A stretch of 64,000 nucleotides of DNA from Utricularia gibba (lineage: Eukaryota; Streptophyta; Magnoliopsida; Lamiales; Lentibulariaceae): the NCBI GenBank assembly GCA_002189035.1, contig NEEC01000013.1, positions 2,046,001 through 2,110,000 on the forward strand, given 5' to 3'. The notes below the pieces were generated by a model. It was not told where the DNA came from. It did no database searches and was given only the letters and a program-made list of their open reading frames with translations. This document shows, one piece after another, positions 1-64,000 of the stretch. The translations under genes and the position numbers were made by a program. Numbering within the stretch: the stretch's first letter is position 1; every line of letters begins with the position of its first letter.

Positions 1-114
1 ATTGGATGTCACGGTCATGTTTTTTATTTTTTAGAATTGCACAGCAGTATTAGTTAAAAAAATACAAGGGGTCTATAACTTTGTTATTAACATTTGTCAT
101 ATGATTTACTTTAG

Positions 115-1667
115 GTTCGGGATAGAGGTTTGTGGTTGGCATCTTGTGAAGATGTTCCAAAGTATCGAAGATCTGTAATTTCCCCTAGCATGTTTCCCTC
201 TGGCAAGGCATACGAAGAGACTATTAACAATGAACTTGAAACTGAATCAAGGCAATCTTGTGGCGTAGCTGATGAGATTCCTGGCGAGGACCATGTTCCT
301 TTAAAGAAAAATTTGGACGCAGAAGTATCAGATCTACCCTTGGAGCGCTGCATGAGAATTGTGCCCCATGATCAAAATTCTGGAGCCTTTTTTGTTGCTG
401 TATTTCAGAAGGTTTCCTCAGTATCTGGTACTTTCAGTCATCATCTTTTAAGTTTTCCAGGAACATCATTGTTTTCTAATAAAATAGTTCCCTTCGTAGC
501 CTATATATTGCCTATTCTTTTCGTTGCTAAATATGCATATTTCTCAGATTCAGCTGTTACTCAGAAGGCACCTACTCATCCTCAAATGGAGAATGTGATA
601 GAGAAATCAAGTTCTGAAGTTGTTGAATCAAATCTTCAAGACGATGATAATGATGCTGAAATGAATGGAGATGCATTGGATGGTGAACAGAGTGACTTAG
701 AAGAAAATGGGAAGAATGAACTTGAAGAAAATGGAAGAGATGAGCCTGAACCTTCACTAGATGTGAAGACTGATGGCAAATCCGTTGCAGGAAAGAGGAA
801 ACTGCAGATTCAGGGAAGATGGAGAGGAGTGGACCCTGTCATATTCTACAAGGATGAAAAAGTTGTGAACACTATCTCTGAGTTTTACGGCATACAGGAA
901 TCCTTTCCATTCAAGGGCCACCTTATCACTAGAAACAATGACTCAAACCATGTCAAGAGGATTTATTACATATCAAGTTCAGTGAAAGATGTTCTTGAAC
1001 TGAACTTTCTGGCTAACCAACAGCTTAAGATTGCTTCAGTTGGCCTCAAGATGTTTGTAAGTCTCACTCAAGAACCTTTCTCAAGATGTTTGAATGAATA
1101 TTCTCATATCCAGGTTATTGTCTATCAACAGGAACGGCAAACATCACGAGAGGGAACATCCACACCCTGCATGTTCCGAATATCCTCTGAAGGACTGCCA
1201 CTGATCCTTCCGCACATGACAAAACAAATTCTATATGCTCAAGCCGTAGATTTTAAACATCTTTTGAAGTATAAAAGCATCAAGTTTCCAGATTTAGTGG
1301 ATCCCAAGTTGCGGGAGGGAGCTACCAACCTAATGCTAGGATGCTGTGTGGTGGTTTTAACCAAAGGTGTGTGAAAATGTCTCTTATCTCATATGCTACT
1401 TGTCTCCTACCCACCCAGAGAATGACTGCTTGTTCTCATATCAATGCAGAGAGCAGCACCTCCTCACATTCTTCCCAAGACACTGACGCACCACCACCCA
1501 TTGCTGTTGGCTGTTGGAGGGGCAGAAATAGTGTGTCCGTGATGGTGAATGCAACAGATTGTCAAGAACTTTTGGAGCGGGTGTCTCTGCTCGTCTCCGC
1601 CGACAGAGACTTACCCATTGCGGAGGCGCCTGAAGATGGAAATCCCGATGGGCCGGAAGCTGAGTAA
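115..1667 (+). CDS. TRM4: tRNA (cytosine-5) methyltransferase, TRM4/NSUN2 type (3' part only)
   Basis: C-terminal part of a SAM-dependent RNA m5C methyltransferase of the NSUN2/TRM4 family, which modifies tRNA in the nucleus; the gene begins left of the window. Exons are 115-427, 548-1056, 1132-1366 and 1450-1667, and all phases close (donors gtactt, gtaagt, gtgtgt; the 75-nt intron 1057-1131 would otherwise read through in frame). The first exon opens with VRDRGLWLASCEDVPKYRR and contains RCMRIVPHDQNSGAFFVAVF, the end of the Rossmann methyltransferase core in this family. An acidic linker (ENGKNELEENGRDEPEP) follows, then the PUA-like C-terminal region ending VGCWRGRNSVSVMV and DCQELLERV. 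The catalytic cysteines lie outside the window. Family call is strong; the A or B paralogue is not decided. Confidence 0.9.
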
Positions 1668-2094
1668 GCCGTCGCCGGCACGTCTTATTCAATGGCTCGT
1701 ATCTGCCTGAGCAAACTGTATGGGAATCGCACTGGGAGCTTGAACCAGATTTTTGGCGAATAAACAGATAAATTAAATACTATTTTTTTTTTAGGAAATA
1801 AATGGAAATTTAATAGACGATTTTCCGTACACTGCAATTTGCGTATGGCGACTAATTTTATTAAATTTCTTTTTTATTATTTAAATTAGAATTATTTTCG
1901 GTGTGGAATGGGAAGGAAGGAAACCATCTTCTGTATTTTATTTTCGGCTCAATTGGTGTCGAAGGATCAAACCCTAGGTATCGGAAATTGGGTTCACTCA
2001 GGCGAATGATTTTGTTGGAGAATCTGATATACATGCGGACAGGAGCGCGGTGGCGAGAGAGGGAGAGAGTGATCGGATGAAGTGACGGTTAAGT
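1668..2094. other. Intergenic: 3' flank of TRM4 and promoter of UBP3/4
   Basis: This gap between two genes on the same strand holds the 3' UTR of the methyltransferase and the promoter and leader of the deubiquitinase. GA-rich leader-like sequence (gagagagggagagag) lies just before the next start codon. I see no further gene. Confidence 0.6.
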
Positions 2095-4263
2095 ATGGGT
2101 GCGACGGGTTCGAAGCTGGAGAAAGCGTTGGGCGACCAATTTCCGGAGGGCGAGCGCTACTTTGGACTAGAGAATTTTGGAAACACGTGTTACTGCAACA
2201 GCGTTCTTCAGGTTTTCTTGATTGTTGAGTTATTTTGGATTATGTTGTTGGCACCGATCTTGCTCCTTTAATTCCCATCTGCTTGGGCGTATCTTGACTA
2301 GCACGAGAGGGATTTTGCTTCCATATGTAATGGCTATTTATTCATGCTTAATAGCTGATCGCCAAAGGGTGTCTTTTTCCAGAATTTTGGAGTTTATGAA
2401 GTTCCGTTAATGTCATTCTCGGTTACATGATAGTTTCACAAATTAATGCTAATGAGTATATGGGTAGCTAGATAGTGGTTTTGGTAAAATGTGTTACCTG
2501 ATAGCCCTGCTCGTCATATCTAGATAGTGGTTTTCTGGCACCTTATTGTTCTGGTCTGTTTGTATTCTTCCCTGAAATTAGTTGTATTCATCGACTTTTT
2601 TGTACCTTGGATGCGAATTATTTTCATTATTGTATTCTTATCGAATTCAACATTGTTCCTCCTCTTGATGCTTGTTCCTCTTTTAATCTTCTTATTTCCA
2701 AAATAACAATGAAAGACTTCTCTGTTAAATTGAGATAATAACATTAAAATTTTCTACCTTTTTAAGGCACTATATTTCTGCGTTCCATTTCGGGAACAGT
2801 TGCTGGAGTACTATTCAACTAACAAGGGTCCTAGTGACGCAGAAGAAAACCTGTTAGCATGCTTAGCAGACTTGTTTTTGCAGGTATTTTTTTGTTGAAT
2901 AATACGTTTTTTAAGGTACCAACCTATGAAGTGAGAGCATTCTCTAGCCTGTGTATTTACCCACGGCTGTTTGTGAACATTCGTTGCCTGGTTATTGGTG
3001 TATTTATTCCTGATTTTTTTGTAGATTAGTACACAGAAGAAGAAAACTGGTGTTCTTGCTCCAAAACGTTTTGTACAGCGCCTGAGGAAGCAAAATGAGA
3101 TTTTTCGCAGTTACATGCACCAGGTTTGCCATTGATCCTACTGAAGAAACATATTTTAACGCACTTCGTGAATTCTGTCTTTGCATCTGTCTGGAAGAGG
3201 CATCCGTGCTGTTTTTAGCTAGTAGATCTCCAGTGATTTTATTTCTTTTTAAAAGCGTAATGTGTTGAGATATTTGCAGGATGCTCACGAGTTCTTGAAT
3301 TACTTACTGAATGAGCTTGTCGACATAGTGGAGAAAGAAGCTGGAGCTGTCAAGAGTGATCAAGAAACTTCTCAAAATATTGCCAATGGGCCGAAAAATG
3401 GAATATCCAATGGCCATCATAAGGAGCCCCTTATTACCTGGGTGCACAAGAGTTTCCAGGTGAGTTGGGTTAGCCAGTTTGCATTTCTACTTGGCATTTT
3501 TTAAATTGGCTGTCGTTTTTGTCATTTCACTTGCATATTTATCATGTTGCGCAGGGATTATTGACAAATGAAACAAGATGCTTGTGCTGTGAAACAGTGA
3601 CAGCACGAGACGAAACATTTCTTGACTTGAGCCTCGATATTGAGCAAAATAGTTCAATTACCAGTTGTCTTAAAAACTTCAGCTCCACTGAAACATTGAA
3701 TGCTGAGGACAAATTCTTCTGTGACAAATGCTGCAGGTGAGTCTTGTTTCAGTTGCATTAGGATGTTATTTTGTCATATAAGCTGTGCCAATCTTGTCTT
3801 TATTAGACTGAAATCACTTGCAAGTTCACAGAGAGTGAGAACTATTGTTGAACCCAGCTTGCAGGAGGCCCAAAAGAGAATGAAGATCAAAAGGCCACCC
3901 CAAATCCTGGTCATACATTTGAAACGATTCAAGTACATAGAACAGCTGGGGCGCTATAAGAAACTCTCCTACCGTGTTGTATTTCCTATGGAGCTAAAAC
4001 TCAGTAACACAGTTGAAGATGCGGATGCTGAGTACTCCTTGTTTGCTGTTGTTGTCCATGTGGGAAGCGGACCCAACCATGGTCACTACGTCAGCCTTGT
4101 AAAGAGCCACAACCACTGGTTATTTTTTGATGACGAAAACGTTGAGATGATTGACGAATCAGCCGTTCAAACATTCTTTGGGTCATCCCAGGAGTACTCC
4201 AGTAACACAGATCATGGCTACATCTTGCTCTACGAAAGGCTTGTTGCCAGTACCAGCTCATGA
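2095..4263 (+). CDS. UBP3: Ubiquitin carboxyl-terminal hydrolase UBP3/UBP4 type
   Basis: Cysteine deubiquitinase of the small USP12/46-like class, known in Arabidopsis as UBP3 and UBP4 (nuclear; needed redundantly for pollen). Exons 2095-2211, 2767-2883, 3025-3123, 3280-3459, 3555-3736 and 3858-4263 give a 366-residue protein; the family is about 370. It starts [20 protein letters not shown], with a Gly2 that could be myristoylated. The Cys box is [12 protein letters not shown] (Cys32 catalytic); the motif [16 protein letters not shown] spans the exon 3/4 junction; the zinc ribbon is RCLCCET...FFCDKCC; the His box is [14 protein letters not shown], followed by [11 protein letters not shown]. 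The C-terminal third is one exon. All catalytic elements are intact. UBP3 versus UBP4 cannot be told apart. Confidence 0.97.
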
Positions 4264-4695
4264 GAGGAGGAAGCCTAGCCACCCCATTGTCAGCCTAATT
4301 TTGAGGAATCTTGCTCCATCACTATACTCTTTTTTTCTTTCCTCCACTGCAAGTGCACCTTTTCAAGTGGTTCTTTCTTTTAAATGCGTATGTGGAGAGA
4401 TTTGATGCATTCAAGCTCTGTTCTTTAGAAACATTGTATAGTGAAAGATGCTGCTTCGGTTTCAAATAAAGAGGGAAGATTGATATTGTGTAACTGCTTG
4501 GAGGCGTGGTTTTGTATATTTTTCCTCAATGTTTTTGCAATCTGTTGTCGACTCAAACCAGTCACAAGGGAACTTCATCTGCACCAATGTCATCATAAAA
4601 CAAAGATCTATTTTTTAAGTTAGAAGGAAACTTCAAAACAAGTGTCCATTTTCTTATCCTCCTCCTCGTTGCTTTGCTTTTCTCCCTGGCTGCGT
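4264..4695. other. Intergenic between convergent UBP3/4 and RABH1
   Basis: Shared 3' flank of two convergent genes, pyrimidine-rich and AT-rich. I see no coding or RNA gene. Confidence 0.6.
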
Positions 4696-6270
<1,575 letters not shown>

Positions 6271-6786
6271 TCACTTCTTCTTCGGGCTCTTTCCAGGCTT
6301 GCTTCGCGCATGGACCTCCTTCCTGTGGGTACGACGGGGCTTAAGTTCTCCCAGCTTATGTCCCACCATATTCTCGATAATACGAAAAGGAACATGCTTT
6401 CTTCCATCATAGACAGCGATTTGAAGCCCAACCATATCAGGGATGATTGTCGAACCCCTCGACCATGTCTTGATCAATTCCTTCCTCCCAGTAGACTTGA
6501 GTTCCTTGATTTTCTTGATCAAGTGGTTAGCCACGAAAGGAAGTCTCCAGCTCGTGCCACCACCACGGAGGCGGAGGAGAAGGTGAAGAGTCGATTCCTT
6601 CTGAATGTTGTAATCAGACAACGTCCTCCCGTGCTCCAGCTGCTTCCCAGCGAAGATCAGCCTCTGTTGGTCCGTCGGAATTCCTTCTTTGTCCTGAATC
6701 ATCAGCTTCGCATTGTCGACCGTATCCGAGCTTTCGACTTCCAGGGTAATTGTTTTTTCCCTCAGGGTTTTCACATAGATTTGCAT
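6271..6786 (-). CDS. Ubiquitin fused to organelle/bacterial-type ribosomal protein uS19
   Basis: One uninterrupted 171-codon frame. Residues 1-76 are a diverged ubiquitin (starts [20 protein letters not shown], ends [10 protein letters not shown]; Lys48 kept in FAGKQLE; about a dozen changes from canonical, including I44 region [13 protein letters not shown]). The diglycine is followed at once by [17 protein letters not shown], and residues 77-171 are a uS19 of plastid/bacterial type: [33 protein letters not shown], then a basic tail ending SPKKK. Cytosolic uS19 (RPS15) has a quite different sequence. Established ubiquitin-ribosomal fusions carry eS31 or eL40; I know of none with uS19. Cleavage after Gly76 would release a 95-residue uS19 without a transit peptide, unless the upstream exon described separately is joined on. 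Whether it serves plastid, mitochondrial or cytosolic ribosomes is open. Confidence 0.9.
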
Positions 6787-7312
6787 TCTTTTCTCCTTGG
6801 CAAGGCAACCGAACTGCGTTGCTTTTGTAATCCCTCTTATTTTCTGCGTAGGCCTTGTCTCCTATGGAGATTTGAGCCTGTGCCCAGCTCCCATACCACG
6901 AGTTTCACTGTAATCAGAAATCAACCACGCTAAACACAACCAGTCCAAGATACAAAAAGGGCATTGAATATACTAGAAGCAGATACAAAAAAAAAAAAAA
7001 GCAAACATTCAGAAGACCGGCGAGCAGGCGAAGGATTTCAAGGTGAGATAGCAACAAGCTACTGCCTATCGATCCAGAAAAACAACGACTCAACACCCTT
7101 TTGTGGCGAAATCTCCAAATACTCGATCGCGAAGATGTAATTTCCCGAGAAAACCACAAACAAGCAACATTTATCTCATAAAATCAAGCGAAACCATAAG
7201 AAAACAGAAAATCAAACATACCCCACGGCGGAACGGAGATGACTCAACGGGGAGGATCAGCCGCCGACTCCACATACAAAGCTCTGCATTTCTAACAGAA
7301 GGCAATTTATAG
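6787..7312 (-). other. Leader region with probable intron of the Ub-uS19 gene
   Basis: Reading leftward on the minus strand there is a likely first exon ending at 7222 with a good donor (ggg|gtatgt). Candidate acceptors are at 6912 (ttacag), 6862 (ccatag) and about 6850 (acgcag). If the first is used, the leader is non-coding apart from short upstream ORFs. If either of the last two is used, an ATG at 7275 (MWSRRLILPVESSPFRRG) runs in phase into the ubiquitin start. 5' UTR introns are common in ubiquitin-extension genes. Not decided from sequence alone. Confidence 0.5.
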
Positions 7313-7426
7313 TACAGATATTTGGGCGGATTAGTCATTCACTTGCGGAAGCCCGAACACAGGCCCAATAAATTGGCGAAAGCCCATGAACTATTCAATC
7401 TCGGGAAGCCCGAAGAAGAAGGCCCA
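7305..7426 (-). promoter_or_regulatory. TATA box and Site II elements of the Ub-uS19 promoter
   Basis: A minus-strand TATAAAT lies at 7305-7311. Upstream are three Site II elements of the TGGGCY class (7362-7367, 7381-7386, 7421-7426 as GGCCCA/AGCCCA on the + strand). Site II elements are typical of plant ribosomal-protein and organelle-biogenesis genes, which fits the product. Confidence 0.65.
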
Positions 7427-8497
7427 ACCAATTGACGAAAATGTCCCGGTAGTAACGGATTTTAATTCCCTCCTTTAAAGTGGATTTTTTTTGGCTTTCA
7501 AATCCGCGCAGACAACGAAAAAAAGATTCACCCACAAGTAAATCGAATACTAATCCGTTTTAAGGCACTAATTCCATCTCTAATTTTTCTTACATTTTTG
7601 GAACAGGACAATTACACCATGTAATAACATTCAATCTACTGTCCAAAGAGTGGCTCTCGGTCTTCCGGCGTCAGCATTGAATGTGTGTCGTCCCCTTCCC
7701 TGATTCAACCCGCCCTTCCATTATCTATCAGATTCTCAGATGTTCTGAGTTTCTTTTTACGAGACACGACAATCCTCACTTGTCCACATCCAATACTCGG
7801 GATGGTGTAGATCGTGTGGGGGTTGGCTTACACCGGAATGGGTAGGTTTCCTGCACTTCTGCTTTCTGTTTATTAATCATCCAGGTCCCCGGATCTCCGT
7901 CACGGCGGCGACAACCTCCTGCCTGAAAAAACGCATTTATTCCATGTACTGTAGACGTTTCCTGATCGATTTCCTTGAAACCAAATCAGTGTTGGGTTTC
8001 GCACCCCCGAGACTGAGCGAATGCCTCTTTGCATGCTGAGAAGCTACGGAACTCGTTCCCGAAGGGGCAAAACCAGACTGAATCTCTGCCAGGATGGAGT
8101 AGGGCATTACTGGACTGGCAGCCATGTCATCGTCTGGATGAGATCGCCCGCATGTCCGGTGGTGTTCATGAAAGCCTCCTCCTACATTTAAGTTGTACTC
8201 ACCTACCACAAGGAAGCCGCCTTTGCGACTTAGAATTAATTGAGCAGGAAAAGGTCAAAAACCGGCGACGCGAGGAAGCGGTTGCCGTTGTAGGGGAGTT
8301 GGCGTTTTTTTTTATCTTATCTTCTACCCCTTTAAGCTACGGTGATGCGATCTGTTCTCTTCCTCCATGGAAGTGCGCTGACTTGTTCCTTCTCTGGGTA
8401 TTCAGATAGCCTGGTTTTTGTGGCGGAGTTTGGTGGCGTTTATTGAGTGAATTTGGTGACGACGAGCTACATTGAATCAACAGAAGAGAAGCCTAGA
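7427..8497. other. Intergenic, no supported gene
   Basis: About 1.1 kb between the Ub-uS19 promoter and the RING gene. A 90-codon frame at 7937-8209 (-) begins next to a donor-like gtaggtgagt, and an acceptor-like ttttttcag sits near 7925, so a small spliced transcript is possible. The translations resemble nothing I know and I do not call a gene. Confidence 0.4.
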
Positions 8498-8953
8498 CTA
8501 GACACAAGGATTACCCAGAAAACTGTACCACATTAAACAAAGCTCCTCCTCCTCATCGTCGGAATCTCCATCTCCAACGCCGTAAACCTCCACCTCCTCC
8601 GGCACCATACTCCGCCGGCAGAGAGGACACGTACACGCTTCCATGAGAAGCCACGTTTCCAGACACGATTTGTGGAACGTGTGGCCGCACTCCGTTTTCC
8701 TCAACTCATCGCCTCTTTCAAACCAAGACAAGCAAACCCCGCACTCCCGCGATTCCTCCCCCTCGTAAGTTCCGGAAGGAGCCCTCCGGTCGATGATGCT
8801 GAGCAGCTCGGCGGCGACTGTCGACCTCCGTCGCCGGTGGTGGTTTTTGGCCCCGCCGCGAATGAAGGCTACCAGCCGGAGGAAAAGAATAGAGATGAGT
8901 GCCAAGGTCTTGACGGCATAATAAAGGAATGATTGAGATGCTGAAGTGGCCAT
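8498..8953 (-). CDS. Small membrane-anchored RING-H2 E3 ubiquitin ligase
   Basis: Intronless 151-residue protein. Residues about 9-32 (LYYAVKTLALISILFLRLVAF) form one N-terminal membrane segment, followed by a basic patch (HHRRRRS). The RING-H2 domain at about 71-112 has the C3H2C3 pattern: CGVC, then ECGHTFHKSCLETWL, then CTCPLC. The tail is acidic (DGDSDDEEEE). This layout matches plant RHA/ATL-like E3 ligases, which recruit E2 enzymes through the RING and act from endomembranes. A minus-strand TATA (TATAAATA) lies at 8985-8992, only about 35 bp before the ATG, so the leader must be very short. The subfamily is not certain. Confidence 0.85.
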   Translation of the reverse strand: MATSASQSFLYYAVKTLALISILFLRLVAFIRGGAKNHHRRRRSTVAAELLSIIDRRAPSGTYEGEESRECGVCLSWFERGDELRKTECGHTFHKSCLETWLLMEACTCPLCRRSMVPEEVEVYGVGDGDSDDEEEELCLMWYSFLGNPCV

Positions 8954-8984
8954 TCAAGACGTCCAATCCGGAACCCCGCATTTC

Positions 8985-8992
8985 TATTTATA
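8985..8992 (-). promoter_or_regulatory. TATA box of the RING-H2 gene
   Basis: TATAAATA on the minus strand, 32-39 bp upstream of the start codon at 8953. The usual TATA-to-start distance would put transcription initiation almost at the ATG. Confidence 0.55.
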
Positions 8993-9612
8993 GTATCACC
9001 ATTTTTTTAGGGCCAATTAATAATTTATAATTAAAATATTTATTATTATTTTTTTAATTTATAGGTGGGGTAAATTTCCTCATGTCAAACATCATGATAC
9101 CTGTTAGATCTAGTTTCATATTATAAGAAAAAGTATTTTATATTAAAGTATTAGATATATATATATATATTAATTATATACTTGGTGAAAATGATATTTA
9201 ATATTATGAATTTAGTAACATAAGTTTATATATTAAATATGTAATTAATAATATGACGATAAAAATATATTATTAATTTTTATTTTTAAAATTTTTTTTA
9301 TCATCTACATGATAAAATAACCATTTTTAGATTAAAAAAATATCGTATTTTTAAAATTATTTATTTTAAATAATTTCACTCAAATTAAAAATGATTAATC
9401 AAACGTTTTTAAATAATCGAATATTTTTAAAATATTAGAAATTAGGAGGGGTACGATTGTCTTTTCTGTAGTTTGTTAAAATATGGAATGACTGTAAGAC
9501 TTGAGGGACATAAAGGTAAATCTATGGGCTCGCGGTTGATTATGAGGCGCCGAGGGTTGGGGATTCAAATTTGTGAGAACTTCACATGGCGGTCTCCGGC
9601 GGCTCCATCTGA
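8993..9612. other. AT-rich intergenic
   Basis: Very AT-rich between divergent genes, with a short (AT)n run near 9160-9172 and poly-T/A stretches. No gene seen. Confidence 0.6.
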
Positions 9613-9810
9613 TTTCCCGCCGAGACAGTTTCAGCTTTCCATGACCCTCCAAGCATTTGAAGAAATTATGCGCTGAAACTTCAGTCATTCTGGTTCAATA
9701 AAAGGTTATTTTGCGAATCTCATGTCCCGCTTGAGGTTAGAGTGGCAGTATCTTTGATTCCTTGTTTAGGTTGCGATTCGTCCCCTATTTTTCCCATTTA
9801 CCGTTAGCAG
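9613..9810 (+). promoter_or_regulatory. E2F-type site and MSA-like element upstream of the D-box protein
   Basis: TTTCCCGC at 9613-9620 is an exact E2F/DP consensus. At 9799-9810 the minus strand reads tgCTAACGGTaa, which carries the AACGG core and most of the mitosis-specific activator (MSA) consensus bound by three-repeat MYBs. They lie about 320 and 130 bp before the ATG at 9936. Both motifs are short and could occur by chance. Confidence 0.5.
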
Positions 9811-9935
9811 GGGCTTGAAATCCTTGTTTAAAACTGGGGAATTTTTTAGGTTCAGATTCACCACGTTTCTCCAATTTTTTGAGATCTAGTTGTTTGTTTT
9901 CTTCCGATTCAAGAAGTTGTTTTTGTGTTTTGGTT

Positions 9936-11155
9936 ATGGCTGAAGGGGATTGGGCTAGAGAGACTAGTAGGCATAGGTTTGTTTTGGGTGATCTCACGAA
10001 TCAGATCGGTGAATGTCAGTCTGAGCGAAATGAGATTAAAAAATCCTCTGGGGTTTTTTTGATTGGTGTGAATGGCTACAAACGTCCTCGCATTTCACCG
10101 GCGATGAAGGGAGGAAGATTTAGTGAAAACAGGGACCCAAACATCCCTTTGGATGAAACTGGTGCTTCATCCTTGAATATCCACAAGATGAACAATTTTG
10201 CCGATCCAAGTACTGATAAAAGGGATCCTGGTGGTGATTGCTTTATGAAAATCTCCACAGAAACTGTTGGTTGCAGTAAGTTAGATTCATTGAAGGAGGA
10301 TGGGATGATAAGCGTGGAAGTGGTGAATGAGAATTGCCCAAGTAAATTTCAGCAAGATGAGACGGAGGGTGATTGTGAAGTCTTTATGAACCATTGTCAT
10401 GCTGTTGAGATTGAAAACCATGATACTGATATTAAGGTCTTGAGTCAGTCTGGATCCGTAGAATGCACCATTTTACATGACTCTCAGGAATCCAGAGTGA
10501 TTGCTTCAGACGTGCCTTATGCAAGGCACAAGAAGGTACATGAAGCCATCCCAGCAGATATCAAGTCTTGCTCTTGTTCCTTCTGCTCAAAAGGTACATC
10601 TTTTCTGTCAAGAAGTTAGAAAAGATGAATTCTGCTTTTTTATCTGTGACTAGATCTGATGAATGAAGGCATCTTTTTGTGATGCAGCTGCAATGATGTG
10701 GTTGGATATACAGCAACATGATATCAAGGTTCGAGCCTCAGGTCAGTATGTTGAGTTATTGAAACCAATGAGTTCTTATTTACCTGTATCATATTTTGAA
10801 CATGCCAGCAATCAAAAACAGCCAGAGAGAAGCAAGCGTACTAGCTATAAAGTTCAGTAACAAGGAGGCTGCAGTGAGGAGAGGTGATCTGATGACCTTG
10901 GAGATGGAAAAGCACTTGATGCATCAATGGAAATCCCTCTTTCAGCGCACCTCAGATGTATTGGAACAAGAAACCAAAGAGCTTGTAAGTAATAGTTGTT
11001 AGATTCTGCAAAACTGAATTTCTTGCTCGGTTAGTAGGCAAGAAACACGTATCATATGCACAATTTGAAATTTTCAGTGGTACGTATTTATGCAGGAAGC
11101 AAGTTTAGGCCCCCTAATTGAACTGAGGAACAGTTACAGAAGAACTAGGGGCTGA
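9936..11155 (+). CDS. Plant protein of unknown function with an N-terminal destruction box
   Basis: Four exons (9936-10593, 10688-10741, 10809-10984, 11096-11155) give 315 residues with all phases closed. I do not recognise the gene, though the CSCSFC...MMWLDIQQHDIK stretch followed by SQREA and HQWKSLFQRT resembles an uncharacterised plant family. Residues 12-22 read RHRFVLGDLTN, a perfect APC/C destruction box (RxxLxxxxN at R14-N22) of the kind found in B-type cyclins. The middle is acidic and Ser-rich with no fold I can name. The C-terminal third (about 217-300) holds a Cys cluster (CSCSFC) and a probable helix (ETKELEASLGPLIELRNSY). The start was chosen because the next upstream in-frame codons are not conserved-looking. 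The D-box and promoter motifs suggest a cell-cycle-limited protein; that is inference. Confidence 0.75.
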
Positions 11156-11446
11156 CCGATACTCAGAGCTCCATTGTGGTTCATGTCTGCGAAGTTTATG
11201 CACCTCAACATCTGAATCATTTATAAACATCGATCCAGGAAAGAAGTGCTTACCACCAAGAATCAATTGTTTTCGAGGCAGAAATCATCCTTCTTTATGC
11301 ATTTCCTTAACATGGGAAACAAACGTTGTATTTGTTTAATTTTAATTCCAATAAGAACACTGAGGAAAAAATTTGGACATCCTTAGTCACTCAATTTCAA
11401 GACACATGAGGTATACAGCCTTTGTCACTTCCCAATCTTACAAGAA
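11156..11446. other. Shared 3' flank of convergent genes
   Basis: Short spacer between the D-box protein (+) and the PHIP1-like gene (-), AT-rich with no gene. Confidence 0.5.
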
Positions 11447-13007
11447 TTATGTCGCAGCAACGCTTGCAGCTTGCTTATTAGGACATGAAGAAGAAAGGTG
11501 ACCTTTCTGTCCACATTCATAGCATGTACGTCTTCGTATCTTTGAAGAACTAACAGTACTTGCTTCCTTGCTGGTTTCTTCATCTTTGGTAACTGTACTC
11601 ACCTGATCTTTGCGAACATCATCCACCTTATTCCCATTAACTTGATTATCCTTCTGCTGCAAAACGTCCCCTGCATCTCTATTGTTTGTTTGATGCTGCT
11701 GAGCATGAAAACCTATATTACCATCAGCTTGATTGTCCTTTGGCTTTGTAGCGGCACCCTTTTTTGGCACAGCACAGCTTATTTTAATAGGTCTCCCACA
11801 AACGGAGGTTTGGTCCAGCTTCAGAGCCATGCTGAAAGAAAGATCATCTGCGAAGTCGATATGTGCATACCCCTTGAAATCTCCTGTCTCTTTGTCCTGG
11901 CCAAGACGGATAGAAGTGATCTTGCAATCTGAGAAAGTCTTCCGCAGGTCGTCTTCTGTTATGTTCCAAGCCAAGTTTCCCACGTAGATCCTATAATAGC
12001 CTTGCACAGCGGCTGGTGAAAAGTTGGAGTCTTTGTTTCTTTTGGTCGACTTGTAAGGCTGGACATTCAGGAATAATCCTCCCCTGGAAAAAATAATGAT
12101 ATTCAGAAAACGAAAATGGAGAATTAAGTAGATGTGTGACATCAAAATGACTTACATGTCTGAACCATCAAACGCTAATGCCCTTCTAGCTGCTGCTTCT
12201 GTCTGCAAACGAAGACATCTTTTAGTGTGATCAACTATAGATCTCAGCTTATGCCTCAATGATTCTGTAAGAAAGCTTACCTTGAATGTGATAATGGCGA
12301 TGCCTCTGAACTTCCCACTATCTGGGAATCTCAAACAATCAACATGAGTAATGGAGCCACAGCTTGAAAAATAACTCCTAATATCGTCCTCCGTTGAGTA
12401 GTATGGAATCCCTCCAACATATACTTTTGTAGAAGGCTCTTGCTCTTTCCTAAAGTAACAAGCATCAAAGGTAAGGTGGAACATATAACTAAAACCAGAA
12501 TCAAACTTGTCAGTCAACTTACCTATCATCTCCCACCAGTGAATTTAAAATAAGCTGTTCTGAATCAATGGCACTCATTCCTTTATCCGTTTCCTCCTTA
12601 ATTTGTTTATTTTCAGTCTTATTCATAGTCTCCCCCTTTTTCTTAGGCCTCTTGTTTGGAACTTCTGGCTCTTCCACGTTTCCACTCTCTGAAGCACTAG
12701 GCAAGCCTCTTTTCCCTTTTGCCTTCTTAAGGTTCACCTGCGCCGAATTCACTTCTGCAACCAGTCTTTCATCCACATTGCTATCTACTTGTCGCTGATC
12801 ATTAGGGTCTAGATTATCAAGTTTTGCTTTCTGTCGATGTTTCTGTCTCTTGGACAACTTATGTTTTTGAGCCTCCAAATCCTGCAAAATTTTTAGAGAT
12901 TCCACTGTTTTTGGATTCTCAGAGGCTACACCATTCTGAGTCTCTATCAAAATTTGAGCTTTAGCCGCTCTCATCTTTTGCTTCAGCTTCTTATTTGACA
13001 AGACCAT
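11447..13007 (-). CDS. PHIP1: PHIP1-like RNA-binding protein (two RRMs and a CCHC knuckle)
   Basis: Four exons (12523-13007, 12281-12449, 12156-12202, 11447-12083) give 445 residues. The N-terminus MVLSNKKLKQKMRAAKA and the basic Lys-rich region (NKRPKKKGE) match phragmoplastin-interacting protein 1. RRM1 (about 169-240) has RNP2 VYVGGI and RNP1 KFRGIAIITF; RRM2 (about 262-340) has IYVGNL and FKGYAHIDF. A CCHC zinc knuckle, CYECGQKGHLSSSC, lies near the C-terminus. In Arabidopsis PHIP1 binds dynamin-like phragmoplastin and Ran2 mRNA at the cell plate. The family member I remember has more than one CCHC knuckle; here one is seen, so the C-terminus is shorter. The last two exons are joined through a split ATG codon. 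Confidence 0.93.
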
Positions 13008-13958
13008 TATTTTTCCTGTTTCAAATCAAACAATTCCTGAGCATTACACAAATATCCATACTTGAAAAACAATAATTAGATCAGCCTACTGATCAATCCA
13101 ACAGAATCGCAAAACTTAGGCGCCCCTAGTTCCATTTCTCAAAAGCATGGCTCAAAATTGACGTGCGTATGAAGTTCTCTATTTAAAAGGACGGATTGCC
13201 TTGTTGCTTCTCAAGCGTCGTTACGAGTAGATTCTGTTTCTTTGTCGGGGCGTTTCCAGGAGAGGTCCACCTTTCCCAACTTCGCGCTTATCTCAAAATC
13301 CAAATAGCTCAATTTCCCAACCCAAAACTCGTCACAAACTATCAGGAAGCTTTAAAAGTGAAGAAAACCTAGCCCAGTTAAAATGCCCATTCAAGAAAAA
13401 AAAAGGATCCTTAAAACCATGAGTAGAATTGTTCTTCTTCTGCTCAAGAATTTGCCAGAACACCTTTCCAGAAACAAGAAAAAAGAAACCTAGACACCAA
13501 AAGTTTTCACTAAATCTTCATCACTTCAAATACATGAGAAAAGGACAGTGAAATACCCGGAAACTAGACGCAGCCCGAGAAGCCGACGAGGAACCAACCG
13601 GAAGCAGGAAAACCAACGCCGGAAAAGCTCGCCTACAGTGAGAACCCTAGGGTTCAAAAATGAGAATAAAGTTTTTACTATTATCATAAACAAATGTTAT
13701 TTCTACTATTACTCTATAATTATTATTATTATAAATATTTTCGAATTTTACTATATTACAAATAATATTAAAATCTTCTCCTCTGTAGCCCAACATGCTG
13801 CCAGAATTCTCCATAGAGAAGGTTAGGAATCGGAGGCACCTTGTTCCAAGTCACAAATATAAAGGCTGCATATATTCCACGGGCAAGAACCAAACAAACT
13901 ACAACAGGCAGCATTAGACTACTTGAACATCCCCATCAGCATAACATCCAACACATTC
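13008..13958. other. Intergenic: PHIP1 promoter and ASF1 3' flank
   Basis: Contains the PHIP1 leader and promoter (C-rich, with gcttctcaagcg) and, at its right end, the 3' UTR of ASF1. AT-rich between 13670 and 13790. No further gene. Confidence 0.55.
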
Positions 13959-15252
13959 TCACGACTTATGATCATCTTTCAACTGGCCTTGCATAGGAGA
14001 TGCAGACTGCACAGGGATGACTTCATCATCATCACAAGGGGGCCTTGCTCGAAGTGTTCTTCTTCGGATACATGATTTGGGGAAGGTTGAATCTGTTCCT
14101 CAAGAGGGTATACTACCTCGGAGGCATCTTTTGGAGGGAGTTGTTCCCCGCTTTCGGTATTTTCGGGGTGAAAGTTGATGGGGAATTTGGTCACTCTGGG
14201 TTTATCAGCTAGTATGTTTCTCTGAATCCTGTCGATTAAGACCTTCTGAGGAGGTTCCTCTCGCAGCTGATCGTCTTCATAGTCATTGTTGACATAATAA
14301 CCCACTCGAACGAATTCTTGCCCCATGTATGAGCATGTTAACAAAAGTATTGTCACCCCTATGATATCTTCCTCCCGGATCTTGGAGGGATCTGGTGGAT
14401 CTGCCTGAGACAATTTTGAGGAGAGCATGAAAATGAATGCATTCGGATAGATGAAAATGATTTACATGTAAATTCATAGTCCATTCACCTGCAAGACAAA
14501 CCGGTAATTACCAACATTGACTGGGCCGACGAGAACACTTTCTAGCAGTTGGTCATATGTTTCATCCTCAGCAGATCCAACATAAATCAGTTTCCACTCC
14601 AAATCTGCAATGCAGCCGGTTAGTGGGGAACCCACAAGATTGTTCTCGGTGAAACAAATTCAGTGAACTAATGCATTCATGTGAAGCAATGAAACTCACA
14701 ACCATTATCGCAAATCCAACAGCTCAAATGAGTTGGAGACAAAAGAAATTCGATACACACTAGCATAAAACCAAGCATACATATGTTTTCCCCATGTTGA
14801 AGCACATGCAAAAGGAAACGGCAACTGTTAAGATAAGATTGTCCCTCCTGCTCAGGTTTCCCTATTTTGAAAACTCCTCTTCGAAAATGGTTAAGTCAAC
14901 CCTAGCTGCTTATCATTTGCAAAGTACAACGTTTCAATTCACGAAAAAGTTGGCATTTCCAGTATCCATATCATGAATAACCAGTTAGAAAAGAAAAAAA
15001 CGCAAACGCAAACTTAAATCCCTTTGGGAATCGAACCCTAGCTTTTCCCCGCAAGAACAAAAGGAGCACAAATTTCCCACACTAGCAAAACATACAACGC
15101 ACGTGCCAGCAAATAAGACGAAGCAAGTGAAGAAACAGATTACCGTCTTCCAGAGGGGTGACGCATTCGTAGGAAATCTCGAACTGAAAAGGAGTCAAAA
15201 ACGACGCCGGATTGTCCAGCACCGTGACGTTCGTGATGTACACCGCACTCAT
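13959..15252 (-). CDS. ASF1: Histone chaperone ASF1 (C-terminal frame broken by one base)
   Basis: H3-H4 chaperone acting in nucleosome assembly. Exons 15144-15252, 14489-14604 and 13959-14404. The conserved core (about residues 1-155) is intact: MSAVYITNVTVLDNPASF, FQFEISYECVTPLEDDLEWK, IYVGSADDETYDQLLESVLV, LLTCSYMGQEFVRVGYYVNN, DKPRVTKFPINFHPE. As given, the last exon reads EQGPL then an unrelated tail and stops at 13979. In the next frame, from the same point, the plant ASF1 ending CDDDEVIPVQSASPMQGQ then LKDDHKS is read and stops at 13959. One base is missing from a five-base C run (G run at 14038-14042 on +). I treat the gene as functional and the break as a probable sequence error; a true frameshift would only alter the acidic tail. 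Confidence 0.95.
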
Positions 15253-16456
15253 TCTACCTCAAACCGAGAGACGCAGAAACTTCAAACGGACGCCCAGCCG
15301 CCAATAAATTTCTTATCGAAAGGAACCGCCGGCCGGAAATCCTCCTCCTGGGAGCCCAAACTCACGATGCCGCGAAAGAGAGAGAAGATTTGAATCATAG
15401 AAGATAGAGAGAGGGCAATGAAATTAGGGAACCCGTTGCGTGTGATCGCTCACTTTTAAGCCCAAATTCGTTGAGTTAGCTTCAGACTTGGCGGGAATGA
15501 TGTTACTGGGCCTGCGCCGATTCAAACATTTGGAGCGTCCGGCCCATACATTTAAATGGGCCTGGGTCGAGAACATAAATCCAAATTTCCAATTGCATGG
15601 CGACACGTGGATCAACCAAAATAGCCAAAAGCGTTGGCAGGTGAAGTGAACTAAATGCGTGGACATTAATTAATTAGGTCCCAAGCCCAAATTTGTCATC
15701 ATAGGGGTCCCACCCTCCCGTATCAAGACGACGACGTTTACTGCTACAGGATTAATTACCTACCGTTGGAAGGTTAGCAGTTAATCCCACCTAATCTCAC
15801 TAATTACATCAAACTTTTAGCACAAATTCTAAGTGTTGAGTTTGAGAAACCAATCGATATTTTTTTTCTATAGTTTGTAAATTGAACACATGATCCAAAT
15901 ATTCATTTACATCGAATCGTATTAAAAAAATGTGATTTCAAGTTAAGAGTTCAACACTTCTATATTCTATGTTGAAATTAAAGATTTGATAAAATAAAAT
16001 TCAAGTATATAATAAATATAAATCATATTCAAAAAGATTGAATTCAATTTATTAATATTGATTTACAATCTTTTTATATATTTAATCATATTATTTTATT
16101 TTTTGATATAGAATTCTTTTGTTTTAATACTTTGATAACAACTAAAAGGTGTTTTACACACTGTTCATTTCCGATGTGATATCTTTTAAACTGTTATGTT
16201 TCATGCCACCCACAATATACCTCGATCACGTTAGTCTATGCTCGATACGATGTGATTCGAGACTCCAATTTTTGCATGATCCTGATTTTCAGTTTCTGTA
16301 AGACACGAGTAACTTATTCTTATTCAATGGAAGTATCATATATACAAAATTATGTATATATAAATAATTTAAATATATTATTAGTTAAGATATATATGTT
16401 TAAGTATTATTTATACTTGGGGTGAATGTTAGATTTGGTTATGTGTTGTAACGGGG
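15253..16456. other. Intergenic: ASF1 promoter and AT-rich spacer
   Basis: The left 450 bp carry the ASF1 promoter. From about 15780 the sequence is AT-rich with no frame or repeat I can assign to a gene. Confidence 0.55.
15488..15497 (+). promoter_or_regulatory. E2F-type site in the ASF1 promoter
   Basis: TTGGCGGGAA fits the plant E2F consensus WTTSSCSS and lies about 236 bp upstream of the ASF1 start codon. Site II-like GGGCC/GCCCA motifs lie around it (15460-15570). Plant ASF1 genes are reported E2F targets, so the site is plausible, but it is found by eye only. Confidence 0.5.
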
Positions 16457-16590
16457 ACACAAAATAAGATAGCAATGGAGGAGGTAATAGAAAAGGACAG
16501 CAATTGTATAAATACAACACTGACACAAAATAAGATAGCAATGGAGGTAATAGAAAAGATCAGAACAGCAATTGTAGAAATACAGCACTG
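16457..16590. repeat. Tandem duplication of about 67 bp
   Basis: Two adjacent copies (16457-16522 and 16523-16590) begin acacaaaataagatagcaat and end in cactg. They differ by a few small indels and substitutions (a GAGGAG/GAG indel, GGACAG/GATCAGAACAG), so the duplication is not recent but clear. Confidence 0.8.
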
Positions 16591-16608
16591 GTCCTTTCAT
16601 CAGATAAG

Positions 16609-16641
16609 GGCTCCAGGACGCCAAAGAGAACGCCTGGAGCC
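16609..16641. other. Perfect 9-bp hairpin in the 3' flank of the first nsLTP gene
   Basis: GGCTCCAGG (16609-16617) and CCTGGAGCC (16633-16641) are exact inverted repeats around a 15-nt loop. The hairpin lies about 35 bp beyond the nsLTP stop codon, so it would be in the mRNA 3' UTR. Function unknown. Confidence 0.6.
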
Positions 16642-16674
16642 TCCCAGACTGCCTGCCACCCGCCCCTTGTCGCC

Positions 16675-17101
16675 TTAACGAACTCTTGAATTTTGCAAAA
16701 CAAGAAAAGAGAAATGGTTAGTGTGATTGCGGGAAGGATATGCCTGCAAATCCCAACTCCTGATTACCTGTTGCAGTCGATGGAGGGGATGATGGGATAG
16801 TTGAGGGGAACCCCACAAGCACGGGGAATGTTGGACGCCTTGGCAGCTGCCCCGGCGGTGTACCGGAAACCTTTCAAGCAGCTGCAGACGGCCCGGCGAT
16901 CAAGTGGAGTGGCGGCGCGTGAGTTGAGCTTTCTCACTCCGGCGCAGCATGCCGGCGGAGGGGTGGCAGGGGTCCTCCCCCGGTGACGTAGGAGAGGCAG
17001 GGAGCCAGGGTAGCGAACACAGTGCCGCAGTCGATGGCGCCCATCGTTCCTGGGGCTAAAATCAGGGCGATCAGGAGAATAATACTCAGCCTGGATGCCA
17101 T
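16675..17101 (-). CDS. Type-1 non-specific lipid transfer protein, frame broken by one base
   Basis: Secreted nsLTP1 of the eight-cysteine family, which binds lipids in a helical cavity in the apoplast. Exon 1 (16768-17101) starts MASRLSIILLIALILAPGTM, a signal peptide, and gives AIDCGTVFATLAPCLSYVTG. The frame is then lost. In the frame reached by adding one base to a C run (G runs at 16960-16963 or 16969-16972 on +) it continues ACCAGVRKLNSRAAT, CSCLKGFRYTAG, IPRACGVPLNYP, IDCN, supplying the remaining cysteines. Exon 2 (16675-16684) is only ten bases and ends RVR-stop. With the base restored the length would be about 114 residues, normal for the family. It is either a young pseudogene or, more likely, a sequence error. 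TATAAAT lies at 17143-17149. Confidence 0.85.
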
Positions 17102-17875
17102 GGATTCGTTCTTGTATCTTTTTTTGCCTTGGATTGGATCAAATTTATAGATCAAAAAAGTATACCCTGACGTGACCCAATAATAAACAATATTTATTTT
17201 TTTGGTGGAATTTATTTATAACTGAAAATTAAAATAAAAGACCTGAATTCAGAAATTATTTTCGAACAACAAATCGACGAAAACAATTCTTATTTAATAA
17301 AATAAAATCAACATATGCACTTTTTGCATTTAATTATTAATTTACCCACAATTATAAGTGCTTCTATAGGTTTTATGCATTTATATCTTAAATAAATTAA
17401 TTCATGTAAATTATATTTGCACGGTAAATTCTTTTTCAATTAAATAACAATTTTTTATGTGTAAATGATGAGTCTTATAACAATCAACTGTTAACTGTTA
17501 CATTTGATATTAAATGGAAAGATAACGACTATTTAAAAAGAATAATTACTTTTTCATTTCTATCCTTTTTGGAGCATTATTTTAATATTTCAGACAGCAA
17601 TCTCGGAAATTTGTAAGGTTTTCTCCTGGTTTTTTTTTACTGTCTGTTTTCACTCCTTTAGAAGTCGTAGACAAGAAGGAAATCTATGAAGGTATGGTAA
17701 ATGGGTAAATGTTATTCCAGTAACACTATGGAAATCAAGCATACAAACTGGCGACACAGTGGATGGCTGCATCTGAGGGAGGAGATGCAGTGCAGTTCCT
17801 TTATTTTATGAAAGACTCTCAGTCATACTACTGGCTTCATCCATGGCCGGCTGATTCCAGCTCCCAGGTCTTCTT
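17102..17875. other. Intergenic between tandem nsLTP genes
   Basis: AT-rich spacer with the promoter of the first nsLTP (TATA at 17143-17149) and the 3' flank of the second. No gene seen. Confidence 0.55.
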
Positions 17876-18347
17876 TCAAGAAACACTGCAAAAAAAACAA
17901 AGGATGCTATTCAGGCAATGTGATGTGATGATAATATTTCGGGTGACTTTGGAATGAGTGATTCTGTGTGTGTGATTTGTGGGGCAATGGATCGTACGTG
18001 TTGCAGTTGACTCTGGGGTTGATGGCGTAGCCGACGCGGACGCCGCAGGCAGCCGGAATCCGAGAGGCCTTGCCAAGGGCGCCGGGGTTGTTGCCGTACG
18101 CGGCGGAGGCGCTTTTCAGGCACCCGCAAATGGTACGACGGGCCGGGGTGGTGGCGGCGAGTGTGTTCAACGTCCTGACTCCGCTGCAGCATGGCTTCGG
18201 AATCGCGGAGTCCGAACCGAGAGCGTAGCTGATGCAGGGAGACAGGTTTTTCAGCACATCGCCGCAGGTGACGGCGGACGCCACCGGGGCGAAGATCAGA
18301 GCAGTGGCGATGAGGGCGAAGAAGAGAGACCTCACCAGGGCGGCCAT
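17876..18347 (-). CDS. Type-1 non-specific lipid transfer protein
   Basis: Intact nsLTP1 of 119 residues. Exon 1 (17998-18347) starts MAALVRSLFFALIATALIF, a signal peptide cleaved near VASAVTCG. The eight cysteines are in the family order: VTCGDV, LSPCISYA, PKPCCSGVR, TICGCLK, IPAACGV, VNCN. Exon 2 (17876-17885) is ten bases and gives the last residues TVS-stop; donor ac|gtacga, acceptor tttttttgcag. The intron position and phase are the same as in the two neighbouring copies. A minus-strand TATATAAA lies at 18397-18404. The protein is secreted and expected to carry lipids for cutin, wax or defence functions. Confidence 0.95.
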
Positions 18348-19388
18348 TGAAGCTCTTTTCTTTTTTTCAGTGAAGTCCACTCCATCACTACAGGTGTTTA
18401 TATAGAATCGCATCGGTGGTGCAGCGCAATCAATTGATAGGCACAGGTGTCGGCTACGGGCGGTTGGAGGATGGAGCCGCCGTAAATGCTCGAGAATTAC
18501 GTTACGGCAAACTATTCCAACTTCCCATAAAACAGATGACGAATTTCAACCTCGTTTTGATCACTCTGTCTTAAACACACATTCAGAGCCAGTTTGAAAA
18601 AGGGCTTGCTGATCCAGATCAGTAACCACTTAGTTTGCTCATGTTGGGGCTAAAAATGATCAAACAGGTAAAGTTGTAGAAATTGCGGTTTCGATTTCAA
18701 TTCAATTCTGAAATATGAATAATTGTACTCTTTCGAAATGTTTAGAGATATTTGAAATCGGGAAACCGCACTTTAAAATCAATGATAATCGAAAGTTCTC
18801 TCAATTTCGTTTTTAAATAACTAACACACTGTGTTATGGTTAGAGGTGCAATCCATTTCAAATCGTACGGTTTCGGTTTCGGTTTGGAATTGCATGGTTT
18901 AACCGAACCATCGATTCATGAACCATGATTCGATGTGGACCATGATTTTTCTTTTGGTTTGAAATTGTATTCTGAAATCTGGAATCGAACGTATGGATGT
19001 TCACATCTTGGAACCAAAACCGTCGGTTTCGATTTCGAACCGATAGCTTCACCCCACTTTCTATTCACTTGGGCTTTGTGGGGAGTGGGCTTTGTGAATG
19101 AGAAGGTTTGCCCCCACATATACATAGGACATGTCGTGTAGGGAGGCGGCTAATGAGTAAAACGACTTCACATGTGTGTGCAGGGGGTGAATGTCATGTG
19201 CTATAAATCCGGACACATTACATTCGTAACTCCAACATAGTACAATACAAACATGATGAGAAAGCAGACACACGGATAACTGATGCATCTCAATCTGAGC
19301 TCCCGCTCCCTTTATTGTAGTCTGATACCATTTCCTTCCACCAGATGAAGATTCCGGCGAAGCCCCACCGTGCTACCTCATCTCCGGT
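18348..19388. other. Intergenic between the second and third nsLTP genes
   Basis: Holds the promoter of the second nsLTP at its left end, then non-coding sequence. A short degenerate run of GGTTTC repeats (near 18868-18886) is followed by many matches to cggtttcga/aaccgaa, which suggests old repeat sequence. No gene called. Confidence 0.45.
18397..18404 (-). promoter_or_regulatory. TATA box of the second nsLTP gene
   Basis: TATATAAA on the minus strand, 50 bp before the start codon at 18347. The third nsLTP gene has the same octamer at a similar distance. Confidence 0.6.
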
Positions 19389-19827
19389 TCAATAAATACT
19401 AGACAAAAAGAAACACAGGGAGCAATTAGTGGTTTGCAGAAATGAAAATGAAGTCTGATGATATTTCCCTGTACCTGTTGCAGTTGACGTTGGGGCTAAT
19501 CGAGTACCGAACGCTGACGCCGCAGAAGCTGGGAATACGGGAGGCCTTGTAAAGGTAGGCAGGGTTGCCGCCGCGGGATCCCGACAGAGATTTCAAGCAG
19601 CTGCAAATGGAGCGCCGGTCGGCCGTCGTCGCGGCGAGTGCGTTGAGGCTCCTCACGCCGCTGCAGCAGGCTGGGGGGATAACCGGAGATGAACCTAGAG
19701 CGTAGGCGAAGCACGACCCCAGACTCGAAACCACCTGCCCGCAGGTGACCACAGCCGACGCCGTCGGTGCCGAGACGATGGCGGCGGCGGCGAGGGCGAT
19801 GAAAAAGAACTTGAAAACGGCGGCCAT
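19389..19827 (-). CDS. Type-1 non-specific lipid transfer protein
   Basis: nsLTP1 of about 120 residues. Exon 1 (19475-19827) starts MAAVFKFFFIALAAAAIVSA, a signal peptide, followed by VVTCGQVVSSLGSCFAYALG, PPACCSGVRSLNA, SICSCLKSLSG, IPSFCGVSVRYS and NVNCN, with all eight cysteines. Without splicing the frame would run on to a tail unlike the family. The donor ag|gtacag and acceptor ttgtctag give a ten-base last exon (19389-19398) ending SIY-stop, in the same position and phase as its neighbours. The second and third copies are more alike to each other (ALGS...IP motif) than to the first. TATATAAA lies at 19900-19907 (-). Confidence 0.92.
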
Positions 19828-19899
19828 CGGCTGATTTCTGCCCCTTCGTGCTCTACTATCTTGAAACGTTGGTGACTCCTCTTAGCCCACGCAACCCGA

Positions 19900-19907
19900 T
19901 TTATATA
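19900..19907 (-). promoter_or_regulatory. TATA box of the third nsLTP gene
   Basis: TATATAAA on the minus strand, 73 bp upstream of the start codon at 19827. Confidence 0.6.
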
Positions 19908-20073
19908 GAGAGGCCAGTGCCCAATACCCTCAACATCGTCTTCTTTTTTCTTACTTTTTTAAAAATAAAAAAATTCAAATTTGATAAATTCTAAAATTTG
20001 TGTAACAAATAACGATCTCACAATAAAAAAAACATTAATATCGGTATTTGTAACCTTAGGGGACTTGTGATGA

Positions 20074-20125
20074 TATACCACAATGGTTACTAATGAGATA
20101 AAAGATGTGATTAAGTAGAATAATT
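20074..20125. repeat. Dispersed repeat fragment, copy 1
   Basis: Starts gatataccacaatggttact and continues with aaaagatgtgattaa. It is similar over about 45 bp to 24229-24280. Probably the end of an old transposable element, but I cannot name the family. Confidence 0.4.
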
Positions 20126-23100
20126 TTTAATAAATAATATAAAATTATAAAAATTAAATATCCAAAACGTATAATATCGTGCAAAACAAAAATGAATCAT
20201 TACAATATTGATCCCCAATATAACATATGATATAGAACTGAAGAAATAAAATGCAGTCACAGTCGAATATTAGACCATAGTTTTGGACAAGTGATCGTAG
20301 ATTATAACACGTTATTTAGTATTTGCATAAAATAATAATAACATGCTTTTCATAAATATAAAATAATGTAATCTAGGGTGCACAGGTAGCAAGCGAAGCA
20401 CATGAATGCTTGAAATGACGTACGGGCCCATGACTGATTTTATTTTATTATTTTTCCAAATATCTTTTAGCTAAATATATTTATATTTAATTATTCATTT
20501 ATGAAAAAGTGATTTTTTTAATATTACAGAACATATTTTGAAATTTGGTTTCTTGAAAATGGATCGGCGTTGGGAGGTTACCGGGCTAATTAATTGCGTG
20601 TGGGGTCCACCACAATAATTAACCATGAATTAAGACAAAAAAGGTAGATCAACTATTACTATCGTTCCTCTGTGACGGTTATATCTTTTAAAATTAAATT
20701 AAATAAAATATCTAATCACGAAAATTACGTGATTTCGTCTTATTTTTATAAAGAAACTTAATAATTGTAGATTTGAAATTTTTCATGATATTTTATATCT
20801 TATAATACATCTAATTTAAAATTAATTCAATCCAAAACGATGGTTAACTGGTTTTTTTAAACACTCTCTAGATTTGACAATCGAGAGGACAACTGCCTTG
20901 ATGACGGGGACAAACATTTTTGCGACGCGGTGTCCGTGTCGCCTTGAATTATTTTTCTTATTAAAAAAAGAATTAAGGATTAACCTTTTCAGCCTTCTAA
21001 ATATGACGTCACTAATTATCAACAAAATTATTTTCATTTAAAATTTTGTGGATTTAAAGCATTGAATTCACGTACGGAAAGCACGGTAGTAAGGCATGGC
21101 CTAGAGATTCATGTAGCCCACTATGAATGGTCCAATATCCGTTCATGTAGGCCTATTGGGCCACATGCCTTCAGCCCAACGGGCCTAGTACCCCAGCCCC
21201 TGACGTTGACGGTTATGACTTATGGTGAATTAATTAAGTTTCAAAACTATATATTAATATGAAATATCAATAATGAATGACCTATTTTCCACACTGACGT
21301 TAATGTTTTTAATTTTTATATTTCTGGAGTGAGAATCCATAACAACCATTTATTAAATTAATATTTAAATAGGTTTAAGTGATTGATGGTTGTTGGCACG
21401 AGTCCGTCCATCTATTTTTCGAATTTCCTAAATTTTGAGTAAAGATAATTATAAGTTATTATAACAAATAATATCATGTCAATATTTAAATTAAAATAAT
21501 TAAATATAAATAAGAAAATATAGATTACTATTAATCGATTAGATCTAATTTTTTAATATGATATATAATTATCATATATTTGAATTTTATGTGTTAATTA
21601 GATATATCAAATCTTTAATTTCAACATAATTCAATCACAGTTATCCACAAGGCTCATATACTAGAGATAATTACGAGGAGACAAATAATATTTTTTTGTA
21701 AAAAAACATTTTGGGTATAAAAATTTTTCTTTGCAATGAATTGATGATTCTGATAAGGCTTATTGCAGCAGAGTAGTCAACAGAGCACACATGTCCCTCT
21801 GTCCTCGAGGGCCCCACCCCGTGACTTAATGGTCATTGGAAACGGTGCGAAACGTGCATCCATTTTTGTCTTTTTGCATTCCCCAATTTACTATACAATA
21901 ATATGGAATTTTTACTTTTAAATAAAAATTCATTCATATATTTGTAATGTGCAATGATTTGAGACATTGTGCCAATTTCGGGAAAAAAAATTCCAAAATT
22001 TCTGAAAATAAAAGGTTGCTTTGAACGGGATGATATTTTTTGTTTAATAAAATAAGCAGGAATTTAATAATGATGAAGACCTAGAATTGAATTGGAGAGT
22101 AGTTGTCACATTCCATGAATGTCTGTCTTGTGATACTTCCTTTTCCTTGCTTTTTTTTTATTCCTATAAATCAGTTTTGTTACCTCATTACCGTTACCGA
22201 CAGTTTTAAATGGGTGGGTGGGTTATATTTGGATAATTAACTCTAGATATATACTAAATCAAGGGTCAAAAGAATTATATTTTTTGATATTGAAATAAAT
22301 AAATTGTATTCTTTATTAGTTAATTTGATGGAAGATTGTGTCAAAAAATTTTATAACTTGATAGAAGATTAATTTTAAGATATGATGAGAAGTTAGTTAA
22401 TAATGTACTGTTTATGGTAAGGAATTGAAATCAATGATAGATGATAACTTATGATATGTGAGAAGGAATGTAAATGGTGCTAGAAAGTAATTCATCTTAC
22501 TTTAGTCAAATGCAAGGAGTTAAAAAAATATTTTGAAAGTACAATGTGATGACAATCCACATCAATAATGGAATCAACATGAGACATAGATGTAGCTACA
22601 TCTTATTATACAAGGGATGTTATGAAATTGAAAATGACTATAAAAGTTATTTCATATATTGCATTATGTACGATTTGAAGTCGAAAAAATATAAAAAAAA
22701 CTTAAAATTTTTACTATTCGACATTGAAATTAGTAAACAATATACAATTTTATGAAATATTAATGGACAGATACATAAAACTAATATATTTGATAAAATT
22801 CTCATACAATAAAAAGACATTTCTTTACCATTAAATTTGTTATTTTTTTTACGCCTTCTGGTTATTTTATTTGAAGGTGGTGGGTGGTCAAGTAAAAAAA
22901 AGTTTTTTTCTGAAAAAAACAACGTGAAAAAAAAAAAAAGGGAAATGAACAACTTGGGCGGCGAGGCCCCTACCTGCCCCCCGGGTGTGTCCGTCGGCCG
23001 ATCGAATCAACCGGTTTTCTTGTGTTTGATTTGTCCGAACATGGCATCTGTCGGTTTTGAGTAGTATTATTACCTCACAGTTTACTTGGATTCCTAAGCA

Positions 23101-34515: not shown

Positions 34516-34692
34516 AACCTCCCGAACTTTTTTCTTTCCATTTTTTTACAGTACAAAAAAAAAAATTAGTTGCTTAATCTTTCTAAACCTTTTTCTCTTT
34601 TTCACAACTAAGTCATATTTTTAATTTTCATAACATCTCACAAAAGAATAATATCCACCAATGTCACAAACCATACGTGATTCCATGTCCAC

Positions 34693-35722
34693 CTACATAA
34701 CTTGCAGCAGCATCATCACAAGTGAAGCCAGCAGCAACACATGCGGTGAGACCTGTAAAATGCTACTAGCACCTGATGCAGGAGGGCAGGAGAGCCCCCA
34801 CTGCCCTTCTCGGCACAGTCTTGAAAACAGACCCGGAGGATACCGCCCGTTGAGGGTAATGTAGCTGAACATGGTGGAAGCACAGTTGTTTGATAAGTCG
34901 TTCAGATACTCGGCATGTGGACAGGCAAACTGCACCAGAGCCGCACAGCACAGGCTGGGGCTGTAGTCTGGCCCTCTGCATTGGCTGGTGATTATGGTGT
35001 AGTTCTGGGACTCGAAGTTCACAGGGCATGCTGCAAACATGAGGAAATACATGGGGAGGGGTTAGTTCAGGGACTGTGTCCTCTTTCTGATAAGCATCAG
35101 CAGGAATGAATCAGAACATTTGGGAAGACTCAAGATGGCATTTTCTCAACGATAGGCATGCTATTGAAACAAGATAATAATCAACTGGTGCACGTCTGAA
35201 GTACAGGAGTTCTTTCTCCATGATCCGTAAGGCATCAGCTTTTGTTATGCAGAATTTCAAGAATGGTTTGCTGTGCAAGCAAAAGGCTCTCCTCTTTTTG
35301 AACAAAAAAGGGGCCTTAGGATGGTAGAAAATCAATCAAGGCAAGCTATCTTAGTCATTACACCACCATATTATGGCAAATAAGCAATCCCTAACCTATT
35401 CATAGTCCACCATCTTGATATATTCTAAACCCTTGCCTAGATCTCAGCAAATAGAGAACTAAAAATGCAAAAATCTCAGACATACGCGTTACAGCTTGAA
35501 GAAGCTTCCTCTGGCCAAAATTCGAAGACCCAAATGCATCATCTGCAGGATTCAGCAAAGGATCAACCAACTTATCTACCAAAGAACAAAAGAGATCAAC
35601 TATGAAGATTAACTTGGAAACGACACCCACGAACCAGAAATGATAGTGGAAGCGGAAAGAGATGAAAAAATTGAAAACCAGATAACGGTAAACCAAATGC
35701 ACTTCAATTGATCTGAACCCAT
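34693..35722 (-). CDS. LLG: LORELEI-like GPI-anchored protein
   Basis: Small secreted, GPI-anchored co-receptor and chaperone of FERONIA-type kinases (LRE/LLG family). Exons 35635-35722, 35486-35542 and 34693-35030 give 160 residues, the family length. The signal peptide is WFTVIWFSIFSSLSAS in exon 1, then DDAFGSSNFGQRKLLQ, then the LLG core CPVNFESQNYTIITSQCRGP, SPSLCCAALVQFACPHAEYL, NCASTMFSYITL, RYPPGLFSRLCREG, LSCP. The C-terminus (VLLLASLVMMLLQVM) is the hydrophobic GPI signal. I chose the ATG at 35722 because only this frame gives a signal peptide and joins in phase to exon 2. The conserved Cys residues and Asn-Asp pair are present. Confidence 0.92.
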
Positions 35723-36046
35723 CTCCGATCTTCCTCGGAATGGTTATGAATATGTTGCTGTCTACGAAGAGGTCCTGTATTTAACTGTTTTGCAGACCCA
35801 TGAGCATTAGCTTACATCATCAAATGAAAAATCGCTTCTTTCTGCCGTCCGGGGCTGCTCCGCGTTTCACATTTTTGAAAGGTCAAAACTTTATGCCAGA
35901 TTTTTGAGGTTTATGATTTTGTCAAAGAGTTACAGATCAGAGTTTGCTGTTGAATACATAGAAATATATTGCTGCAAAGAGATAAATAAAGAGTGTAGAA
36001 GATTCAACGACTATGGTCTCATGGACCAAAAGTGAATGCAGTCTCA
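35723..36046. other. Intergenic between LLG and HSFA4
   Basis: Short spacer with the LLG promoter and HSFA4 3' UTR. No gene. Confidence 0.55.
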
Positions 36047-37350
36047 TCATGTTTTCTCTGTGGGTCTAAGGTTTCCCAACTGTTCTGAGAGCGTATTTAC
36101 ATCCGCCGTATTCGACCAATATACATCACTACCATCACTAGATTTCCTTGTGTTTTTCTTGCTGTCTTTGTCTTTGATCCCCGGGTGAAAAACGGATGCA
36201 CCATTTGAGCCTGGATTTTCAGTAAGGAACTGTTCCCAGAACACATCATTGACACCTGCTTTCGAATATGCAGTTTCATCACCTTCTGCAGGAGCTTTCA
36301 CCTCACCAACAGACGAAGTCTTAGGCTCGGCATTCATGTCGATGGCTGGGATATGATCAGGGATATCGGTGTTTAACTGAGTGTAGGATATACCAGGGCT
36401 GGATGCACAATTCGCAGACTCGAGCAACTCCACGGATGATGAATCATTCTGCAGTAGTAAACCTTCGCTCGCATCAACATCAATCACAACACTTTCCCAA
36501 AACCTCAGAGAAGACTCCAGTTGCTCTAACAATTCCTTGTTGAAGATTGCTAGTGGACTGATATTCATTTCAGCTATCAATGTTTGAGGAGTTCTCTCAG
36601 CGTCTTTAGTGCTGGCTTCTTCAGATAGAAAATCATGGCCAGGAAATCTCCTCTTTCGATGATTAACTTCTGGTACGGAGATGAAGTCAAGAGCTGGTCT
36701 TTGTAAAGTCTGCGCCAAGGAGGATAGCATGCTGGCATGCCGGTTTTCAACATTTTGCACACGCCCCATCAGAGTTCCCATTAGCTTGTTAAGTTCATCA
36801 TGCTCTGCCTTCTTCATCTGGAGTTCCATAACAAGTGTGTCTCTGTCACGACTCAGCCTTTCAACTTCATCCTTATATCCATTTCGCTCATATTCAGTGA
36901 GCGGAGACAAAGAGGCCAGATTCGGAAGAGAGTGACTATGAACAGGCTTGCGTCTGTGAATATTCTTCAAAAGCTGTGGCTGCCCTCTGATAAAGTCCTC
37001 ATTGGCAAATTCCCATTTTTCAGGATCAACTTTTCTGAAACCCTGAACAAAACATGAACAAAAACTGCATCAATAAGCTAGCTCAAGCAAGCTATATCAT
37101 GATAACCGAAGACAAGGGAATGGAACTCACTCACATAGGTATTCAGCTGCCTAATGAAACTCGAGAAATTGCAGTGCTTAAAGTATCTCGGCAAAACATG
37201 CCTTGAAAACTCAGGAGGATTCCATACAATGAAACTTTTATTGTTCTGACTCCATGAAACCACAGAGTTCATGGATTTATCTTCTAACATCTCATATGTC
37301 TTCGTGACAAACGGTGCCAATGAATTCGAACTACACGGAGCTTCATCCAT
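36047..37350 (-). CDS. HSFA4: Heat shock transcription factor, class A4
   Basis: Two exons (37135-37350, 36047-37042) give 403 residues; the intron interrupts the DNA-binding domain at [18 protein letters not shown], as in all plant HSFs. DNA-binding domain about 10-105; HR-A/B coiled coil about 128-186 with the class A insertion ([20 protein letters not shown]); nuclear localisation signal HRKRRF about 200-205. AHA activation motifs are LRFWESVV (about 252) and [13 protein letters not shown] (338-350), and the export signal is LSEQLGNL near 391-398. [14 protein letters not shown] is diagnostic for the A4 group, which acts in oxidative and heat stress. The sub-type (A4a, A4c) is not decided. 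The 5' leader probably has an intron up to 37620. Confidence 0.95.
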
Positions 37351-38106
37351 TGTAAATCAACTGACTGTGAGATATCGGAAACCTACATTACAAATGACCA
37401 CACAGGGTCTTAGCCATCACCCTTCGTCCTCATGCAACGAACCTGCAAACCATTTGAAAGATAAAATGAAAACGTGCAGCGGCAAGTTAATTATATCTAC
37501 AGACCGTAGAATCTTAAACCTTGCCTTGATTGCTCATTTGCGGATCTTATTTGTCAAAGCCGCAGCAACCGAATGAATCATGAATAATCTAAAACTAATA
37601 CAATCCCAATAAGATTACCTGTGGAAAGAAAATCTTGGAGGCGACGACGACCAACAAAAATCTCTCTTCGCAACTGCGTATATGCGCCCGGTGTCGGATT
37701 CGGCAATAGGCCTGCTAGCAATCACCCCTAACCCTACCGGTAGATCTCAGCAGATCGGCGGGACGATGAAATCAGATTGAGGATGGTCAAATGTCAACTA
37801 CCACGACTTCTTCCTCCGGCATCGTTGCAATTTTCAAGACAAAAAGCAACAAGAACGGAAATTTCATATACAAAAGACAAAATTTTAGCTACCCAGAGGC
37901 GAGTCAAGCATAAATTTTACCGCGGAGGGAAATAGATATATAACCACTATTGCAGCGGCGGGCAACAACAAATTACTTTTACCCATAGAAAGTCGCAGTA
38001 AGAGTCTGTTCACCCTCCAGGCGGCGCCGAAATCAAAAGCAGATCGGCCGGAGATGTCGTCGCCGCAGACGTCACCACAGCCGTGGTGAATGAAGCTCCT
38101 GCGGTC
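37351..38106. promoter_or_regulatory. Divergent promoter region of HSFA4 and the PPR gene
   Basis: This region serves HSFA4 (-) and the PPR gene (+). A leader intron for HSFA4 is suggested by splice-like tacctg at about 37616. I see no heat-shock element cluster (nGAAn repeats) strong enough to call. No gene. Confidence 0.45.
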
Positions 38107-41100
38107 ATGATGTGGAGGTCAGTCTCGTTTTTGCTTGAGTTTAGATGTTCGGTTTTAGTGTTAGCTAATTTTGTGGAATGGGTTCCCTTGTAAATTTCGT
38201 GGGCAGATTGAGCCGCAGCTTGAAATCTTTCTCCTCTTCCTTTTCGGAGTGCCAAGCCTTTTCAAATGTACATTCTTTGGGAAAGTCGAGTCTTTGTTTA
38301 ATCGTAAGGGATTCATTACTCTGATTCACTGCCTGCATTTTTTTTTCTTCGTCATATCAGTCCTGCATAAATCCATTTCATCAAGTTCTAATATAAGAAA
38401 ATTACTATTAGGGGCGGAAATATGCAGCTGGATTAGAAGCATTCTCACTCTTTGGGAGTTCAAATGGTAATAATTTCTGGTGATTCGATTTTGCATTATG
38501 TGTGAATACATCTCTACAGTTTTGTGAGGATGTATGTATTTCTTGCTTATGTAATTGAAGTCATACACGACTTCGCTTTTTTTTTTTTGACGGCGAATAT
38601 CTAAAGGTGCAGAAGTATTTACGAGAGAAATTGTTGAATTACTTAAGTTAGGGGAGAGAACTAGAGCTTCTCTTCACTTAATGGAGCTGAGCAGCGCAGG
38701 CCAAGGACTGCACTCCAGGGACTTCATTCTAATTTTTAATTTTTTCGCAAAAATTGATCCACTGGCAAGTTTTTCTTTCCATTGTTTTCTTGTAGCATTT
38801 TGTGTGTCCCGATGTTTTTTTAAATTCATCATGTTAAGTACCATTTCGTCTCTCATCTGGTGTAGTTTGCACTGGAAACTTGGAAAACTGCAAGGGACAA
38901 AAATATTCAGCTTGATGGCAAATGCTTTTTGCTTGTATTTGAAGCTCTCTGCGAAGGTGGTTATCTGAAGGAGGTATTATAAAAAATGTCAATTTATCAC
39001 ATAGCTATTGCCTATGTTGTTTTTGTACACGTCAGTGTAGTATTATGATGAAGGTGTGTGCTTGCTTTTAGGCTTGCCTAATTTTTTGGAGCTCCTTGTA
39101 CCTCAGGCGGTCAATATGTTCAGGGAAGATACAGAGATACATTCAACGCTGCCTTCATACAATCATCTCTTGAGAGCCTCTATTCAAATGAATAGTTTAA
39201 ACACCGCTAATGAGTGCTTGTACCTGATGGAACAGCAATGTATGGGCAAAAACACCGAAACCTATTCTCTTCTGCTTGAGGTACGTTAAAAGCTTCCCCT
39301 TTACTTGTACTAGCTGTTTGCAAATTCAAATATTTCACATGAAATTCAAAATACTTGGAAAAACAATTTTTTTGGGAAGGTTTTCTTTCGTATATATTGA
39401 AGTACTGTGTTCTACATATGAACCAAATCTAGCAGTTGTATTTTTGTTGCCTTATTTTTAGGTCTACTGGTTTGTGCTTATTTTTTTACCAGAACTTCAT
39501 ACGCGTGTATTGCCTCTTTTATTCTCTTTTTGTAGTTGTAGGTATCTGTCATAGCTGCATTTGTGTTTTTATTTTCACATCAATGATAATTGAGGTCATA
39601 GACAATAGCAATAGTTTCTAAATAGGCCTTAATTTGCTGGAAAGGATAAATGGGGTGAGAAAAATTGAAGCCGCATTAAAATGTTGTCAAGTTACTTTAA
39701 AATTATTACAGCTACTTCATTTCAGTATGCAGTAATGCGGAAGGATCTCCAAACAACACGTCAAATTTGGCAGCAGTACATTAGAAATCATGGTCTAAAC
39801 ATTGCAATTCTTCAGAAGTTCGTTAGATCATTCATGGTGTTAAGAGATCTTGAGTCTGCTTACTTGGCTTTGCAGCATATTATAGCTCTTTCATTGCAGC
39901 TAAAATTTTACACTGCAAAATATGCTGGAAATAGCTGGCTTGTTGACTCTACAGCGGACATCCCCATTCCTTTCCATGATGAGTTTATTCAAATTCGAAA
40001 CCCTGCAATTGAGCCGAAGAAATCTGGACCCGTGTCATATTTTTCCACACAGCCTGTCAACCGACCTCTCAAAAGGCTTTTGAGGTCTTCTTTTAATGAT
40101 GTAATCTATGCCTGTGCAGATTCCGGAAGTGATCTTTTGGCTGAGGAGTTAGTGTTGCAGGTATTGAAAGTTTTTCAGTTAAGGTAATTGGTCTCTGTTG
40201 GATAAACAATATGCAACCAAAAGATCAACTGAAATTCATAGTTTCTTCCTCGTAAACTACATCATAGTTGACTTGTCGAGTGGTTGGGACGCTCCCTCTT
40301 TGTATTGTAACTGACGTAGTTATAATATTAGCCTTGCTAAAACTCAACTATGATATAGTTGGTGAGGAAGAAGTTGTGAATTTGTATTGTCAGGGATAAG
40401 GATTCACAGGGTTCATTCCAGTGATGATATATCACATGCCTAATTGTTCTGAAACTATATTGAAGGAGTTCCTAAGAGCATTGGCATTCACTTATTTCAC
40501 TTTCTATTCTACCTCGCTGCAGATGCAGAATCTTGGTCTAGCACCATCACGGGGGACATATGATGGCCTCATAAAAGCATTAGTTTCTGTGAGATCATTC
40601 CATTATGGCATTGAAGCAGTAAGATGTCTATTTTCTTACCTGGCTGTTAGTCCCAGCTATCTAAGCGTACTTCTCATACACATGCAGTTAAAGAAAATGA
40701 AGCAGAATGGTCTGAGGCCCTATAACTCAACTCTTGCAGCCCTGTCAGCGAGCTGTTCCAGGGGACTTCAGCTTGATTTGGCTCAGATGTTTCTGGTTCA
40801 AATATCCAAATATTTCAAGATTTATCCTGTCAATGCTTTTCTGAAAGCCTGTGACACCATGGTAGGTATGCTTGTGCTTTCTAATAGTCATTCATTGCTT
40901 ATAAATACTTTCAATTTCATATTGACTATTTTACACATAATTTGTCTATCATAGAGCTTCAAAAATTAAAACTGAATGGTAGCACCGTGGATGTCCCCTA
41001 GTTTCTGTTTCTTTGGTTTTTCATTGCAACTAGTTCCCTGTATTTGGCAGGGTCAACCTGATAGAGCTCTGCGGGGACTGTCTAAAATGAAGCATTTAGG

Positions 41101-42488
41101 CATCAAGCCTAATATTAGGACATATGAACTGCTCTTTTCGTTGTTTGCAAATGTCAATGCACCTTATGAGAAGGGAAATCTGGCGTCACAAGCTGTTGCA
41201 TTGAAAAGGATAAGGACCATAGAAATGGACATGAAGAGGCATGGTATCCAGCACAATCATCACTCCATCAAAAAGTTGGTCAGCGTCCTTTTCCATGGCA
41301 TGAAATAATTTCAAGCAACGATAACGGAATGATATTTTAATGCACCCTTTCTTATTTTTTCCAGCTGAAAGCTCTTGGCATGGAAGGAATGCTGGAGAAG
41401 ATGCTTCAGCGTCTTGAAGTCGTAGAGCGCCTGCTTTTATACTCAAAAGATCACGAAATCACAGATGTCTACAACACGGCCTTGCACACGCTAGTTGAAG
41501 CCAACAATGTATTTATTGCTTTTTTTTATGTATAATATGCTGAGCTTTCTTATCATGTTTACTACTGATGGTTCTGTTTTTCCGGCAGTGTGGGATGGCA
41601 GTTGAGGTGTTCAATAGAATGACTTCATGTGGAATCTCACCAGATGAAACCACCTACGGTATCATGATAGAATGCTGTAATACCTTGACATGCTCTCGGT
41701 CTGCTGCTGCCCTGATTTCACAGATGATTCGCCTTGGATATTGTCTGAACCCGATTGTTTTAACCTCTTTTATTAAGGTATTGTCTGGAACCGTTCCACC
41801 ATCGTATTCAGCACATGATTATGTATGCAACTGTCACAGGGCTTGATGAGCCACGGAAATTTTGGTGAAGCACTTGAAGTCATTGATTCTACAGGGATAC
41901 AACCTGATATTATTCTGTACAATGAAATTCTTCTGGCAGCTGTGATCAAGGTACACCTAAAACTTCTGGCAGCATATGGATATCCGACATGTGTGTGTAT
42001 AAAGATTGAAACTTCTTCACCATTTAGATCATCTGGGCATTTCACTCATTCTCTGTTGCTCTCGTTTTCAGAGAAGAGTAGATGTGATCGAGATGATCCT
42101 TGAGCGGATGCGCCGAGAGAAAATCCAGCCTGACCCAAAAACATGTACTCTCGTTTTCAATGCATATGTAGAAATGGGGTTCCTCAACACTGCCATGGAG
42201 GCCCTGCAAGTTCTGTGCATGAGAATGCTTGCCGAAGACGACGACACCCTCGAAGAATACCGGCTACAATATGAGAATCTGGTCATGGACGAGGAGCAGC
42301 CAGAATCCACCATACTTGATGCTTTCAACGATTCACCATACGCCTGCGTTGCGCTGCTGTGCTTGAGATGGTGCGCCACAGTTATGGCTTCCACTGTATC
42401 CTGGACACCAGAAGAAACACAATGGGCGAAGGAGCTTTCGAGGGCTTATGCTCCAACTTCCCTACACCCAAACCGCACGAAGAGTTAG
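38107..42488 (+). CDS. Pentatricopeptide repeat protein (At1g76280-like)
   Basis: P-class-like PPR protein, probably mitochondrial. Fourteen exons: 38107-38117, 38207-38303, 38412-38466, 38607-38764, 38866-38973, 39107-39280, 39726-40160, 40523-40618, 40688-40861, 41051-41278, 41365-41508, 41589-41777, 41840-41950, 42072-42488. They give 798 residues with all phases closed. The first exon is eleven bases. The N-terminus MMWRLSRSLKSFSSSFSEC is a typical mitochondrial presequence. Typical repeats are LGLAPSRGTYDGLIKALVSV, NGLRPYNSTLAALSASCS, CGISPDETTYGIMIECCN, IQPDIILYNEILLAAV and KIQPDPKTCTLVFNAYVE. The intron after 38764 starts with GCAAGT (GC-AG type). The RNA target is unknown. The first three exons are less certain than the rest. 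Confidence 0.88.
40232..40383. other. Hairpin-forming inverted repeat in a PPR intron
   Basis: Arms 40232-40270 and 40345-40383 are reverse complements at 32 of 39 positions, with a 74-nt loop. Several mismatches would be G-U pairs in RNA. The repeat lies wholly in the intron between 40161 and 40522 and could be a miniature transposon or a small-RNA hairpin. Confidence 0.6.
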
Positions 42489-43124
42489 GGTTGCAGACAG
42501 GAAAAGGAGGAAGCTTTCACTCCTCCAGACTACTGGTAACAGAAATAAGTAGATAACAGGGGAGCTTTTTGTAGCAGGAGCAAAGAAAGCAGAATTTGCG
42601 AATTGGTCCGTATTTTATTGATTTGTTCAGATTTAGTCCTTAGGTAATTTTGGTTTTATAGTTTATACGAAATTTTATTTTTATGGTTTAAAAGCAAAAT
42701 ATAATTTACTGGTTTAAATTTAAACTATTTTTTTAAATATATTAAATAAATCATATAGAAAATTTTTACATGATATATTCTTGTTCATTTTAAGTAAACA
42801 TACGTAATAAATTTAAATTTACTAAAATTAATTTTAAATTTACCAAACTCGGGTTACTAGCCTTGCCGGTTGGGACCGGATTTCACTGCTAACGGTAAAA
42901 AGCGTAAAAGGATAGAAGAAAAACGTGACATTTGCCCATGTGATGACTGACGTGCGGTTGATTTCTTGGCTAAAAAGAAAGAAGTTTTCTGGGTGATTTG
43001 GTTACATTTGTCTAGCTGTTTATAAATATGGGCGCTGGATTGACGTGGGGTGTCTTGACTAACTGAGATTTCTGTTCTGCTCTGCTTTCTTTTATCTTGT
43101 TTTTTCGTATACGGCGTGGGAGTC
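42489..43124. other. Intergenic: PPR 3' flank and PA200 promoter
   Basis: AT-rich in the left two-thirds. The right end holds the PA200 promoter and leader. No gene. Confidence 0.55.
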
Positions 43125-46100
43125 ATGCACCTGTACAACGCATGGTTGCCGCCTCCGGTGGCGGAGGCGGCGAGGCAGGAGAAAGACGCGTTTGCTGGAG
43201 TTGTTCGATCCGTTAAGGAGGCATATCGGCTGGATGATCCTGAATCAGTTTATCCTACTCTGAAATGGGTTCCAATCATTGACCTGTTAGGCTTCTAACT
43301 GTGCATTATTTTTTCGTTATGGGTTGATGTTGAACTGGGGTGGGGGTTGGTATGTTGGACTTAATCCAGATATGGTGATAATGAACAACTTCATTCGTGT
43401 TTTGTGTTTTTTTTTCTTTTGTGGAAGAAGTGGGCCATTTTGCTTCTGCTCATATATTCTTCATTAGCAGGTTTGTGAAGGCAAAGAGTGATGTAAACAT
43501 TGAAGATATCTCTACCGTTATAGAAGTGGGATTGAAGCTGTTTATAACAGCAGATAACAAGCTATATGCTCAGGTAACATGTGCAAGACGGTTGTCTTGT
43601 ATGTGAACTTTTACTGATTGATTGGACTTCTCATCTTGATGTTCTTGAAACAGGTCAAGTGGGGAAATGTTTTAGTTAGATTGTTGAAGAAATACAGGAA
43701 GAAGTTATCTTTAGAAGTTCAATGGAGGCCTTTGTATGAAACTTTTATCCACACCCATTTTACAAGGTGATTTTTGAAATGTGTAATGATTATGCCATAT
43801 TTTTATTTGAATCTGGTATTCTTTCTAAAATTTCAAAATTTTGTGTTTAGTAGTGTGAATGGATATCTGGTTCTTGTGTAATGGATATAAAGTGCTTCAT
43901 CTTTTTTTTTCCAATTTTTTGTTTGTAATTGGAGGATGCATTAACCCCTGTTCTAGGAACACTGGCCCTGAAGGTTTTAGATTGAGACAGCAACATTTTG
44001 AAATGGTAACTGCACTTGTTCGATCTTGCCGGAGATTCTTTGTCCAAGGTGCTGCCATTGAGATATGGTCTGAGTTTAGGTTCGTTTTCTGTTATTTATA
44101 TCTGATCACTGGTCCCACTCTTTCTAGTAACATGACCCAGCTCTTTCTGATATTATTTTCTTACTGTTTTTTAATCCCTGCCGACTTTTTCTTCTTCCCC
44201 ATCTATTATGATGGCATTTGTTTTTCATTCTGAAAAATACCATTGCTTTATTAGCATTATTTTGCAATGTCGTGTAGCATATTACATTTCCTTTGGTTTG
44301 GTTGCTCTTTTGTGGCATTTTTTTCTACGTAATAAATCAATCCAGTTCTTCAGATCCTTGATGGAAAATCCTTGGCATAATGCCTCCTTCGAAGGGGCAG
44401 GACTTCTACGATTGTTCCTCCCAACCAACCTTGCAAACCAGGATTTTTTTAAGAAGTAAGGAAATACTTTGGTATTATATGCTTCAAAATGAGTTCATGT
44501 TAATTAGTGTTGTCATTGCAGTGACTGGATTACAAAAGCCTTAGATCTTTGGAAATCCATACCCAATTGCCAATTCTGGAACAGCCAATGGGCTTCTCTT
44601 ACTGCTCGTGTTATAAAGAACTGCAACGGCCCTGACTGGGAATCTGTCCTGCCTGATTTATTTAGTATCTACTTAAACATGTTCGAGGTATGTTGCACAC
44701 CAAAATAACCAACCCTTGGTTCAGTTTACTTTTAATTGTCCTCAAATTCCAAGGTGGAATGCCCCATCAAAGTCAGCTTGCTTGCTTGCTATGTTCTCCA
44801 AGTAACTTCGATCATTTTCTTGTAAAGTGTTTACCCCGCTTAATTAGACTATGAGTTCATTTTTTATTAGAATGTTTACCATACACTTAACTTGAGATAT
44901 ATGGTCAAAGTATGAAACAATTACTGTTCTGATCTTTTTGCAGGTTCCTGTTGCCCATGGACGTGGCTCATATCCATACCCAAGAGATGTTCCAAGAAGC
45001 ATGGCATTCTTATTTTCAAATCGGACAGCTAGTCTATCAAAATCTATTGCAAAGTCAATTGTAAGAGTTGTATGCCTTCTATTTGATTTCAGTTGGGATG
45101 TAGGTTACATGCTATTCTATTTCCGCATTCAATGCAGGTGTATCTAATAAAACCTCAAGGCTCAGCACAAAAGCACTTCGCGCAATTAGTCAACCTTTTA
45201 GAACAGTTCGTCTTTGACATACTTTGTTTGTTTTAGATTTTTTTTTTTTTACCAATTTGATACCAGTTCCTGCCTAAAATATTAGATATTATCATCCTTC
45301 AAATGGGGGCCGGTGGACTCACTCCTTGGGCCAATTCTTGTACCACTTGGTGAATTCATTTCAGAAACGTTTGCAGCTCGAGCATCTGTGAGAGATTTTT
45401 GGATTACTTATTAAAATGAACTTGTTTGTCAGTGTCTGAAACATGCGTTTTTACAGGAACACGTGTGTGGTGGATCCTGCTACATTGTTCATGGAAAATA
45501 ATGAAAGGGCCTCTTTTGTTAATAGCATACTCACGTTAATTCATCGTGGGCAGTACAGTAAAAACGATCAACTTTCAAGAACTGTTGCTGATGCAACTTC
45601 TATTTTGTCATACATTGAGCCTTCTTTGGTTTTACCATTCTTGGCCAACAGCTTTCACATGGCCTTGGAGACTGTAAATTCCTTTTTTGGTCTTTGCCTT
45701 TTTTTATTATTGATGGTTCCCACCAGTTCTTTTTCCCTCTGAAAAACTTTAAAAGTTGAAACATCAGAAGACATTCATGTTCGATCTGCTGAACTAACTG
45801 ATGTTACTACTCAGGAGACAGCCACCCACCAGTTGAAAACTGCCTTGACATCTGTAGCATTTTCTGGAAGATCTCTGTTTTTTGCTACCCTACCTCCAGG
45901 CGCTTGCAATGCTGATAAAGCTGGTTCATATGCTGATGTGCTAATGATTTCTCTATCCAATGCATTACATGGGATGGATGCAAATGACCCACCCAAAACA
46001 CTGGCAACCATGCAGCTTATAGGATCTTTGTTCTCCAGTGTAAGCCTTTTTTCTTTAAGAATTTTTCTTTGTTTACATCCATTATTCTCATTATCCTTTC

Positions 46101-49100
46101 ATGGCAGATATCTTCCTTGGATGAAAATTTTATTGAGGGATCATTGATCTCTTCGTTTCCGTTGTCAGAATGGCTTGATGAGTTCTTGGATCGGTTGTTT
46201 TCTCTACTTCAACATTTGGAACATAGTGATGTTATGTAAGGCTTTGTTTCACCAGATATATATAAGGCTTATCTTATGCGTTGGGAATTGGAAAATATAA
46301 TCTATATCGCTGCAGGAGTGACAGCTTATATTCACCTGTTACTTCCGGGACCTTTCTGGTGGAGGATGGCCCGTATTACTTTTGTATGCTTGAGATTCTC
46401 ATTGGTAGGCTCTCAGATTCACTATACAAGCAGGTGATGACAAATTTGAAGATATTTTTTTTTTTAACTTGGAACTGACTTACGATTGAAACATATGCAA
46501 TGAATATAGGCGCTCAGAAAGATATCCAAGTTTGTCACCACAAATATTCTTCCTGGAGCAACTGCAGAAGTTGGATTTCTCTGTTTTGCATGTGTTCATG
46601 CTAATCCCAGAGAAGCAATTATTAAAGTTATTAAACCTATTCTGGAGCTAGTTATTTCCTCATTGAAGGCAACACCTGCCACTGGCTATGGAAGTGGAGC
46701 AGCTTTTGATGCCTCGTTCTTAAGAAAGGTTCTCTTGCAAGTTCTTATATGTTCTAACCCCTGGTATGTGATTATATTTTTTTATTTTGGTTCAGAAAAA
46801 AACACCGCTGTCTCCCAATCTTGAGACATCAATCGTGTATCAATTGAAATTGCTTGCATTTGGAATCACTTATGGAGGTCCAGCACTTGTCCCTTACAAG
46901 GAGCAACTCAAAGAAGTCATCGCTTTGGCCTTTGATTCAACGTCTTGGAAGGTTTATTTGTGTTTGATCAAGTGGACGCCCCTAAAAAGTTATATGTGTC
47001 ATTTTAAAGAAGTCTTGATTTTTTCTCTTATACATCCGAACTCTCTTTTAACATGCTGTTTCTCTGTTTTGGAGTCTGCATATAAAAATTCTGCGCTTAC
47101 TAATGACTGCTGAAGATTAAAAAAAAAAGCAACAATTAGACATTTCAGCATTTAAATGATGCATTTACTAGAATTTTGTCGCAGAGACACGTTCACTGCT
47201 GAAGATCGATATTGCATGAATGTTTAGGATGAAAAAATCTGTAGCATCAAGTTACTATTGTTGATTCAGTGTATTTTGTGAAATACTTTGAATGCATGCA
47301 TAAAATTATATGCAGTTACACCATTAATGGTGCATACAGCTCTCTTGTCTTCAATTTTAGGCCCGCAGTTATAATAATGTATGAACTGTCTTGGGGTTAT
47401 GATCTAACTTGCGCAAACTTCTATCTGTCATCCAGGTAAACAGAGCTGGTGATAATGTTCTTCGTTCTCTGTTAGGGAGTCTTGTTCTATATTATCCAGT
47501 TGATCAGTACAGGTAACTTTTACTCTTAATCCATCCTCTGGCATTTTCTATCCACTTGGATGCATCTGCTTGTATTATTGACATATGTGCTTGTAACAAC
47601 CTCCTAGATGTGTTATGAACCATCCTTTGGCTGCTTCAATGGAGGAATGGATTGATAAGAAAGACTTTACTGAGGGCAAGCACATTGCTGGTCCCGAGTG
47701 GCACATACCTACAGATGAAGAAATTAACTTTGCCAATGACCTTCTGAAGCTGCATTTTGAATCTGCATTGAATGACCTGCTTAATATCTTCCATTTAAAA
47801 ATCCATTCAGATTCAGGTATTTAAAAAACATTAGAGGAGAAAATGCATTAGTATTCGCATAATAAAAATGTTGTACTGCTGTAGCAGTGGAACCTGGGAA
47901 AGTTTTTTACATTTGTGATAAACATGTTTTTAAATCCTTTTTTTTAGGGCCATTGATAGCAGGGACATGAACATTTGTTGAGTTGTGTACCTAGTCTTCT
48001 TATGTGTAATGGCATGTGTTTTCCCTGTGTAACTATATTAGACCAACTTCCTTATTTTAGATATTATTTACTCTTATTGATTGGGTGGAACATTCTCTGT
48101 ATGTATAGGTGATGAAAAAGATCACTTGAAGGTCACTCTTCTTCGGGTTGATTCATCACTGCAAGGTGTTTTGTCGTGTTTGCCTGATTTCAAGCTGCAA
48201 TTCGTGGATGGTGTCGCTGAAGATGCAGGCTGCTTTCCTGTCTTCATTGCTGGAGCGATGGGATCACGTGTAGGCAACTCAGAATTGCGAGAAAAAGCTG
48301 TGGATGTCATTCATGAAACCTGCAAGTAATTTCCTTGTCTATTTTTCCTGCCCCATATTCATTTCATAAACTGCCCTGATCCATCTTCACTTATTACAGA
48401 TATTTGATCAAGGAGAAGTCTGATGATAGCATCTTATTTCTATTGCTCATTCACATAATGGACACATTAGCAAACTATGGTAAATTCACCTTACGAAAGA
48501 ATTTATTGTTTATGCTTGTTCTCACAATGCTTCTTGTGATGGTCAGGTAGTTCAGAGTATGACGAATGGTCAAATCAAAGACAAGCTTGGAAACTGGAAT
48601 CTGCCGCTACCATTGAGCCTACAGTAAACTTAATCATATCATCTCATTCAAAGGGAAAAAGAAGGTATGCTACCTCATAATGCATTTATTTGTTTCATCT
48701 TGTTTGCTTCTGATGATCAGAGCCATGATGCACAATTTGCTTTACCACAGGCCAAGGTGGGCGCTCATTGACAAGGCATATATGCACAACACATGGAGAT
48801 CATCCCAGTCATCATATCACTTAGTTCAGATGGGCAAGAACATATTTCCATCTGATCGCTTGAGCCTTTTAGTGGATGATCTTCTTGATCTCTCGCTGCA
48901 TAACTATGAGACAGTCAGAAGGTAACAAGGTCAAGTGCCATTTTAGATAATATGTTCTCACAATTCCTTGAAAGAATCTAATTCTTCTTGCGTTTTCCTC
49001 CCATCAGGCTTGCATCAAAATGCATTCTCAATTTGATAAAACGATGGCCGTCAGTAACAGGAAATTGTGTGATAAAACTTTCTGAGAACCTAAGAAATCC

Positions 49101-52100
49101 TAGCTTGCCTGAGCATGCAGTCTTAGGTTCATGTGCAATACTTTCATCCAAAACCATTCTGAAGCGATTATCCAGGGTATCATCTTTATATATTTCTAGG
49201 ATCATTGATTTTGAATGGGGCTCACTATTTTTTCCTGACATTCTCTTTGTTTTGCCGTACATCCAGGACATGAGAGTTTTTTCTTCGTTCCTTCTTGGAA
49301 TTTTATATAGGTGAAGTTTCTTGATGATTATACTTTTTTATTTGTTTTGAAATGTTATGCAGATGAAGCTCATCTATATTTTTTTCGTATTGTGAAGCTC
49401 CCATAATGAATCACTAAAAGCTCAGAAAGCAATCACTGAGGTAAGCTTTATGAGTGCTTAACCTTTCATTCCTTCTCAATTGATGATTCTTTTATTTCTT
49501 TCAAAGTTTAAGGAAATGAAATCATTTAAAGTTTCTTTATCCAAACTATATGCACAAGCAGCTTTTTGTCAAGTTCAACACCCATTTTATGGGATTGCCA
49601 AGGATGACTTTCACAGATGATCATAATTATGGCACCGATTTCTCAAATTTGGTCGCTGATATTGGCTCTATAAGCCTGCTAAGCACCAATGTGCATTGGC
49701 GGTATGGGTTCTCTACACTAGCATTACTAGATACTGTTGAATTTATATTTGATGCATGGCTGCAAAACGCAGCTTTTTGGATTTTTATCACATGCTTTGA
49801 GGAATTTTTTGCTGAATCTCTAAATGGAATTTCCAGGTATAATTTGATGGCTAACAGAGTCCTACTTTTGCTGGCCATGGCATCTCGAAGTTACTCAAAT
49901 GAACCGAGTAATGCTCTGAAAGAAATTTCAGGTAGTATATCTAACTCAGCCTTGTTTCCTCTGATTTTGATTTTCTGTTCTTAATTCCAGTTTTTCTTTC
50001 ATGTTATTTCTTTAATTGTGTAGACACTGATCGTTTTGAATAATATTGCTATTGTGCATGCAGTATTTTCATGTTAAATTTTTTCCACTTTCAGGTCACT
50101 TTTTGAAGAATCTCAAAAGTCAACTTCCACAGACGAGAATATTAGCTATATCTGCTCTAAACACACTTCTAAAAGAGTCACCCTACAAACATTCAGCAGA
50201 GAAGGGCATTACAGGCGATGAATACCAGGTGGGAGACAAATCATCTTTGGAAGATGCTTTGACTGCTATTTTCCAGGATGAAGGCTTTTTTGGCGAGACT
50301 TTGAATAGTCTTTCTCATGTTCATATAATCACAGATGTGGATGCTGGATCTTCAAAAGGGAATTATGATGGTTCTTCTATGCAGAATTTTTTTGAGAAGT
50401 CCATAACTCATTTTTATTTTGATTTTTCTTCTTCATGGCCTCGGACACCTAGTTGGATTTCATTGTTTGGGGATGATAACTTTTACCCAAACTTCGCAAG
50501 AATATTTAAAAGGCTTATTCAGGAATGTGGTGTGCCTTTCGTGTTGTCCCTCAGAAGTTCTTTGGAGCAATTTGTGGTTGCTAAGGAGAGGGCAAAGCAG
50601 TGTGTTGCTGCTGAGGCAATGGCTGGAGTTCTGCACTCTGATGTCATTGCTGTGTCAGAAGAATGGGACAACTGGATAGGGGCCCAGTTGACTGATATTA
50701 TTAATGCACCTTCTGTGGAGTCTATTCCAGAGTGGGCTGCAAGTATCCGTTATGCAGTCACTGGAAAAGGGAATTTGGGAGCTAGAGCACCTCTTCTGAG
50801 ACATAAAGTACTTGATTGTCTGATGAAACCTCTACCCGAAACCGTTGCCACTTCCGTGGTTGCCAAACGATATACTTTTCTAGCAGCTGTTCTCATTGAA
50901 TTATCTCCTCCAAGAATGCCAGAAAATGAAGAAATGGTTCACTATAATCTTCTGGATGAGTTGCTAAACAACATGTCTCACTCCTCTGGATATGTAAGTT
51001 GTCATTAATGGACACAGTATGCTGTGTTCTTTTTTTTTTTTTTCAATGAACACACTATGGCTCCCTGGATTCATATTTTGTTTTTGACCCTGAATATTTT
51101 CATTTTGCATTTTCTCAAATGAATTTGATTAGAATACTCTTATCATTTTGGCATAAAGTTGCTGTGGCTTGTCTAGCCTAGTAGTAAGGGGTTCAATAAC
51201 CATGAGGAGAAATATTATTGTTTAGACATGTTAGTATTGATAATAGTGTTTAGAGAGTGAGTCTTTTCACATACACAAAAGTGTGAAGTTGCCATTCCAC
51301 TGATGATATTAACATAAGCCAACTCCTAACAGGTAAGAGAAGCAGTTGGTGTCACACTTTCTGTGATATGCTCAAACCTTAGAGTGCACGCATCTTTTAA
51401 AAGAGAACAATTGCACGACAGTGGAATGAGGGACATTGATTCAAGAGATGTTAGATGCTGGGATCAATTTCTCATCAAGCGAGCTAATGAAATTGTACCA
51501 AAGATACAAAGTGTTAATGCATCAGATGTGGTAGAAGGATCATCCAATTCAATCAACCATCCTCAAGATGAAATCAAGTGGATGGAAACGGTACTCGTTT
51601 GTAATTGCTTGCTCCAGTAACTAACCTGTTTTTCAGCTTGATAATATGCGTGTTTCCAACTGCAGCTATTTTATTTCATCATATCATCGTTGAAATCAGG
51701 CAGGTCCTCAGTTTTGATGGGTGTTATTGTGGAACTTTTGTATCCCGTGATAGCTTTGCAGGTAAAGTTACTTACTACCTATTTTTTGAAGGCAGTATCT
51801 TTGCTCTTGGACTTCAAAAGCCGAAACTTACCATGTTTACTTACTATTGCCGTTTTTTTTCAAGGACGAGTCAGCTTGATTTATTATTCTATGTTATTTT
51901 TATAGTTTTTATTTTGTTAATGAAAGTCTGGATTCATTTATTTTGAAGTCCTCTTAGTTTATTTAGGATTGAATTACCAAGCTAGCAGCGCATCCACTGA
52001 TCAGTGTTATCTATCAAGAAGATAGAAATTTTACCATTGCAAAACTAGGCCTTTGTTTTGTGTTTGCCTATGACTTTGCCTGATGTTTTTAAAGGAAACA

Positions 52101-53631
52101 TAAATAGATAGTGGGATTAATACTCTTCTTGTTGATTTTATGAAGGATACATCAAATAAGGACCTTTCAAATCTGGCCAAGGCTGCGTTTGAACTGCTAA
52201 AGTGGTTGGTCTTTGATAGACCCCATCTCACAAAATCACTGCATAACATTCTTTTGCTTGCTGATGACCCCAATTGGAGAACTCGGTCTGCAACTTTAAC
52301 GTATCTGCGGAGTTTCATATACAGGTTATGCTGTTAGTACTTGTTGGATTGTGCTTCTTTTGTTTCATATGCGATTGCCCTAAGCGTATGAAGTGTATTT
52401 TCGAAGTAAATTTCTGTTTTCGTAATGCGTTACCAAAATATTGATTGCTATCTTTCTAACAACCCGTTAACCACTAGCCTACCTTGAAAACTAGGGTAAA
52501 GGCATGTGTCACATTTTTCTTATCATCAAGTTTAAAGTTACTGTAAGTCCTCAAGTAGCAATAAGGCTGATGGTGCGTTTCTTCTTCAATTAGGCACACC
52601 TTTATCCTATCTGAGCAAGATAAGAAAACAATCTGGCAAGCTGTTGAGAAGCTTCTTACAGACAATCAGCTTGAGGCAAGATTTATTTTGCCAAATACAC
52701 TGTAAATGTTTAACATAAACAACTGCTTGTGGCTACAGGATATATTCACGATTTTGTTGCTGAGCGATACTATGTCATTACATAGACGTGTAACTTCAAG
52801 AAATTAACTTTCAGATAAGGGAGCATGCTGCTGCTGTTTTAGCAGGTCTGATGAAGGTTGGTGATGAACACTTGGTCAGCAACTTTCGCCAAAGGGCTTA
52901 TGACAATGCAGCGTTAACATTTAACAGGAGGAAGTACAGGTGCTTTTCATTGCTTGCGCTTTAAATTAACTTTTTTTATTCTATAATTTATTGTACCATC
53001 TTCCTACCCTTCTCAAAAGCGTTTTTTTTTTCATATGCCTGGGAGTTTCTTTGTTAGTGTTTATGTGGTATCTATTCAAAACCTTTCATTTTTCTTAGGC
53101 CAACTGCTGTATTTTGTGTCATCGCACATTGAAAATTACATCACTCTTCTTATCTGGGTCTGCAGAGGCAAGTTATCTACATCTCAAATTGCGGCTCTTC
53201 ATGGTTCAATACTTGCTTTGGCAGCTTGTGTACTGTCAGTCCCTTATGATATGCCAAGGTGCTCTCAACTTTTTCTAAAATCATTCTTCAAGGGCATTAT
53301 GGTATGACTTTGTAAGACTCCTTTCACACTAAAACGTTCCGTCTCAGGTGGTTGCCCGAGCACGTCACTCTACTAGCGAGATTCGTCTCAGAGCCTTCCC
53401 CACTGAAATCTACTGTCACAAAAGCTATAGCAGAGTTTCGCCGCACCCATGCCGATGAATGGAATGTTCATAAAGATTCTTTCACTGAAGAGCAACTTGA
53501 GGTAGAGCCCCCCCCTGATATGAATCCCTGTTACAAAGAACTCTGTATTCAGAATTCCTCATTTACCAGTTTATTATTGTCTGATGCAGGTCCTGGGCAA
53601 TACCTCTGCATCATCCTCATACTTCGCTTGA
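43125..53631 (+). CDS. PA200: Proteasome activator subunit 4 (PA200/Blm10)
   Basis: Large HEAT-repeat cap that opens the 20S proteasome, nuclear, linked to acetyl-histone and peptide degradation. I place 35 exons giving 1802 residues (Arabidopsis PA200 is 1811). Anchor exons: 43125-43285 (MHLYNAWLPPPVAEAARQE), 44944-45060, 45457-45673, 46510-46728, 48109-48325, 50095-50993 (largest), 52146-52324, 52594-52675, 53348-53501, 53590-53631. Recognisable blocks are VEVQWRPL-type KLSLEVQWRPLYETFIH, NPWHNASFEG, NCQFWNSQWASL, PSLVLPFLANSFH, GMDANDPPKTLATMQLIGS, RPRWALIDKAYMHNTWRSSQ, SWPRTPSWISL and AEFRRTHADEWNVHKDSF. The C-terminus ends SASSSYFA; the Tyr-Phe-Ala tail is the HbYX-like peptide that docks on the proteasome alpha ring. 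The intron after 52675 begins GCAAGA. Confidence 0.97.
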
Positions 53632-53930
53632 TTTATATTCTGTGAATGGAGTGAAATAGACTGAAGACTATTTATCAGCACTTTGCTGTGTGCCTTATAC
53701 CTTGTAATGGTTCATGAATAGCAAGTTGGATCTACTTAATTTATGAACAAGTTATGCTTAATATCCATTACTCCATTTATAAGACATCTCTACTTTATTC
53801 TTCAATGCTTTTTCAATTGTCTACGTAACTTTAACTTTAAAGAAAAGGCTTACATTATATGGATTTCAAGTATTTTTTCTGTTCTATATGATTGTTAGCA
53901 TGCTCATTTTCTAACAATCAGAGGAGAATC
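53632..53930. other. Spacer between PA200 and the DDI1-like gene
   Basis: This 299-bp gap holds the PA200 3' UTR and the start region of the next gene. It is too short for a long promoter, so the DDI1-like gene may depend on a compact promoter or on read-through from PA200. Confidence 0.5.
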
Positions 53931-55351
53931 ATGAAGATCAATGCCATTACCAAGTTCGGGGGGTTTGTGTCCCTGAGTGTTAGCTCTGCTGAAGTGGTAT
54001 TTCATCCTTATTTGAGGCTGTTTTCTCCAAATCTTTTCATTCTAAACTTTGCAACCGCCGCAGGTGGAGAACCTGAAGGCACTGCTTGAAGTTGAGGTTA
54101 GCAATATATGTGAATAATCTTACTGCAAGTCGAAATTTTGAAGGTTTGAGTCAATATGGAATGCACAGATGGGGGTGCCACAGCGGCTACAGAAGTTGAT
54201 TCATGATGGAAGGGAGATGAGGAACGGCAACACATTGGCTCAGCTTGGCGTCCAGGATGGAGATTGGATTGCCATCCATCAGAAGCCTTTCGGATACATT
54301 GGTGAATGGGAGAAAGGCGTTCCAGAGAATATAGCCGCAGGCCTGGAATACAATCCTGAAGGATTTGCAACCATAGTAATGTCGTCTCCTTGAATGACTA
54401 CTTCCTGAGCAACCCCCTGATCAATGCTTCTCTCATTTCAGGCAATGTTGTACATTGACGTGAAAGTTAATAACGTTCTGGTGAAGGTAGCTCTACATTT
54501 GTACGTCACAAACACACCTTTTTCCCATGACAGCAGATTTGCTTCTTTCAGGCCCTGGTTGACACTGCAGCACAGATAACAGTGATATCTAAAGCCACAG
54601 CTCAGCGTTCAGGGTCTGAGGAATACATCATCCACCCATATGCTACTCTATTCCTGCACCACATATGACCTTGTTTAACCTTGTGAATTGCAGAATATGG
54701 AGGCTTCTAGACACCAGTTTCCAAAGAACTGTTCAGGGTATCGGCTCATCCAAGCTTCTAGGGAAGATACATTTTGCTCCACTCCACGTATGATAAAACT
54801 TAAACTGATTCCACAAAAACTGTCATCACCCTCATCTTTGTGTTCAAAATTCTGACAAGCTTTGAGTTCATTAGATTGGGAGACTGGTTTGCCCCTGCAG
54901 CTTCTACGTTATGGATTCAGACAAGATGGATGTGATCCTGGGTCTCAACATTCTTCTCAAGCACAAAGTAAGATCATCCTTATCTACAACAAAACTCCAT
55001 CCTAATCACCTTTTGATTACCGGTTAATCATATTTCATGCAGTGTGCCATCGATCTGAAGGAGAATGTGCTGAGAGTGGGAGACGGATCTGCCATACCAT
55101 TTCTTCCTGGTACCTCTTACAATCCTTCACAATGCCATCCCATGTTGAAATTGGTTCACTTTTAGCTTTTCTGTAAACAACACTTCAGAGAAGGATATCC
55201 CATCGCAATTCTTTGGTGGCCAGGCAAGAGGAAGAGCTTCTTCAGCATTAGTTACCACGGTAAAATCTGATGTAAACAAAAAAAAAATAAAAAAAAAATC
55301 ACCATCTCATCTCCGTGTTTACCATGGTAAACTCTGTTGTTTCAGGTGTGA
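53931..55351 (+). CDS. DDI1-like protein with ubiquitin-like and retropepsin-like domains, reduced
   Basis: Ten exons (53931-53993, 54064-54096, 54169-54375, 54442-54486, 54552-54613, 54694-54787, 54875-54967, 55043-55109, 55189-55259, 55346-55351) give 246 residues with phases closed. Residues 1-75 are a ubiquitin-like domain (MKINAITKFGGFVSLSVSSA, ALLEVE, DGREMRNGNTLAQLGVQDGD). Then GLEYNPEGFATIAMLYIDVK leads straight into the retropepsin domain: ALVDTAAQITVISKATAQRS, LLGKIHFAPLH, VMDSDKMDVILGLNILLKHK, CAIDLKENVLRVGDGS. DDI1 proteins of about 400 residues have a helical HDD domain between and a C-terminal UBA; both are absent. The active-site motif, normally DSGA or DTGA, is DTAA (Asp120). 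The paralogue is probably proteolytically impaired. It stands 299 bp after PA200. Confidence 0.8.
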
Positions 55352-55648
55352 GGTTGCGTTGGTGGGCTTATATTATGGGCCTGGGTCGATTATTTCATCA
55401 CGATGTAGCGTGTGGCCCGTCGTTGGCCCAATTACTTTGTAATAATTAAACAGTCGCATGTTCCAAAATTTGAAATAAAAATAGAGATATGAGGATGCCA
55501 TATCCACACATGTGGGATTGTCGTGATGACGGTACGGACGGAGGTTTCAAAATGTAAAAGCGCCATGTGCATGGAGGCATCCTCTTATCAGCAGCAGTTC
55601 ACTATGAGACATGGTATACACATCATGTCAGCGAGGGACACTTCGCCC
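55352..55648. promoter_or_regulatory. Site II-like cluster between convergent genes
   Basis: Between the convergent DDI1-like and HMA genes, 55360-55435 carries several TGGGCT/GGGCC/TTGGCCC motifs (Site II type), normally found in promoters. No start of transcription for a coding gene lies here, so they may serve a non-coding transcript or be a promoter remnant. Confidence 0.35.
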
Positions 55649-56184
55649 TTATAAGATGGTGCAGTCGGGGCCGGTTTCCTGGAAATAGACCTTCCACGCC
55701 GGAGGGCAGTCGGAGGTCACCGGAGGGCAGCTGGAGCTCGCCTGAGAGCAGTTGGAGGTCACCGGAGTGGGCGGAGGTGATGGCTTCTTTGGTTTATCCG
55801 GTTTCTTCTCTTCCACCTTCTTGTCTTCCCCCACACTGATAATTTTAGCAGCACCCGTTTTGCACCGTAGACAAAGTGCCAACTTAACTGGGTCCAGATC
55901 TTGGCCGGTGATCTCAAGCTGATCCTTTTCGTTTATAGTCACCGAGGTAACTCCTGGAACACAGCAACCCTTCATCTGTTTCTTTCTTTTCTCAGTTCAT
56001 TTTGTTGAAAGTGAACTGACCTTCAAAGGATGACACTGTCTTCATTGCCTTGATCCTCTTCTTCCCGCTGCCGATCGGCACCTCAACCACGATCTTGACC
56101 TACAACAAAAGATAGTAGAAAGGAGGCTGAGATGCATTTCTGGATATTTTGACTGGTTTTGCAGACACATGAACAGACCTTCAT
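55649..56184 (-). CDS. HMA-domain protein with CaaX box (HIPP-like), metal site lost
   Basis: Three exons (56179-56184, 56021-56099, 55649-55953) give 129 residues; the first exon is only ATG AAG. The fold is an HMA (heavy metal-associated) domain: VKIVVEVPIGSGKKRIKAMK, VSSFEGVTSVTINEKDQLEI. The usual CxxC metal-binding pair is replaced by IGSGKK, so copper binding through that loop is not expected. After a Lys/Pro-rich linker (EKKPDKPKKPSPPPTP) come short VTSxC repeats, and the protein ends CTIL, a CaaX box that with Leu favours geranylgeranylation. This matches the isoprenylated HIPP group and the Pi21/RGA5-type HMA proteins without metal cysteines. The role is unknown; membrane attachment is inferred. 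Confidence 0.85.
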
Positions 56185-56627
56185 TGCAGCAAAAGCTTAT
56201 GATTGGAGTGGTAATGAAATCTACACAAGATGAGCATTAAACAGCGAAGTAGGACTGTTTAATGACTAGCCCTACTTCTCTGTGCATTGACCAAGGGAAA
56301 ATTCTTATACATCCTCAAAAGTCACACATAATTGTAGTTAAAGTAAACGTATGCTACTATTATAAAATAAGCTAGAACCCCAACTGATTAACCGATACCA
56401 AATATTTACATCCCCTAGTAAGGGGAGGACAACCTTGATAGGCAGACGATGAAATGGGATCATGGACAAAATACTGGTATGGAGGCAGGTGCGTGAATGA
56501 ATGCGTCAGCTTCACTAGGGCCATGTATTCACAACCAAACAAAATTGTACTCTCTGCTTCACAAACTTTATTATGAATATGTATGTACTGTTGCATTCTT
56601 GTAATGGAAGAGGAAGTTTTGGATTGA
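56185..56627. other. Intergenic: HMA gene promoter and kinase 3' flank
   Basis: AT-rich, with ttataaaataagc near 56355 as a possible TATA region of the HMA gene. No gene seen. Confidence 0.5.
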
Positions 56628-59278
56628 TCACTGTTGCTGCCTCTTTGAATATGCATTATCTTGACATTTCATGTGTCGAGAGGCCTCTCGCATCAGGCGA
56701 TCGTGGTCTCTCAGAACTTGCTCCATCTTGTTTGAAGTGGCAAGCAGTGGACCTGAAAAATGGTGCACTGTCCTTGGAGCAGCCTGTTTGGAGCACCCTG
56801 TTGGGAGGAAAAATGGAACTGAACCCACCGAGCCTTCGTCTCCCATGGTGATTCTCGTGGATTCAGGTTGTCGAGAGCTAGGGAAGATACGTGTCCCTGA
56901 AGTCGACCCGATTCGCTTCCTCATTTCCACAGCTGAAGATGCCATCTTATCTCCTGACTCCAAAGCTCTGTGTTTCCTGCTGGAGTGGAGAGTTGAGCTC
57001 TTTTCAGTTGACACCAGGGGTGCAGAGTTGTCGTCTACCTCCATACATGGCTTCCCATCAGCATTAGGAGCATGAAAGCCTGAATAAGAAACAACATCTC
57101 GAAGATCCTGGGGACGATTTCTGTGCATTTCTTCACAACCTAGTGGTGGATCATTCACATGGAAACTGGCACATTCGGCTTGGCTCCTTGCATTTGTAAG
57201 ATCCTGTCGAATCTGAGAAGTTGCAAATGAGTTCAGGGATCATGGAGCCTCCATCATTGAAGCTCAGTAACTTCTGGTAATGTTACATGTACCTTTGTGA
57301 ATCTCGACAGATCAGAAACGGCGTCTGGTTTTCTAGCAGCATGTGATCCTTTTGATCCTCCCAGAAAATTCCCACTCTTGATTCCCTTCACCCCATTTGC
57401 TCCATGCCTGAACATGTGTTTGAAAAAAGCATCACTAACAGGATCCAAAATTCTTCTACCAAGCTCAATAATCTCCTTCAGAATGGTGTTTAACATAACC
57501 AGAAGCTGAGAGAAGAAGAGAGTACAAGAAGGGAGCACACACACCTCTTTGCTGCTTCTTCTCGCAGTTTCGCATCCATCTCTTTGCTGGGAGGAAATTT
57601 CGGCAAACCTGAAGGATCACAAGCAAGAGGCTCTGTCTTGAAGTACTGCCAACAGAGCATGATAAATGAGAATGATTCTTCATTTGCATCTCCTGAATAT
57701 TACTCAACTCAGACAAAGCTTTACAGGGCAGTTACCTGACTGTCCAGAGCACTGGATGCTGTCCCTCTTCCTGAAGGATCAATAGACAGCAAGGTCTCCA
57801 TGAGTCCAACACAAGCATCAGGAAGGTTTTTAAAAGATTCAGCTATTCGTCGTCGATACGCCTTAAATCCCGGCATGTAACTTAGTTTCAAGTTAACCCA
57901 ATACTCCTCATGGGGAGAACCACAAAGCTTGAAAATGTTGTGCAACTGCTCCACCTACAGGGTGAAGTTCAATTAAAAAACTGAATCAGCAGTGCAGAGA
58001 AGAAACCATTTTAACAGTACCTCATTTCTACCAGTCACAACTGGCTTTCCAGTGTATAGTTCCCCAAGTAAACAGCCAGTGCTCCACAAGTCTATAGCAG
58101 CTCCATAATGCTTGGAACCAAGCAAAAGTTCTGGAGGTCGATACCATAGCGTCACAACACGGCTTGTTAGAGGATTTTTCCGATGATTATCGAGACAAAT
58201 GGCCAATCCAAAGTCAGCAATCTTCAAGATGCCTTTGTTGTCAATCAGGAGATTTGATCCCTTGATATCTCGATGCAATACACCATGACTGTGACAGTGA
58301 TCCAGGCCGCTGAGAAGCTGCTGCATGTAGCACTTGATCTGGAAGATGAGGCGGGATGCAGAGATTAGTCTACTGTATCAGAAAAGGGCATGAAACTTAA
58401 GGGAAAACTCCACCTGAGGCTCTGTAAACTTGAGTCCAGGAATTGATGCAATTCCAGTTAGATCATGCTCCATATACTCGAAAACTAGATATAAACTGGA
58501 AGATGATTTGGAAACAATCACGCCTTCCAGCTGAATAACATTGGGGTGATTTAGCCTTCGCAGTATGACGATTTCCCGTGCCATAAATTTCACACTTTCA
58601 GGATCCATATTATTGAAAGTCACTTTCTTCAGAGCAACAGCTTTTTTGTGGATCAGATCACGGCCCTTGTACACATTACTGTAAGTTCCTTCGCCAATCT
58701 GCAGGTATAAGCATAGCGATCACCAACACAGCAAATATATAATCAATAGAACAACACCAGTTGATTTTTCAAAGGTTTTACAATGACCGTGACTGAGAGG
58801 TAGATGGAAAAAGCCACAGAAACTGAATTTTTACATCCTTGCGTAACCCCAATACCCAAATCAGTGTTGGAAATCAAAAAAAGTTGTATATATAACAAGT
58901 CCATGGCAGTACCTTGTCAAGTTTCTCAAAAGTTTCAGCTTTCCTTGGAATCCAACCTCTAACACCTTCAGGAGCCGCCTTAACTAGCCATGATGGCCAA
59001 CCAGCAGCAACACATTCGGCTTCGACAGCTCCGGGTATGCTTCGGATGCACAGAAAATGGCTTGGCATTTCAGGCATTTCGTCTCCTAAGTCATCATTTT
59101 CCTTCCCATTCATCAGGCCCTGTTCTTCTAATTTCCAACTTTGTACAGGAATCTCATTCTTTGAGGTAACTTCAGGATGCCGATGCAACTGGGATACCTT
59201 GTTGATCAGCTCTCCCTGTTTCAGCCTATCTTCATCATCCTTGACTGCCGAAGAATGCTTTCCGAAAACACAGCCCAT
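56628..59278 (-). CDS. CDC2-related Ser/Thr kinase of the plant CRK type (N-myristoylated)
   Basis: Seven exons (58913-59278, 58414-58698, 58021-58338, 57736-57954, 57545-57645, 57293-57407, 56628-57212) give 662 residues. The start MGCVFGKHSS has Gly2 and Cys3 for myristoylation and palmitoylation. The kinase domain (about 117-410) has GEGTYSNVYKG, VALKKV (Lys), FMAREIVILRRLNHPNVIQL, HRDIKGSNLL (catalytic Asp241), KIADFGLA (Asp259) and VVTLWYRPPELLLGSKHYG. This is the CDK9/CDKC-like CRK group with a long plant-specific tail, as in IBS1 and At1g54610-type kinases. The tail is basic and Ser-rich and ends in RLMREASRHMKCQ. Some relatives act in priming of defence; the role here is inferred. All catalytic residues are intact. 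Confidence 0.93.
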
Positions 59279-60153
59279 AGTTCGTCCTAAAACTTACGAA
59301 CTTGTCACCCTCAATATCTCATTTACACAACTCAGAAACCCGTTGAAAGCGCATCCTCAGCTAAATGCTCAGAAACGCATGCGATGGCGAATCATCATTG
59401 AGGTAAAAGAAAGATAAAAAGGACTAGAAACCCATATCAAACAAAACTGCGGAAAACTCTTGGTCGGCACTTTGAAAAATCAACAATCTCAAGGAGAAAA
59501 GAACTCTCTCTCCTTTCAAAATCCAACATCCCCCAAAATAAATGCCACAATAGAGAAGACTTGGTACTGGAGTGTGAAAGAATGGAGAAGAAAAGTCAAT
59601 GACGCGAACATTCCTTATTCATTTATTCTTCTGGGCTTAGAAATATTCCAGACTTGGGAATCTTCAGAAAAAATGAGAACGTTTCTTAAAACCCATTAAA
59701 CCATTGACTGCGTATTCGCGAGCATCCACTTCCCAGAAAGAGAGATGGCTCTGGCAAAAGCCGGCAACCAACCAATTTAGACTAAAGAGGGGTTTAATTC
59801 AACGGTCAACATCTGTCATGTCATCCCAACTAAATTCCACTCCTTCCCCAGTTGTTCTGCAACTTATTTCACTTCTTCTCCCTCTTTCCTTTGTCGCCAT
59901 GGAAATTCTCCCGGTGCATGTGGCACATTTAAGGGCTATTGGACAAGATGGTATTTTTCTTCCCAAGGGACCAATCAGTTACCTTGAGAATTATGAAATG
60001 TTGGAGCAATGAAACAAATTGGAAAACTTAGTGATGACTACTACATTAACCTGTTAAGACATAGCTGCCTTAAAAAATGAGGTTGCCATTTCAGTGTAAG
60101 GGTGCCATTTCCTCGGAGAAAACCAAGATCCTCATAAGACAATACAATATGAT
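59279..60153. other. Intergenic: kinase promoter and mannanase 3' flank
   Basis: Contains the promoter and leader of the CRK kinase. Short frames at 59460-59700 and 59704-60012 have no recognisable product. No gene called. Confidence 0.5.
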
Positions 60154-62306
60154 CTACAGATAGTAGACACGTGTATACCAAGAACATCGTCCAAGGATAT
60201 GAAGAGCGCCGCCTAAGCAAACAGCAGTGTATATATATATATATATCAGCCATGTGTTGCCTGCTTGTTCATGTTCGTGGCATAATCTTCCCAGGTGATA
60301 CAGCTGAGAAGGAAGGGCGCCTTGTAGTCTCGCAAGGCGGCATGACTGATCGGTGAAGAGTCGGTAAGTAGATGGCCTTGTCCACGGAATGAATCCAAAG
60401 TCATCGTTAAATTCCTCCATTCCGTCCACGAGGAACTGCCACACCAACGTTCCTGCACCAGACTTGCTCCGCTGAGCTGATCTGTAGATGACATCCAGAA
60501 TGAGTTTGTAAAGTTTGTCTCTTTTCTCATGGCTGAAATCCTTGTTCAAGTTTGAGAACCCGAACTCGGTGAACATTATCGGCTTATTGAGTTCTTTATC
60601 GCCGTCTTCTATGTGGGAGAACATCCATTTGAACACAAATTTTAGCTTGTGTTCAAAGTCTGGATTTTGAGTCCTTGCAAGAACAAGAACAGGCCATAGG
60701 TAAAAAAGAAGAAAAAGGGCATAGATACGAAAATCAAGCGCTGCCTGAAAGCGATTCAGCTTCAGCTCCGGGAAAGAAACCAAATTGTTTCATTTTCACT
60801 TTGAGAATGAAGCTGAATCACTTCCAAACAAGGTGGGAATGCGGCTCTGCTCACCAGTGATCCGGGTAAATATGCACAGAAGCGAAATCAACTTTGGGAA
60901 TCTTCGAGTTGCGAATGAAGTCAGTTCCGAAGTCAGCTGCCCACACCTCCGGATTCACTACAAACCTTTTGGGGCTAGTAGGGCCATAGAACCCCTCCAG
61001 TCCAACGGTTAGCAGATGTTTCTGATCGATAAGTTTCACAAAAGTCGACATTTCTTCTATCCAGCCCTGCATCAGATACAACCCAGTCCCCATGAAGTCA
61101 GATCCACCCTATTGTCCACCTAAAAAACTCAAGTGGGAGTTACCTGCAATGTATCACCAGATTTATCAGTCATACAGCGTGGTTCATTGATCAACTCCCA
61201 AGCTAAGATAGTCGGATCATTTCGGTACTCCACACCAGTTAGCGTGTTCTTCCTTGTAAGAACAGTCTGCCAAGTGACAAACGCAGAAATTATACAGAGC
61301 AACACTGGTAGACAACAAGGTTGAGAGTCATTCTTATCTGTAAAAGCTAGAGTACAAAACTTCATGTTACATATTGGATAATCAGAAACATGCATTCTCG
61401 AAATTTACCAACATCCTTAATCAAAGATGGGAACTTGTACTAATCTAACATAAGCATCCATCATTAAACCATGGCTTTAGACAATCGACAATAGCTTCCA
61501 AGGTTTATAAACAGAACACTATGTCTCGGAAGTACCTTAACATAATTCTTGAAATAATGACGAATCGAGGTGTCATAGAAGAAAGAATCATTTGAAGAAC
61601 TTAGAGCAACACCCTCTTCCCATGCCCATTGAACATACTGAGTTTTTCCACCATATGCTTGCAAGTTATTTACCAGGCATAGAACCAGCCTGATTCCATG
61701 TCGGCCAGCTTCGGCCACCACATAATCCAAAGCCTGCAGGGTGTCAGATCACACACGAAATGCGTTAAAATACAGAAGTAGAACAAGTCATATCAAGATA
61801 TAACGTGAAGAGCATCTTTTCGATCATTGGCCAGTTCACTACTATACAAAAAAGAAATGTACTCTAACAGAATTTCACTGCACCGCACAAATCTCCTGTG
61901 AAGATTGATTGGCAAATACTGAACCCTTAGTTACAGAAAAACTGCTTACCCTGAATACTTTTTCATTGAAACGACCTGGGGAAATTTGCAGAGCATTGTA
62001 ACCGCCGTCGCTAAACGCCCAAGTTCTGCAAACAGTAAGACCCATTTTGGAACCTGCTAACAACATAGCCCTGATTTTGTGTCTGTTGTATTCATCCACA
62101 GCGTGATCCATCATCCAGTAGGAATTCCACCCATTAAAATAGAAAGGCTTTCCATCCACCAAAAACTGAGTTCCATTTCTCTCCACAAAAGTAAGCTTCG
62201 TTTGCCCATAGGGGTTGATCCACACGTCTCCGAATGATATGTAGAGGAAAGCCAAACATGACGTAAAACCCACAATTGGGTAAAACCACCCATTTCCACT
62301 ACGCAT
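60154..62306 (-). CDS. MAN: Mannan endo-1,4-beta-mannosidase (GH5_7)
   Basis: Cell-wall enzyme that cuts beta-1,4-mannan chains. Exons 61950-62306, 61536-61733, 61144-61266, 60855-61066 and 60154-60673 give 469 residues. The N-terminus [20 protein letters not shown] carries a signal peptide or signal anchor. Motifs: [48 protein letters not shown] with the acid/base Glu (about residue 213), SVHIYPDHW, and MFTEFGFS with the nucleophile Glu (about 333). It belongs with MAN2/MAN6-type plant mannanases. The C-terminal tail after CRLARLQG is unusual: it continues through an (AT)n microsatellite read as IYIYIY and ends 60 residues later. It may be a real extension, or the end may be misread. I use the ATG at 62306; the frame above it has no ATG. 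Confidence 0.93.
60228..60248. repeat. (AT)n microsatellite in the mannanase coding end
   Basis: Ten or so AT dinucleotides translated in the minus frame as alternating Ile and Tyr near the mannanase C-terminus. Copy-number change by other than three repeats would shift the frame. Confidence 0.75.
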
Positions 62307-64000
62307 TTCGCCAATCACGGCGACTGATAAAAAGGAATCTTTGCGAATGTTTCCAGAAAAAGATCAATAAAACCCAACAAACAATTGATCCACCGCCTCC
62401 TTGTTTTGGATCTACCCAGTCCCTAAATCCCAGAGGAAAAAACAAAGACAAAAGGGTGGGGTGGGGGGCAACCCGGATTCTTCTCCGCACAAAAAGAAAG
62501 TTTTTTCAGAGGGTTGAAAGAACAGCGCGACTCCAAGAACACTCAAGAAGGCTCCTTTACACTTCAGCTCCACCAATATATACAAGAAGACGGATCATTG
62601 ACATACAAGGATAACAACAGCGTAGTTAATAGACAACACGGAGACCGCCAGGCTTCTTTCCGACTTCTGATCTGCGGATCCCTTTACCATCCGCATTTCA
62701 CTATTTGCCTACTACTTGCAGACCAAGCCGACAAGACTTAAACCATGGCCACCCCTTCATTTCATCCCAAGGCCTAAATTCTACTCCATACCCATTCTCA
62801 AATTTACTGTAAGCACAAATAATTTACTATAATTCGGACACCTATGTTTCAATTATCACACACATCTCGATCATTTCTGGGATTATCGAAGAACACAAAA
62901 AAAATTAAACGCCACACTTCTTGAGCTTTGGTGGGCTGTCCATCACTAGAAGTTGCTTAGTCATTATCCTTGGGCACTACTAACCAAAGAGACGAATTGG
63001 GCACTCACCAGGTCATCCCATTCCCCTACCTAATGCAGCATACCAGAACCATAAACACAGACCCAAGAAACCATTTACACATAAATGATACACTGATTGC
63101 AATTGAGGTTGATAAGTCCATATCAAATATCTGTAAGGAACAACACAAGATAAGCCTCGAGGAGTAGACATGATATGAAGGACCACCTTAGGCGTTGGTT
63201 ACGAGGTCAGGTGTCCTAATGAGCTGGGAGAGGTCTCAAGTTGGACACAACCACGAAAAATGAACTGAAATAAATAGTAATTAAATTGGGCTATTTGGGA
63301 TTCAAGCCCAATAACAATTTCAAGGCCCAACCCTAATCCATTATTTAATGAATATATTCTTTTTTAATATCAATTTAAAAAATATATTGGATGGAGTGTT
63401 GTAAAAGATGAAGAAATTATTGTGAAAAATCATTTAAATTATGATTCTGTTGAATTTAATTCGATATTTATTATGAATGATCCACGACCTCAAGTCTTTT
63501 TTAAATGGAATTAAAAAACTAGACTCGTTCCAAACCAATTCAAAATCCACATTTGACCAATTCAATTCGAAATTAATCTAAATAATTTATAATTTTCAAA
63601 AATATATTAAATGTTACTATCAAATATCAATTAATAATAATAATATTATTATTATTATTACATGATTTATATACACTCCTTTAAAAAGATAAAAAAAAAT
63701 TAATCAATTTTAAACAAAAGTGGACTGTGATAATGATGATTATTTAAAGACCATATCCAATAAAACCGGAAATCCATATTCGGGTTAACCGGCGAGTTGC
63801 TAAAAAACTATTAGCGATTCGCCGGTTTGAAAACACAGCGTAAAGTAGTTTAATTATGTTTTCTTAAACACTACTTAGATGATATTCTTAGTCTTTTGCA
63901 ATTACATGTGTTTATTGGCTTTTTATGATGTGAATGTATACACAACACTGATGTAATAATAATATGCAAATAATACATGGGATGATGGTAAAGTCAACAT
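62307..64000. other. Intergenic: mannanase promoter and AT-rich spacer
   Basis: The first 300 bp hold the mannanase leader and promoter. From 63300 the sequence is very AT-rich, with an (AAT/ATT)n run at 63633-63660. No gene, tRNA or transposon frame seen. Confidence 0.55.

Follow-up and report, generated by a model that had tools for sequence, protein, structure and literature searches.

A nuclear fusion of ubiquitin with a bacterial/organelle-type uS19 in Utricularia gibba and its possible role in the mitochondrial ribosome

A 64,000-nucleotide stretch of the Utricularia gibba genome (the window; C375:2046001-2110000 of an assembly of 100.09 Mb in 516 contigs) carries, on its minus strand, a single open frame without introns in which ubiquitin is joined to a complete bacterial/organelle-type ribosomal protein uS19 (Table 1). 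We consider it probable, at roughly 0.58, that this gene supplies the uS19 of the mitochondrial ribosome after decay of rps19 in the mitochondrial DNA, with ubiquitin serving as a cleavable leader. This reading is preferred because the mitochondrial rps19 is broken, the readable assembly yielded no other organelle-type uS19, and the plastid rps19 is kept in Utricularia reniformis. Organelle genes that relocate to the nucleus are considered to require a promoter and, in most cases, a targeting peptide. If the proposal is correct, a ubiquitin leader would represent a way for the gene of an organelle ribosomal protein to become nuclear, and fusions of ubiquitin with ribosomal proteins would extend from cytosolic to organelle ribosomes. 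Lamiales mitochondria that have lost their own gene must import uS19, and the fusion is a specific candidate for this protein.

Table 1. Features of the ubiquitin-uS19 locus, in positions of the window
Feature	Position	Strand	Description	Basis
Ubiquitin-uS19 coding sequence	6271..6786	minus	171 codons plus stop TGA (6271-6273)	ORF reading, profile matches
Ubiquitin part	6559..6786	minus	76 codons, ending in LRLRGG	
uS19 part	6274..6558	minus	95 codons, from GTSWRLPFV to the C-terminus (residues 77-171)	
Predicted 5' UTR intron	6908..7221	minus	donor GTATGT at 7221, acceptor TTTCTGATTACAG ending at 6908	by-eye reading
TATA-like box	7305..7311	minus	TATAAAT	consensus only
Three site II elements	7362..7426	minus (gene's strand)	TGGGCC, TGGGCT, TGGGCC within 65 bp	
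Candidate poly(A) signal	6141..6146	minus	AATAAA, about 125 bp past the stop codon	consensus only

The fusion frame and its two domains

An earlier note on this DNA had described a nuclear fusion of ubiquitin with an organelle/bacterial-type uS19. This observation is confirmed: the frame is exact, every motif quoted in the note (LRLRGG and MVGHKLGE among them) is found in it, and both halves are recognised by profile models. Residues 3-74 match the Pfam ubiquitin model PF00240 with 91.8 bits (cut-off 25.4) and residues 80-156 match the Pfam model Ribosomal_S19 (PF00203) with 98.4 bits (cut-off 27), and these scores exclude a chance match. The fusion also reaches 101.4 bits with the NCBIfam equivalog model rpsS_bact (TIGR01050; cut-off 89.35) and scores far under the cut-off of the NCBIfam models for archaeal-type uS19, which rules out a cytosolic uS19 identity for the second half. 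Indeed, the second half is only 33% identical to the four cytosolic-type uS19 loci of the same genome. With a complete N-terminal ubiquitin followed in frame by uS19, the gene belongs among the ubiquitin-ribosomal protein fusions, and its second half is confirmed as a complete uS19 of bacterial/organelle type. The earlier reading of the fusion as a whole is partly supported.

An AlphaFold2 model, built on a shallow alignment of 8 rows, contains two confidently folded domains (residues 1-73 and about 83-149) separated by a disordered linker (residues 74-82) and followed by a C-terminal tail that is disordered as well. The first domain overlays on ubiquitin structure 1ubq at 0.9 Å. The pTM of 0.44 is expected, because the two domains are loosely connected.

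A diverged but constrained ubiquitin

The ubiquitin half carries 11 substitutions in 76 residues relative to canonical plant ubiquitin (F4Y, T9R, G10E, I23V, V26A, A28L, K29M, P38T, D52H, A57S and V70L), whereas the protein is invariant in the other ubiquitin copies of the genome. Lysines K6, K11, K27, K33, K48 and K63 are unchanged. Recognition by deubiquitinases usually needs I44, H68, R72, R74 and the LRLRGG terminus, all of which are retained. When the ubiquitin half is compared with 22 canonical units from elsewhere in the genome, synonymous sites are saturated (pS 0.70-0.97). Even the nearest unit shows 36.5 differences over 51.5 synonymous sites, compared with 12.5 over 176.5 nonsynonymous sites, for a w of about 0.03. 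The divergence claimed in the earlier note therefore stands, with the addition that the sequence is still constrained. This pattern indicates that the fusion ubiquitin is under purifying selection but no longer as strictly conserved as the other copies are.

The combination of saturated synonymous sites and small amino-acid change implies that the fusion is old and constrained and is not an assembly join. The junction sits within a single 3.2-Mb contig, which, together with the synonymous divergence, rules out an assembly chimera.

Genomic setting and flanking signals

The locus is the sole one of its kind in the 100-Mb assembly, which also contains four canonical Ub-eS31 loci. On C412, C508, C213 and C1:6606785, several ubiquitin matches are split in two (about residues 1-35 and 27-76), which suggests ubiquitin genes with introns, perhaps Ub-eL40. 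A RAB6/RABH1-like GTPase gene (Pfam Ras; about 4700-5835, minus strand) follows the fusion directly and in the same orientation. A multi-exon gene for a ubiquitin-specific protease (2097-4263, plus strand; Pfam UCH, 132 bits) lies about 2 kb from the fusion, a nearness that is probably coincidental. Farther along the window, two adjacent lipid-transfer-protein-like genes on the minus strand (17907-18413 and 19426-19827) are probable tandem duplicates.

The earlier note had invoked site II promoter elements and the capture of a ubiquitin promoter. Three site II hexamers are indeed present upstream on the gene's strand, although across the window as a whole TGGGCY is about as frequent as chance predicts, and for this reason their clustering and common orientation alone are suggestive. 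The second claim is not borne out. The 914 bp upstream of the fusion show no significant similarity to any ubiquitin locus of the same genome, and promoter capture from a ubiquitin paralogue was rejected on this basis.

The state of organellar rps19

The mitochondrial contig C515 (267.5 kb) contains cox1 in two open stretches, rps3 and rpl16, and the plastid contig C516 (172 kb) contains an intact rbcL. About 15 C-terminal codons of rps19 are left in C515, directly upstream of rps3 and with an in-frame stop. This remnant reads K*RPSSIGPGRKKGNK (C515:255,879-255,926; the asterisk is the stop) and matches the C-terminus of plant mitochondrial uS19, while no recognisable uS19 was found before it upstream of rps3 in C515. 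The first exon of rps3 starts at C515:255,944 and rpl16 comes after rps3. The broken stub is new in this analysis, and it bears out the loss of an organellar rps19 that the earlier note had raised. A second mitochondrial copy could lie in the parts of C515 that read N.

Searching the assembly with PF00203 gave five places, namely the four cytosolic-type uS19 loci and the fusion. Approximate plant mitochondrial and plastid uS19 queries returned the fusion first, followed only by the cytosolic-type loci and one weak match. No second organelle-type uS19 was found in the readable assembly, in which C516 is masked from 95,001 (just beyond rpl16), a part that includes the plastid rps19 region, and parts of C515 are N. 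In U. reniformis, rps19 is a pseudogene in the mitochondrial DNA (PMC5516982) and is retained in the plastome (PMC5072713). Boea and Mimulus, which also belong to the Lamiales, share the loss of rps19 from mitochondrial DNA (PMC4045975). A long open rps3 frame is present in a nuclear copy of plastid rpl22-rps3 at C402:1634090-1637338, where the sequence towards rps19 is masked.

Origin of the uS19 half

The earlier note had taken the second half to be a transferred plant rps19, a claim that the identities over residues 7-79 of uS19 fail to uphold. Values are 36-42% for plant mitochondrial proteins (28/67 for the Brassicaceae protein of 6xyw and 25/70 for a tobacco-like sequence) and 56% for spinach plastid uS19 (41/73), equal to those for algal and liverwort plastids. 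Among bacteria, identity is 0.48-0.53 for alphaproteobacteria, 0.59 on average for cyanobacteria, 46/73 for Thermus and up to 50/73 (68%) for the nearest of the 79 bacteria compared. The argument is carried by sequences from PDB entries and fetched loci; the tobacco-like mitochondrial sequence, that of the liverwort plastid and one from an angiosperm plastid are approximate.

The phylogeny that the note had proposed was computed, together with AU tests, and favours no donor. In a tree of 66 rows, the fusion sits on a long branch near Omnitrophota and Planctomycetes with unconvincing support, and the AU tests reject neither its union with plastids (p 0.70), with plant mitochondrial sequences (p 0.65) nor with spinach alone (p 0.34). 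A reduced tree of 44 rows, from which the other long rows were left out, gives p values of 0.27 for plastids and 0.20 for spinach alone. Pairwise likelihoods place every donor near saturation.

Acquisition of the uS19 half from a bacterium by horizontal transfer, instead of from the plant's own organelle, appears doubtful. The best matches are bacterial, the plastid state is present at only 4 of the 21 sites where spinach plastid uS19 differs from cyanobacteria, and the reduced tree supports a clade of cyanobacteria and plastids (97/96) with the fusion outside it. However, the nearest among many bacteria is a biased best, the fusion falls in no bacterial clade with starred support, and a plastid origin passes the AU tests on both trees. 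The same bacterial likeness is also produced by simulation from spinach uS19 when each site is limited to residues found in the uS19 family (P 0.69), which unconstrained simulation never achieves. Because the site-constrained simulation fits, recent derivation from the angiosperm plastid gene is kept in play.

The sequence PFVANHL is common to the fusion and, among the compared rows, to angiosperm plastid uS19 only, and none of the compared bacteria has its N at residue 11. By its sequence, the motif would favour a plastid source. It makes recent derivation from an angiosperm plastid gene tempting, but the fusion is no more similar to angiosperm plastid uS19 than to the uS19 of other plastids. 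PFVANHL is also near the bacterial PFVDDHL and has two acidic residues fewer, a loss that might fit selection for import.

A plain transfer of rps19 from mitochondrion to nucleus followed by ubiquitin capture, which is the commonest known route, is unlikely here. Such an origin would agree with the loss of rps19 from the mitochondrial DNA and with the AU result for plant mitochondrial sequences, and the N-terminal W-[KR]-x-P-F-V and long basic tail of the fusion recall plant mitochondrial uS19. Against it stand the low identity to these proteins and the absence from the fusion of plant mitochondrial stretches such as VRIYNGK and KITEGKVGHKFGE. Tentatively, and with a likelihood somewhat short of even, a ubiquitin gene of an ancestral plant within Lamiales may have picked up a uS19 gene of bacterial or plastid origin, whose product, delivered as a ubiquitin fusion and lacking a presequence, may have replaced the mitochondrial uS19.

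Proposed role of the fusion protein

If the fusion supplies mitoribosomal uS19, a plant promoter would drive transcription of this old nuclear gene to yield a ubiquitin-uS19 precursor. Cytosolic deubiquitinases would then cut past LRLRGG and free uS19, making ubiquitin an expression or folding leader that is taken off before import. The released uS19 would be imported into the mitochondrion by its own basic, acid-poor N-terminal region and would assemble into the mitoribosome, replacing the uS19 once encoded by the decayed gene. We infer expression, cleavage, mitochondrial import and mitoribosome incorporation of the product.

Since the added ubiquitin would be removed by deubiquitinases, targeting must reside in uS19 itself. 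Some transferred mitochondrial genes are known whose products are imported without a presequence (PMC4045975). The proposal is favoured by the presence of two complete domains, which fold separately in the model on either side of a flexible junction. The predicted N-terminus of cleaved uS19 has a net charge of +7 in 35 residues with the first acidic residue at position 19, whereas that of the uncleaved fusion has a net charge of -2. However, the amphipathicity of this region is not exceptional relative to shuffles (P 0.13) and bacterial uS19 N-termini are basic too, both of which count against the proposal.

The product might instead serve the plastid, with the nuclear fusion replacing a lost or weakened plastid rps19. 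The distribution of PFVANHL would suit this role, but it is distinctly unlikely: rps19 is annotated in the plastome of U. reniformis (PMC5072713), the fusion has no transit peptide ahead of uS19, and the broken mitochondrial rps19 would be left without a visible replacement. It is also quite improbable that ubiquitin stays attached or that, having diverged, it performs a separate function, such as tagging for degradation or the quality control of uS19 that has not been imported. The 11 substitutions, including K29M, in a genome whose other copies are invariant would be explained in this way, but the LRLRGG terminus, I44, H68, R72 and R74 are intact and the P1' residue is Gly. Moreover, removal of ubiquitin is the rule in known ubiquitin-ribosomal protein fusions, except in Giardia (PMC6721733). 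A dead or dispensable old fusion is very improbable given the full open frame, the low amino-acid change in a ubiquitin half saturated at synonymous sites, the conserved core residues of uS19, and the promoter-like and splice-like signals.

Relation to known fusions and transferred genes

It should be kept in mind that eS19 and uS19 are different proteins. Ubiquitin fusion partners are almost always eS31 or eL40 (PMC8122580, PMC6721733). Like Ub-eS31 (RPS27a) and Ub-eL40, the present gene has a lone N-terminal ubiquitin with the ribosomal protein joined after LRLRGG. Unlike them, it has a ubiquitin with 11 diverged sites, where theirs has none, and its partner is uS19; it is therefore a variant and not a member of the Ub-eS31/Ub-eL40 class. 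Fusions of ubiquitin to other ribosomal proteins are anecdotal and comprise eS8, eS19, uL1 and eL41 in a Pfam survey (PMC8122580) and P1/P2 in Bigelowiella (PMC6332867). In contrast to the present case, uS19 and organelle ribosomal proteins are unnamed in the main texts of both papers. An earlier database record of ubiquitin with PF00203 is possible. The algal ubiquitin-NiSOD fusion, reported to be absent from land plants, likewise places ubiquitin on a bacterial-type protein, although NiSOD is an enzyme and not a ribosomal protein (PMC6332867). The reviews consulted list neither a ubiquitin-uS19 fusion nor ubiquitin on an organelle ribosomal protein, and no description of the latter was found in the literature searched, which mostly excluded subscription papers.

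The nuclear rps19 genes of Arabidopsis (AT5G47320), grasses, Apiaceae and Silene resemble the fusion in being nuclear after loss from mitochondrial DNA, and they are presented as mitochondrial-derived (PMC13308715, PMC7145533, PMC10728875). They differ in that the Brassicaceae uS19 of 6xyw, the sole such sequence compared, is clearly of mitochondrial type, that the Apiaceae copies have predicted presequences, and that none is reported with ubiquitin. Plastid-like proteins have taken over from mitochondrial ones in the cases of rps13, rpl10 and, in Silene, rpl16 (PMC13308715). In these examples, as proposed for the fusion, a protein not of mitochondrial type acts in the mitoribosome, but they have no ubiquitin and their plastid affiliation is stated as clear. 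Among the loci examined in a scan of viral contigs, only relatives of ubiquitin were seen, and one IMG/VR contig classed as viral encodes, at 1405-1731, a ubiquitin that follows a signal-peptide-like stretch.
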